From Ceratotherium simum simum (taxonomy: Eukaryota > Chordata > Mammalia > Perissodactyla > Rhinocerotidae), in NCBI RefSeq assembly GCF_000283155.1, contig NW_004454210.1, positions 2,448,884 to 2,512,883 of the forward strand: DNA of 64,000 nucleotides. The letters run 5' to 3'. The notes beneath the pieces were generated by a model. The model was not told where the DNA came from. It ran no database searches and saw only the letters and a list, made by a program, of their open reading frames with translations. Made by a program: the position numbers and the translations under genes. Positions 1 to 64,000 of this stretch are shown one piece after another (the stretch's first letter is position 1; every line of letters begins with the position of its first letter).

Positions 1-367
1 CTAAATTAGGTTTTTAAATTGTAAATTTTCTGATTCTAAGAATGATCTTCATAGAAAATATTCCATTTTTCTTTTAAAAACATCTACCTCCACATATCGT
101 ATGAATTCATTTATATGAAATGTCCAGAATAGGTCAATTCACAGAGACAGAAAATAGAATAGTAGTTTCCAGGGACCTAGGGAGAGATGGGGATGGGGAG
201 TGAATGCTTAATGGAGGTTTCTTTCTGGGGTGATGAAATGTTCTGGAATTAGATAGTGATGATCGCTGCACAACATTGCAAATATATTAAAAACCATCTA
301 AATTGTACACTTTTAAATGGTTACAATGGCAAATTTTAGGGTATGTGAATTTTACCTCAATTTAAAA
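1..367 (+). mobile_element. L1 3' end (5' part outside window)
   Basis: Typical mammalian L1 3' UTR wording: 'cacagagacagaaaatagaa', 'tagtttccagggac', 'ttgtacacttttaaatggtt', 'gtgaattttacctcaattt', followed by an A-rich end. No open frame. One of five plus-strand L1 3' ends in the first 9 kb. Confidence 0.8.
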
Positions 368-1010
368 AAATCCACCTCACCCTCGCCCGTCTAAAGCAGA
401 TTGTCCCAAGACAGTTCTATCTGCTCGTGCGGGCTGGGCCGAAGGAATGCAGAGTGGCTTTGTGGTAGATAACAAGAAGAACTGACACTGTGATGGCTGA
501 GACCAGACCCACAGTGCCCCAGACAACAGCCAGCCAGAGGGCTTCCTCTGGATCCTTGGGCATGAAGGGGCAGATAAGAGGCACAGAAAGGGCTAAACGT
601 GTCCGACCCCTCCATTAAGCATCAGAACAGACATGACTCAGTGCTCAAGGGATGATTAAAAGGGTTCAGCTGGACACAGAACTCATACTTGGGTTGGATC
701 TTAAACATAACCCGGTTCACCCCCACCTGTGCAAGACTCTCCAGGGAGAAGCCTTTGGTCTCCACCTGGACTGCTCGGCTTTTACAGAGTCCTGCCTGGA
801 CCATGAAAGCCCCTCAAGCCTCTGGAAACATCTCCCAGGACCCTGAAGTCCTCCTCCGAAGCTGAGCATTGTCAACGCCCTCCTGTAGGGTCACCCCTCT
901 CAGGCTCATTTCAAGAGCATGGAGAAGAGGAAAGCAGGACTCGAGCCAGGCTTGGGGAAGGATTTGGAGTAGAGAAACAACAGAGAAAGACAGAGCAAAG
1001 GAAAATCATG

Positions 1011-1242
1011 CAACATGGATGGGCCTGGAGGGTATTATGTTAAGCGAAATAAGCCAGACAGAGAAAGACAAACACTGCGTGATTTCACTCATATGTGGAA
1101 GATAAAGCAACACGTGGACAGATAGAACTGGTTGGTGGTTACCAGGGGCAAGGGGGGTAGGGGGTGGGCACAAGGGGTGGAGGGATGCATTTATATGGTG
1201 ACTGACAAACAATAATATACAACAAAAATTTCACAATAAAAA
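1011..1242 (+). mobile_element. Short 5'-truncated L1 3' end with 14-bp target-site duplication
   Basis: Starts 'caacatggatgggcctggag', contains 'gaaataagccagacagag' and 'ggtggttaccaggggcaagg', and ends in an A-tract. It is flanked by identical AAAGGAAAATCATG at 997-1010 and 1243-1256, the TSD of L1 endonuclease-type insertion. Perfect flanks suggest a fairly recent insertion in the equid lineage. Confidence 0.82.
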
Positions 1243-1950
1243 AAAGGAAAATCATGGAGAAAGAAACATCTGAGGGAGAGAGGCGAGAGGGGCTCGGTAG
1301 ATTCTAAGGCAATTATGTTGAGAATGCTTGCTGAGCCTCAGGGGGTCCCCTCAGAGATTCTGATAACCTCCGGCAGTGGGAGAGGGTGAGCTCCCAACCC
1401 TCCCCTCACCATCTGTCACAAATCACTGATGTAGGAAAAGAAGGTGGACTTCGGAAGGATGCAGACCACCATAGAACACATTTTCTGTGAGACCTGAGGG
1501 CAGCGGTTCTCAAACATTTTGGTCACAGAATGGCAGCCTTCAAAATTATCGAGGACCTCAAAGACCCTTTATTGAGGTGACTTGTATCTATTGACTTTTA
1601 CTGTATCAGAAATTAAAACTGAAGCATTTCAAAATATCTATTTAATAATTAATTTTAAATTAACAATAGTAAAACCAAAACTTGTTAACGTGACATATTT
1701 TTTGAAAAATAACTATAACTTCCAAAACAAAGGTAAAAGAAAAGTGACACTGTTTACATTTAGCAAATCTCTGTAATGCCTGGCTGGATTCTCATATCTA
1801 CTTCTACATTCAATCTGTTGAGACGTCTTGTTTTGATTGACTTCTACAAAGAAAATCCAACCAGATACACAACTGGAAAAGCAGGCATATTTTAATAAAT
1901 TTTCAGATACTTGTAGATATCCTTCTTTGATAGTACACCAAAACTCAACG

Positions 1951-2122
1951 AGTAATATTTCTTAAAGGTTAGCTGCAATGTGAAATCTGACACCAGATCA
2001 GTGAATATTTTGTACTCTGTTACATTAAAATCCATTAGTAACATTTCTTAAAGGTTAGCTGCAATGTGAAATCTGACACCAGATCAATGAATATTTTGTC
2101 CTCTGTTACATTAAAATCCATT
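1951..2122. repeat. Tandem direct duplication, 2 x 86 bp
   Basis: Units 1951-2036 and 2037-2122 both run from 'agtaa.atttcttaaaggtt' to 'ttacattaaaatccatt', with only about three differences. They fall inside the transposase region of the hAT fossil. The two copies are far more alike than the age of the element would predict, so the duplication is younger than the insertion. Confidence 0.9.
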
Positions 2123-2153
2123 GTTCTATCTTGCATTTTGAATGATCTTTTAC

Positions 2154-2432
2154 TCATGCAGGATTCTGTAACATCTTGCACTGCTCATTTGGAGAATTTT
2201 TGTTCATTGAGTTATACAGATCTTCCAGATGTTGGCACATTTCATTATATAATACCAGAAAATCACATTCACTAATATCACCATCAATCTCATCAGAAAA
2301 GTCATTAAAGACTGGGAAGCCAGAAGATACCAGTTTTCTAAAATTCCAACTTTTGTTTGAAAACTCAAATTTTATGATTGGCAACAAATGATAAACGTCA
2401 GTTGTTTTCCTTAAAATGGCAGGAGCACTCAA
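2154..2432 (-). pseudogene. hAT transposase C-terminal fragment, decayed
   Basis: The 92-codon open stretch includes NDFSDEIDGDISECDFLVLY followed by NEMCQHLEDLYNSMNKN. This resembles hAT-type transposases and the host proteins derived from them (ZBED/SCAND3/ZMYM6-like). The resemblance resumes at lower coordinates (MDFNVTE, FTLQLTFKK), but with stop codons and a duplicated segment, so no functional protein is made. It lies inside the DNA transposon fossil 1500-2985. Confidence 0.68.
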
Positions 2433-2984
2433 TCGTTTTCAAGGAAATGTCTGCCAAATGCCCAATGTGAAAAATCACGGTCAGTCATTCTTCCAAGTAA
2501 AAACAGTATTCCACGAAAAAAAAGAAAAAGTAGCTAGTTCAGCTTGCAACTCAAGCAGCCCCTCGAGTGCTTTGCTTGCAACAATGGTCATTCTTCAGTG
2601 TGCAGCAGAAGTGCTCTATGCATACTTCCCATCTCAACACACAAAATATCACAAACACGTGTACTCAAGGATCAAGATTAATATAATTAATAATTTTATT
2701 GCTTTATCAAGAACATTCTTCAACGAAATTGGCTTTTTTTTTTTTAACTGTGAGTACAGGAGGGTGAAGAATACAATGACTAGTACAATTTGGTGCCAAG
2801 GCCTTCATAGTATTAAAGCACTAGTAGTTTCACCTTCCATCGCTATTGTACCATTAGTGCAAATGCTGACACAGTGAAAAAGGCAAATAGCATCTTAGTG
2901 TTATTGTGAAAACAGTTTTGACCTTGCTGACCTGCTCAAAGAGTCTTAGGGATTCCCCAGGGCCCATGGAACATACTTGAAACT

Positions 2985-3125
2985 CTTAGGAAATTCATTT
3001 CAGCCTTCATTTTCTCATCCGTTAAGGTCATAGTAACACCTCCCCACAGAGTTGTCGTGAAAAGTAAACAAAATAGGAGGAATGAGGTGCCAGGCACATA
3101 GCACACTGATTAAATGTGCCTCTCT
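2985..3125 (+). mobile_element. MIR SINE 3' part
   Basis: Sequence such as 'ttttctcatccgttaaggtc' and 'aggtgccaggcacatagcac' follows the MIR consensus from its core to its tail. Diverged and ancient. Confidence 0.6.
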
Positions 3126-3644
3126 GTGCCCCACTCTGATGCATCTAATGAACTCCTACTGACTCTTCAATACCCAGCTCAGTTGACTCCCCCCTGATAA
3201 GCCTCCCCTGACTTTCCCAGACAGAGAGGGTTGCACACTGTGACCACACGTATCAGACCAGCAGGTACCTGTGTGTGTCTATGTCTGTGTTGCTGACTGG
3301 TCTCACAGAAGACAGACACCATGACTCACCACGTTAGTAACCCTACTATAGAGCGAGGTACCTAGTAATTAGGTGCTGAATGAATGGGTCCTTCTCTTTC
3401 CCAAGTTGGCTGCAAGTTCACTTCCTCACCAGAGGATAGAACCACTGTTCTCAGGGAACTCCATAAGACTGAATTAACAAGATGGCTGTGTGTCAACAAA
3501 CAGAGGGGATGAAAGGAGGCACAATGGGAGTGAGGTGTCCTGAGAGGGGCACCAGATATCTTCTCAAAGTTGATCCAGGCCTGCACTGGCCAAACCACTC
3601 TGATCCTCCCGTGGGCTATGTTAGTGTGGTTCCGGCAAGGGTTA

Positions 3645-3800
3645 AATACACAGCTTTGGAGTCATTCAAGTAACAGCCACTACTGTGTAACCTTAGGTAG
3701 GGCTTACAACCTCTCTAGATCTTAGCTCCCTCAGCAGTAAATTGATGATAATAATACTAGTGTCTACTTTATGGAATTTCAAGGAGACATGAGATGCTAT
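3645..3800 (+). mobile_element. MIR SINE
   Basis: Contains 'ctttggagtcattcaag', 'tgtgtaaccttaggtagggc', 'ctcagcagtaaattgatgat' and 'aataatactagtgtctactt', in MIR order. Diverged copy. Confidence 0.65.
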
Positions 3801-5160
3801 CTAAGTGTCCACTTCCCCTCCCATATCGCAGATCAACTTCCCATGACCTACAGCAGTGACATGGAAAATTCCATCTGCAGCTTCTCTTGAGCTGTAAAAT
3901 TGGAAACTCATTTCCTGGTGCTCCTGGCTCATATTAATTGAGCACCGTCTATTCACCCATCCCTGTGCGTTGTCTTTTAAACGTTTTCTACTTCCTGCCT
4001 TCCCTGCAGATGAGGAGAACAAGGACCCTCGATGAGATGTCACTAAGTCCTGGTTAGAAGCACCAACGCTGGGACTCTCTGGATGACACTGAGGGAGGGT
4101 CATTGATGGATGCTACAGCCCCAAAGAGGAGCAGCAAAGAAACGAAACATTAACCCAGCACAATGACATGACTTATAGACACCAACGAAGGGGAAGGCAC
4201 ACTGCTAATTAGGAAACAGTTAAGAAAATGGCTCCTTTCTCATGCAGGATTTAGACCTGTCATCATAAGAGTAAGTACTATTACTTGAAACTTTTGGTTA
4301 TCTTTTCACATACATATTTATGTGTGTCTACTATCTCTTGATGTAAAATATATTTTTTGCTGTGGATAACAGTGCAAAAAGTTTGAAAATAGTGCCTTAC
4401 AGGAGGATCCTCAGAGGAGAACCGGAGAACAAAGAAATTACCATCTTGGCCCTTGAGTGGGGACAGCCAAGGTGTGAGGCAGGAATGATGTAGCACACCG
4501 TCCTGGTCCCCCACTGGAGCCAACTCCAATAAAGACCATGGGCTGTGGGAGGGGAAGTGGGGCGGGCCTCAGAGGCCGGAGCAGAGAAAAGGTAAGAAGA
4601 CAGCCCATCCTGCCCCAGCCAGCGCCTGGGGCCACCTGGCTGAGCAGTCTCCACTGGCGGGAGCCCCACACATCTCCTGACACCTGAGCATCAGACGTGG
4701 CCACGGCCTTGCATGAGGGGCCACAACACTGCCCTTCTGCTCACAACCTGGTAATGTCTACCCTCAGCACCCAGGGTGCTGTCTCCCCAGCGGCCTGGGC
4801 CCCAGGCCTCACTCATACCTTCAGGCCCATCTTATGGGAACAGGCCCCTTTCAGGGGCCCAGGAGGCTCATTAGCACCCCGAAGGCCTGGACCCCACAGG
4901 GGTTACAGTGTGGAAGGGAGCACCCCAACCTCTGGCAGAGCCAGCTAGCAATCTCCCAGTAGCCAAGATAGGACAGACATCCGCCCCACGATACAATTAT
5001 AAGGTCACAGTACATTTGGGAAGCAGACAAAATGCTTGTTTTTTGGATGACAATGGAATCTTTGGTGCTGGTGGGATCATAGAGAAGACAACCACTACAG
5101 CCAGGATTTTCACCAAGGCTGTAACATGGGAGGTTTTTACACCTGTCAAAAGAGGGTTTA

Positions 5161-5380
5161 GGGCCGGCCCCGTGGCTTAGCGGTTGGGTGCGCGCGCTCC
5201 GCTGCTGGCGGCCCAGGTTCGGATCCTGGGTGCGCGCCGGCACACCGCTCCTCCGGCCATGCTGAGGCCGTGTCCCACATGCAGCAGCTAGAAGGATGTG
5301 CAGCTGTGACAGACAACTATCTACTGGGACTTTGGGGGAAAAATAAATAAATAAAATCTTTAAAAAAAAAAAAAAAAAAA
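5161..5380 (+). mobile_element. ERE (equine tRNA-derived SINE), full length
   Basis: Head 'gggccggccccgtggcttag', tRNA-like B box 'ggttcggatcc', body to 'tatctactgggactttgggg', then an A-rich tail. Flanked by AAAAGAGGGTTTA at 5148-5160 and 5377-5389. ERE SINEs are known only from horses and their relatives, so these copies identify the host group. Confidence 0.93.
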
Positions 5381-5424
5381 GAGGGTTTAAAGAAAAGCTG
5401 AGACGTATTGGCCCATTTCCCATT

Positions 5425-5875
5425 GCGTCTCAAAAGCACCAAGGCCCAAGTGTCCATCGACGGATGAATGGATAAACAGAACGTGGGATACCCACACAAC
5501 GGACTATCATTCAGCCTTAAAAGGAAGGAATTTCTGACACATGCTACCACTTGAATGATCCTTGAAGACATTATGCTACATGAAATAAGCCAGACACAAA
5601 AGGAAAATGTTATATGATTCCACTTATATGAGGTACCTAGAATAGTCAAATTCGTAGAGACAGCAAATAGAACACAGGCGTAGGGAGTAATGAGGAGTTA
5701 GTGTTTAATGGGTATGGAGTTTCAGATTGGGATGATGAAAAAGTTCTAGAGATGGATGGTGGTGATGTTTATACAATAATGTGAATGTACTTAATGCCAC
5801 TGAATTGTACACTTAAAAATGGTTAAAATGGTAAATTTTACGTTATGTATATTTTACTACAATGAAAAAAAAATT
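5425..5875 (+). mobile_element. L1 3' end
   Basis: Reads 'gcaccaaggcccaagtgtcc', 'gaaataagccagacacaaaa', 'cacttatatgaggtacctag', 'ttgtacacttaaaaatggtt' and an A-rich end. This is the standard ORF2 3' end plus 3' UTR of old mammalian L1s. Confidence 0.85.
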
Positions 5876-6434
5876 TTTCTTAAAGCACCAAGAAGTGAAA
5901 CAGTTCAACACTAAGAATGAATTGCTGTCCCTAAAACATGGGGGACACTGACTCCCACGCAGGGGAATGATGGAAATAAAGGTGTATAGATATTTACCAA
6001 TACTGCTCTGTGCCTGGCACGGTGCTGGGGGCGGCTGCCACAGCCACCCTGCCCTCATATCCAAGTTGAGAAGGAAGCGGTCCCTGCTTCCTGGAGCTGA
6101 ACATATAGGGGACGTGGCCCGATATGGTGGTCTGCATGATGGCCCCAGTGAACCAGCCTCCTGGCACTCACATCTTTGCGTCGTGCCCCTTCACATTGAT
6201 CTGACCTGGTCCTGTGACTCAAAGTAGGACCAGCAGCTACTTCTTTCATGCCTTTGGGAGCCCTGAGTGGCTGTGTGAGAAGTCCAGCTACTTTGCTGGA
6301 AGGATCGTGCTAGAGGCCGCGTGGAGGGGGAGGGTCCTGAGGCTACATGGAGAGAGAGGCCCAGGGGTCCCAGCACCCCAGCTGGAGGGTGGTAGGAGTA
6401 AAGACAGGGAGAGTCACAGGCTGTTATAAAAGCC

Positions 6435-6870
6435 CAGCAGGGTCTCAAAGAGATATTCATATACCCATGTTCATAGCAGTGTTATTCACAGTAGCTAAAA
6501 TGTGTAAGCAACCCAAGTGTCCACTGACAGGTGAATAGATAAGCAAAACGTGGAATATACATACAATGGAATATTATTCAGCCTTAAAAAGTAAGGAAAT
6601 TCTGACACATGCTACAACATGGATGAACCTTGAGGACGTAATGTTAAGTGAAATAAGCCAGTTACCAGGGGTTTGGGCGGAGTGAATGGGAAGTTACTAT
6701 TCAATGGCCATAGAGTTTCAGTTGGGGAAGATGAAAGAGTTCTGGAGATGAATGGTAGTGAAAGTTGCACAACAATGTGAATGTACTTAATACCACTGAA
6801 CTGTACACTTAAAAACGGGTAAGGTGGTCAATTCTATGTTATGTGTATTTCATCACAATTTTTTTTTAAA
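6435..6870 (+). mobile_element. L1 3' end, internally deleted
   Basis: Same L1 3' end as at 5425-5875 ('aacatggatgaaccttgagg', 'gaaataagccagttaccagg', 'ctgtacacttaaaaacgggt'), but about 80 bp shorter between 'ataagcca' and 'gttaccagg'. Ends in a T-rich/A-rich junction near 6870. Confidence 0.82.
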
Positions 6871-7720
6871 GTCCAGGTGAGAGATGGTGAGGACACAGGT
6901 GGTGGGGCTGGGGTCTACTGTCCAGTGTCTGTGTGGGGAAGGGGGCAGGGCGAGGAGCAGAGGATGTCTCAGTTCTGACAGGGGTGCATGGGCAGCTGGT
7001 GGTGCCATTCCTCTGAAGAGGGAGCAGAGAGAAGGAGAGAAGATGGGGTGTTTCGGACCCCCAGAGAGAGAGAGGCAGGCTGTTTCTGCCCAGGAGTCAG
7101 GTGACAGGACTCACGTCAGAAGTGGCAGGGCGCCTTCAGATCCTGTAGGCAGCCTCAATGCAGCCTCTCATTTACTCTGTGAATATTTACTGAGGATTTG
7201 CTCTGTGCTGGGCACTCTCTTGACATCTCATTAGAATACCCATCAGACAAGAAAGTGATAGAAATTCAAAGCGTCAGCAGACAACTACAGGCATTGGCAA
7301 CGGAAAGGACAAACGATAGCCCTAAACGATAGCCCTAGCTTCTGGTGAAGGAAGGCCTGCTTTACTTCTCGGCATAGATACCCCCTAACAAAAAGGCTGA
7401 GTAGACTCATAACTTTGATACTTGGCCCACCCTCTGCGCCCTGACTCAAGCCTGTACACCCCAAGAACAGGCAGCTGTCACTCCCTGCCCTCTCCAGCAG
7501 ACCCCTGCTCTTCTCACCCTCAAGAACTCCCACTCTGATCTCCATCCTTCTAAATCCTAACTGAAGCCTCACTTTCCAGGAAACAAGTGGCCAGGAAGGG
7601 GCAGTGGCATGTGGATATACTAGGACTGGTGGAACGCACTTGGAGAGGAGTAGCCTTTAGAAAGGCCAGTTAGAACTGGGGAAGATATCTGAACTGTCTA
7701 TGACAAAATATTAATATTCT

Positions 7721-7936
7721 TTTTTTTTTTTTTTAAGATTTTATTTATTTATTTATTTTCCGCAAAGCCCCAGCAGATAGTTGCATGTCATAGCTGCACA
7801 TCCCTCTAGTTGCTGTATGTGGGACGCGGCCTCAGCATGGCCGGAGAAGCGGTGCGTTGGTGCGCGCCCGGGATCCGAACCCGGGCCGCCAGCAGCGGAG
7901 CGCGAGCACTCAACCGCTAAGCCACGGGGCCGGCCC
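7721..7936 (-). mobile_element. ERE SINE
   Basis: Reverse-strand ERE: T-rich tail at left, then 'caaagccccagcagatagtt' to 'gctaagccacggggccggcc'. Flanked by TAATATTCT at 7712-7720 and 7937-7945. Confidence 0.93.
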
Positions 7937-8099
7937 TAATATTCTTAATATATAAAGAGCACTTGCAACTAACCAAGAAAAAGACAAATACCCCTGCCCT
8001 CTCAGAATGGGCAAATTAAAAAACAACTCAGTAAGAAATAAATACAAATAGATAATAACACTGAAATATCACAAATGCTATTTGGAACTTAAGAAACTG

Positions 8100-8560
8100 T
8101 TAAAGATTTGTGTGATAATGCTTTGTGTCAGCAGAATTATAAGAAAACAAGCCCTCATACTCGGCTGATGGGAGGGTAAAGTTCGTACAGATTTTCAGGA
8201 GAGCAGTTTGGGAAATGCAGCAAAGCCTTAAATTCATCTATAACCTCTGACACAGCAATGCCACTTCTGGTATTTACCCCAAGGAAGTAATTAAATATGT
8301 GGGCAAAGAGTCACCAGGATATTTCTCACAGTGACAGCATAATTTATGACACACTGGACATAAATATTAGGTAATTTTATATAACCTAAATATTCATCAG
8401 TAGGGCGTTAATTAAGTGAATTATGGTGCATCCATATAATAAAATACTATGCAGACATTTACAAAGGTTGCGTGGAAGAATATTTACTGACATAGAAAAA
8501 TGCCCCCACTCTATTGTTGAATGAATATGCAAATATGCAAACATTTAAAAAAAGATGTCA
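8100..8560 (+). mobile_element. L1 (ORF2 3' part) fragment
   Basis: Recognisable decayed L1 text: 'ctgatgggagggtaaagttc', 'cagcaatgccacttctggta', 'aatattcatcagtagg', 'atggtgcatccatataataa', 'aatactatgcagacatt'. No open frame. Confidence 0.75.
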
Positions 8561-8689
8561 GGGATATTACCTCTAGAGAGAAAGGCAAGGGGTCTGGGGG
8601 CTTCTGGTGGAGGGGTGGGACCAGCAAGGCTCTATTCCTTCACCTGGGTGATATTTATGGGTGTTCCCTTCATTAGTTACTCAGAAAAG

Positions 8690-8920
8690 CAGGGTTTCCC
8701 AGCCTTGGCACTGTTAACATTTGGGTCTGGATAATTCTTTGTTGTGGGTGTTGTGGGGCTGTCCTGTGCACTGTAGGATGTTTAGCAGCATCCCTGGCCT
8801 CTACCCACTAGGTGACAGTAGCACCCCGCCCCCTCCCAGTGTGACAACCCAAAATGTCTCCAGACATTGCCAAATGTCCCCTGCGGAACAAAATTGCCCC
8901 CAGTTAAGAACCACTGTATT
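8690..8920 (-). mobile_element. MER20 (hAT DNA transposon)
   Basis: Runs from 'cagggtttcccagccttggc' through 'ggtgttgtggggctgtcctg', 'gtttagcagcatccctggcc' and 'aaatgtctccagacattgcc' to 'aagaaccactg'. This is MER20 in reverse orientation with hAT-type inverted ends. An ERE has inserted at its very end. Confidence 0.85.
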
Positions 8921-9127
8921 TTTTTTTTTTAATATTTTATTCATTTACCCCTCAAAGCCCCAGTGGATAGTTGTATGTCATAGCTGCACATCCTTCTAGT
9001 TGCTGTATGTGGGACGTGGCCTCAGCATGGCCAGAGAAGCAGTGTGTTGGTGCGCGCCCAGGATCCGAACGCGGGCCGCCAGCAGCGGAGCGCGAGCACT
9101 TAACCGCTAAGCCACGGGGCCGGCCCG
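8921..9127 (-). mobile_element. ERE SINE inserted at the edge of MER20
   Basis: Reverse ERE ('caaagccccagtggatagtt' to 'gccacggggccggcccg') flanked by a 14-bp TSD, AGAACCACTGTATT, at 8907-8920 and 9128-9141. The TSD is made from the terminal inverted repeat of MER20, so the MER20 terminus is now present twice. Confidence 0.93.
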
Positions 9128-10016
9128 AGAACCACTGTATTAAAGCATACATTTATATTTTATGTACTTTACTTGGGTGTTAAATTTTGCAACCAAAATT
9201 GCTTTTTTAAAAAAGGGAAAAAAGGAATCTTGGAAGAAATATGTCAAATTGTTAACAAGTTAATTCAAATTGTCAGGATTTGACATTTTTTGGTTTTGCC
9301 TTTTTGTAATATATCCTTTTTTACACTGAGTACATATTCTGTTCACAAAAAGAAAACAGAAGACTATTTCAATGTTTTAAAGTCACTTTTAATGTTTAAA
9401 AAGCCGGGTTCAGAGAGCCCACTGCCCCTGCAGCCCACAGGTGAGTCAAGTCTGCCCCTCAGGAGTGTCTCTGCCTTCAGATGGTTCTATTAGATCCCTT
9501 AGGCTCCTGTCTGAAGTCCCGAGACCCCCAGGAAACAGAAGGGAGGGGAGGAGGAGATGCGGGGGAAAGGCTGGCTGGACAGACACCGGGAGGAAGAGAG
9601 GACCTGATGGGATGAGGGAAAAGGAAGAGACAGTAATGACGGGGGTGAGGGAGAGGGATGAGACAGTAACGACTCTCGGGTTTCTGGCTAGTGCGCCTGG
9701 GTGAAACAGGGTAGAGATTCACCAAGTGGGGACACAGGAGATCCGACTTTCAGGGAAATAAGATGTTTGAGCTCCCAGGGACCAGGGATCTGGGTTTGCT
9801 CTTGGGTGCATCCCCAGCAAGTCAAACAGCACCTGGCACATCATGGGCGCTCAATAAATATTTGTTCAAGGAATTAAATGCATGAAGGAAGGGACATAAA
9901 TAATCACATTAGAGGGTAGAAAATGAGCAAGGCAGAAGAGAAGTACAGATCTCTAAATGCTCTAGGAAATGAAAGCCACTCGTTCACGCAGATGATCAGT
10001 CAAAAATATCTACCAC

Positions 10017-10282
10017 GGAGTCAGCCCTGATGGCCTAGTGGTTAAAGTTCGGTGCACTCCGTTTCGGCAGCCCAGGGTTCGGTTTCTGGGTGCAGAACCA
10101 CACCACTCATCTGTCAGTAGCCATGCTGTGGCGGCGGCTCACATAGAAGAACTAGAAGGACCTATAACTAGAATATACAACTATGTACCGGGGCTTTGGG
10201 GAGAAAAAAAATAGAGAGAAAGGAAGATTGGAACAGAAATTAGCTCAGGGCGAATCTTCCCCATCAGAAAAAAAAAAAAAAA
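10017..10282 (+). mobile_element. Older ERE-family SINE (ERE2/3/4-like)
   Basis: Head 'agtcagccctgatggcctag', 'gttaaagttcggtgcactcc', 'ctagaaggacctataactag' and an A-tail, with the second 'gcagaaattagctcaggg'-type tail segment. More diverged than the ERE1-type copies. Flanked by ATCTACCAC at 10008-10016 and 10283-10291. Confidence 0.82.
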
Positions 10283-11451
10283 ATCTACCACAGCCCTGGT
10301 ACCCACGGTAGTTTTAGCTAAGTAGTTAATTAATATAAAAACAAAGGAGTGATAAGTATTCATTAATAGCCTCTGCCCTGAAGCCCTGAGACAGGGAAAC
10401 AAAAAAGTGTCCTCGGAGTCCAGCCTCCCAGAGCTCATAGTCTATTTCGGGAGGCAGGTCCTGAAATTACATCCAACGCTGGAATGCCCGGGGGGACAAC
10501 TGCAGGGCAAGGGGCCCGCCAGGCACGCACTTTGGACGGCATGTGGGAGCTAGGCCCCCAGTGCAGGCTGGCATCTCCACAAGCAGGCCACTGGCCCCTC
10601 TGTGCCATGAAAGGGTTGGGCTCAAGCCTTCTCACCCCTGACTGTGAACCCGAGATGTTTGGAAACGTTTTAGAAACACCTATCTCTGGACCCCTCCTCC
10701 AGAGATGTAGCTTCAAGAGAAGAGGGGACAGGGAGGTTGGCAGTGGATTTTCTTAAAGCTCCAACATGATTCTGAGGTGCAGCCAGAGTTGAGTACCCCA
10801 GCCTAGATCTGTCGATTCTGGGTCCGATTCTAACAGCCTCCTTCCCTAAGCATCAGCCCAGCCCCAAACTCCAGCAGGAACACCCCTTGTGGGGGGGTGT
10901 GGGGTCACATTACTTTCACCACTCCTCACATCAATTTCTCTCAAGGTGTGCTTCCAAAACGGCCTGCTTCAGGTAGGTGTTAGTTCTCAGGTCACTTAGA
11001 GCTGCTCAATGAGAACCTTTATGGAGGGGACCCAGAAATCTGTCTTGCCAGCAAGCACACTCTCCAGAGGATTCTCAGGCACAGTAAAGCATGAGGACCA
11101 CTGACCCAGACTGCGTAAGGCTCCCAGGCACGTCTGGAGGACAGCTAGAGGCCGGGCCAGAAAGCACTACAGAGCAGCTATGTGCACTCAGCCCTGGGCA
11201 TCCTGATGAACTGAGGCTGCTACCCTCAAGGAGTCACACGTCCCAAGTCTGGAGCCAAGTACTGAGTGCAGACCAGCTGGGGTAAGTGCACTAGCAGACC
11301 TAACAAGGTGCTGTGTGTCCAGAGAGGAGAGACTAACGATGGCCAGGGGAATCCTGGGGGCCTTCCTGGAGAAGGTGGCATTGCAGCAAGGCTTTGAAAG
11401 ATGAATAGACTTTGAACAGTTGGAGATGATACATTCTATTATTTCAGTTTT

Positions 11452-11870
11452 CCGAGGGGATTGTCTGCCAGCGCTGGTGGTTAAGATTCAGCACTCTCAC
11501 CATTGTGGCCCGGATTCACTTCCCGGTCAGAAAACCACACCACCCATCTGTCTGTCCGTTGTCATACTGTGGCAGTTGCCTGTTGCTGGGATGCTGAAAG
11601 CTGTGCCACTGGTATTTCAAATATCAGCAGAGTTGCCCATGGTGGACAGGTTTCAGTGGAGCTTTCAGACTAAGACAGACTAGGAAGAAAGACATGGCCA
11701 CCCACTCTGAAAAATTGGCCATGAAAACCCTATGAATAGCAGCGGAGCATTGTCTGATATGGCTACAGAATGTGAGAGGATGGCGCAAAAAAAGAGTGGG
11801 CAGGGTTCTGCTCTGCTGTACACAGGGTCACTAGGAGTCAGAATCGACTCGATGGCACTAACAACAAAAG
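11452..11870 (+). mobile_element. Composite SINE-like element with RTE/BovB-like 3' tail
   Basis: Begins with a tRNA-SINE-like head ('gctggtggttaagattcagc', 'cggattcacttcccggtcag') and ends 'ggtcactaggagtcagaatc', 'gactcgatggcactaacaac' and AAC/A repeats. The end segment resembles the 3' tail shared by RTE/BovB LINEs and SINEs mobilised by them. The insertion splits an older interspersed repeat at about 11100-11450. Family assignment is not possible by eye. Confidence 0.6.
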
Positions 11871-12859
11871 GTTTTGTCAGTGCAAATAAATAGTAAGGCA
11901 TCATAAAGGGTAGGGAAAGCAGGGAGGACAGCAGCTCCAACAGCCAAGAGGGGCCTCAATAGATTTGGTCACTACCTGTCTCAAGGGCACTGGTAGTTCC
12001 CCACCATGACCACTGACCTGGACACATCATTGACTTCCCCACGTTTCTACGTTTGACCATCTTTTGTGATGCACATATTTTTTATTTCCACAAAACCACA
12101 GGATACGCCTCCTGGTCTTACCTCTTTCCTTTTAGGATAAACCATCTCACCTCTCCTTATTTATCTTTCTTTGCAAAACTAGGATTCTGACTCATAGCCA
12201 TTGTTCCTTCTCTTAATTTTGACAGATCCTTCCTCTTCCCTTTCCCCCTCCTGAGACACCCCCTCCCGTGGGAATTTCTGCCTTGAAGTTGGGGGTAAGG
12301 GTGCCCGGTGAGAAGCGGGGGTCGTGAGTCCTTTGTTGCCCCGAACGGAGAGAGAGAGAGACCCTCTTGTCTAAGGACTGTATGTAGACGCCTACGCTCT
12401 TCGAATTTGGAAAAACATCTTTGACACCCCTCAAAATTTCTTATATCAAGGCCATATCCGTTCTATTCTTTTCCTTTTCCTCCCGACTGAGACATGACGG
12501 ATTCAAGATGGCCAGTGTTCAATAAAAATGGGCAAATGAATGAATGAATGAAATAAAGACATAACTTTCAAAGTACACGCCCAGTGTTTAAGTGATCCTG
12601 ATTCCTCTCTCTATTTTGCACCCATCCTCCAAACTCCCTCAGCCCCACTGCCCGGGAAGGGCTCGCATTTTATTCCCTCTGGGTATTGGTCTTAGAAAAG
12701 TGATAACTGTTGACATACTATGGCACTTTTAGTTTTCCAAAATTTCAGAGCACTATGGCATTTATTGTGCTGTTTCGTCCTCCTCGCCCCTCTGAAGAAG
12801 GCAGTGCTGAGATTTCTGTCCCTTCTGACTGAGGGAGAAACTGGCCTGGACTAGGGTTA

Positions 12860-13780
12860 GTGGGGAGCCAGGGCCGAAGACGCGGCCGTGAGCGCAGAGC
12901 CGGGTGGCGGGGGCGCGCGGCCGCGGCGGCCGCGGGGCTCTCACCTCGGAAAGTCAAGCTGGCGACCGGGTCGCTGCGCCGGTCCTTCTTCGCACTGGGG
13001 AGGTTGCTGGCCCTCACCAGCAGGCAGCACAGCATGGTTCGGCCGCCCCGGGCGCGCAGAGGCGCGCGGGCAGGACCGGAGCAGGAGCGGGAGCACCGGG
13101 CCCAGGCACCCACCGAGAAAGCGCCCGGCTCCGCGGCACCCGCGCCAAAGTGGAGCTGTCGCCTTCCCTGCGCCTCCGCGGAGAAGTCCCAACGCCTGCG
13201 AGAGGCCGCAGAGAGGACACCGGACACCCGCTGGGCGGACCCTCCCCTCCGGCCCCTTCCAGCTCCGCCCTGCCCGCGGCGGGCGGGGCGGGCAGGGGTC
13301 AGATGTTCCCCCTCCCGGGTTCCCGCCCTCGGGCCAGGAATGGAAGCATCGCTGACGCGGGGCGCACAGCTCGGCCGCGCAGCGCGGACAAGGCACCAGC
13401 CGGCCCTGCTTGCGGGAGTCCCCAGCGTGCGGGGCTCCCCGCGCGTCGGCTATTCTCCTCCCCGCTGCGCCGAGCCCAGGCCGGCAGGCCGAGGGCGCTT
13501 GGCGACTGGGTGAGAAGGAGAAATGAACGAAGGCAGGAGGAGCGGGAGACCTGGCTGCAGGAACGAGAGTGTGTCCGCGGAAACTACAAGTTGGAGCGAG
13601 CGCCGAAGGAGGAGTGTGCGGAGAGGCAGAACGCACTCTGCGCCCTGAGCCCCCGGCCTCCGCGCCGCTCGCCTTGCTCCGCCTGCCCCCCTGCCGGCGC
13701 TCGGAGCCCAGGCGCCCTGAGAGATTCCGAGGCTCGAGCCCTCGCGAACCGGCCTCTGAGCCTTCTCCAGAACAGTCTGG
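12860..13780. promoter_or_regulatory. DYSF: CpG island and promoter region of DYSF alternative exon 1
   Basis: A compact, very GC- and CpG-rich block (for example gcgcgcggccgcggcggccg near 12913) spans the alternative first exon and about 700 bp upstream of it on the minus strand. Flanking DNA is ordinary in composition. Several long open frames here on both strands are by-products of the base composition. No TATA box is evident on the minus strand. The transcription start is not determinable from sequence. Confidence 0.75.
12945..13035 (-). CDS. DYSF: DYSF alternative first coding exon (DYSF_v1 type, C2A variant)
   Basis: ATG at 13035 (A at -3) opens MLCCLLVRASNLPSAKK, continuing DRRSDPVASLTFR plus G, then the donor GTGAGA. 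The 91-nt coding part ends in the same phase as the canonical exon 22035-22122, so both can splice to one exon 2. This is the alternative dysferlin start known from human transcripts (v1 series), driven by its own promoter. It replaces the C2A N-terminal strand and Ca2+-loop residues. In human, the variant C2A is reported to bind membranes with different Ca2+ dependence. It lies in a dense CpG island 9 kb downstream of the canonical exon, consistent with a separate promoter. Sequence upstream of the ATG is open but has no family match. Confidence 0.93.
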
Positions 13781-13789
13781 TGTCGCTCA

Positions 13790-15208
13790 TCTCCGGAGAC
13801 AGAGGTCTGTGGCCAAATCATATTGCGTTCCCTGGAGCACAGGGGGTCCACCCGCTGCCCGTTCCGTCCCCTACAACATCCCCACCACCAACAGCAATCT
13901 CTAGGCCCTCTCGCCCCCACTATGGGGAAAATTCCCTATGGCGTGAGCCTTGAGCGGTGACAGCCCCTTAGCACGCTTTCCCGTGTGATGTCTGGGTCTC
14001 TTACAGCTGATGGACTTCTTGACCACGGGGCCGGGCTTCTCACCTCTTTACCCCTACACTCCAGCACCTAGCAACGGACAGGGCACTGTCCCTCCTCCCA
14101 CCTCCCAAGTCCTCACTTACCTCCACACTCAGCTGAAGTTCTGTTAGTTATCATTCTGCTGCATAAAATCTCGGCCCCCTTTCCTCTCTCTTATTTTGAG
14201 GATCCAGCATGTTCATGTGGCTAAACCATAACCTGGTGAAATCCAGCACTGCCTACTCCACCCCTGCAGCCTAACCGCTGAAGGTGTTGGAGAATAACTC
14301 AGCCAACCTGCCCGGCGTCACTTGATAATCATGACCCCTGACTCAGGTGGACCCTTCCTGCTGCCAGGCAATCATCCACTATTTCCAGTCTCTTCAGTCT
14401 CCATCGCTCCTAGAGGACTATTTCATACTTTTCTTTCCTGAAACCTACAACACCCCATTGCCATCCCCACTCTCAAGTTTGCCTCCTATTTACTGAGTAG
14501 AGAACTTCCTCCCAGCCTGCTAACCCCTATCAGCATCTGTGTCCTTTGCCTTCTCTCCTGTTATTATGAATGAATTGTCAGTACTCCTAAGGCCGGCCAG
14601 GTACCTAGGCACTAGGTCCTACCCTTCTCACCCACTCATTGACTAGTCTGAAGCTCTCCTCTCCACTGCCTTAAAGGCTGCACCTTCTCTAGCTGATTTG
14701 GGCTCTCTTCTCCTGGCTCGACGCAATCCCTGGGTGACCCCACCCACCCTCATAATGAGGTGGACACTTGCTTTCTCTCCTACATCCAGACTCCCTTCCT
14801 CCCTCTTAGCAGAACCCAACTGTTCGGGTACTACCCCCAGCCCCAGCTCCAGGTGAATCCTGATCTAGCTGAGCCCATCTCCTGGCAATAGCTATTGGTC
14901 TAGCGATGGGCATGTGTCCTGAGTTGTTATCCTAGAGGGACAGACAAGCCCAACTCCCTCTCCTGCTTCATGAGAATAAGGAAGCATGTAGATCCAGTTG
15001 CTGATCAGCTCTAGGATGTGGCAGACACCAAGGATGGCAGACCAGAGAGAAAAATGGAGTCTACCTGGGTCCAGGATGACTGTGGACTGTACACTGTATA
15101 TGCCCAGAGCCCCCCAGGTCTCTGGATCACATGTCTGGATCATACCGGGGCCTAGGACTCAATGGGGCTTCCTCCCACGGGGGCTTGTATCAGGAATGAA
15201 AATCACTT
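13790..15208. other. DYSF intron 1, no gene or repeat recognised
   Basis: Ordinary unique-looking sequence, pyrimidine-rich on the plus strand around 14080-14830. No conserved reading frame or strong repeat signature was seen. Confidence 0.5.
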
Positions 15209-15226
15209 TAAGGCTGTTTATTATTA

Positions 15227-15447
15227 TTATTTTTTTTTTTTTTAAAGATTTATTTATTTTATTTTTTCCCCCCAAAGCCCCAGTGGATAGTTGTGTGTCG
15301 TAGCTGCACATCCTTCTAGTTGCTGCATGTGGGACTCGGCCTCAGGATGAACGGAGAAGTGGTGCCTCGATGCGCACCCGGGATCCAAACCCGGGCCGCC
15401 AGCATCGCAGCGCGCGCACTTAACCACCAAGCCACAGGGCCGGCCCA
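15227..15447 (-). mobile_element. ERE SINE with 18-bp TSD
   Basis: Reverse ERE ('caaagccccagtggatagtt' to 'gccacagggccggccc') flanked by TAAGGCTGTTTATTATTA at 15209-15226 and 15448-15465. Its internal variants 'gatgaacggagaagtggtgc' and 'agcatcgcag' are shared with the ERE at 43771-43989, marking a subfamily. Confidence 0.93.
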
Positions 15448-15584
15448 TAAGGCTGTTTATTATTAAAGTCTATTTGAGGCAGGATTTCACTTACTTGTGG
15501 CTTAAATCATCCTTACTGACACCCATGACTTTGGCATCATCTATGTGCCCAGAGCATCCAGATGCCTCCACTGAGGCATTTCTA

Positions 15585-16190
15585 CCACCACCCTCTCCTG
15601 CCTGGGCCTCTGCAGGGGCCTCTTAGCTGGTCACCTCACAGTCGCTCTGGTCACCTCTCCCACTATCCACACTGGAGCCAGGAGATCTTAAAACAAATAT
15701 GATCAGGTCACTCCCCTGCTGAAAAACCCTCAAAGGCCTCCCATGCTCTTGGGATAAAGCCCAGATCCCTTACCTCTGCCAACAGGGTAAGGCCACTCAC
15801 CTCTCCCTCTCGGAGCTCCAGCTCCAGTGGCTTCTCCATTTCTGGAACGTGCTGAGCTCCCTCCCAACTCCGAGCTCCACTGTCCCCTCTGCCTGCAACT
15901 GCCTTCCCCGCCCTCTTTACAGGGCCCCCGGTTCATCCTTCAGGCCTCAGCTTAAACATCACTTCCCCGGGGAAGCCATCTCTGACCCTCTGGTCTCGGT
16001 TGGGTCCCTCTGGCTGCACAGCAGCACCTGTCCTTCCCAGCACTCGTCACAATGGTAAGGAATAACTGTGTAATTACTTGTTTGATGTCTAGCTAGACTG
16101 TGGAGTGGGTCAGTGAGGGGAGAGACCACGTCCGTCTCAGTCAGCCGGGCATTCCCAGTGCACTGTAAGGGCTGGCCTGGGGTTGACGTA
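15585..16190 (+). mobile_element. L2 LINE 3' part
   Basis: Ancient L2 wording: 'gatcaggtcactcccctgct', 'gataaagcccagatccctta', 'ttcaggcctcagcttaaaca', 'ccggggaagccatctctgac', 'gagagaccacgtccgtctca'. No open frame. Confidence 0.75.
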
Positions 16191-16245
16191 GTGGACCTTG
16201 TGCTTGCCTCCCCAGGGTCCCTTCCACACAGCCATGAGCCTAAAC

Positions 16246-16480
16246 CAGTGGTTCTCAAAGAGGACAGTACTGCCCCCTAGGGGGAATTTTGGATACGCTG
16301 ATTTGGGAGATTTTTTTACTGTCACAATGATTTCTGGCTTTGCCCCTTTCCCCCACCACACTACACCCTGCCCCCTACTCCTGCTCTAATCCCTCAGAGG
16401 CAGCACAGGAAATCTGTAGGGGGCATATCTCATATTTTCAGAGGGACATTCCAAGTTCCTAATGTCTGGGTTTTTTTCCC
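16246..16480 (+). mobile_element. hAT-type non-autonomous DNA transposon (MER20-like)
   Basis: Starts 'ccagtggttctcaaagagga', then 'gtactgccccctagggggaa' and 'actgtcacaatgatttctgg', similar to the start of MER20-class hAT elements. The right end is not clear. Confidence 0.55.
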
Positions 16481-16864
16481 CAAGACCTGACATGGGGAAT
16501 CCAAGGAGCAAACAAACCTTGCCCCTCTGCTCAGTGACGTCAACCTTGAGATGAGCACTCTGCCCGTGAGTTTACAGGATTCCTTCAGGGCACGTTTGCC
16601 CAAGTCCCAAACATTCCAGGAGTGTGGATGGCCCAATGCATCCTTCTGCCCTCTCCCTTCACATTCATTGAAGACTACGTGTTCCCCAGATATCCCAATC
16701 TAACCAGGGGGATTGACGGGCACCTGCGTGTCCACCAAGGGTGCAGAATGCACAGGCAGTAGTAATTCTGGCTACAGCCACATTACGTGACTTCTGGGGA
16801 AGAATAGCCCCATAGTGGGAACAATCAGGCAGTCCTGGGCTTCCATCCCAGTCCACTCTTTTCT

Positions 16865-17345
16865 AGCTTGTGACCTGAGTCATGTGACTTGACCTTTCAG
16901 AGTCTGTTTCTGCTTCTATGAAATCAAGAGAATGAGGGGCCAGCCCCATGGCTTAGCAGTTAAGTGCACGCACTCCACTACTGGCGGCCTGGGTTCGGAT
17001 CCCGGGCGTGCACCGACGCACCGCTTCTCCGGCCATGCTGAGGCTCCGTCCCACATACAGCAACTAGAAGGATGTGCAGCTATGACATACAACTATCTAC
17101 TGGGGCTTTGGGGGGAAAAAGGAGGAGGATTGGCAATAGATGTTAGCTCAGAGCTGGTCTTCCTCAGCAAAAAAAAAGAGGAGGATTGGCATGGATGTTA
17201 GCTCAGGGCTGATCTTTCTCACAAAAAAAAAAAGAGAGAGAGAGAATGATACTTCACAGAGGTGTTGGGAGGATTAAACCAAATCCCAGGGCCTCCAGCA
17301 CAGTGCCTGGCTGCATAGTAGGTGCACAGTAGGTGTTAGTGCTCT
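16865..17345 (+). mobile_element. MIR SINE split by an ERE
   Basis: MIR halves lie on both sides of the ERE at 16936-17240. Left: 'ttgtgacctgagtcatgtga', 'ctgcttctatgaaatcaaga'. Right: 'acagaggtgttgggaggatt', 'cagcacagtgcctggctgca'. Confidence 0.75.
16936..17240 (+). mobile_element. ERE SINE, long form with duplicated tail
   Basis: Head 'ggggccagccccatggctta', body to 'ctactggggctttggggg', then two copies of the tail unit 'gatgttagctcag' separated by A-runs. TSD AGAGAATGA at 16927-16935 and 17241-17249. Confidence 0.92.
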
Positions 17346-17824
17346 TCCTGCTGGCATTGCATTCTAATGAACCGATCTGGAAAGAGACTAGCATGCAGGC
17401 ATCAGAGAAAGAGATGGCATTTGACTTGGGGAAAGGGACTGAGAAGGTTTGTGGGCTCAGGGAGTCACCAGGGGGATATGTGTTCCAAGAAAGACCTAGC
17501 ACCATGGTGAGGGCCACAGCCAGCCATCAGGCAAGTGGACAAATGCCTTTCGCTCAAAAGGGGCTGCTCCAGGAGGAGCAGTTAGAGGAGACAGGACTAG
17601 CATCCCTGGGGGAGAGGGGATGGTCACTCACCACTCAGCCCATTGTGCCCAGTCTGGTAGGACAGTGGATGGACGAACAGAGCTGATGATAGGACTGACC
17701 AGGCAAAAATCTATTAGAAGGCTTCTTGGATATATGCACTGATTTCTTAGTACATGTACAATACCTGTTAACTATAATTATAATTATAATAAATATATGT
17801 TTAATTACATACAATAATAATAAT

Positions 17825-18065
17825 TAGAGTTCACACAAATTGAGTGCCAGGCACTATTCAAAGTGCTTTACATGGATTAACATATAAACTCTTCAGAACC
17901 ATCCCTCCAGAGTGGATACTATTATTATCAACACTTTGCAGATGAGGAAACTGAGATACAGAGTGGTTAAGTAGCTTGCCCAAAGATGCACAGCTGGAAA
18001 GTAGCAGAGCTGGGATTCCAAATCCAAGATCCCAGGCAGTCTGGGTTCAAAGCCAATACTCTCAG
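17825..18065 (-). mobile_element. MIR SINE (reverse)
   Basis: Reverse MIR: 'gtgccaggcactattcaaag', 'actattattatcaacacttt', 'gcagatgaggaaactgagat', 'cttgcccaaagatgcacagc', 'agtctgggttcaaagcc'. Confidence 0.85.
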
Positions 18066-18654
18066 CTACCATCCTTCTCTCCCTCATTTGATGTTCTCAT
18101 CCCACTGGAATGTGACCAAGGCAGCCAGCTATCTGCACTCCTGAGCCCCTCCACCCAACTTCACACTGGACTGGCTAAGCCTGAGGCCCACAGTGACACT
18201 GCCCCTGTCCTGGAGGCCACTGCCCCACGGCCCACCTCCGTGCCCCATGATCCATCACCCTGGCCTCAGCTTATCAGACTCTGAGCAGCCACCATAGGCC
18301 TGCCAGAGGCCTGTGAGATGGCCTGGCTGGAGGGTACTGCCTAGAGGGACATCATGGGCCCAATGGTGACTGACTGGTCCCATGAGATCCAGAGAGAGTG
18401 ATGCAGAAGAACAGAGACCCATCTAAGATAAGAAAGCGTCCTCCTGACCAGAGAGTGAGAGGGAGGAGGTCTCTGCCTGGGTGAGAGAGAAAGGGAGTGG
18501 CAGTAGGGACAATGTGTGAGATACGGCAGGATGTGAGGGGGCAACGTGCAGACTGAGACTGGGCTCCAGGGTGTCAGCCAGACCTGGGTTCAAATCCTGC
18601 CCCTCCCTCCACCTTTTACTGCTTGTGTCTTGTAAATCAGAGCTAAAACCAGAG

Positions 18655-18870
18655 GGAGATGGTAGAGCAGTTAAAGACGGGGCTCTGGAGCCAGCCAGTG
18701 TGGGCTGGAACCCCGACTCCACTCCTTACCAGTGTATAACTTAACCTCCTGGTGCTGCAGTTTTCTCATCTGTAAAATGGGGCTGATAAAAGTTGCTACC
18801 ATATATGGCTGGTAGGAGGATTAAGTGTCTGCATGTAAGTGCCTGGTATGAATTATAACTGGAACATGAT
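18655..18870 (+). mobile_element. MIR SINE
   Basis: 'ggggctctggagccagccag', 'ttttctcatctgtaaaatgg' and 'ggaggattaagtgtctgcat' follow the MIR consensus. It contains a perfect CArg-type decamer CCATATATGG at 18799-18808. Confidence 0.82.
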
Positions 18871-19299
18871 ACAGCTCATATGAAATGCGTTCTATTTAGA
18901 ACAGCGCCTAGCACCTAGTGAGCGCAGTATCAGTTAAATCTGTCTGTTTCATAGGATTGTTGTGGGGTTTTAAAGAAACAGCATCTGAAAATGGTACATT
19001 GTTTGTGCTTAATGAATGCCCATTCTCTCTCCTTGTGATGAATGTACACATGTTCAAAGCTAGAATCTTCTCTCTTTTAGTCATTCATCTTTCGCTGCTA
19101 CCCTCCTGGCAGCCTTGCATCCCCTGCCCACTTTGACTCAGCCCCATGCTGGGTACCCGAGGCACAGCCCTCCCCTGTACTGGCTCAGGCCAGGGTGCTC
19201 TGGGTGGGCAGTGCATGGTATGTTTTCCAAAGCACTTTGTTATTCATGAGCCGTGGATGCTGAGAACAACAGAGGTCACTGATGATGGGGGGAGCAGTG

Positions 19300-19430
19300 C
19301 TTTGGCCACTGTGTGACCTTGGCCAGGCCCCTGTACTTCTCTGGGCCTATTTGCTCATCTATAAAGGGAGATAATATCTGCCCTTTGGCCTCACAAAGCT
19401 GCTGTGAGCATGAAATGAATTTATGCATGC
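19300..19430 (+). mobile_element. MIR SINE fragment
   Basis: 'actgtgtgaccttggccagg', 'ttgctcatctataaagggag' and 'gctgctgtgagcatgaaatg' match the MIR core. Confidence 0.75.
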
Positions 19431-21420
19431 CCGCGGGAGCCATGAGGTGTCATTATGGGATATTATAATCAGGTAGCCCAAGGAGGGGTTTTATGGGCCC
19501 CAAACCTAAAGGGTCCGGGAAGGCCAGATCCAGGCCAGCTGGTGCGAGAAGGCATCCCAGAAGGGTGTTTGGCTCTGAGTGGTGTGTCCCTAAGGCCAGA
19601 GCCTTTCGTGTAATCATTCACCAACCTGGCCCTGGCTAGGAGGAGGGTGATCAGGCCTGAATGCCACAGGGAGGCCAAATTTGGACATGGGTTAGAGCTT
19701 GGCTAAAGCAGGAGATGAAATGTGGCCAGAGCTGGGGAAGGGAGGGACTGCATTCCCCAGACTGCCTGGCAGTGACTGTGATGACGGGGAGTGGGGGCTT
19801 CCAGCCAGCCCCCTCTGAAGGCTGGGGCCACACCCGGTCAGCACAGACAATGTGCTTCCTTTCTCCCCAGGGAAGGGGGAGCCCACCCAGAGGAGCGAGG
19901 CAGCAGGCAAAGGGCAGGACCGCAGACTGACATCAGGCAGATGGAGGGGAGGGGCTCAGCTAGGGGCATGGGTGGAGCATGGGAGGGACTGCTCCACAGA
20001 CAGCCCCTGGGGCTGAACTAACAAGGACAGGAGAGCAGTACTTCCAGTGGGTAAAGCACTTCCGGAGGTAGAAAGTGCTTCCCCATTTATTGTTCATTCT
20101 CTCCTTTCTCCTGCTAGGGTCCAGAGCCTGGCCTGGGTTGGGGGACCATGAAAGATGAGGCAAGTGTGTATGTATTCCAGTTGGTGGGGGGGTTGGGAGG
20201 TGGGGGATGTGGTCAGGGAAGGTGGAGGAAAATCTGGTTCAGGCTGAGTGGACACCACAGGAGACAAGACCCCTGAGAACAGAGGCGGGGGCTCCAAGGT
20301 GGCCCCTCTCGGGGTTCATTTGTGCACTGGACAGCTCCAGAGGGTGCTGTTCACAAAGCCTGCTCAGCCCTCGGGCTGGGGGACTGTGATGGGGGAAGGG
20401 TCCTAGAGCAAGAGGCTCCCCCTCCCTCCACAGCAACAGTATCCTCCCTCCCTCCCTCAGCCAGGAGGGTATTTACAGTGCGAATGGTGCTCCCCAGCGT
20501 TGTGCAGGCAGAGCCTGGGGCCCTCAGCCAGGCGGCTACCCCGGGGCCATGCAGGTGAACCACTGGCCTGGCCTGCCCAGAGCTGAGGACACAGAGGAAG
20601 TGTGGAGGCCCCTGTTTCATGCCCTCATCTTCCCCCTGGAAACACCTTGACAAAGGTCATTTCCAGAGGCAACTGTGGGAAACTGGTCAAAACAGCATGT
20701 TAGGAAAAAAACACAGCTAGAGTGTCACCTCCACTTCCCTCTGTCCCTCCTCTTGGTGCTGCTGTTTTCCAGGCCACAGGCCCATTCAGCGACTCCTCCC
20801 CGAGAAGCCCCAAATCTCACACCCAGGGGTGTGTGTGTGTGTCTGTTATGACACACCTGTGTGTGCTGCTGTGGACACATGCCTGCGTCCTCTGAGTGTC
20901 TGCTCCTTGGAACATCACAGGTGTCACATGCGCTCTCAGACGGGTTTGTGTCTGGGAGCCTATGTGCACACGGGCATCTGGGAACAGGTAGATCCAGGAG
21001 CTTGTGAAACTGAAGGGGAAGGTCTGCTGCATAGCCAGGGACCAGCCGATGCTCTGACTTCTGGGGGCCTGGGATGCGGCCAGAGCTCTGGGGAGAAGGG
21101 GAGTGACAGGTAATGGAGGCAGAGAGGAACCCACAGGGTGGGGAAGCTGGCTTTCACACTCTGGCCCCTGGCCCTTATCCCCCAGGATGGCTCCAAATCC
21201 AAAGGCCCAGCTGTGCAAACCCCAGTTCTGGCTTGGCCCTGACGGGGTCCCAGGGAAGAAGACAGGGCCCAGCCCTCAGCTCCTGGAGGAAAAGTCCAGT
21301 CATAACCGTGTGAAGACCTTCCTGTGGAGTCCCAATCTGAGAGGACAGCAGGCTCCCCTGCTCAAGGAAGACCCAATCTGATGATGGAGATACTGCCCCC
21401 CAGATACCACTTCCCACATG
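19431..21420. other. DYSF intron 1, unique-looking sequence
   Basis: GC-moderate sequence without a recognised exon or strong repeat. It has a short (GT)n at 20828-20841 and a clustered 'cctccctccctc' run near 20440. The interval 18100-18640 is likewise without recognised content. Confidence 0.5.
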
Positions 21421-21471
21421 CTCCAGTCTGGTGGGGGCGGGGAGAAGGTCCCTAGAGGTTGATGCTGGTGA

Positions 21472-21650
21472 CAGCTGTGTCAGCTGCTAAATTTCCCCCA
21501 TCCTGTGCAAGAGTAGGATCCCTGGATGGGTAGGCAGTGCCTCTGCCCCTAGTGGCCCGCCTGCCTGCCAGCCCAGCCTGTGACAGAGAGCAAAGGCGGA
21601 GGAGAGCGCCAGGCCAAGGCCCAGTGGGAAGGGAGCTGGGTTATAAATAG
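21472..21650. promoter_or_regulatory. Candidate muscle regulatory cluster in DYSF intron 1: two E-boxes and a MEF2-like site
   Basis: Two CAGCTG E-boxes lie 3 bp apart (21472-21477 and 21481-21486), and a TTATAAATAG site (21641-21650) fits the MEF2 consensus YTAWWWWTAR. They are about 390-560 bp downstream of canonical DYSF exon 1. E-boxes plus MEF2 sites are the usual grammar of skeletal-muscle enhancers, which suits a muscle gene, but these are short motifs and function is inferred. The same TATAAATA could be a TATA box on the plus strand. Confidence 0.35.
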
Positions 21651-21705
21651 GCCTAGGACTCAGCCTTCCGGGGTGGGGGGGGGGGCCCTGCAGTACAGCT
21701 CTTCA

Positions 21706-22720
<1,015 letters not shown>

Positions 22721-22794
22721 CGCCTTCCCGAGGAGAAGCTCCGAGCTGAGGAATTTCATTCACCAGCAGCGCCGGCTGCCTTAAAAACTTTGCC

Positions 22795-23115
22795 CCCCTC
22801 TTTTCTGGTTGCAAAAGAAACACATGCTACTTTTAACACAAAAGCACAAAAGAAAGCAATCTCTAAGTCTGAAAAAAAAGAGTATTAACATTTGGATATT
22901 TACCAGTCCAGGCTTTTCCTCTGAATGCATGTACATATGCATATAAATTACAGTTATTTGTTGTATATCTGAGATCAGAGTGTGTGTACACTTCTGTGTC
23001 CTGCTTTTTCGTGTAGCATTTTCTTGCATCATTAAAAATTCTTCACAATTTTTTCTATAGCTACATAATTTTCTATCATATGAATGTACTAGATTCACAA
23101 AGCTTTTTCCTCCTG
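22795..23115. mobile_element. Old L1 (L1M-type) fragment
   Basis: 'caaaagaaacacatgctact', 'ctgctttttcgtgtagcatt', 'gctacataattttctatcat' and 'atgaatgtactagattcaca' resemble a common old L1M internal segment. Too decayed to orient with certainty. It lies just upstream of the DYSF promoter region. Confidence 0.55.
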
Positions 23116-23639
23116 TTACACATTAGGCTCTTGCCAGGTTTTTACATGAAACCTGGGATATAAACCCATCTTCAGGCCCCCTCTGCTAGTTACTCAGATT
23201 GGATTCCTAGCCTTGGAATAATAAGGTCGCAGGACATGCCTTATTTTAGGTCCTGGTACCTCTTGCTAAACTGCTTTCTGGAAGCTGTGTAGATCCACAC
23301 TCCCAGCAGTAGGGTGACTCACCTTCTAAAGAGGGCCACTTGGATGGGTGTGCAGCTGTCAGCAAAACTTCTCCCCCAGCAGCCCAGGGAGGAGCACACA
23401 CACCCAGGGCAGGAAAGGTCAGCTGCGGACAGGGGGCTGGTTTTGCCCCATAAGGAGGTCCCCGGGGGAAGCAACACTCCCCCAAAGGTCTTAATTTTAA
23501 GATCAGATAGCAGACGTCTCCTGTGGTCACTTATGGTCCTCCTGCAGCAATCTGTGCCTCCTCTCTTCTTTGCCTCTAGCACACTATGTGGATGTAGGGA
23601 GAGGAAAACAGGAGGTTAAAAGTCAATCATTCATTTAAC

Positions 23640-24770
23640 AGGTACGTATCAAGTCCTACAACACGCCAAGCACTGTCCTGGGTGTTGGGGACACAATGGT
23701 GAGCAGAAGTGACATGGTCCCTGCTATGCTCTGAATTTTGCCCCCCCACCCCAAATTTATATGTTGAAGCCCTAACCCCCAGTTAGGATTGTGACTGTAT
23801 GTGGAGATAGGGCTTTTAAAGAGGTGATTAAGTTAAAATGAGGCTGTTAGGGTGGGCTCTAATCCAATCTGACAGGTATTCTTGTAAGAAGAGGAAATTT
23901 GGACACACAGAGACCCAAGGGATGCGCGCACACAGAGGAGAGACCATGTGAGGAGACAGCTAGAAGGCAGCCATCTGCAAGCCAAGGAGAGAAACCTCAG
24001 GAGAAAAATAGCCAATCAACAATTTGATCTTGGATTTCTAGCCTCCAGAACTGTGAGAAGATAAATTTCTGTCATTTAAGTCACCCAGTCTGTGGTGTTT
24101 TGTTATGGCAGCCTGAGAAAACTAATGTAGTGCTTGACCTCAAGGAGTTTCCACTTTAGTGGAGGAAATTGACATTTATCAAATAAACCAAGCCAAGCAT
24201 ACACTGTTATAATAAGTGCAGTAAAGGAGAGAAAATGGGTGTGTGTGAGAGCAGATAGCAGGGGTCCTCATCTAGACCCAGGGGCAGTGAGAGCTATTTG
24301 AGATGAGACCTGAAGGCCAGTTAGGAGTTCACTGGGCAAGACTGAGGCGGCAGAGGAAAAGAGTGTTCTAGAGAGAAGGAAGGAAATGCTCTGGGTCAAG
24401 GCCCTGGGAAGAGTGGGGGAAGAAAGAACACCGTGACTTGCAGATGGGGGTGGGATGGAGAGCTGGAGGAGGTGAGGCTGGAGAGAACATACAGAGCCTG
24501 TCGGAAGCTGCCTAAGGCCTGCTAAGTCCAAAGGAACGACAGGATTTGATCTACTTTTCAAAAGCTCCCTCGGGCTGCTTTTTGGAGAATGAAGTGCAAG
24601 AGGCCAGAGTGGAGGCCAAGAGGCCAGTTAGAAGCTACAGTGGAGGGTCAAAGTGAGAGGTGATGGTGACATGGCCCAAGGTGGTGAGAGTGGGGTTGGA
24701 GAGAAGTAGAGCAACGCTGGGAGGAAGGAGGAGGGACATTCTGCAGAGCAGGTGGAGTAGATCAAGTTTC
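23640..24770 (+). mobile_element. Ancient interspersed repeat interrupted by an MLT1 LTR
   Basis: Left part: 'caagcactgtcctgggtgtt', 'acacaatggtgagcagaagt'. Right part: 'cctcaaggagtttccacttt', 'gatgagacctgaaggccagt', 'gggtcaaggccctgggaaga', 'ctccctcgggctgctttttg'. The same ancient family, not assigned here, also occurs at 45345-45955, near 60470-60600 and probably at 49120-49600. The halves are contiguous once the LTR at 23722-24130 is removed. Confidence 0.6.
23722..24130 (+). mobile_element. MLT1-type (MaLR/ERVL) solo LTR
   Basis: 'tgctatgctctgaattttgc', 'ttatatgttgaagccctaac', 'gtgggctctaatccaatctg', 'tctagcctccagaactgtga' and 'gttttgttatggcagcctga' follow the MLT1 LTR order. No internal retroviral coding sequence accompanies it. 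Confidence 0.85.
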
Positions 24771-24796
24771 TTGCTGCTGAACTTGGCCATTATGCG

Positions 24797-24876
24797 TCGC
24801 TGGAAAAAAAACCTTTGGCTTGGATGAAGTGATTGACTGATTCATTCATTCATTTAACCAACATTTATCGGGTGCC
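24797..24876 (+). repeat. Dispersed direct duplication, copy 1
   Basis: 'aaacctttggcttggatgaa' followed by 'gattcattcattcatttaac' and 'caacatttat' recurs at 26148-26240 with a few differences and a 10-bp length change. Flanking sequence differs. Confidence 0.75.
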
Positions 24877-26147
24877 TTGTATGTGGCAGGTGTTTGCCAG
24901 ATTCAAGTTTTAGAACTTGAAGGGTACTGAGTAGGGAGTAAAATTTAATTTCACTGGGAAGAAGGGCAAGAAGCCCTGCTGATCTAGGGGAAGCCCCAAC
25001 TGTGGTCTATTTTTAAAGAAGTACAGTTTGGCTGTATTCAGATGCATAAAGTAACATGAACCTGCTCCAAGGCAGAGCTAAAATGGGATATAATAAGAAC
25101 CTAGCTGCTTGCAAATATGGTGTGACGAAAGTGATTTGAAAAGAACCAGTTTTCTTTATAGGTTAAACATCCCCCCTGGCGACTTCTCTATGTTCTTTAT
25201 TCATACAGCAGGTTCACTTCAAACATTTTACACACAGCCCAGTCTGTACAGAAATGAACTCCTAGTGAGAATGCATCCCAACTTGATTCCTCAATGTGTA
25301 GGACATGTTTGGAGTGTCTCCTGTATTTAAAAGAACCACGATCTCTGAGACCACCCTCTAGCCATAGGGAAAGACACCTGGTTCAACCTGAACCAATCTG
25401 ATGATCTCTCCCAAGAATTTGGAGTTGGGACTGAGAGATGCTAGCCTGTGTGTGTGGCTGGAGCTGAGATTAATAAAATTGGAGGCTCAGAAGGAGCCAC
25501 ATGCTTGGAAAAGTGGAGAAAGTTCTGCAGTCAGAAAAAGAGATCATGAGTAGGGGGCGAGGTAGAGGGAACAAGAGAAAGAGACCCTTCTGGTTGTTCC
25601 TGGACCCTATTCCTCACGAGTCTCACTGCCCATAAAGTCTGAGAGATGGCCTCGGAGGTAGATATTTGCCATTTTGGGTTCCCAGCTTTTGACCTCTCCT
25701 TCCTAAAACACTCTCACCACTCCTCGTGAGTAGTCAGTCTTGGGGAGCGGAAGTGCCTGCCTCTCTCTCTCTCTGGAAGATTCAGAGCCAGTGCCTTCCT
25801 CTCCCCATCACTGTGCAGCATGGCCCAGGCTCAGCCAGCTGGACACACTCTTCCAGGACTTGAAGTAAGTCCTTAAGGAGCCTCAGGAAGTGAGATGTGG
25901 CAGCTGCAGTGACAGCAAATGACCAGCCTTTTCCTGCTGTAGAATGGGGGATCACAGCTATGGCTCCCGCTGCCCTGAGGCCTGTCCACTTCTCAAGTCA
26001 AGTCTGCCAGCTTCCCTCCATTCTGTGAGCCCCCAAAGCTCTCCCGTAATCCTCTCTTGCCTCAGATGCCCAGGCTCGGTTGCTGTTGCTAGCAGCCAAG
26101 AATCATCTGACAGACCCAGTGTCTTTATAGCGAATCCCTCCACAATT

Positions 26148-26240
26148 TGCTTTGGAGAAAAAACCTTTGGCTTGGATGAAGTAATTAACTAATTGATTGA
26201 TTCATTCATTCATTCATTTAACCAACATTTATAGAGTGCC
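26148..26240 (+). repeat. Dispersed direct duplication, copy 2
   Basis: Second copy of the 24797-24876 segment. It carries an extra 'aattgattga' and one more 'attc' unit. The intervening 1.27 kb (24877-26147) has no recognised gene. Confidence 0.75.
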
Positions 26241-26490
26241 TCTCCCAAAGCTGCCAGAGGGAGCATGGCCCAACTTGAAGCATTGTTCTGTTTCTTGCTA
26301 GAAAAGAACCTCGGCTACAATATTCAAAGGTATTAAGCATCACTAGTGTCTTATATTTCTGTCTACCTTCTCTCCTTTGGAATTATGGTTGGGATCAGAC
26401 CTGGAAAGAAAAGAGGGAGTGGAGAATATGAGGAGTTAGAGCTTTGATGTAACCCATAAAACTCTTCGGAGGACAAGGTGAGGTCTAGGG

Positions 26491-26524
26491 GGGTGTGTGT
26501 GTGTGTGCGCGCGCGCGTGTATGT
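26491..26524. repeat. (GT)n(GC)n(GT)n microsatellite
   Basis: About 30 bp of alternating purine-pyrimidine, 'gtgtgtgtgtgtgcgcgcgc', a potential Z-DNA-forming tract. Confidence 0.9.
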
Positions 26525-26749
26525 TATCATTAGGGGGATTTTGTGGGCTGGAGTCCATCCCTTACTTGGAGCATCATGAGAATAACCATCAGGGCTGCCA
26601 GGTATAGCTGCACAGGTAGTGCACTGAGCAATTATACATGGTCACCCTCCTAGACCATAGCCGTGTCAAAGTCAGGATCTCTAGCTGGAGGTACTAAATA
26701 GGCAGTCAGTCAGCTTCAGCTCGGAAAGCTCTTAAAAAGATAAATTCTA

Positions 26750-26995
26750 CTCTGTAGATAGCCTGGCTGACATGCAGAAATTATACATCTTCAGGTAGTT
26801 AAACTTATCAGTCCTTTCCCTTATGGCTTCTACCTTTGTTGTTTTAATAAGTGATCCCTGCCTCATCCCAAGGTTATATAAGGATTTACCCAGATTTGCT
26901 TAGATTTACCTATATTTACCAGTTGGTTTATTCAATTCTTAACACTCTGTCTGGAATTACAGTTTGGTTTCCCCTCTGGGAAAGAAAATATATAA
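26750..26995. mobile_element. Old L1 fragment
   Basis: 'cttcaggtagttaaacttat', 'cccttatggcttctaccttt', 'ctgcctcatcccaaggttat' resemble an L1M ORF2-flanking segment seen in many mammals. Strongly decayed. Confidence 0.45.
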
Positions 26996-27182
26996 GTAGA
27001 GCCCTTCCCAAATTGGGCAATTTAAGGGAAAATTATTTGAATCCTCAAGGTCAATCCATTTTTGCTTCTATGAGCTCAGGTCCTCTGGGGCCCCATGCTC
27101 TCTGCTCTGGGCAGAGGAATGTGGTGGGTCAGAGTGTATTAAGGGCAGGAAGTGGGGATGGTAACTGTGTTAGATCTCAGTT

Positions 27183-27312
27183 ACCGTATGACCATTGACA
27201 GATTTAACATCTCTGAGCCTTAGTTTCCTCATCTGTAAGATGAATATAATCATAGTTTGTGGTGAGGATAAAATGAGAATAAAATGGATGCAAAGCACTA
27301 TTTTAGGATCTT
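27183..27312 (+). mobile_element. MIR SINE fragment
   Basis: 'ccgtatgaccattgacagat', 'agtttcctcatctgtaagat' and 'gtggtgaggataaaatgaga' match MIR. Confidence 0.7.
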
Positions 27313-27552
27313 TCAAAATCAGAGATGCCTCTCTTCTCTGGCCTAGATGGGACTTTTTTTTTTTTTTGCATCATAGCGGGTAAGAAACTACAGCACAGCA
27401 GGATACAGAGACTGGTCAAAAGATTTTCTTTATCCTTTATTTGTTATCAAATCCAGAGATGTGCACTCTGTTCCTGCCCTCTGCTGAAGGTGAGATTTGT
27501 CAATCGTCCGGATTGTCCAGGGCCATGAGGTGGGCTTGCATTGCTTGGTCTT

Positions 27553-28014
27553 CCCATAGCCACGTGATAGGCAGAAAAAAATGCCTCCACAAAGATATTC
27601 ACTTCCTAAACCCCAGAACCTGTGAATATTTACGTTTTATGGCAAAACATGTGATTTAGTGAAGGATCTTGAGAGGAGGCGTTTATCCGGGATTATCCCA
27701 GTGGGCCCTAAATGCAATCACATGTATCCTTATAAGAGAGAGGCAGAGGGAGATTTGCCAGGTACACACAGAGAAGGTGATGTGAAGATGGAGGCAGAGA
27801 TTGGGGTTACGGCGCCACAAGTCAAGGACTGCCAGACAGCCACCAGAAGCTAGAGGAGGCAAGGAACCGATTCTCCCCCAAAGCCTCCAGAGGGAGAATG
27901 GCCCTCCCGACACCCTGATCTTGGACTTCTGGCCTCCAGAACTGTGAAAGGATAAATTTGTTGTTTTAACCACCACAGTTGTGACAGTCAGAGCAGCCAT
28001 AGGAAACTAATGCA
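27553..28014 (+). mobile_element. MLT1-type (MaLR) solo LTR
   Basis: 'aaacatgtgatttagtgaag', 'gggattatcccagtgggccc', 'tatccttataagagagaggc', 'cttctggcctccagaactgt' and 'ccataggaaactaatgca' in MLT1 order. No internal coding region. The following 28030-29000 shows no recognised gene. Confidence 0.8.
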
Positions 28015-29017
28015 CTGAGCCTCCGACCATGCAACCAGACAACTGTTGTAAAGGATGGGCTTTCAGACCACTTTTACTGCGTATTGTTTCAGAGCAGAAA
28101 AAGGAGAGTCAGCTCTCCAAAGAGAGAATTTGAAAACACTACATGATTTCTAAGTTCTCTGCCACATAGATCTTTGTGGGACTTGCTAAGAACCACTCTG
28201 GTCATCTCATCTGCTTCCCCTGAAAAGAAAACTCATGGTTAGTGTCAGAGAGTTTCAATTTCCCATGAAAGGGACTTTCCCAAGAATCTACCATAATAAA
28301 CACTTAGTAAACACTCAATAAATAAAAACTATTTATTATGATCTGTTCAGGCATGGCTGCTAATACAGTGGAAAGGAGTATATTCAGAAGGGCTGGTTGG
28401 AGGGCTGGGGTTCCTCTGGTCTGAAACTCCCCTGAGAGCCCTCACCTGAGCCCTCACCCTGAGCAGGGAGTGGAGAGCAGCCTGTCTCCTGAAGTGCAGG
28501 GAGCATAGCTCTGGGAGTAATGTCAGTGGGTCCGTCTGTGTGCAGAGGCCTCCTTTTGAATTTATCCCAGAGGATGAGGAGTCTCTAGAAAGGATGAAGG
28601 AAAGCCTACACTCAACTTCTGGAAGAGACTACAACATCCCAAGATGAACCAATCTTAGCAAATGTGAGGAAAACTGTTCCAGGAGGCCCCAGTAGGGGCC
28701 TGGTGAGGTCCTGGTGATGGTCGGCTCCCTGCTAAGGTGTAGAACAAGGGCACAGGTAGAGCTGATGCAGACGACGGGGAGCAGGTGTGAGGGGTCCCTG
28801 CTGTGTCTCAGGGCAGAGATGAGCCCGAGAGCTTTTTGAAGCTCACATACCAAAGGATTCCTGTTGACTCATGGGGAGACACCACCAGAAAAGGCCTAAA
28901 GAACATTTCCAGAAGTTAAGAGGGCGACAAACCGTTGGCATTTTCAGCATTTTTTCCTTGGCTGAAGGCTGGGACTTTGGAAAAGGACACCAAGTGAAGT
29001 GAATATTTGACTTATGT

Positions 29018-29251
29018 TTCTTTTTTTTCTTTTTGTGAGGAAGACTGGCCCTGAGCTAACATGTATTGCCAATCCTCCTCCTTTTGTTTCCCTTTTTCTC
29101 CGCAAAGCCCCAGTAGCTAGTTGTGATGTCATAGTTGCTTATCCCTCTAGTTGCTGTATGCGGGACGCTGCCTCGGTGCGCTTCTGGGATCCGAACCCAG
29201 GCCACCAGCAGCGGAGCGCGCGCACTTAACTGCTAAGCCACGGGGCCTGCC
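29018..29251 (-). mobile_element. ERE SINE, internally deleted
   Basis: Reverse ERE with tail segment 'gaggaagactggccctgagc', then 'gcaaagccccagtagctagt' to 'gctaagccacggggcctgcc'. About 30 bp of the usual body ('cagcatggccggagaagcgg') is missing after 'gacgctgcctc'. The TSD is unclear. Confidence 0.87.
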
Positions 29252-29257
29252 CTTATT

Positions 29258-29455
29258 AGGGTTGCTTAAAGTGTGGTCAATCTGAAGGTCTCCCGCATCA
29301 GAATCCTCCTGTAAAAAAAGGAGACACCTGAGCCCCCTGCACTCCCAGACCTTTTGAATCAAAACCTCTGTGAAGGGCCCAGGAATTGGGCTTTGAAAAG
29401 CTCCCCAATTATTCTTATGCAGACCCAAGACCAGGAACCACTGACCTACGTAGTG
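29258..29455 (+). mobile_element. MER5A-like hAT element
   Basis: 'ttgcttaaagtgtggtcaat', 'ccgcatcagaatcctcctg', 'aattgggctttgaaaagctc' and 'ccaggaaccactg' follow the MER5A-type layout with decayed hAT ends. Confidence 0.65.
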
Positions 29456-29689
29456 TCAAAGAACAGACTTTGGCTCTTTGGATCATAATCTAAAATGCCA
29501 CATGAATGCACTCTTGAATCCAGATGGAGTGCATTTCACAAGGACTGAGAAGCCTGTTTGTCTAGAGATTGGCTTTAAGCGGAAAAAGAGAGCACTGGGA
29601 GGAGGGAGAAGAAGGTGAGGGAGATGATATTCAGCTAAAAACTGTAAAACCAGTAGGACAAGAAAAGAACAATGGCAGCAGTGTAAAAG

Positions 29690-30480
29690 GACGACTCTGG
29701 AGTCAGACTACCTGGATTCAGATCTTAGCTCTCTTTCCTACCAGCTGTTATGGTCTTGGGCAAGTTGCCTTACCTTCCTTGGTTTCCTTGTCTGTAAAAT
29801 GGGGACCATAGGAATACCTGCCTCATAGGATAGGTGCTTGTGATGGTTAAGGCTGTGTGTCAACTTGATTGGGCTAGGATGCCCAGATAGCTGGTAAAAC
29901 ATTATTTCTGGGTGTGCCTGTGAGGGTGTTGCTGGAAGAGATTAGCATTTGAATCAGTAGACTGAATAAAGATCCCCCTCACCAGTGTGGGTGGGCATCA
30001 CGGCATCATTCAATCTGTTGAGGGCCTGAATAGATTCATTAGAACAAAAAGGTGGAGGAAGGGCAAATTTGCTCTCTGCTTGAGCTGGGCCATCCGTCTT
30101 CTCCTGCCCTCAGACATCAGCGCTCCTGGTTCTTGGGCCTTCAGACTTGGACCAGGACTTACACCATCAGCAACCTCCACTCTCACCCCACCCCACCCCA
30201 CCCCGGTTCTCAGGCCTTTGGGTTGGGATTGGAACTACACCATCAGCTTTTCTGGGCCTCCAGCTTGCAGACGGCAGATCATGGGACTTCTCAGCCTCCA
30301 CAATCATGAGAGCCAATCCCTCATAATAAATCTCTTTCTATGTATTTATATATATCCTATTCGGTTCTGTTTCTCTGGAGAACTCTGACCAATACAGTGC
30401 TTCATATATATTATATGTCCCCGGTGCATAGTGAGCATTCAATAAATATTAGCCATTATTATTATTATTGGAATGTGTAA
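29690..30480 (+). mobile_element. MIR SINE split by an LTR
   Basis: Left half: 'ctggagtcagactacctgga', 'gtcttgggcaagttgcctta', 'ccttgtctgtaaaatgggga'. Right half: 'gtgcatagtgagcattcaat'. The solo LTR 29839-30396 sits between them. Confidence 0.85.
29839..30396 (+). mobile_element. ERVL-class solo LTR with 5-bp TSD
   Basis: 558 bp beginning TGTGATGGTTAAGGCTGTG and ending CTGACCAATACA (TG...CA ends), with 'cagtagactgaataaagatc' and 'cataataaatctctttctat' inside. The 5-bp duplication GTGCT flanks it (29834-29838 and 30397-30401). Five-bp TSDs and this layout point to an ERVL-type LTR; the exact name is not assigned. No retroviral genes are attached. Confidence 0.82.
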
Positions 30481-30544
30481 CTAGTATTTCACAGGCTTAA
30501 CAATTCAGGAATGAAGCTACAAATAATATTTATGGTCTGTGACA

Positions 30545-30910
30545 CCTATAGAAATATAAGCTGTCTTAGTCCACTCGGGCTGCTATAACAAAATAACATT
30601 GACCGGGTGCCTCATAATACAGAAATTCATTTCTCATAGTTCTGGAGGTTTGAAGTCTGAGATCAGGGTGCCAGAATGGTCTAGTGAGGTCTCTCATCTG
30701 GTTCGCAGACTTCTCATTGTATCCTTACATGGCGGAAGGGGGCTAAGAATCTCTAGGAGCCTCTTTTATAAGAGCACTAATCTCATTCATGAGGGCTCCA
30801 CCCTCGTGACTTAAATACCTCCCAGGCCCCACCTACTAATACCATCACCTGTAGGGGTTAGGATTTCAACATATGAATTTTGCGGGACACAAACATTTAG
30901 ACCATAGCAG
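30545..30910 (-). mobile_element. MLT1-type (MaLR) solo LTR, reverse
   Basis: 'ttagtccactcgggctgcta', 'catagttctggaggtttgaa', 'catgagggctccaccctcgt' and 'tttcaacatatgaattttgc' are the MLT1 LTR in reverse complement. No internal region. Confidence 0.85.
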
Positions 30911-31657
30911 AAGCATTTGAGGTTTTAACAGTAGAGGTATTTACATAAACCTAACAAAGTGGTAAAAGATACTCACAGTTCAAAGAAGCATAACCGCCAG
31001 AAAGTGGGAGAGAGGGTACTGCAGATCAAGATGTACCCCTGCATAGAAATCCTCACCAAGACTCATGCAAAAAAGGCTTTTTAAGCATTTTTTTTAAGTT
31101 TTGAAACTTTTTAAAGTATATTCTAAGTATAAGGCCTTTGTTGGATATGTGATTTGTAAATACTTTCTGCTAGCCTATAATTTGTCTTCCCATCCTTTTA
31201 ACCAGGTCTTTTGCAAAACAAAAGTTTTCACTTTGATGAAATCCAATTTATCCATTTTTACCTCTTGTGGATTGTGCTTTTTGTATCAGGTTTAAGAACT
31301 TTTGCCAAGTTCTAGATCCTGAAGATTTTTTTCTTACGCTCTTTTCTGAAAAGTTTTATAGTTCTATGTTTTCCATTTAAATCCATGGTCCCTTTTGAGT
31401 TTTTAATATAAGGTGTGATGGTCAAGGTTCTTATTTTGCTGATGGATGTCCAATTGTTCCAGCACCATTTATTAAAAAGGCTACTCCTCTTCCATTGAAT
31501 TGTCTTTGCTTTTCTGTAAATAATTAATTGGGTATATTTGTGTGGATCTATTTCCAGGTTTTTTATTCTGTTCCATTGATCTGTCTTTCCCTCTGCCAGT
31601 ACCACTCTCTCTTGATTACTGCACCTTATAGTAAGCTTTAACACTGGAAAATGATTC

Positions 31658-31828
31658 TTCCCACTTTATTTTAATTAATAGATTTTATTTTTAAGAGCAG
31701 TTTTAGGTTCATTGCAAAATTAAGCAAAAAGTACAGAGAGTTCCCACATACTCCTTCCCACAACCACACATAGGCTCTCCCACCACCAACATCCCACAAC
31801 AGAGTGGTACATTTCTTACAACTGATAT
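31658..31828 (-). mobile_element. Short repeat fragment inserted in the L1 with ~12-bp TSD
   Basis: A block containing 'taagagcagttttaggttca', 'gagagttcccacatactcct' and 'ccaacatcccacaacagagt' interrupts the L1 reading. It is bracketed by near-identical 'cttcccactttatt' and 'atttccactttatt'. Its A-rich end on the minus strand suggests a truncated LINE-type insertion. Confidence 0.6.
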
Positions 31829-33631
31829 TTCCACTTTATTCTTCTTTTTCACAATTGTTTTGGCTATTTTAGGGCTTTTCCCTTCCCAAATAAACTTTAG
31901 AATAAACTTGTCTATGTCTACAAAAAAAACTTGCTGGGATTTTGACAGGAATTGCATTAAACCTATAGAACAATTTAGGGGAGAATTAACATCTTTACTA
32001 TGTTGAATTTTTCAATCCATGAACATAATAAAACTCTCGATTTATTTAGGTCTCCCTTAATTTCACCAGCATTTTATAATTTTCATTATACAGATCCTAT
32101 ACATGTTTTGGTACACTTATACCTAAGTAATTTTCTTTGGAGCAATTGTAAATGGTATTGCAATCAAAAAATTTTTGGTTTCCACTTATTCGTTGTCAGT
32201 ATATAGAAAATACAATAGATTTTTGTGTTGATCTTGTATCTTACTGAACTCATTTCTTCTAGTTTTGTTGTACATTCCTTAAAGTTTTTTATGTAGATAA
32301 TCATGCCATCTGCAAATAGAGACAGTTTTATTTCTTCTTTCCAATCTGTGTGCCTTTTCTTTCTTTTTCTTGCAGTGGCTGGAATGTGCAGTACTATGTT
32401 GAATAGCAGTGGTGAGAGTAAACATCCTTTCATTGTTCCCGATCTCAGAGGGAAAGCATTCAATCTTTCAACATTAAGCATGATGCTAGCTGGATTTTTT
32501 TTTGGTAGATTCTCTTTATGAGATTGAGGAAGTGCCCCTCTATTTTTAGTGTATTGCGAGTTTTTACCACGTATTGGTGTTGAATTTTGTCAAATGCCTT
32601 TTCTGAATCGATATCATAAGGTTGTTCCTTCTTTAGGCTGTTGCTATGGTGGATTACATTGATTTTCCAATATTGAACCAGCCTTGTATATCAGGAATAA
32701 ATCCCTTATAATAGGTCAGGAAGTATTCTCTATTTTCTGGAAAAGCCTGTATAGATTAATTCTTTGAATGTTTTGTAAGATTCTCTGGTGAAACCATCTG
32801 GGCTTGGAGATATCTTTTTTGAGAGTATTTTAATTACAAATTCAATTTTAGGATTATTGTTTCTCTACTTCATGTTGGCGTAGTTTTGGTGGTTTGTGAT
32901 TTTCAAGGAATTCGTCCATTTCTTCTAAGTTGTCGAATTTGAGCATAGAGTTGTTCATTGTATTCCTTTATTATTCTTTTAATGGCTGCAGGATCTGTTG
33001 TAACATTTCCTATTTTCATTCCTGATATTAGTAGTTTGTGCCTTCTTTTTCTTAATCTTGTTAGAGATTTACCGATTGTATTTTTTGAGGGACTAGCTTT
33101 ATGTTTAACTTTTCCCTCTCCTTTTCCTCTTTTCAATTTCATTGATTTCTGCTCTTTATCATTTCCTTCCTTCTGATTGCTTTGCTTTTATTTTGCTCTT
33201 TTTTCTAGTTTCTTGAGCTACGAACTTATTGATTTGAGATCTTTCTTCTTTTATAATGTAAGCACATAGTGCTATAAATTTCCCTTTCAGTGCTTCATTA
33301 GCTGTATCTCACAGATTTTGATGCTTTCGTTTTCATTCACTTCTACGTATTTTTTTTCCTTTTGAGACTCGTTCTTTGACCCATGGATTATTTATAAATG
33401 TGCTGTTTAATTTCCAAGTGTTTGATGATTTTCCTATCATCATTCTGTTGTTGATTTCTAGTTTGATTCCATTATAGTCAGAGAACATATTCTGTATGGT
33501 TGCAATCCTTTTATATGTGTCAAGGTTTGTTCTATAGCCCACATTATGATATACGCTGGTGTATGCTCCATGGGCGCTTGAAAAGAACGTGTCTTCTGCT
33601 GTTGCTGAGTGTTCTATAAATGTCAATTAGA

Positions 33632-33919
33632 GGGGCCGGCCCCGTGGCTTAGCGGTTAAGTACACGCACTCCGCTACTGGCGGCCTGAGTTTGGATCCCG
33701 GGTGTGCACCGACGCACTGCTTGTCTGGCCATGCTGAGGCGGCGTCCCACATACAGCAACTAGAAGGATGTGCAACTACGACATGGAACTATCTACTGGA
33801 GCTTTGGGGAAAAAAAGGAGGATTGGCAATAGATGTTAGCTCAGGGCTGGTCTTCCTCAGCAAAAAGAGGACTGGCATTGATGTTAGCTCAGGGCTGATC
33901 TTCTTCCTCAAAAAAAAAA
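33632..33919 (+). mobile_element. ERE SINE inserted in the L1
   Basis: Head 'ggggccggccccgtggctta', duplicated 'gatgttagctcagggctg' tails, A-run. TSD GTCAATTAGA at 33622-33631 and 33920-33929, lying in L1 sequence on both sides. Confidence 0.94.
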
Positions 33920-34299
33920 GTCAATTAGATCCCTTTTGATTGTCTTGTTCAGTTCTTCTATACCCTTGCTGATTTTCTCTAGCAGTTCTATCAACTGGTG
34001 AGAGTGGGGGGTTGAAGTCCCTAAATATAACTGGATTTGCCTATTTCTCCTTTTAGCTCTATGTTTTTGCTTCATGTATTTTGAAGCTTTGTTGCTTGGT
34101 GTATACACATTTAGGGTTGCTCCATCTTCTTGGTGGACCAACCCTGTCATCATCATGTAACGTCCCTCATTGTCTCTAGTAATACATTTTGCTTTGAAGT
34201 CGAATTTATCTGATATTAATATAGCCAGTACTTTTTTTTTAAATTAACGTTAGCCCAGTTTTGAAAGTTAGTTTCCTAAAGCCACTTGCAGTGACCAAT

Positions 34300-34770
34300 T
34301 ATTTTTATCAGTCTGAGTCTCAAAAAGAAATAGATGGCACACTGATCTTAGGACAGCTTGAGGAAGGTTTAATAAAGGGACTATTTACAAAGGTGTGAAC
34401 AGGCTATAGGGGAACCACGAGTAGTTCAGCACCCTAGGATTAGTAACAGTAGTTACTAGTTACTGGAACCCAAGAGAGAGTCCTATAAAGAATGCGACCT
34501 TGATGGAAAGAAACAGTGATCTCTGGTTGAGGAAAAAAGCCAGACCAAGGTGATCCCACAGGGAGAGAGCCAGAAATACCCTGACCTCACTTCCTCTGTT
34601 CACTCTCCTGCCCTGGCTCCTCATTGTTCAAACCAAGTCAGAAGTGAGGAGGCAAGGATGCAGTCCATATAGGTTAGCCTCCTGGGGCAGAAAGCAGGGT
34701 AGGAAAGGGTGGAGAGTAGATCTGGTAGGGCAAACAAAAAATATCTAAGACTTACTAACCTGAAGGACCC
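34300..34770 (-). mobile_element. Ancient LTR-like repeat, family unassigned
   Basis: 'gaggaaggtttaataaaggg', 'aaggtgtgaacaggctatag', 'tgatcccacagggagagagc', 'gatgcagtccatataggtta' and 'agggtggagagtagatctgg' resemble a common old mammalian repeat read in reverse. No coding sequence. Confidence 0.5.
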
Positions 34771-35128
34771 TGAGCTGATAATTTTTCATTTGGATTACCT
34801 CTACATTTATAGGACCTGAACTCTATCTAAAAATGGAACTGACTACCACAAGAACACCCAGAACCTAGAAATACTCCTTCAGGGGACAGCCAGTGGTGGG
34901 AACACCATGGAGAATCTTTAAGCATCTGAGGACTGGCTTTGGGGACCTCTGAAGTTCCCCCCAGCCTTGAGATTCTGCTGCTGAGAAAGCTGCAACGAAA
35001 CAGCCTAAAAAGTACAGAAACTCTAGTCGGTGTGGAGGTCCTAACCACTGGCATTAGGAATCAGGTGTGTGTGTGGGGGTTGGTGCAGAAGCAGACTGGG
35101 GTTATCAATGGGGCATGACTGAGGCATT

Positions 35129-35301
35129 CTTAGTACCTAAGAATTTGAAACTTCCAGTCTCTTCTGTCAAGCACGTCAATTAAGGGGGCGTATAATGTAG
35201 CTCTGAGACCTGAGAGTCTAGTGCTGATGTTGTGGGATAGTGAAGTTTAGAGGTGGAAATGAATGGTACTTTAGGAGGGCTTCTGCATGTGGGTACTGTG
35301 T
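35129..35301 (+). repeat. Inverted repeat, left arm (173 bp)
   Basis: Reverse complement of 36021-36193 with a single difference (g at 35245 against t at 36077, an A on the complementary strand). The arm runs from 'cttagtacctaagaatttga' to 'catgtgggtactgtgt'. It shows no ERE, MIR or LTR signature. The arms are 719 bp apart. Confidence 0.97.
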
Positions 35302-36020
35302 GGATGTTTGGGGCATGGTTGTGGAGATGAACAGGAACAGGTGTCTACTGGATATCAGCCACAAATGAACAAGAAAAGCAGCAATATCACATTAGACAAA
35401 GGATGGAAATTAAACTGTTCTCTTACATCAGCACCAAAGTGGATAGCATGTAAAAGGCATTGTGTAAAGGTGATTTTCTTTAATATAAGATTTCATCTCA
35501 AAAGTCTCTGCAAGTTTTCTGTGAAATGGGATGAAGTTCAAATTCCCTAGTTCAACAGCCAAAGCTATATAAGTTCAATAGAAACCCTGACAAAACTGAC
35601 TTAAACATAAGGAAAAGTATTAGCTCTCTGGACTGAAAATCCAGAGGTAAGGTAGCTTCCATGTTTCAACAGCATAAGGATGTCATCCTGGGCCCAGATA
35701 TGTACTGTTTCTCAGCTTTACTGGCCTCAGCACGTTTCTTTCAAAGCCTAGAGACCCTTGTGGTTAAAACACTCAGGGCTATCTAAAATTAGAAACATGG
35801 CTTCTTCTGGGTTTATATAAAGTAGGCCTCTCCTTTCTTAGGAGTCCTGGGCAAACTTCCCCTTGGATCTCTCTGGGAAAATCACCCTGGCAAGGTGGAT
35901 GGGATTACTGATTGGCTCAAATTAATCAAGGCCCATCTGTGAATCTGTGCCTAGGGTCAGATTCCTAAGTGCAGGGCTACTTGGAAGGAAGAGGAGAAAT
36001 GAATGCTTCACAAGCAATCA

Positions 36021-36193
36021 ACACAGTACCCACATGCAGAAGCCCTCCTAAAGTACCATTCATTTCCACCTCTAAATTTCACTATCCCACAACATCAGCA
36101 CTAGACTCTCAGGTCTCAGAGCTACATTATACGCCCCCTTAATTGACGTGCTTGACAGAAGAGACTGGAAGTTTCAAATTCTTAGGTACTAAG
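36021..36193 (-). repeat. Inverted repeat, right arm (173 bp)
   Basis: From 'acacagtacccacatgcaga' to 'aaattcttaggtactaag'. Together with 35129-35301 it could form a long hairpin with a 719-nt loop. The spacer 35302-36020 contains an old interspersed repeat from about 35600 ('attagctctctggactgaaa', 'gattggctcaaattaatcaa'), whose end may reach the first bases of this arm. Confidence 0.97.
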
Positions 36194-36199
36194 CTGTTC

Positions 36200-37555
36200 C
36201 ACTTCAAGGAGAAAGGCCCGGGGTAAACACAAGGGAGATGTGATTTTGCCTTCCTTTAAGCAGTCTGAAGGTCGCAGGTGCCCCTTTTGGCATGTGCAGC
36301 TCTAGCTACTGAGTATGATTCCAAGCTTAATGACACAGAATATGTTTCTTAAATAAATAAGAAAGTCCTGAAATACAAGCCAATTACTTATGAGGGCTCA
36401 AAGAAGGAAAAGAATAGCAAGATTCATTTAAGCAGAGTGTCCTCTGCTTAATTTAGTTTCCTTATGTTTACGTGTTCGTCAGGTTTCTCTTCTAATTAAT
36501 ATAGCCTTGAATGTTGTTAGGAAAACCTAGCTGGGTAACACTTAACAAGAGTCAGCAGCTCACAGGAAAGTAGGGGGCCACTTCCCTAACTGCAGAGTAT
36601 CTGTACTTGAGTGCCCAAGTTAGAACCTCACCTTTGCAACCTCCCTGAGGCCTCTTGACCCTCTCCTTCCCTGGCTGGGGCAGCTCACAAGTGCTTGCCT
36701 GGGAATGTGGTGGCAACAGGTCTGCTGGCGTTGGAGAAGTGAAAATGAGGAAGTTCCAGACTCCAGGGTCATTGTAAGGCAGATAACACTCTAGTGCAGC
36801 TTCCAGCGAGTTCCTGTGGGTGGCCATAGGAGACCAGGCATAATTTCTCTGGTCCTTAATACATGACTAGGATTAACTCAGGGGCCTACATAAACTGCGG
36901 CAATGAGGTTGTGCTCACTGCAACCAAGCCTGGTTAGAGAGGTGGTGCCCTAGTTATACTTCCACCTAAGCCTCTAACCACTCTTGACAAAAAGGCACCA
37001 GCAAACTCCCTGGCCAGCCAAAAGCCTTTCAAGTCAGGAGAGGCTCAGAAGGCTCTGGCTGTTCTGCAGAGCTGAAGGAGACACCCCAGATGCAGCAAGG
37101 CTGCTAGCTCTAGGGGAAAGCAGCTCCACTAGCAGGAATGTACTCAAAGCAGGGCAATAGGCACAGTCTACTCCATGGAGGCAAACGGAGGGTGCAGTCT
37201 GCAGAGACCTTAAAAATAACAAAACTGACTATATCTGCTTTTTATCATCACCATTTGCTACAAACAATCCTAAACAATATTAGTGATAAAAGATCTCACC
37301 CAGCCAGAGACTGGAGACTACTCCTACGAGTGAGCTACCAGAGTTTTCCACCTTATCCACTAATGCTTTTGCAGGGAACTGAAACCAAGTACTCCACATC
37401 CATCCAAGGAAGGCCACCCTTCCTCCCTCTCTGATCCCTGGTCCTGCCAATACAGCTACATTGCTATGTTTATCAATAAACTTCTCTTCCTCATGACCCC
37501 AAGGGGCCTGACTGGCTGACCAGAACGCTGGAGGGTGGAAGAACATGGGCTCTGG
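36200..37555. other. Intergenic sequence, nothing recognised
   Basis: Between the inverted repeat and the MIR at 37560 I see no gene. The stretch lies in the ZNF638-DYSF intergenic region. Confidence 0.5.
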
Positions 37556-37559
37556 GGAA

Positions 37560-37735
37560 AAGATGTACTGGTTTCCAGGCCCATTTCTATCACTTGGGTG
37601 GCCCTGAGCAAGTGACCATCTCTTGGAGCTTCTTTCCTCAAAGGTAAAATGGGAATTATCATAGCATTTAATTCCTACGATCATTTTGAAGATTAAGAAT
37701 GCTGTAAAAACATTTAGCACACTGACAGATAAATA
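37560..37735 (+). mobile_element. MIR SINE
   Basis: 'cacttgggtggccctgagca', 'ttctttcctcaaaggtaaaa' and 'cgatcattttgaagattaag' match MIR. Decayed. Confidence 0.65.
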
Positions 37736-38117
37736 GGATTCATATTTTCACCTACTCCTAGGTTATGAGAATTAAAAAGCTACCAGCACACATTCTACCA
37801 ACCAAATTCTTTTTCACTCCTGACTCTAGTTCCAGTGTAGTTTGAGAAATGAGCTCATCGTATGTGAGATTTTTTATTTTCACACAAATTATTTACATGC
37901 CTACAGTAACTAGAGTTGTTTTCTCACAGGTTGTATTACTTTTTCTGTAAGAGACGTGAATTTAAGAAAAGCCAATCCTTCATCTCCAAAGTTGAGGGCT
38001 TCCCTAGAGTGCAAACATGCTGTCCAAGTGAGGACGTGCTAACCAATTAATTCCAGTTCCTGCCTAAAGTATCCAACACTTCAGTTTAACTGGAATGTAC
38101 AGTCTATTGACATTCAA

Positions 38118-38490
38118 TAAAATTGCTGACATGGTTGGGTACAGGTCAACCATCTTTCTGTAAGTTTTCTATTTGTCTCTTCGGTCCTTTATTTTCCCTT
38201 TCCTGTCTCTTTTTTGGGTTAGACTATTTCTTAGCAATCGATTTTATCTTCTCTATTGACTTTTTTAACCATATCTATTTGTATTATTTTTTTAATGGCA
38301 TAGATGCTTAATTTATTACAGTCTATCTTAAGTTAATTTTATACCACTTCACAAATAATGTAAAAACTTACAACAGTTTAATTCCATTTTACTCTCTAAG
38401 CCCCTTCTTTAATTGTGGTCATTTATTTTACTTCTCCATATGTTAACTCTCAATGCCTATACCATTCAGTAAGCATTTAGTACAGGTGAA
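38118..38490 (-). mobile_element. Old L1 fragment
   Basis: 'ggttgggtacaggtcaacca', 'attataccacttcacaaata'-type text and 'attttacttctccatatgtt' resemble the reverse strand of an old L1 3' region. No open frame. Confidence 0.5.
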
Positions 38491-38502
38491 GTTGTCGAGT
38501 CT

Positions 38503-38748
38503 TTTTTTTGGTGATGAAGTTTAGCCTTGAGCTAACATCTGTTGCCAACCTTCCTCTTTTTTGCTGAGGAAGATTGGCCCTGGGCTAACATCCGTGCCCA
38601 TCTTCCTCTACTTTATATGTGGGACGCCTGCCACAGTATGGCTTGATAAGCAGTGTGTAGGTCTGTGCCCGGGACCAGAACGCGCGAATCCTGGGCTGCG
38701 TAAGCAGACCGCGGGAACTAAATTACTACACCACTGGGCCAGACCCTC
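38503..38748 (-). mobile_element. Older ERE-family SINE (reverse)
   Basis: 'ctgaggaagattggccctgg', 'gtgggacgcctgccacagta' and 'ctacaccactgggccagacc'. The body differs from ERE1 and fits an older ERE subfamily. A second short ERE head fragment follows at 38762-38838 ('ggcagcc'-less, ending 'ctacgccatcgggccaccc'). Confidence 0.8.
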
Positions 38749-38932
38749 AAGTATCTTTTTATGCTCATCTGAACCTGTGAACTCTGGGCCACGGAAGCGG
38801 AGCATGCAAACTTAACTACTACGCCATCGGGCCACCCAAACCACCTTTCTTTTTAAATCTTTAAAAAAGTTTTCTTATAAAAATCATCCCTTTAAAAAAA
38901 AAATCATAGTTTTATCAAAAGGTATACTTCCC

Positions 38933-39179
38933 GCGGGGCCAGCCTGGTGGCGCAAGCGGTTAAGTGTGCACGCTCTGCTGCGGCAGCCTGGGGTTCACGG
39001 GTTTGGTCCCGGGCGCACACTGGCGCACTGCTTGGCAGGCCATGCTATGGCGGCATCCCATATGAAGTGGAGCAGGGTGGGCACAGATGTTGGCCCAGGG
39101 CCAGTCTTCCTCGGCAAAAAAAGAGGAGGACTGGCAGATGTTAGCACAGCGCTGATCTCCTCACACACACACACACACA
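38933..39179 (+). mobile_element. ERE-family SINE (ERE3/4-like) with 16-bp TSD
   Basis: 'ggggccagcctggtggcgca', 'ttcacgggtttggtcccggg', 'gtgggcacagatgttggccc', ending in a (CA)n tail. TSD AAAAGGTATACTTCCC at 38917-38932 and 39180-39195. Confidence 0.92.
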
Positions 39180-39618
39180 AAAAGGTATACTTCCCTTCAG
39201 CTCATGGAACTTACTGCAATTTAATTCCATCAGTTTTGTGACCGGTAAATTAAAAGGTTCAACATGTGGCAAATCCCCTCCTCCTAGGTTTACACAGGAT
39301 TCAGATATTTCCTGGCCCTCATCTACCTTCAACCTCTGTTCTTGTTGTCACTGGTTCCTTTTTTAGGTTAGCAATCATTAAAAGACACAAGGTACTAAAA
39401 AGTGATTATCCCATGGATATAAATCTACTTTTATATATATAAAAAATATATTACAAAGTTAACAAAGAAAGATTATTTATATTAGGAAGGGAGGCAGTAA
39501 GATGGAGTGAGAAAGAAGCTAGACTTCTTTGAATATACCTTGTTTTATATAAGTGTAACTTGAGAACTATGTAATATGTTTTATGTAACATAAAATTAAA
39601 TTTAAAAATGTAACCCTG

Positions 39619-39858
39619 GGGGCCGGCCCGGTCGCATAGTGGTTAAGTGCACACGCTCTGCTTCAGCGGCCCAGGGTTTGCAGGTTAGGATCCCGGGGGC
39701 ACACCGACACACCGCCTGTCAAGCCGTGCTGTGGGCAGCGTCCCATAAAAAGTAGAGGAAAATGGGCACAGATGTTAGCCCAGGGCCAATCTTCCTGGGC
39801 AAAAAAAGAGGATTGGCATCAGATGTTAGCTCAGGGCTGATCTTCCTCAAAAAAAAAA
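39619..39858 (+). mobile_element. ERE-family SINE (ERE3/4-like)
   Basis: 'gggggccggcccggtcgcat', 'tcttcctgggcaaaaaaaga' and 'gatgttagctcagggctgat', ending in an A-run. The TSD is not clear. Confidence 0.88.
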
Positions 39859-40552
39859 CCCAAAAAACTGCCCCTAAAGGCGTTGCAGATGTGGCTGCGG
39901 TGTCACGTTTGTGTCATTAGGTGGCAGAGAGAAAAGAGGCTTGTCTACGCTCAGTGTTCTGGCCTGTGAACGTCTGGATGACGAATAGTCTGACACTTGG
40001 GAGAAAAAAAAAATTAACCTCTAAAAATAAAAAATGAAATTAAACAAATGAACCTCGAAGTTAATCTAGATGGTAACATAAATACCAAAGAAGAGCTACT
40101 CCAAGTGACTTCAAAGGCCTATAATCTGAATGTATAGCATTAGTAGAATACACCCTGAAGACAAAAGAAAAACTGAAGAAAACCACAGCAGAAGCAATGA
40201 ACATCCTAAGTAGCCACTGTTCCTTAAAGAAATGGCTGACTTCAGGTCTGGGGCAGGAAGTGTGTAAGGTGAGCCTGCAACATCTTCATATACAGATAGC
40301 AAGGAGTCTATAAAAATTAGTAGTGTCACGTTAAAAGGAATGATGAGTCAAATCAAAAAGGCCAAAAATGAGACAATTTGAGCATTAAGAAGGCTAACAA
40401 TGCAAAGGTTTGCAACATCAAATATATTAAAATTTATGAGTCCAAATTAATACTTAAAAAGAATTTATCATAGGTGGTAGATGTCAAGAAAACACATTTT
40501 GAAAAAACTGGTAAATAAAGGAAAAGCATCAAATATTTATCATGTCTTTCTT

Positions 40553-41105
40553 TCTTTTCTTTCTTTTTTTTTTGTGAGGAAGATCAGCCCTGAGCTAACA
40601 TCCATGCCAATCCTCCTCTTTTTGCTGAGGAAGACCGGCGCTGAGCTAACATCTACTGCCAATCCTCCTCCTTTTGTTTTTCTCTTTTTCTCCTCAAAGC
40701 CCCAGTAGAGGGGCCGACCCCGTGGCTTAGCGGTTAAGTGCGTGCGCTCTGCTACTGGCGGCCCGGGTTCGGATCCCGGGCGCGCACCGACGCACCGCTT
40801 CTCCGGCCACGCTGAGGCCGCGTCCCACATACAGCAACTAGATGGATGTGCAGCTATGACAGACAACTATCTACTGGGGCTTTGAGGGGAAAAAATAAAT
40901 AAATAAAATCTTTAAAAAAAAAAAAAAAAAAGCCCCAGTAGATAGTTGTGTGAACTCATAGTTGCACATCCTTCTAGTTGCTGTATGTGGGACGCCGCCT
41001 CAGCATGGCCAGACAAGCGGTGTTTCGGTGCACACCCGGGATCCCAACCCGGGCCGCCAGTAGTGGAGTGCACGCGATTAACCACTAAGCCACGGGGCCG
41101 GCTCC
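40553..41105 (-). mobile_element. ERE SINE (reverse) carrying a nested ERE
   Basis: The outer ERE runs from its T-rich tail with two 'gagctaacat' tail units to 'gccacggggccggctcc'. It is flanked by TATCATGTCTTTCTT at 40538-40552 and 41106-41120. It is interrupted by a plus-strand ERE at 40710-40928. Confidence 0.93.
40710..40928 (+). mobile_element. ERE SINE nested inside another ERE
   Basis: Full-length ERE1-type ('ggggccgaccccgtggctta' to an A-tail) inserted head-to-head in the ERE 40553-41105. The TSD AAAGCCCCAGTAGA at 40696-40709 and 40929-40942 comes from the body of the outer ERE, which dates it as the younger insertion. Confidence 0.94.
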
Positions 41106-41494
41106 TATCATGTCTTTCTTATACAAACTACACCAATGAGTAACCAAATAGCAGATGAGAGGAAGTTTCTCTTTTCAGAAAAGTATTCCAGCTTACACGT
41201 AAAGAAGGAATATAGAATTAAAATATCATCAGTTTTGCAGTCCCCAATGAATAAATGCATCAAAGCTTTAAGCATCAACTGCTACTAGAAGATCAAAGAA
41301 AGCAATCAGATATTTTCTACCTCCTGATCAGGAAGGTCACACGATGTCTGAAGCAGTCTTGCCAAAAACAAAGAACCAAATTCTGATCAAGTTTCTATAT
41401 TCAACTACCAATTTATAAGATACACAAATGACAGAGGAATACGTTAAAATTACACTATAGGGTGGCAATCAACAAAATCCAGACTGTGGGAAGC

Positions 41495-41795
41495 CCTTCA
41501 ATAGTGCTTCTCAAACTATGTGAGGGATCAGTTTATTTTTCTTTTTCCCCCTAATTTCCAATCTATCACAGACTAATACTTTGTAAAATACAAAAAAATA
41601 AAAAGAAAAAAACCCAAAAAACATACAAACCCCAATTTTTTAATTATTAGATTCAACAGACAAAGTCACTGTCAAACTGCGACAGTTTCTAAACACTCTC
41701 AATTTCTGTACTTAAGTCATCACAAACCGGTAGACAGTTTGTGGACCAGCATGAGATCCAAAGACTATGTTTTGAGCAGCATGGCTTTGCAGAAC
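41495..41795. mobile_element. Possible hAT-type MITE
   Basis: The ends 'aatagtgcttctcaaactat' and 'ctatgttttgagcagca' form a decayed inverted pair like those of hAT elements. The interior is AT-rich. Weak evidence. Confidence 0.35.
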
Positions 41796-42105
41796 CAAAT
41801 ATCTCATTTCTTCATCAAATAAATCCTAACAGGAGAGAGTCTACATATTAGAAATAATTTAAAAGAGTCATCAAACTAGTCACAATGTATGGACCTTATT
41901 TGGATCTTGATTCAAACGCAATAAAACAAAACAAAAATCGTTTATGAGACAGTAGAAAATCTTAACTGGATTTTTATTTAAATAAGGAGTATTTTTAATG
42001 ATATTATTGGTTATGTTAAAAAGAATCCTTATCTTTTAGAAATACATAGTGAAACATTTACGGGTAACATGACATGCTGAGATTTACTTTAAAATAACAC
42101 GAGAG

Positions 42106-42296
42106 GGCCGGCCCCGTGGCTTAGTGGTTAAGTGCGCACGCTCCACTGCTGGCGGCCCGGGTTCGGGTCCCGGGCGTGCACCGACGCACCGCTTCTCCGG
42201 CCATGCTGGGGCCACATCCCACATACAGCAACTAGAAGGATGTGCAACTATGACATACAACTATCTACTGGGGCTTTGGGGGAAAAACAAATAAAT
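42106..42296 (+). mobile_element. ERE SINE
   Basis: 'ggccggccccgtggcttagt' to 'ctactggggctttgggggaa', short A-rich tail. TSD AAAATAACACGAGAG at 42091-42105 and 42297-42311. Confidence 0.94.
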
Positions 42297-43165
42297 AAAA
42301 TAACACGAGAGGTTAGAGTCAAGATATATATATATATTTATTTGGCCTTGAGTTGATAATTGTTGAAACTAGGTAATTAGTATACATAGGTAAATTATCC
42401 TATTCTTTTCAATATGCTTGATATTTTCCACAAATAAAATATTAAAACAAAATTTTAAAGCTTTTAAAACCTGACTCTCATAATGAAATTTTTTTTTTAA
42501 AGAACTCAAAAAGGGCAGTTTTGGAAAGGCAAACTTCTATATAGCATTCTGTGCCAGAAAGGGTAATAAATCTAAAAACTTTTATAAGGTGATGTTGAAT
42601 GCAATCTTTTCTTGCTTTGGTATTTAGATGATAAAATGATAGAAACTTAAAAGTGAGCTGCAATCCAATTACACACCACAACCAACTACTAAGCAGAAAC
42701 TGCTATGTACATGATATTCCATATGTGTAGTATAAATAAAGGAAGGAGGCATTTCAAGGTTTTCTGAAAAAGCCTAGAACAATTCTAAAATTATATGCAA
42801 AGAGCATTATGTTTATTTTTAGAAAAACAGACAAAAAGCTTTTGTATTTGGAGCCCTATGATAAAAATTCCCAGTCCTAAGCGCAAAAAAGCAAGAGAGG
42901 AACATTATTCACTATGTATAGCTAACCATCAACATCTGTCACTAAGATAAAACACAAAAATTACCCCTATCACTTTTATACCTTAGCAGTTCCTTTTATT
43001 CTAATTTAGAATCCCAATTTCCAGATAACTAATTTAAAGAAAATAAGTTTCACACTTAAATTCTTAAGATTAAACTCCAAGGTTGATCCAAATAAGATTA
43101 AAGAAGCTCCTAAATTCTCTGGCTTAAATTTAAAAGCTTCAGAAGCAATCCCAGGAAGAGATTCC

Positions 43166-43415
43166 CTTTTCTTTTTTTTTTGGTGAGGAAGATTGGCCCC
43201 GAGCTAACACCTGTTGCCAATCTTCCTCTTTTTGCTTGAGGAAGAGTGGCTCTGAACTAACATTGTGCCCGTCTTCCTCTATTTTGTACGTGGGTTGCCA
43301 CCACAACATGGCTTGATGAGTGGTATGGGTCTGCACCCCGGATCTGAACCCATGAACCTGGGCCGCCAAAGTGGAGTGCACTGAACATAACCAGTACGCC
43401 ACTGGGCCAGCCCCG
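43166..43415 (-). mobile_element. Older ERE-family SINE (reverse)
   Basis: 'ggtgaggaagattggccccg', 'gcttgaggaagagtggctct', 'gccaccacaacatggcttga' and 'gccactgggccagcccc'. Same older subfamily as 38503-38748. Confidence 0.85.
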
Positions 43416-43540
43416 GAGAAGATCCTTGAGAAGTAATATTCTTATTTACTCTGACTGTGCTGCTTTGGCTTGCTGGCACCTTATTCTCCAACCTTTTAAT
43501 AGCTCTTTTCCCTCATTACCTCATTCACCTATACAGTTTT

Positions 43541-43755
43541 GTTTTGTTTTTTATAATTTTATTTATTTATTTTTTTCCCCCAAAGCCCCAGTAGATAGTT
43601 GTGTGTCATAGCTGCACATCATTCTAGTTGCTGTACGTGGGACGTGGCCTCAGCATGGCCGGAGAAGCAGTGTGTCAGTGCGCACAGGGGATCCGAACCC
43701 GGGCCGCCAGCAGCAGAGCACGTGCACCCAACTGCTAAGCCACGGGGCCAGCCCG
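43541..43755 (-). mobile_element. ERE SINE, first of a stacked pair
   Basis: Reverse ERE flanked by CACCTATACAGTTTT at 43526-43540 and 43756-43770. Confidence 0.93.
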
Positions 43756-43770
43756 CACCTATACAGTTTT

Positions 43771-43989
43771 TTTTTTAAAGATTTTTTTTTAATTTATTTT
43801 ATTTTTTCCCCCCAAAGCCCCAGTAGATAGTTGTATGTCACAGCTGCACATCCTTCTAGTTGCTATATGTGGGACTCGGCCTCAGGATGGACGGAGAAGT
43901 GGTGCCTCGATGCGCACCCAGGATCCGAACCCGGGCCACCAGCATTGCAGCGCGCGCACTTAACCACCAAGCCACAGGGCCGGCCCCCG
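43771..43989 (-). mobile_element. ERE SINE, second of a stacked pair
   Basis: Reverse ERE directly following the previous one. It is flanked by the same 15-bp target at 43756-43770 and 43990-44004. It shares subfamily variants ('gatggacggagaagtggtgc', 'agcattgcag') with the ERE at 15227-15447. Confidence 0.93.
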
Positions 43990-44004
43990 CACCTATACAG
44001 TTTT

Positions 44005-44880
44005 AATTACAACAGACTCTTGGGCACTCACAAGCCATCCTCCTCCTCACTCCATTCCTTTGTCTGCGGCATGTAGTACTCTGTCATTTTGCTCAGGATG
44101 TGGCTAAGTGTGAACTGAGTGTGTACTGAGTTTGGTGAGCAACAACAAAAAGTTGCTTTTGGTTCTTCACTACACTCTTGCTGGCTGTGAGGTGACTTGT
44201 GCTGTGATGGGAGTAACAGATCTAAAAAAGTAGTGTTTTTCCATTTCCCTCCACTCAGCCTCTATCCTTAATTGGTGCATTCTAATCTTGGAAGAGCTGA
44301 GAAATCAGATATTATAACAATTCAAAATCAACAAGTTTATGCCTGAAGCATGGCCTAATCTAAAAATTTACAGTGCAGGGCTGTGTCCAGCACCTAATGA
44401 TCCACTGAAGTATTTTTTTGTACCTTTACAATTTCTTAGAAATATATTAAATAATAATTCAAATGGTTTAAAAAGCAACTCCAGTGGTCCACAGAAATAA
44501 AGGCTGCTTTGTCTTTGTAGTTTCAAGCTAATACTAAATGACTTTCTAGGAGCTACTTCCAATGGGTCCTGACAGAAAGAGTAGATGTTACCAGAAGCAG
44601 AAAAAATATCTTCCCAACACATTAAAAAACTCAAGCAAAGTTTTACTCAAACCTACCTGGGCCAAACATGCTGTAATCTAATTTTATCCAGAAAAACAGA
44701 GAATTTTAAAAAATCTTTGTACACGGATGGTTGAAGCAAAGTGAAACACTGGCATGCTATGACTTGCAGTAATATATGAAGAATCCCCAAACATCCCAAG
44801 TCACAGCAGATGTAGAGAAGAAGCCTGTCTGCAATCAGAGGCAAGCAAGTCTTTAATAAATCAGCCACAAACACAAGATG
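44005..44880. other. Region downstream of ZNF638, nothing recognised
   Basis: AT-rich sequence just past the likely ZNF638 poly(A) site. No reading frame or repeat family stands out. The 42310-43160 stretch is similar. Confidence 0.45.
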
Positions 44881-44905
44881 GTATTTTAAATATACATTAG
44901 GAACA

Positions 44906-44911
44906 TTTATT
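44906..44911 (-). terminator. ZNF638: Candidate ZNF638 poly(A) signal AATAAA
   Basis: On the minus strand the canonical hexamer AATAAA lies about 225 nt after the stop codon, in an AT-rich 3' UTR (44880-45134) with no repeat of the ERE type. It is the first canonical hexamer downstream of the stop that I noticed. Cleavage would fall near 44880-44895. Other sites further downstream cannot be excluded. Confidence 0.55.
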
Positions 44912-45134
44912 TTAACACTTCTAAAAGATATTTCTCCATGCCTGATGATTTGATATAAAAATCAAACCCATCATACTTTTCCCATTAGTCTCTCTACATC
45001 AAGGGCAATCAGAAATTTGTACAACATGAATATTTGCTTCTCAAACAAAAATTACAAATTAAATGGTAACAAAAATACACAAATCAACTGGACCCTAAAC
45101 GAATTTCTAATGAATTCTTTCCCCTTTCCCCCAA

Positions 45135-45200
45135 TCACCTAGAGCTTCTTTCTTCAGCCTCATTCTGCTCCTTTTCCTTTCTTTGCTTGGCCATGAACTT
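45135..45200 (-). CDS. ZNF638: ZNF638 last coding exon, C-terminus and stop
   Basis: After a TTTAACAG acceptor the exon reads [20 protein letters not shown], then R and TGA (stop at 45135-45137). This highly charged tail follows the zinc finger directly and matches the known ZNF638 C-terminus. The 3' UTR continues to lower coordinates. Confidence 0.95.
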   Translation of the reverse strand, partial: KFMAKQRKEKEQNEAEERSSR

Positions 45201-48200
45201 CTGTTAAAAGCAATGTGCAATATAAAATATTTATTAGATGTTGTTTTGCTGTATGTACAAAATATCCAATATATTTCATTGTATTTACAATTTAAAAGAG
45301 CCTGATCCTATAAAATAGTCATTAGAAACACAGTGTCTTATATTCACATTCCTTCCTTCCATTCATCATGAGTCACCTGGTATTTATGATACACAAGGCA
45401 TTACACTTGGTGCTTGGGGATTCAGTGGTCAACAAGATAGGTAAGGCCCTTTATCTCATAGAGCTACATTCTAGTAGGGGAAGAGAAATAATAAAACAAC
45501 AAATAAACAAGATAATTTTGGGTGGTGGGAAAGCACTATAAAGCAAAGAAATACAATAAGGTCACTGATTGAGGCTGACACTTTTTTGGGGTGAGAAAGA
45601 GTATTCTTCCTTAGCTATGTATTTCTTAGGCAAAGCCCTTTCTGGGAAGCTGATTATTTGAGTCAAGACCTAAAGAAGAGGAAGAACCAGCTATACAAGT
45701 GGGATTGGGAAAGGGGAAAAGAATAGCACTAGAGGTGCAAAGGCAGCAAAGGGGCCTTTGACATATGAAAAATATTTAAAACAAAAAAAGCCAAAAAAGC
45801 TGGAACACAGTGAGCAATAAAAAACAGTACGGTCAGAGAAGTAGAAAGGAATCAGATCATGTAGGGCCTTACACACGCACAAAAAGTGTGGATATTATTC
45901 CAAGTGTAATATGAAGCTAGTGGAAGATTTTAAATGGAAAAATGACAGGAAAAACTTAAGAGTACAGGTAGCATAGCACAATGTTTAAGGGCTTGAGCAT
46001 GGAACAAAACAGAGCTGGGTTCAAATCCTAGGTCTGCCACTCACTAGCTTGTGACCTTGGGATTAGATGCTTGGGTTTTGGTATTCTCTAAGCCAGTTTC
46101 CTCATCTTTAAATTGAAACGATGGCATCTACATCATAAAGCTGATGGGGGGATTAAATAAACTTCCAGCAAGTAACAGCTCAATAAATGTTAGATGAGTA
46201 TCTGTGCCATAAATTCAATATAGAGGATGTATAAAACAACTCTCAAACAGTCAGGACGAATCAGAACTATTGCTTCAACTATGGCTAACAATGATTCTCT
46301 AGCAGCACTTCCCAAAGAGGTGTACAACTAAAAAAAAGAGGGGGTGGGATTTGCAGGGGAGATGGGGATTAAATCCGTTTAGGAAATGGGTTAAATAAAG
46401 TTAAGTGGATTCTTTCTGACCAGACAATTCAGAAACTTTAATATACTATGTGTCCATGACTGAAAGAGGGCATCAGAATATACAGGTATCCACACTTTAA
46501 TGGACTGTCACCTGGGACTAGTGATCTGCAGAATTTACTCTGGCAAATGCTGCCAGAGGAAAGGAATAAAGACTGGAAGTTACTGGTATGTTACAGTGAA
46601 GGAGAGGAAGGGGATTCTGGACCTAAGAGGAATAAACTGGCACAAACCTTCAGAAGTTCTTCCAAAGAGAAAAGAACGTGTATTTTGGGTGGACATTTAA
46701 GGAGTTTGATTACAATACCACACCTGAAGATTTTAGGAGTTAAGAATAGAAAAAACGTACCTCTGTATTTTGCTTATGACGTGTACTCTTGCAGTGATTT
46801 GTCATTGCTTTTTCACCTGAGTAGAAAAGGGAACAAATTGGACAGAAAAATCCAGCCTTCGGTACAAGAAAGTCTAAATCTAGAGGACAAGAGACGGGGG
46901 GAAGAGAAAGGAGGAAAATTAATGATAACTTATCTATAGCTGTGTTAATCAATTGATCTAAACATGACAACCCTACTAAGCACAGTATATACTTACACAC
47001 AAACATAATATATAGTGCTATATATCTAGGGATCAAGAGCAATTAAGCCTTTAATCACAAAACCCAGATCTTTATTTTTTAACAAATTCTGTAATATTCC
47101 AGAGCCTCCAGGAATGCCAGCGAATTCCTTCAGAACAGCAGTTCCTTGGAAAATAAACTGATAGAGAGTCTTTGAAATAAACCTCTTAGGAATCTCCTGT
47201 TAAAATAAAACAGGAAGACGAGGCAGAATGATAGGCAACTGGCTGCTTGAGGAATATGCTGAATAAACAAATAAGGTGCCCCTCAGCTCATCTTAGCTGG
47301 CCATGAACAAAGTTTGCTAGCTAAGCTTTTCAGTATGCTCTAGTTAACTGGAATTTCTGCCTGGACAAGTATAACTCAATTCTTACCAAAGCAGCAAAGA
47401 AAGTACCAGGAAAAAAAAGAAGAGACATATCCGACTTTAAGAGTGCAATAAAAATATCCTTGCCAGGTAAAAACACAGCCTAATAAACTGTTTTCAGAAA
47501 TGCCAATGTGCAAAACTTGCTGATTTACACTCTAAAATAATCATCTAAGCAAGGTTATTCCATTACTCAACTGAACAACAGAACACTTTCTATGGTACTG
47601 AATTTTTATTTCATATGGATAAGGAAAAAAATGTCATGTTTACTTTACCTTCAGGGACATCAGATGCCACTGATTTCCCTAAAGAAGAGTCCTCAATCTT
47701 CTTTCGTTTTCGTTCTGGTTCTGAATCCTTTAATCCAGATTCTTCATCAACTACATCATTAAATTTTTCAAGGAAAAAAAGTTATTCAAAATACATTTAC
47801 AGACTTTGTGAAGCTAACATGAGATAATCCCTGCCTTCAAAGATTAATTTATGGTTCATCTCTTTAAGTAAACCTTCCTTGGTTAATCCCACCTGACCAC
47901 TCTTCCAAGATCCTTTGAAAAGGAATAAATGGGTAAACCTGTTCAACCTTATTAAAGGGATTTAAGGGTATATTTTATTTATACATTGTTCCAGAAAGAA
48001 TTTAAAGGATAATAAAAAAAATTCAAGTTCTATAATTAGTGGCAAGAGTTAACTTGTATACACAAAGTGCTGCTTTGCGGGAAGAGTATGAAGTAAGATG
48101 AAAAGGACGCGAGCAGAGAATTGTGATGCCCTGTACTGACGCCCCTCCAACTAACAAAAACTGAGCCTAAAATTATACACTAAGACCCTTGTTAGGCACA

Positions 48201-51200
48201 ATCAAGTGAAATTACAAATGTTAAAGCCCAGCAAAGTAAATAACATGTAAAAAGCACTCAATGTTAGCAGACTCTGCATAAAAAGATCTTGGGGGATGAC
48301 AAAAATGGGAACTGGTTCCAAGCAACTTGGGTTATCCTCAGCAGCTGAAATACCTTACTGTTGCATAGTACTTGACAAATCCCTTTCACACATATATCAT
48401 TCATTTAGCTTTTATCTCGTGTGAGATAGGCAGGTCAAATCATTAGTATCCCTATTTCTGCACATGTGGAGAAAGCAAATCCAAGGGAGGTAAGAAGCTG
48501 ATATGCCCAAGGTTGCATAGCTAGTAAGTGACAGAGGCGAGAAACAAGACTTGTGACTTCAAGTTCACTGCTCTCTCCCTGCAACTGGACTACTCTTTAT
48601 GTAACCTGAGGGGATGGCTAGGAACTATGAAATCATTATTTACTCTTCTCTTATTTCTTGCATTTTACCAGTCATCAAGTCCTAAAGAGTTGATAAAAAA
48701 AAAAAAAGGCTCTCTCTCTTTTCTTAACTTAATGGTTAAAAGAGCCTCTAGTCTCTTCCTACAAAAGTTTATTCCCTCACCAGAGTAATAAACTTTCTCA
48801 AACACATTTGCTCCTGCCACTCCAAAGGCACACTTATGTAATGATAATAAATTACATATAATGATTATATAACAACTTAAATAGATTAAAATAAATATTT
48901 TAAGTTTAAATTTGTTTAAAAGATGCCCTTTTCTTAAGCTAGGTCCTTTTGTCAAATATATTGTCCATTAATGGAAATAACTGTTACATAAGCAGTAAAT
49001 AAATCATCCTTTCTCTATTCTTCAGTTGCGATGAGGCAGTTCTACGCAAGCTGGCAGGTGAAGTTGCCCTATTCCAAGAGAAATCCTGGGGGGAAAAAAA
49101 CCTCACGAAATCATGCTAGGAGCTATTTGTCAGATTACTAAACCACTATGGTTTAGTATCAAGGAAAAGTTATGGAAAAGAATAGACAAAGGAGGAGGAG
49201 TACCCACTTGGCCATGGGAGCCAGCTTCAAGAAAGACGGCATGATCAATAGTAACAAATGATGCCAAGAAGTCAAACAAGACTAAATTAAGAAGAAAAAA
49301 ACCATAATGAATCAAGTTTGACAACAACCCAACGAGGGATCTTTATCAACATCAATTTCAGGAAGGTGGTTTAGAAAGAAGCCAAAATACATCCAGTTCA
49401 ATGGAAGATGATGAAATGAAAAACAGGTGGTTCTTTCTAGATGCTTTGCTCTGAAAGCAAAGAGAAAAGATGGGAGCTATAAGGATTCCAAAGTTAAGGG
49501 TATGGTTTTTCAAATGGGAAAGACTTGACTATACTTCATGTGTGCAGAGACAAAGTAGGTAAAACACAAGCTGGCAGACAGAGCAGATCCTATATTTACT
49601 CTGGTAAATAGAAACGAAAGCAAGGTTATCCAGTGAGGAATGGGCTAGGTGACGCAGAAAGGGAAAAAGACTTATGTTACATTTAGTTAGGAAATGGGGA
49701 AAGGAAGAAGGCCTATAATAGGTTGTGGAGCAGCACTGATGGCCCAGCTGAGATCAGATTCAATGTACTTGAACTGAATCCCAGTCAGTAATTTCTCCTT
49801 AGAGTAGACAGAACAGAAAAGCAAGAGGGCAAGGAGGATGCTTGCAAAGAGAACGGTATAGTACTCTTTAAGTCACACTGGTAGTCGATTTTTTGCTTTA
49901 CCTCTCTGAATCAATAAGCTTGAGATCTGGAACTGTGTGCTTTTCTTTTTTTCTACCCTTTTTAGCATTTTGCTATCAATATAATGGAAACAACGACAAA
50001 TATTTATTGAGTGACTAGAGTACTCTCCCTCACTAGACACTGTTCTCTATTAGTTTCAACATAAATTTTATTAATGTTATTAAGACATCTTATGTAATTC
50101 ATCGGCTGACTGCCTGGCAGCATCCACAAAGCAAGGGATCTGGTCCACAAATAAGAGCTAGTTAATACATCATTCCTACTTGAGGCTGCAACATGGTTAA
50201 GAATAACCTTTCACAGATCATTTCCATAAACTGTCACATTCTATTATAATAGGATCACCTATTATTCTCTTATCCCATTCCATTATGTTCCATTATCTCT
50301 CTAAATTATAAAAATAAAAACATTTATCCAGATCTAATCATTATAAGGCTATCTTTCCCACTTCCTCCTACTCTATTTCATTGTTTTTCTACTTTTCTTC
50401 TTAGATGGTAGGTCTTTGGAACTTCAACCACCACCCATGTTGTGTTACTCTCTTCCCCCCACTTCCATCAATTCTGCTTTACCTTCACTAATTTGGAAGG
50501 CCTCTTCACCTTTCACTGGTTCTGTCACGACAGCTTTTTCGGATGGTGGCGTTTTCCCAATTCTAACTCTCTTGGTTGGCATTTTAGCTTTAAAGAGAAA
50601 GTCTAATTTATTGCTATAGTAGCAGCATTTAAATTGCTTTTAATTCTGAATAACAATTTTAACACCTTTTTTTGCAAACAAAATAACACTCAAATTTGGG
50701 AAGGAAACCTATTTCTAATATAAAGTATGAGAACTCTATTAAAAAATATTCAGCATTAGTCTAAACATTCTCCTTTTATTTTCCCATTTATCTTGTTCCA
50801 AACTATACCTTCCTACCTGCTTTTTCCCAAGGAGCCCATACATATTTTTCTGTTTTGTTCCTTAAGACTGTGGGACCTTCCTAGTATTTTTAACTCTTAG
50901 TTTAGTTAAATCGTTCAAGATTTCTTATTGAACATTATTTTCATGTCCCTCAAGTCCTGAGAGTGAGCTCACCTATTATTATATACCACCAAAATATTTA
51001 CTTAAAAGTGAAATGGTACTTCACAAATTTTTCTACATCCTAAGTCTAAGCAAGAATTGGGAGGCAGTCTACTATAAACATCCTTCTACTCATCAAAAGG
51101 TGTATTTTCCCAATAATACAAATATACCATTTTCACTCCAATTCTTATTTGGGCACTCTAGTTCGCTTTCTGATTTTGCCATCTTTCTTGAGGTATAACA

Positions 51201-52826
51201 ACTTGGGACAAGGCCTGCTCTGTAATTTAAGAGAAATTTGTCAAACTTGTACACATTTCTTTGGAAAATATCACTAGCCATAACTATTTGTTGGCTTCTT
51301 ATATCAACATAGGGTGAAATTATTAGCAATGCTGCAACATATATTTTTGAAATTTTAAATGTAATCCCCTCTTAAAACAGAAAGACTACCACTTCTAAGT
51401 ATCTACCTGCTAAGTGTCTTTCAATCATGGTTTTCAGATCTTCTTCCATAACAGTCTCACTTACTGGACCCACTTGGGACGAGGCTTCAAGTTTTGTCTT
51501 CTTCGTGTCCACAGCTCTCTTTTTTCTATCCCCTCTTTTATCTGTGGGATGGTCATTTTTGCTTTGTGCTAATTCAACTTTTAAATCATTGTCTCCGTCT
51601 TCCTCCTCTCCAACTTCATCAACAGTAACAAAATTAAGCTCTTCTTTAAGGTTGTTAAAATCTGCCAGAGAGTCTTCATCCTCTTCAGTTACTTCATCCA
51701 AAGTCACTAAATGCAGATCACTGCTGTCATCCTGTATTTCATCTACAGTAACTAAAGTAGAAGGGTCTTCAGGCATCTGAGAAGAAATGAACCCAATGGA
51801 ATCCCTTCCAGTATTTCCCTCATCTCCTTTAGTATTTAAAGTGGCAAAACTTATGTCTGTCGACTCATTTAAAGGTAGCTCTTCTACTTCTCCAATTTCA
51901 TCCACAGTTACCAGGCGTTCTTGTTTGAGAAGATCTTGTTCTTCAGCCACTGACAGTACAGTAACATCTTTAGGTTCACTGTGGGAAATGCAATCATCTT
52001 GATCAATTAACTCATCTAATGTAAGAAGTGAATTTGAATTTTTTACCATTTCTTCCATATTTATTTCTTCTTCATCAATTACTTCATCCACAGTGACTAG
52101 AGCTTGTGCTAGATGTGCAGCTGCATCTTCCTCTTCCCCAATCTCATCCAATGTTACAAAAGATAATTCTCCCTCAATGACACGAGATGCAGAAGTTTTC
52201 CCCTTCTTCTTCTTCAAGTTAAGTTCAGAGGAAGGTGTATTTTTGAGAGCCTCTTTCCTTTTTCCCTTTAGTGGAGTCTGCTTGGCTTGAAAAGGATTCA
52301 CATCTTCTATAACCTCATCCACAGTAACAAATTCATCCAAATTAAATGGAAATAATGTTTCCTATTGGAAAGGAAAAAAAAAAAATCACTGAATTGTGAA
52401 CAACAACTGATAACTAGCTACGTTCTAAACAGTCCCAGTAAATGTGCCTGAAGTATCATTTGTGAGAATTTCAGTGCAGGGAAGTTTCCTAAAGACTGAA
52501 ATTAGTGTTATTTTTAAAAGTCCCACAAATGAATTAGCTGTAAATTACAAAAAAAACAATGCCAAAGGGAAAATCCTAACAATATCAATCTAATTCCACT
52601 TTTACTTAATTTCAATAAGATTACAATTATTTCCTAAATGATGTACGAGCTTTGAAATATCATGCACAAAAATACATTTACAGCATTTATCAATCAATAT
52701 AATGTAAAGAATTTACTGTTCCATATATTAAATAATATCTAACAAGTGTTATAGGAGACTTAGACTACCAAAAGCACCTCATATGTAGCTAGAAAGTAAA
52801 TAGTTAACTAGATTGTTCCACTGACC

Positions 52827-52861
<35 letters not shown>

Positions 52862-55800
52862 AGATATGCAACACTGAGGAAGTTTATATTTTGAGAGTTA
52901 TATGAAAAACTGTTACTTTTTTTTTTTTTTTAATAATTTTTATTTATTTATTTATTCCCCCAAAGCCCCAGTAGATAGTTGTATGTCATAGCTGCACATC
53001 CTTCCCAGTTGCTGTATGTGGGACGTGGCCTCAGCATGGCCGGAAAAGTGGTGCGTCGGTGCGCGGCCGGGATCTGAACCTGGGCTGCCAGCAGCAAGAG
53101 CGCGCACACTCAACCGCTAAGCCACAGGGCAGGCCCTGCTGTTACTAAGACTTAATGCCAGATATAACTGCACTTCAAAAAAACAGTACCTGTAATTTGA
53201 AAAATGATGCCAATACTTAAGAAAATAAATTCCTGGCAGGCAGCCTACACATTTAGTATGCTATCAATGATCAATTACTAGTACATATAATAATGACATT
53301 AGACTATATAACCAGTAATTTCAGGGGGAAAAAAATCTGTAAGCAATTGTACTATCAACTTAAGCCAATGGAACTAACCATAATCCTTACTTCTGCTTTT
53401 TAAACTACTAATACTTCTCTTTGCCCCAATAAAATAGGCCCAAATTCATCCCCTAGTGGTAGAAAAAAGTAAAATGACTGAAAAAATATTCTATGAATGG
53501 TGGAAATCTAAAATACCAACAACCAAATATAAAATGTAACACATTTATTTGGCAGTAGAACTCAGTACCAGGAAAGTAAATTTTAGAGCTCATCCAGGTA
53601 GGTTAAATTGAGCCATACCTAAAAGGACCACTGGTTTGGAAGTTCCACAAAATGGGGAAGACTCCAGTCAAACACCAGTGTCCTTTACACATTTGATTTT
53701 ATTCTGTGTTTATAACCTATTTCTGTCAATACGAGACTGGAGGTATTTTCCTACTCTAATTCTCTTTCCATCCCTGTGTAACTTTTTGCCCTGCATCAAG
53801 AACACAAACTATATAGCCTAGCTAAAGGTCAAAAAATGAATTGGTGGTAGGGTCAAAAATAAAACATCTCACTCCTGTCCCTTGCTCCATATCAAACTGA
53901 TTATTATAGGAGAGACACAAGTTATAAGGTAGATGAACTCTTCTATGGAGGAATAGAATAGAAGGGTTAGTGTTAGTGGACTGTTTCTTACCTCTTTAGA
54001 TTTGGAACTTCTACCAGTGGTGCTTTTAGGATTCTTAGTGTTTTGCCCAGCCAAAGTCTGAAATATTAAGTAAGAAATACAGAAAAACAGAATTTACAAC
54101 TAAGTTATTAATGTTAACAAAAACAAAAAAGAATTCAAACAGCAAATATTATCCACTCAACCATGCAAATATTTAACAGGTATACCAAACTAAGTTAACA
54201 AAAACCGGTAAGCTGATAAAAGAAGCTTCAATTTATGAGAGAAAACAGTTTCCCATTCAGAGGCAGAGTGCTAAATCATCTCAGGAGATTCACTTCAGAC
54301 TTTTTTTTTTCAAACCACAGTTATATTTCTGACCACATTTTATTCAAAGAATGTTTTTCAAACCTGTTAATAAATTATGAACTTGAGCTTATTATTCTAA
54401 ATGTCTATAGGCTTAAGTCAATGGAACTGTTTAAGAAAGGGGAAGTAGGAGCTTGCCAGTGGAGTGAGGAGATGAAAGTAGAAAACAAGATTACATCTCC
54501 TACTCCATAGCTACAACAGCAGAACTAATCACTTCAAAGATACACTGAACCATTCTTCCTACCCTCCTCACCTTATTGTTGCTGTCATCCCGTTTCATGA
54601 TGGAAGATCTAGCCTCTGTTTCCTGAGATTGTTTTGTAATATCCCTGTAATCCAGTTTAGAATCCTTGCCTTGCAGGGCTGAGATCCTTCCACTGCCTCC
54701 TCTGGGAACACCGCTCTGAGTGGGTTTGAATTTACTGCTGCTTTCAGCCAAGCCTGACCTGGCACTTGTAGGTTTAAGTAGACCCAATTCCTTGGCTGAA
54801 AGTTTCTTTTCAGCATTTATTTGATCTCTGAGTACAGATTTTAGAAAACTTTTCTGGTTTTCAGATTTTGAAGCTGTAGCTTTTACCTTTGGAGAAGAGA
54901 CTATACCAGCCTTGATGCTTGATTTACTGCTAGGTGCATTTGATGCAGCTAGCATACTAGTTTTACTAGTTTCATCAGGCTTACTGGCCTGACCCACTCC
55001 TTTATTTGGGTATGCCTTAGTCACAGCATTTTCTGCAGGCTTTTCTTTCATTGCTGCCACAATCTTTTCCAATTTCTCTGCAACCAACCTAGCGTCATTC
55101 TTTTCAGCCTTCTCAGTTCCTATTTGCAGATCCATTCTGGTCTCCTTAGTATTAAATTCATTGTCCTCATTTTCATCCATGTTACTTTTTTCAGAAATTC
55201 CCTTTTTGCTCACTACCTTCTCATCCCCAGTGGAAATTCCTGGTACTAAGGCCACAACACAAGTAGATGGTACTATTTCTAAAACAGTTTCATGTTTGTC
55301 CACTTCAGCTACAGCTTCTATCATAGACTCTGTAATCCCAGAAAAGAAATCTTCTGCTTCAGATGGAGATTCTTCTAGAATTCCTTTGATGTTCCTTTCT
55401 TCTATAAATGTACTGTCAGACATTGATAATTCTGTTTCAGGGTTAATAATTTCTGCCTCTTCTTTCTCAAAGTCACTGGTATACATCTGCTGATTTAAAA
55501 CAGACTCCTCTAAATTTTCAGTGAATAATTCAATACAAGCTGGAGTGGATGCTACAAGAGGAATTTCCACTTTGACCTCCTCTCCTTGAGTTTCAACTTC
55601 CAAAGTTTCAATAGCAAAGTCAGAGTCACATAGTGCTTTTTCAGGTTCTTCCTCACAAGGCTCTTCCTGCTGTACAGAAGTTTCTGTCTGAATGTTGGGA
55701 ATAGTTTCTTCTTCAACCTCACTAGGTTTAACAGAGGGACTACCAGCTGCTGTTTGCAACTCACTTTCATCAACTGGACTGTTTTTCAAGTCAGGGCTAA

Positions 55801-58800
55801 AAGTATTTAAAAACAAACAAAAAAGAACACAAACAAAAACACAAACAAAAATCAAACTATGATGAGAATTCAACCATTATAAATAATCCTGTTGATGCCA
55901 ATTGTTAAGACTTCCTGATGCATTAGTGATAAGCATTGGGAAATCCAGCCAATCAGCATTAAAATGGTTAAGGTGATTTGACGCAAATATGTAAACAATA
56001 CAAAATTTTTAAAGAGATCCTCCATCGCACTGAAGATTTCTTTTTAGTTCAAAGGAAATAATGGCAAAATTATGACCATTGATACGATCCTTTTACTCAT
56101 GTACGTTATAACTATTGTTTCTCCTTCTGTGTCAAGTTTGCACCTGACATCAGAAGGCTGAATGTGAATTTGAAACATCTCAAATTATTATTAGGTCCTA
56201 TCTTCCCACATAGGTAACCAAAATAATAAACTATGTGTATAGTTCTACAAGGAAACTAATGATCCATGCACTGAAATTTAAAATTTTATAAGTGAACCTT
56301 ACCTAAAAGGAACATAAACAGAAACTAATAGGGAGAATACTCCATACTCGTAACCATGTCACCTCTTTTTTTGGATGTGTGACAGATTTGTTTTTAATTT
56401 TCCAAGAACTATATTTATTAATAATACTTAAAAGAAAACTTTCTTTGGAAGTATCTTTTAAATACTTTGTTTAAGATTTAAAGTTAGAGGCAAAACTGAT
56501 AGAATCACCTTAACATAAACATGTAATCTTCTTATAAAATATTTGCCTCTGGCTACATTATGAGAAGGAATAAGTTAAAAGAAATCTTTCTAGTTACATA
56601 GAATAATTCAAAATTCTAATACACAACTTAAAATTTTAAGTAAAATTATTCAGAAGAAATAGAGGAAATACATGACAAGTATACACAATTGATCTTATTC
56701 ATCATGGTCTTCCCAAATCCAAAGTAAACAAGTGTGTGATTCTATAATTCAACTACTTTCACTGAAACAGAGACAAAATAAACTATTTTTAAATGAATGC
56801 TCCACAGATCAGAGGTTATCTTGAAAAGTAACAAGGAAAATCCTAGCTTCTGAACACAATGTCTAGCATGCTATCAACACAAATTAAAGTTTAACAAATA
56901 CATTCACTTGATTACATTAAAAGCAGGAGGATGGAGGAAGACACCAGAAAGTGATCACGTCATATCAATACCTCATAAAGAGTATTAACCTTTTTCCTCC
57001 CGTTTTTCAAGGAAGAGGAGGGAATAAGACATCCCCCTTGATATGCTTCTCAAAGAGTAGCCACATATCCTTTAGTTAACGCAAGGGATGGCTATCTGTG
57101 TCCTGAGACGTTAATAATATTTCAGAACTTTGGAAAAAGTTAAGTGTTACCACATCAGGGTCTAATTACTTGAGCCAATAAACTGGTCCTCCCCCCAAAG
57201 ATGGTAAGTTTAAACTTTCAAAGGAGAAAACTTCTAAGAGATCAGAGAAACACTTCTTGATGAAAAGTTGTAAAGGCACAGTTTGGGGAATTTATTTAAG
57301 TTAAACAGCCAGTAACCATAGACCTTAATCAATACATATTCTATGCATTTGTGTAAGTTACCCTTTGTATGGTGAAAGGGTTTAAAGGTTTTTATTTGAA
57401 ATGATTCACATCCCTTATATTCAAAAATAGCAATGACTGATTTTAAGTGTTCCAAATTCTTAGGACTAGTCAAACTAAAACTTGTGGCCAAGCACAAATA
57501 TGACAAAGATAAGAAAAAAGTTGTGACCTTCAGTTACAGCTGTTATGTAAATATTATGTCTCAAAATATGAGCTTTCATTTTTAAATTACAAGACTCATT
57601 TCCAATAATGAAGATTAAATTCAAATTCCCCTCTCATTAGAGAACTGCACATTAACCCTAAAGGCTTTACAAATTAGGGCTATACAAAAACACCAATCTA
57701 CTGGGCCAGAAGGGTAACAGAGATTTTGATTCCTGGCTCTAGGATACAGCAAGTCTTTCCCCTTTACCGTAGTTAAAGTTTGTCACTAAAAAACAAAAAA
57801 AGCTGTTATCTTTTATACAAAATGAATCACTATGCAGATCCACACTTCAAACAGAGAGCACGGACCTATTTGGAAACATGGCTTAATTCCCTATTTGTTC
57901 TTGTGTGTCAGTCTTTTAAAATTATAGTGCTTCCTTCATAGAGTTCACTTACCAAAAATTAATATCTAGTTTTCTCACTAACGAGAAAAAGCATCAGTGT
58001 TCATCAAGTCAGCTTGGAAAGTCAGTTTGAAATGTCAAATAAATGAAATTATTAACACTAGAGTAAAAAAAAAGTCTTTTAAAAGAGCAAAGGAAAATAT
58101 AGTCATATTCTGGGAAATGGCGCAAAAAAGGATTTCAAGAAGCCATTCAGGATACAGGTATCTAATTTCCCCCCCCCCAGGTCCCACTCCCCTCCCCGCC
58201 CCCAATAATTTCAGGGTTTCAAAACCTTCAGAAAAGGCATACAATGAAAGCTGGGCATGAGAACAAAAGTTAACACTATACCATAAACTTTCTGAGAAAC
58301 TTTAGACAGAGACTTAACAACACTGAAGATTAGTATTTATTTCAGGTTGCCACTGGGTACTGCCCAACATTATTAATGAATTGGTGAAAATTTCATCTAG
58401 CATCCTTATTTGGAGCCTTAATCACATGATAAATAAAAAAGTTTACATGGAGGGGGATGAGAACAGGAAAAGTGTAGAGTATTATTAAATTATTAATATA
58501 TTCACACGAGATTGCCTTTAAATTGGAAATATATTTAAATACTTTACATTAACTATAAACAAAAAGATTATATTCATGATGAATTAGCACCCGTAAGTGC
58601 TTTTAAAAAAATGAAGCCAACACAACAAGCACTAGTATTTTCTCAGGATCAGCTGACTCCAATAAAGAAATGTGAAGTATTCGGGCCACATCTCACGCCT
58701 TAATGTCATGTAAGTCAGAAAAAAATGATTGTGAAATGGGAATTAAGAAGTTATTAGTACTAGAATTTTTAAAATTAAATTTATAAGATTAGACAACTAT

Positions 58801-59956
58801 CTGTGTAAATTAAGAGATATCTTTGATTTTAAAGCATGTCAAAACAATGAGAGGAAAAAAATGACTGAAACACAGACAATAGCTATTCTTGCAGACCTGA
58901 AAGAAACTTTGTCAAATGAAATATATAAAATGATTTTTGGAAGAGCCTACTTACTTACCAGCCAGAGTTACCGTGGCCAAACTGTAGGTCTATCTATACT
59001 ACATGTGGCATTGTTACTTATTAAGCCCTTTGTGGGGTTTTATAATAAACACTGCTGTTGGTATTACTTCTTAGGCATGTGAATATAATTGGTATGATGA
59101 TATGCAACTTAAAAAAGTCTATGATGACACATGGCAAACCTACTGTTTAAAGTTACCAATATGTTTTAATGTACTCATAATCATCTTTATCATTTATAAG
59201 TCTCATTTTGTAAGAATTACTGAGAAGAAAAATCCATAAGACATCATGTTTTCAGGCATCTTAAAATTAGACAGTGCATCAAATAAAATAATTAAACTTT
59301 CCATATTTAAATACTTCTAAACTGCTCTTTCAAACTGATAAGCTCTTACTACACTGACTAACCAACAAGGGTAAATTACTTAGCAAAAAAGAGGGAAAAG
59401 AATTCTTCATCAGTGATTCCCAATGAAGAGCAGTAGAAGAGAAGTTATTAATTGGGGAAAAGGTGGTGATAAGGGTAGTATTCATCAGGATGAGAATGTT
59501 ACTAAGACGGTGTACCATATGTGGTCAAAACAAAATTGTGAGTCACTAGTTTGTGTACACTCTGAAGAACAAGCTTTCATCCTCTGAAAATATAAAGCAA
59601 TGTACATATTATTTTGTTTTATAAATATCCCTTCCCCATCCCGGTTGTTTTCAAAAAGTGTCAAAAAACACACTGAATACTATCTTTTTGGTTTTAAGCC
59701 AATGAAATTTAAAAAGGGACCAAAAAACAAAAAACCCCTAGGCCAAACAGAGCCAAAAAAACCCACAACACTCGTGTGTGTGTGTGTATACATACACACA
59801 CACACACGAAATGAACATGATATGAACTTTTGCTACAAGTGAACAATGACTATAAAATACAGAAATAAATTCATAATTAGTAGTATATGAAAATGTTAGC
59901 AAACTTAAAGCAACATACCTTTCTTTTCCTGGTTCTGGGTCTTTCTCAGCTTGAGC
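45135..59956 (-). CDS. ZNF638: ZNF638 (NP220) C-terminal 891 codons, eight spliced exons, 5' part outside window
   Basis: Eight exons on the minus strand join in frame (38+1225+66+955+105+102+119+66 = 2676 nt, 892 codons including the stop) with consistent phases and GT-AG borders. The product matches the C-terminal part of zinc finger protein 638 (NP220): a Ser/Lys/Glu-rich region, eight acidic repeats of the form VTVDEV or VTLDEI, a Lys/Arg-rich stretch and a matrin-type zinc finger just before the C-terminus. Known biology: a large nuclear matrin-3-related protein that binds cytidine-rich DNA, takes part in splicing and adipocyte differentiation, and recruits HUSH-type silencing to unintegrated retroviral DNA. 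The human protein is about 1978 residues, so more than half, including the RRM-like domains, lies beyond position 64000. No stop or frameshift interrupts the exons. DYSF follows about 23 kb downstream on the same strand, as in human. Confidence 0.95.
45345..45955 (+). mobile_element. Ancient interspersed repeat in ZNF638 last intron
   Basis: 'ggtgcttggggattcagtgg', 'catagagctacattctagta', 'aatcagatcatgtagggcct' and 'gaagctagtggaagatttta' follow the same ancient family as 23640-24770. Confidence 0.6.
45960..46200 (+). mobile_element. MIR SINE in ZNF638 last intron
   Basis: 'gagctgggttcaaatcctag', 'cactcactagcttgtgacct', 'agtttcctcatctttaaatt' and 'cagctcaataaatgttagat' in MIR order. Confidence 0.85.
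46761..46879 (-). CDS. ZNF638: ZNF638 exon with matrin-type zinc finger
   Basis: Phase 1 in, phase 0 out. It reads (D)[18 protein letters not shown], continues through [18 protein letters not shown] and is followed by GTACGT. The pattern C-x2-C with H-x5-H (CPIC and HCKSTRH) is the U1-like/matrin-type C2H2 zinc finger, which in this family binds nucleic acid. It is preceded by a long pyrimidine tract and CTCTAG. Confidence 0.95.
47649..47750 (-). CDS. ZNF638: ZNF638 exon, 102 nt
   Basis: Phase 1 in, phase 1 out, 34 codons' worth of sequence. With the split valine it reads [18 protein letters not shown] and ends ASDVPE plus G before GTAAAG. The RKRKK cluster is a possible nuclear-localisation signal. 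The acceptor is a GATGTAG after a weak T-rich tract. Confidence 0.92.
48375..48575 (-). mobile_element. MIR SINE (reverse)
   Basis: 'atatgcccaaggttgcatag', 'ctagtaagtgacagaggcga' and a decayed 'tgtggagaaagcaaatccaa' are reverse MIR. It lies in the ZNF638 intron between 47751 and 50482. Apart from the ancient-repeat-like block at 49120-49600, the rest of that intron shows nothing recognised. Confidence 0.65.
50483..50587 (-). CDS. ZNF638: ZNF638 exon, 105 nt
   Basis: Phase 1 in, phase 1 out, a multiple of three. It is preceded by TTTAAAG and followed by GTAAAG. With the split alanine it reads [20 protein letters not shown] and continues to GEEAFQISE. The basic start ([11 protein letters not shown]) follows directly on the IERHLA end of the acidic-repeat exon. 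It could be cassette-skipped in frame. Confidence 0.92.
51407..52361 (-). CDS. ZNF638: ZNF638 acidic-repeat exon, 955 nt
   Basis: 318 codons plus one base, starting [17 protein letters not shown] after a CCAATAG acceptor and ending ...IERHLA plus G before GTAGAT. It carries eight copies of a short acidic motif, [F/L/S][V/L]T[V/L]DE[V/I/L] followed by Glu/Asp-rich residues: FVTVDEV, FVTLDEI, LVTVDEV, LLTLDEL, LVTVDEI, LVTVDEI, LVTLDEV and FVTVDEV. A further decayed copy reads [11 protein letters not shown]. These repeats are the hallmark of NP220/ZNF638 and make its identification secure. A Lys-rich KKKKGK patch and a [11 protein letters not shown] patch could be nuclear-localisation signals. 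Confidence 0.96.
52829..52858. repeat. (AT)n microsatellite
   Basis: About 30 bp of perfect AT repeat in a ZNF638 intron. Confidence 0.95.
52918..53138 (-). mobile_element. ERE SINE in ZNF638 intron
   Basis: Reverse relative to the window and therefore in the same orientation as ZNF638 transcription. 'caaagccccagtagatagtt' to 'gccacagggcaggcc'. TSD CTGTTACT at 52910-52917 and 53139-53146. Confidence 0.92.
53992..54057 (-). CDS. ZNF638: ZNF638 exon, 66 nt ([15 protein letters not shown]...)
   Basis: Twenty-two codons, phase 0 to 0, with an ATTTCAG acceptor and a GTAAGA donor. It encodes [18 protein letters not shown] followed by KSKE, and links the RDDSNNK end of the upstream exon to the ETLFPFN start of the acidic-repeat exon. 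Being phase 0-0 and a multiple of three, it could be skipped without shifting the frame. Confidence 0.92.
54572..55796 (-). CDS. ZNF638: ZNF638 large exon, 1225 nt, acidic and Ser/Lys-rich region
   Basis: One base plus 408 codons, with a CTTTTAG acceptor and a GTGAGG donor. The first half is rich in Glu, Ser and Thr ([20 protein letters not shown] and similar). The second half is rich in Lys and Ser and includes [20 protein letters not shown], ending RDDSNNK. This low-complexity, probably disordered segment is typical of the ZNF638 region between the RNA-binding and acidic-repeat parts. Open reading continues past both splice sites, so the exon limits rest on the splice motifs and on continuity with neighbouring exons. 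No domain with a catalytic motif is visible. Confidence 0.93.
55797..59918 (-). other. ZNF638: ZNF638 intron, 4.1 kb, no exon or strong repeat seen
   Basis: AT-rich intron between the 38-nt exon and the 1225-nt exon. Contains a poly-C run near 58167-58177 and the TG/CA palindrome at 59773-59808. No ERE, unlike neighbouring introns. Confidence 0.6.
59773..59808. repeat. (TG)n-TATACATA-(CA)n palindromic microsatellite
   Basis: 'cgtgtgtgtgtgtgtatac' followed by 'atacacacacacacacacg', a near-perfect dinucleotide palindrome about 110 nt downstream of the donor side of the 38-nt ZNF638 exon. Confidence 0.92.
59919..59956 (-). CDS. ZNF638: ZNF638 internal exon, 38 nt ([12 protein letters not shown])
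   Basis: A 38-nt microexon preceded by a TTACAG acceptor and followed by a GTATGT donor. It starts in phase 0, encodes [12 protein letters not shown] and ends with the first two bases (AG) of a serine codon completed by C at 55796. The joined reading [14 protein letters not shown] matches the ZNF638 protein. It is the most 5' exon I can identify. The next upstream exon must end in phase 0 and was not found between 59957 and 64000. Confidence 0.88.
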
Positions 59957-61264
59957 CTGTAACATAATTCCACATTTTATTAGAGGCTATTCTACTGGAT
60001 TTTAAATATTTAATTCATCAATGCAATGCTCTCAGTTCTTAAAATCTTTGCTAAAAATCAGGACCATACCTTAAAAATAAATCAAAAGAGCTAGTTTTCT
60101 GTGTCCACAAAACTACCAGGTTCTAGAATTTTTTTCTCATTAGATAAAGAGCTCTTAATTAGATTATACTGAATAACTGACATGGCAATTAAGGAGAAAA
60201 ATAAGTTTCATATAAATAAGAAATTTTTCTAACTTTAAAAGCCTAGAAACACCACCTTTTGCTAAGAATAAAAAGAACCTGAAAAATCAACATCTTTATT
60301 GGGTAATTATTACTTAAAAAGTCTTCTACTTATAAGGGAGACTAGTTGACTTAAAAAGCTTTCTACTCAAAACACCTAGAAGTGCTGAACAAACCTTAAC
60401 AATAATCCTTTTAAACATATATCTGAATCACCAAGAAAAGCAATGTCCTGGAGCCCAAAATGGAAGCAGGAGTTAAAATTCAGTGCCTATAAACCAAGTA
60501 CTGGTCCAGGCATTCAGGATATATCAGTGAACAAAACAGCAAAAATGTCTGCCCTCTAGAGCTTATATATACTAACTGAAGGCTTTTTCTGTAGGAATCA
60601 CGTATACTCTGAGTTGAGAATTATCCTTCTTTTTTAAGATTAAAAACCAAGAACTTCACTTTAAAGAAATTGAATAATGTGCCTAGAGGATTCCTGGGAT
60701 GGGTGTTGGGAGTTCCACCAGAGTAAAGGCCTGCTTTTACTGGGGTGTGGGGCATCCAGTCTACATCATAATGCTATATAACCGAAATTAAGACGGCAGT
60801 TGATAAGCCCCATCCACAACGTTCACAAGTAGTCTTCCCATTCACAGAAGCTTGTTAGAGAGAGAGAAAAAAAGCCCTATATGATAGTAGAGAAAATCTA
60901 TACTAGATATGTGTATTAGCTAACTTGCTTCTTTAGTCATAAATGAATAAAAGAGAAAAATGCAGAAGAGAGAAAATAAGCATACAAAACTGGCTGAAGA
61001 TATTTCAGAGAACTGAACAGCTTTAAAAACAACTCTAAAGAATTTTTATAAAGGAAAATTCAATACAATAGGATCCCCAAAATCAGTACAGGTGTTATTT
61101 CCAGAAAGATAAAACATTAAAATTTAAAAGAAGAAATAATCAAATAAGAGGAAAACTTTTCCTCAGGTGAAGAAACATATTAATCTTTAGATTTTATAAA
61201 TTCACTGAGTGCTCTAAGCAGGCTATAGGAAAAAATTAGTCTTAAACCAAGATAAAACCTTGCT

Positions 61265-61745
61265 CAAAGCATCAGCCATACCGATCCTCCTTGGAGTTCT
61301 TGAATCACCAAATACGTCCTTAAGGCCTTAGCTCTTGCTTTTCTAAAAACCTCTTCTTGACATATTCGGAGAGCTTGCTCTCTTACTTCCTTCAGGTCTC
61401 TCAAACAACTCGTCCTCAGAGGGGCTATCCCTGACCACTCCAAAATACACATCCCCTCATCCATCACTCTCCATCCCTTTATCTGGATTTATTTGTCTCC
61501 ATAGCACTTCATAGCATTTTTTACCACCTGACATTATATAAACACATATATACATATAAAAGGATTATAAATAAATACATATATATTTCTCTTCTATTTA
61601 TAGTCTGGCTCTTCCACTAAAATATAAGCTCCTGAGAAGTGGAACATTGACTCCTGTTTATCAACGTATTCTAATGTCTAAAACAGTGCTGGCGTAGAGA
61701 AGGAATTAGATAAATATTTGTTTAATGAATTAATGAACAAACGCT
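61265..61745 (+). mobile_element. L2 LINE 3' end
   Basis: 'cttccttcaggtctctcaaa', 'tatccctgaccactccaaaa', 'cacttcatagcattttttac', 'aaaatataagctcctgagaa' and 'atatttgtttaatgaattaa' give the canonical L2 3' end including its tail. Confidence 0.88.
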
Positions 61746-62089
61746 AAAAGCTTTCAGAGAGAAAAACACAGAATACAACAAGGTATGATTAGCATCAGCC
61801 TTCTCCTTAACAATACCTAGTTAAGAAAAACGATGAAAGGAAAAACAATCTGAGCAAAGAAATCTCCGCCTAGATAAACTATCAACAAAATATGTAAGAG
61901 CAAAATAAAGTCATTTTCAAATATGCAGGGGTTCAGAAAGTTTACTACCCACACATACTTTCTGGGGAAAATTATTTAACAATGTACTCTTGCCAGTTGA
62001 AAAGTAATCCAAAAGAGTGGGAGACACAGAATCTAAGAAACAACAGAAGTAACTTAGAAGAGCAATAAAAAGAAAATCAAAAGTGTATA

Positions 62090-63300
62090 CACATCTTCCT
62101 TGACTTAACAATGGGGTTATGTCCCAACAAACCCATCCTAAGTTGAAAATATCGTTAAGTCAAAAATGCATTTAAGGGGCCCACCCAGTGGCACAGTGGT
62201 TAAGTTTGCCTGCTCTGCTTCTGAGGCCTGGAGTTCACAGGTTCATATCCTGGGCATGGACCTACACACCAATCATTAAGCCATGCTGTGGTGGCATCCC
62301 ACATACAAAAATAGAGGAAGACGGGCACAGATGTTAGCTCAGGGCCAATCTTCCTGGGGGGGGGGGGGGGAGATCCCTGATGGTCTAGTGGTTAAAGTTC
62401 AGCACGCTCCACTTCGGTGACCCAGGTTTGGTTCCTGGGCATGGACCTACACCACCCGTCGGCAGATATGCTGTGGCGGCAACCCACATACAAAATAGAG
62501 GAAGACTGGCACAGACATTAGCTCACGGTCACTATTCCTCAAGCAAAAAGAGGAAGACTGGGAACAGATGTTAGCTCAGGGCACATCTTCCTCAGCCAAA
62601 AAAAAAAAAAAGAGCCAGCCCTGAAGGCCTAGTGGTTAAAGTTCGGCACACTCTGCTTCGGAAGCCCGGGTTTGGTTCTTGGGCGAGGAACCACACCATT
62701 CGTCTCTCGGTAGCCATGTTGTGGTGGCAGCTCACATAAAAGAACTAGAAGGACCTACAACTAGAATATACAACTACGTACTGGGGTTTTGGGGAGGAAA
62801 AAAAAAAAAGAGGAAGATTGGCAACAGATGTTAGTTCAGGGCAAACCTTTCCCAGCAAAAAATTAAAAAAAAAAAAAAATGCATTTAACACACCTAACCT
62901 ACTGAACACCATAGCTTAGCCTAGCCTACCTTAAACATGCTCAGAACACCTACATTAGCCTATGGTTGGGCAAAATCATCTAACACAAAGCCTATTTTAC
63001 AATAAAGTGTTGAATAGTTCATGTAATTTATTGAATATTGTACTGAAAGTGAAAAACAGATTGTATGGGTACAGAATGGTTCAAGAGTATGGGCTGTTTA
63101 CCCTCTCGATCACGTGGCTGACTGGGAGTTGCAGCTTGCTGCCGCTGCCCAGCATCACGAAAGAGTATCATATTGCTAGCCTGGGGAAAGATCAAAATTC
63201 AAAATTCAAAGTACAGTTTCTACTGAACACCTATCACTTTCACACCATCGTAAAGTTGAAAAATCATAAGGTGAACCATCGTTAAGTCGGGGACCTGTAG
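62090..63300. mobile_element. Tigger-like DNA transposon (TcMar), interrupted by three EREs
   Basis: The ends 'ccttgacttaacaatggggt' and 'accatcgttaagtcggggac' form an inverted pair. Between them run 'aacctactgaacaccatagc', 'ttgggcaaaatcatctaaca' and 'gaatattgtactgaaagtga', a common non-autonomous Tigger-type layout. The exact name is not assigned. Confidence 0.7.
62176..62874 (+). mobile_element. Three tandem ERE-family SINEs within one TSD pair
   Basis: Copies at about 62176-62357, 62371-62611 and 62612-62874, all plus strand. The first has an older ERE3/4-like head, the next two ERE2-like heads ('ctgatggtctagtggttaaa', 'ctgaaggcctagtggttaaa'). The outer flanks are AAAAATGCATTTAA at 62162-62175 and 62875-62888. 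A 15-G run (62356-62370) stands where the first copy's A-tail would be. Confidence 0.85.
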
Positions 63301-63871
63301 TTGCTTTACGAAGCTAAAAGCCATAAATTTAGAACAAGGAGTCAGAAGAATAGCTCTAAGAGAGTAGATTCTATTCAACAAATACTAATTAAGTTATATG
63401 ACTTGAGTAACATGAAGAAAGTCTTTTTTTCCTCTCAACCACAAAAAACAACTCCTAACTGTATAGGAAAGCCATTAACCAAATACTGAAGAAAAAAAAA
63501 CCATAACATCATTTTGAGAAATGACTGAGAATATTACAAAGTCACGTCCAAGTGTACAAGTTATAGACGCAAACTGTATTTCCTTCTTCATAGACTCATT
63601 CTTGTTACTACTTAATCTTGCAGTAAATATCTTCATAACCAAGATATCAAAAATGTACATATTGGTTTTCAGTACTTAGAATTAAGCCTTCGGGCTCCAT
63701 GTGCAGGGTAACTATAGAACCTTTATAACTTTAGAACCTTTAGTTATAGAACTAAAGGTTGTACCATACCACACGTGGAAGTAACATTACAGGTAACAAA
63801 AATGGTGGGGTAGTATTGAAGAGAGGGTAATATAAAGATGTTAATTAACTCATTATAAACATGATAAATTT

Positions 63872-64000
63872 GGGCCGGCCCCGTGGCTTAGTGGTTAAGT
63901 GAGCGCACTCCACTGCTGGCGACCCGGGTTCGGATCCCGGGCTCGCACCGACGCGCTGCTTCTCCGGCCATGCTGAGGCTGCGTCCCACATACAGCAACT
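63872..64000 (+). mobile_element. ERE SINE, cut by window end
   Basis: 'gggccggccccgtggcttag' through 'acatacagcaact'. The 3' part and right TSD lie outside. Confidence 0.93.

What the first reader, a model, noticed from the sequence alone, without database searches (positions are those of the whole stretch)
35129..36193. Near-perfect 173-bp inverted repeat with a 719-bp spacer between ZNF638 and DYSF
Reading the two arms against each other gives 172 of 173 matches. The arms do not look like any SINE, LTR or DNA transposon, and both sit in sequence whose other repeats are much more diverged, so the duplication is recent. Such an arrangement can arise by template switching with inversion. It could extrude a cruciform, be prone to deletion or inversion of the spacer, or form a long double-stranded RNA if read-through transcription from ZNF638 reaches it. 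An assembly fold-back error is the main alternative.
Basis: seen in the sequence. Interest (0 to 1): 0.75.

Follow-up and report, generated by a model that had tools for sequence, protein, structure and literature searches.

The report
Recent inverted duplication downstream of ZNF638
A 173-base stretch of mammalian intergenic DNA appears to have been copied backwards about 0.7 kb away, most likely by a slip of DNA copying; it is a clean example of a known kind of mutation, with no shown function.

Summary
Arms 35129-35301 and 36021-36193 match at 172 of 173 positions, spacer 719 bp. It is the only self-match of at least 95% among the 148 listed of 100 bp or more; the next are 91.8%. All four edges run abruptly into unrelated sequence, so a fold-back assembly error is unlikely, though no reads were seen. 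No target-site duplication flanks the whole structure. Best reading: a small dispersed inverted duplication made by replication template switching, a known mutation class.

New here: edges sit at short hairpins. The left outer edge lies inside a perfect 8-bp-stem hairpin, and hairpins end exactly at 36020 and 36193. This fits left = source, right = copy, but the test is post hoc, weak (0.7-3% by random placement, 24% with the shortest tail), and a 9-bp direct repeat around the left arm points the other way. Both genes lie on the minus strand, so ZNF638 read-through would meet the right arm first.

Genome-wide copy number, direction, age, reads and any dsRNA or cruciform role remain untested: the genome search gave no answer in eight tries. 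Interest is low to moderate.

The parts
35129..35301 (+). left arm (source copy in the preferred model)
   Evidence: 172 of 173 identical to the reverse complement of 36021-36193
36021..36193 (-). right arm (inverted copy in the preferred model)
35302..36020 (.). 719-bp spacer
   Evidence: apart from one 64-bp, 76% inverted match to 36457-36516 it has only weak matches (E 0.13 or more) elsewhere in the window
35126..35144 (+). hairpin ATTCTTAG-TAC-CTAAGAAT across the left outer edge; three of its eight stem pairs use bases outside the arm
   Evidence: 48 such perfect stems with loops of 3-8 cover 0.53% of the window; its 42-nt segment was equalled by 19 of 200 shuffles
36000..36020 (+). 21-nt imperfect hairpin ending exactly at the base before the right arm (proposed first switch point)
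   Evidence: its 46-nt segment was equalled by 7 of 200 shuffles
36181..36193 (+). 13-nt hairpin CTTAG-GTA-CTAAG ending exactly at the last base of the right arm (proposed second switch point)
   Evidence: its 41-nt segment folds no better than shuffles (106 of 200)
35109..35117 (+). TGGGGCATG, first copy of the 9-bp direct repeat around the left arm (supports the rival)
35309..35317 (+). TGGGGCATG, second copy

Best explanation
A small dispersed inverted duplication made by replication template switching. Proposed course: a + strand growing left to right reached 36020, where its 3' end can fold into a hairpin and fray. It re-annealed upstream at the inner end of the left arm (ATC shared, then one mismatched base), copied 173 nt in reverse until its new 3' end could fold again (CTTAGGTACTAAG), and returned to its own template. 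In the four-point scheme this is order 3-2-1-4. Shown: the two arms, their edges and the predicted hairpins. Inferred: the event, its direction and which arm is the copy. I propose no selected function. Possible consequences, all untested: spacer inversion, gene conversion between arms, a 173-bp dsRNA if the interval is transcribed.
For: Arms 172/173 with abrupt edges on all four sides. No target-site duplication around the whole structure: longest shared word 3 bp with 12- and 20-nt flanks. No second copy of the arms in the window. The left outer edge is inside a perfect 8-bp-stem hairpin, a feature covering 0.53% of the window. Hairpins end exactly at 36020 and 36193; placing the geometry at random 20,000 times and taking the best of four source/direction models, 136 (25-nt tail), 255 (30 nt) and 626 (40 nt) placements did as well. 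Passages of PMC7954356: in apes 1-4-3-2 and 3-2-1-4 are the majority patterns and give single inverted repeats, and there is some extra ancestral secondary structure near point 1.
Against: The hairpin test was devised after seeing the folds. With 20-nt tails, which cut the 21-nt hairpin, it fails (4892 of 20,000). The second-switch hairpin is weak (4.8% of positions as good; 106 of 200 shuffles). No microhomology is visible at the second switch. If the inner GAT counts as arm, the first switch moves 4 bases and the hairpin no longer ends there. The 9-bp direct repeat would make the left arm the insert. 173 nt exceeds the 128-nt maximum of the ape gold-standard set. No outgroup was available, so the event itself is not observed.
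Confidence: 0.66

Rival explanations
1. The same class of event with the left arm as the copy: a reverse copy of the right arm was inserted at a break between two TGGGGCATG words, with short filler on each side, as in end-joining with a templated patch. The three bases of hairpin stem just beyond the left edge would be snap-back synthesis.
For: 9-bp direct repeat at 35109 and 35309, matched by 0.25% of 2000 random placements with 20-nt flanks, 0.65% with 30, 2.1% with 40. The hairpin of the copied end deepens over exactly the next three bases (-1.4 to -4.5 kcal/mol).
Against: It needs 11 and 7 nt of filler with no identified template between repeat and arm. The right arm also has a flanking direct repeat (AGGAGAAA, 8 bp; 1.45% of placements at 30 nt, 4.8% at 40), so such words do not decide. 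No 3'-terminal hairpin at its first switch point in either direction.
Confidence: 0.22
2. Assembly artefact: a chimeric or fold-back joining placed a reversed copy of one arm in the contig.
For: No reads could be examined; near-identity is what an artefact would give.
Against: A fold-back makes arms that run on to the turning point; here there is a 719-bp spacer not shared by the arms, and both arms end abruptly on both sides and differ at one base. It would need two false joins.
Confidence: 0.04
3. A 1065-bp DNA transposon with 173-bp terminal inverted repeats.
For: Overall shape only.
Against: No target-site duplication at its ends; no other copy in the window; the one spacer/arm ORF tested has no Pfam family.
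Confidence: 0.03

Closest known systems
Short-range template switch events, four-point model (PMC7954356; passages read)
   Same: A nearby segment copied as reverse complement, leaving a near-perfect inverted repeat; order 3-2-1-4 possible; predicted structure at switch points.
   Different: 173 nt copied, against a median of 12 and maximum of 128 nt in the ape gold-standard set of 1503; ancestral state unknown here.
Templated sequence insertions, class 2 (PMC5110952; passages read)
   Same: A short templated piece at a junction without poly(A).
   Different: Those are described as templated from a distant region; here the template is 0.7 kb away. The class is marked by microdeletion, microhomology or filler, which cannot be read without the empty site.
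Human-chimpanzee microinversions at inverted repeats (PMC8755829; passages read)
   Different: Those are 17-33-nt inversions in place, flanked by inverted repeats; here a segment is duplicated in inverted form. This repeat could be a substrate for later spacer inversion.

Membership tests
Four-point template switch event | reverse-complement copy of a nearby segment bounded by two junctions | tested here: met
   172/173, 719-bp spacer, abrupt edges
Four-point template switch event | ancestral sequence with one arm, descendant with two | not testable with these tools
   no related mammalian genome on hand; own-genome search unanswered
Four-point template switch event | size within the catalogued range | tested here: not met
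   173 nt against a maximum of 128 in the ape set; a range of one survey, not a definition of the mechanism
DNA transposon with terminal inverted repeats | target-site duplication at the outer ends | tested here: not met
   longest shared word 3 bp in 12- and 20-nt flanks, 4 in 30, 5 in 40
DNA transposon with terminal inverted repeats | several copies in the genome | tested here: inconclusive
Class 1 templated insertion (LINE-1 mediated) | duplication of at least 5 bp at both junctions, with poly(A) | tested here: not met
   the 9-bp repeat lies 11 and 7 nt from the left arm's edges, not at them; no A-run at either arm end
Structured RNA gene | match to a curated RNA family or tRNA | tested here: not met
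   only Rfam match in the window at gathering score is SNORA17 at 39867-39997; ARAGORN found no tRNA

The most novel reading that the evidence does not exclude
Both switch points of a long (173-nt) germline template switch fall exactly where the growing strand's own 3' end folds into a hairpin, so nascent-strand hairpins, more than microhomology, would set where the polymerase lets go and where it comes back, including in events longer than those catalogued in apes.
Probability: 0.15. Interest if true: 0.45.

Novelty: new member of a known kind. Interest (0 to 1): 0.24.

Why it matters
If lineage-restricted, it is a clean example of a long inverted templated copy in a mammalian germline with all four edges readable, and it suggests a testable rule about nascent-strand hairpins at switch points. 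It could also be a local source of spacer inversion or dsRNA. No effect on a gene was shown here.

Tried and rejected
Copies of the arm elsewhere: a 27-base arm word gave 0 exact matches in viral contigs and 0 in genome contigs; the 1121-bp region gave none in phages. Those collections are of viruses, bacteria and archaea, so the misses say little about copy number in this genome.

Old repeats crossing an arm edge would mark the ancestral arm: MIR, MER5A and L2-end probes recalled from memory gave no hit between 33735 and 37532 (E up to 10). The blastn attempt failed on gap settings and was not repeated; nhmmer was used. These three probes are not a repeat library.

Genes in the interval: 9 of the 203 ORFs were scanned against Pfam and none matched, among them the one ORF that overlaps the left arm's inner end, 35275-35547. 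A ZNF638 exon ORF was also among the nine without a match, so this test is weak.

Inverted similarity 35553-35615 with 36457-36516: score 51, against a best of 33 in 300 shuffles; random window pairs gave 34 at the 95th and 266 at the 99th percentile, the latter presumably SINE pairs. It is on another register than the arms and much more diverged, and is not used as evidence.

Age: one difference in 173 gives 3.2 My (0.08-17.9) at 0.9e-9 or 1.3 My (0.03-7.3) at 2.2e-9 per site per year; two in 177 gives 6.3 or 2.6 My. Both rates are recalled, and gene conversion would void the estimate.

Literature searches that gave nothing on long inverted repeats in this host or locus: (listings only). Searches gave the general papers.

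Odds of the single readings are unchanged.

Full report
Observation. The inverted repeat is in the sequence as described: 35129-35301 against 36021-36193, 172 of 173, spacer 719 bp; 177 bp with two differences if four more inner bases are counted. It stands out from the other repeats of the window. Of 181 self-matches at E up to 1e-6, 148 are 100 bp or longer (some pairs listed from both sides) and only this one reaches 95%; the next two are 91.8%. Apart from its partner, the arm's only other matches in the window are 17 and 21 bp long at E 0.1.

Surroundings. Peptides recalled from human proteins place ZNF638 C-terminal exons between 54.7 and 45.1 kb, the DYSF first coding exon at 22122-22033 and an alternative one at 13035-12943, all on the minus strand. 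The ZNF638 frame ends in TGA right after 45138. The repeat is thus about 9 kb downstream of the ZNF638 stop and 13 kb upstream of the nearer DYSF exon. Read-through from ZNF638 would meet the right arm first, after 24 AATAAA/ATTAAA words on that strand (words alone do not show termination). As RNA the whole interval folds with the arms paired, -542.6 kcal/mol, with no shuffle control at that length; that follows from the repeat and shows no use.

Edges. Compared in register over 40 nt, the sequences outside the arms are unrelated. Around the whole structure the longest shared word is 3 bp in 12- and 20-nt flanks, 4 in 30 and 5 in 40, so I see no target-site duplication. Around the left arm alone there is a 9-bp direct repeat, 11 and 7 nt from its edges (matched by 0.25% of 2000 random placements at 20 nt, 0.65% at 30, 2.1% at 40). 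Around the right arm alone there is an 8-bp one (1.45% at 30 nt, 4.8% at 40). Six segments and four flank sizes were tried, so neither is strong.

Hairpins. Folding the four edges as DNA showed ATTCTTAG-TAC-CTAAGAAT across the left outer edge (19 of 200 shuffles fold as well); three of its stem pairs use bases outside the arm, so the right arm has only the 5-bp stem (106 of 200). The right inner edge has a 21-nt hairpin, 36000-36020 (7 of 200), and the left inner edge nothing (162 of 200). Perfect 8-bp stems with loops of 3-8 number 48 and cover 0.53% of the window. The 21-nt hairpin ends exactly at 36020, the base before the right arm, and the 13-nt one exactly at 36193, its last base. Over all positions on both strands, 0.48% and 4.8% have 3'-terminal hairpins as stable, with 25-nt tails (the forced pairing in that script did not hold everywhere, and without forcing gives the same two values). 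Placing the same geometry at random and taking the best of four source/direction models, 136 (25 nt), 255 (30 nt) and 626 (40 nt) of 20,000 placements did as well, but 4892 of 20,000 with 20-nt tails, which cut the larger hairpin. The other three models have no terminal hairpin at their first switch. The test was thought of after seeing the folds, and the inner edge shifts by 4 bases if GAT is counted as arm. I treat it as a lead.

Explanation. The preferred account is one template-switch event with left as source and right as copy: point 1 at 36020, point 2 at 35301, point 3 at 35129, return before 36194, order 3-2-1-4. Passages of PMC7954356 and 1-4-3-2 the majority patterns giving single inverted repeats, and give a median copied length of 12 and a maximum of 128 nt in 1503 gold-standard ape events. 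This case is longer. I put template switching or templated repair with either arm as copy at about 0.88, and the left-as-source version at 0.66.

Age. Without gene conversion, one difference in 173 means a few million years at either recalled rate, and at most one difference after 55 My has a probability of about 1e-6 or less. The upper bound at the slower rate is 17.9 My.

Artefact. A fold-back error would not readily give two bounded arms with a 719-bp spacer of other sequence. No reads were seen.

Verdict. A real, clean, probably recent inverted duplication of a known kind in the sequence given; no evidence of function. One search for ZNF638, DYSF and inverted repeat together returned a single paper, a Cas13 review (listing only), so I know of no description of this locus in the library searched.

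Noticed in passing
39867-39997 (+): Full-length SNORA17-like H/ACA snoRNA match (128.8 bits), antisense to the two genes; a run of ten A starts 6 nt after its end and it lies next to an A-rich SINE-like tail. It looks like a retroposed snoRNA copy; target-site duplications were not tested.
   Followed up: partly
1951-2122: An 86-bp unit in two tandem copies with 96% matches: another fairly recent local duplication.
   Followed up: no
35553-35615 and 36457-36516: Older inverted similarity of 64 columns (76%) between the spacer and the right flank, off the register of the arms; perhaps two fragments of one old repeat.
   Followed up: partly
17116-17236, 33813-33914, 38504-38609, 40569-40677, 43177-43286, 62491-62602: Two-copy tandem doublings of a 48-56-bp unit with TTAGCTCAGG-like sequence, which look like SINE tails (the SINE label is recalled).
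   Followed up: no
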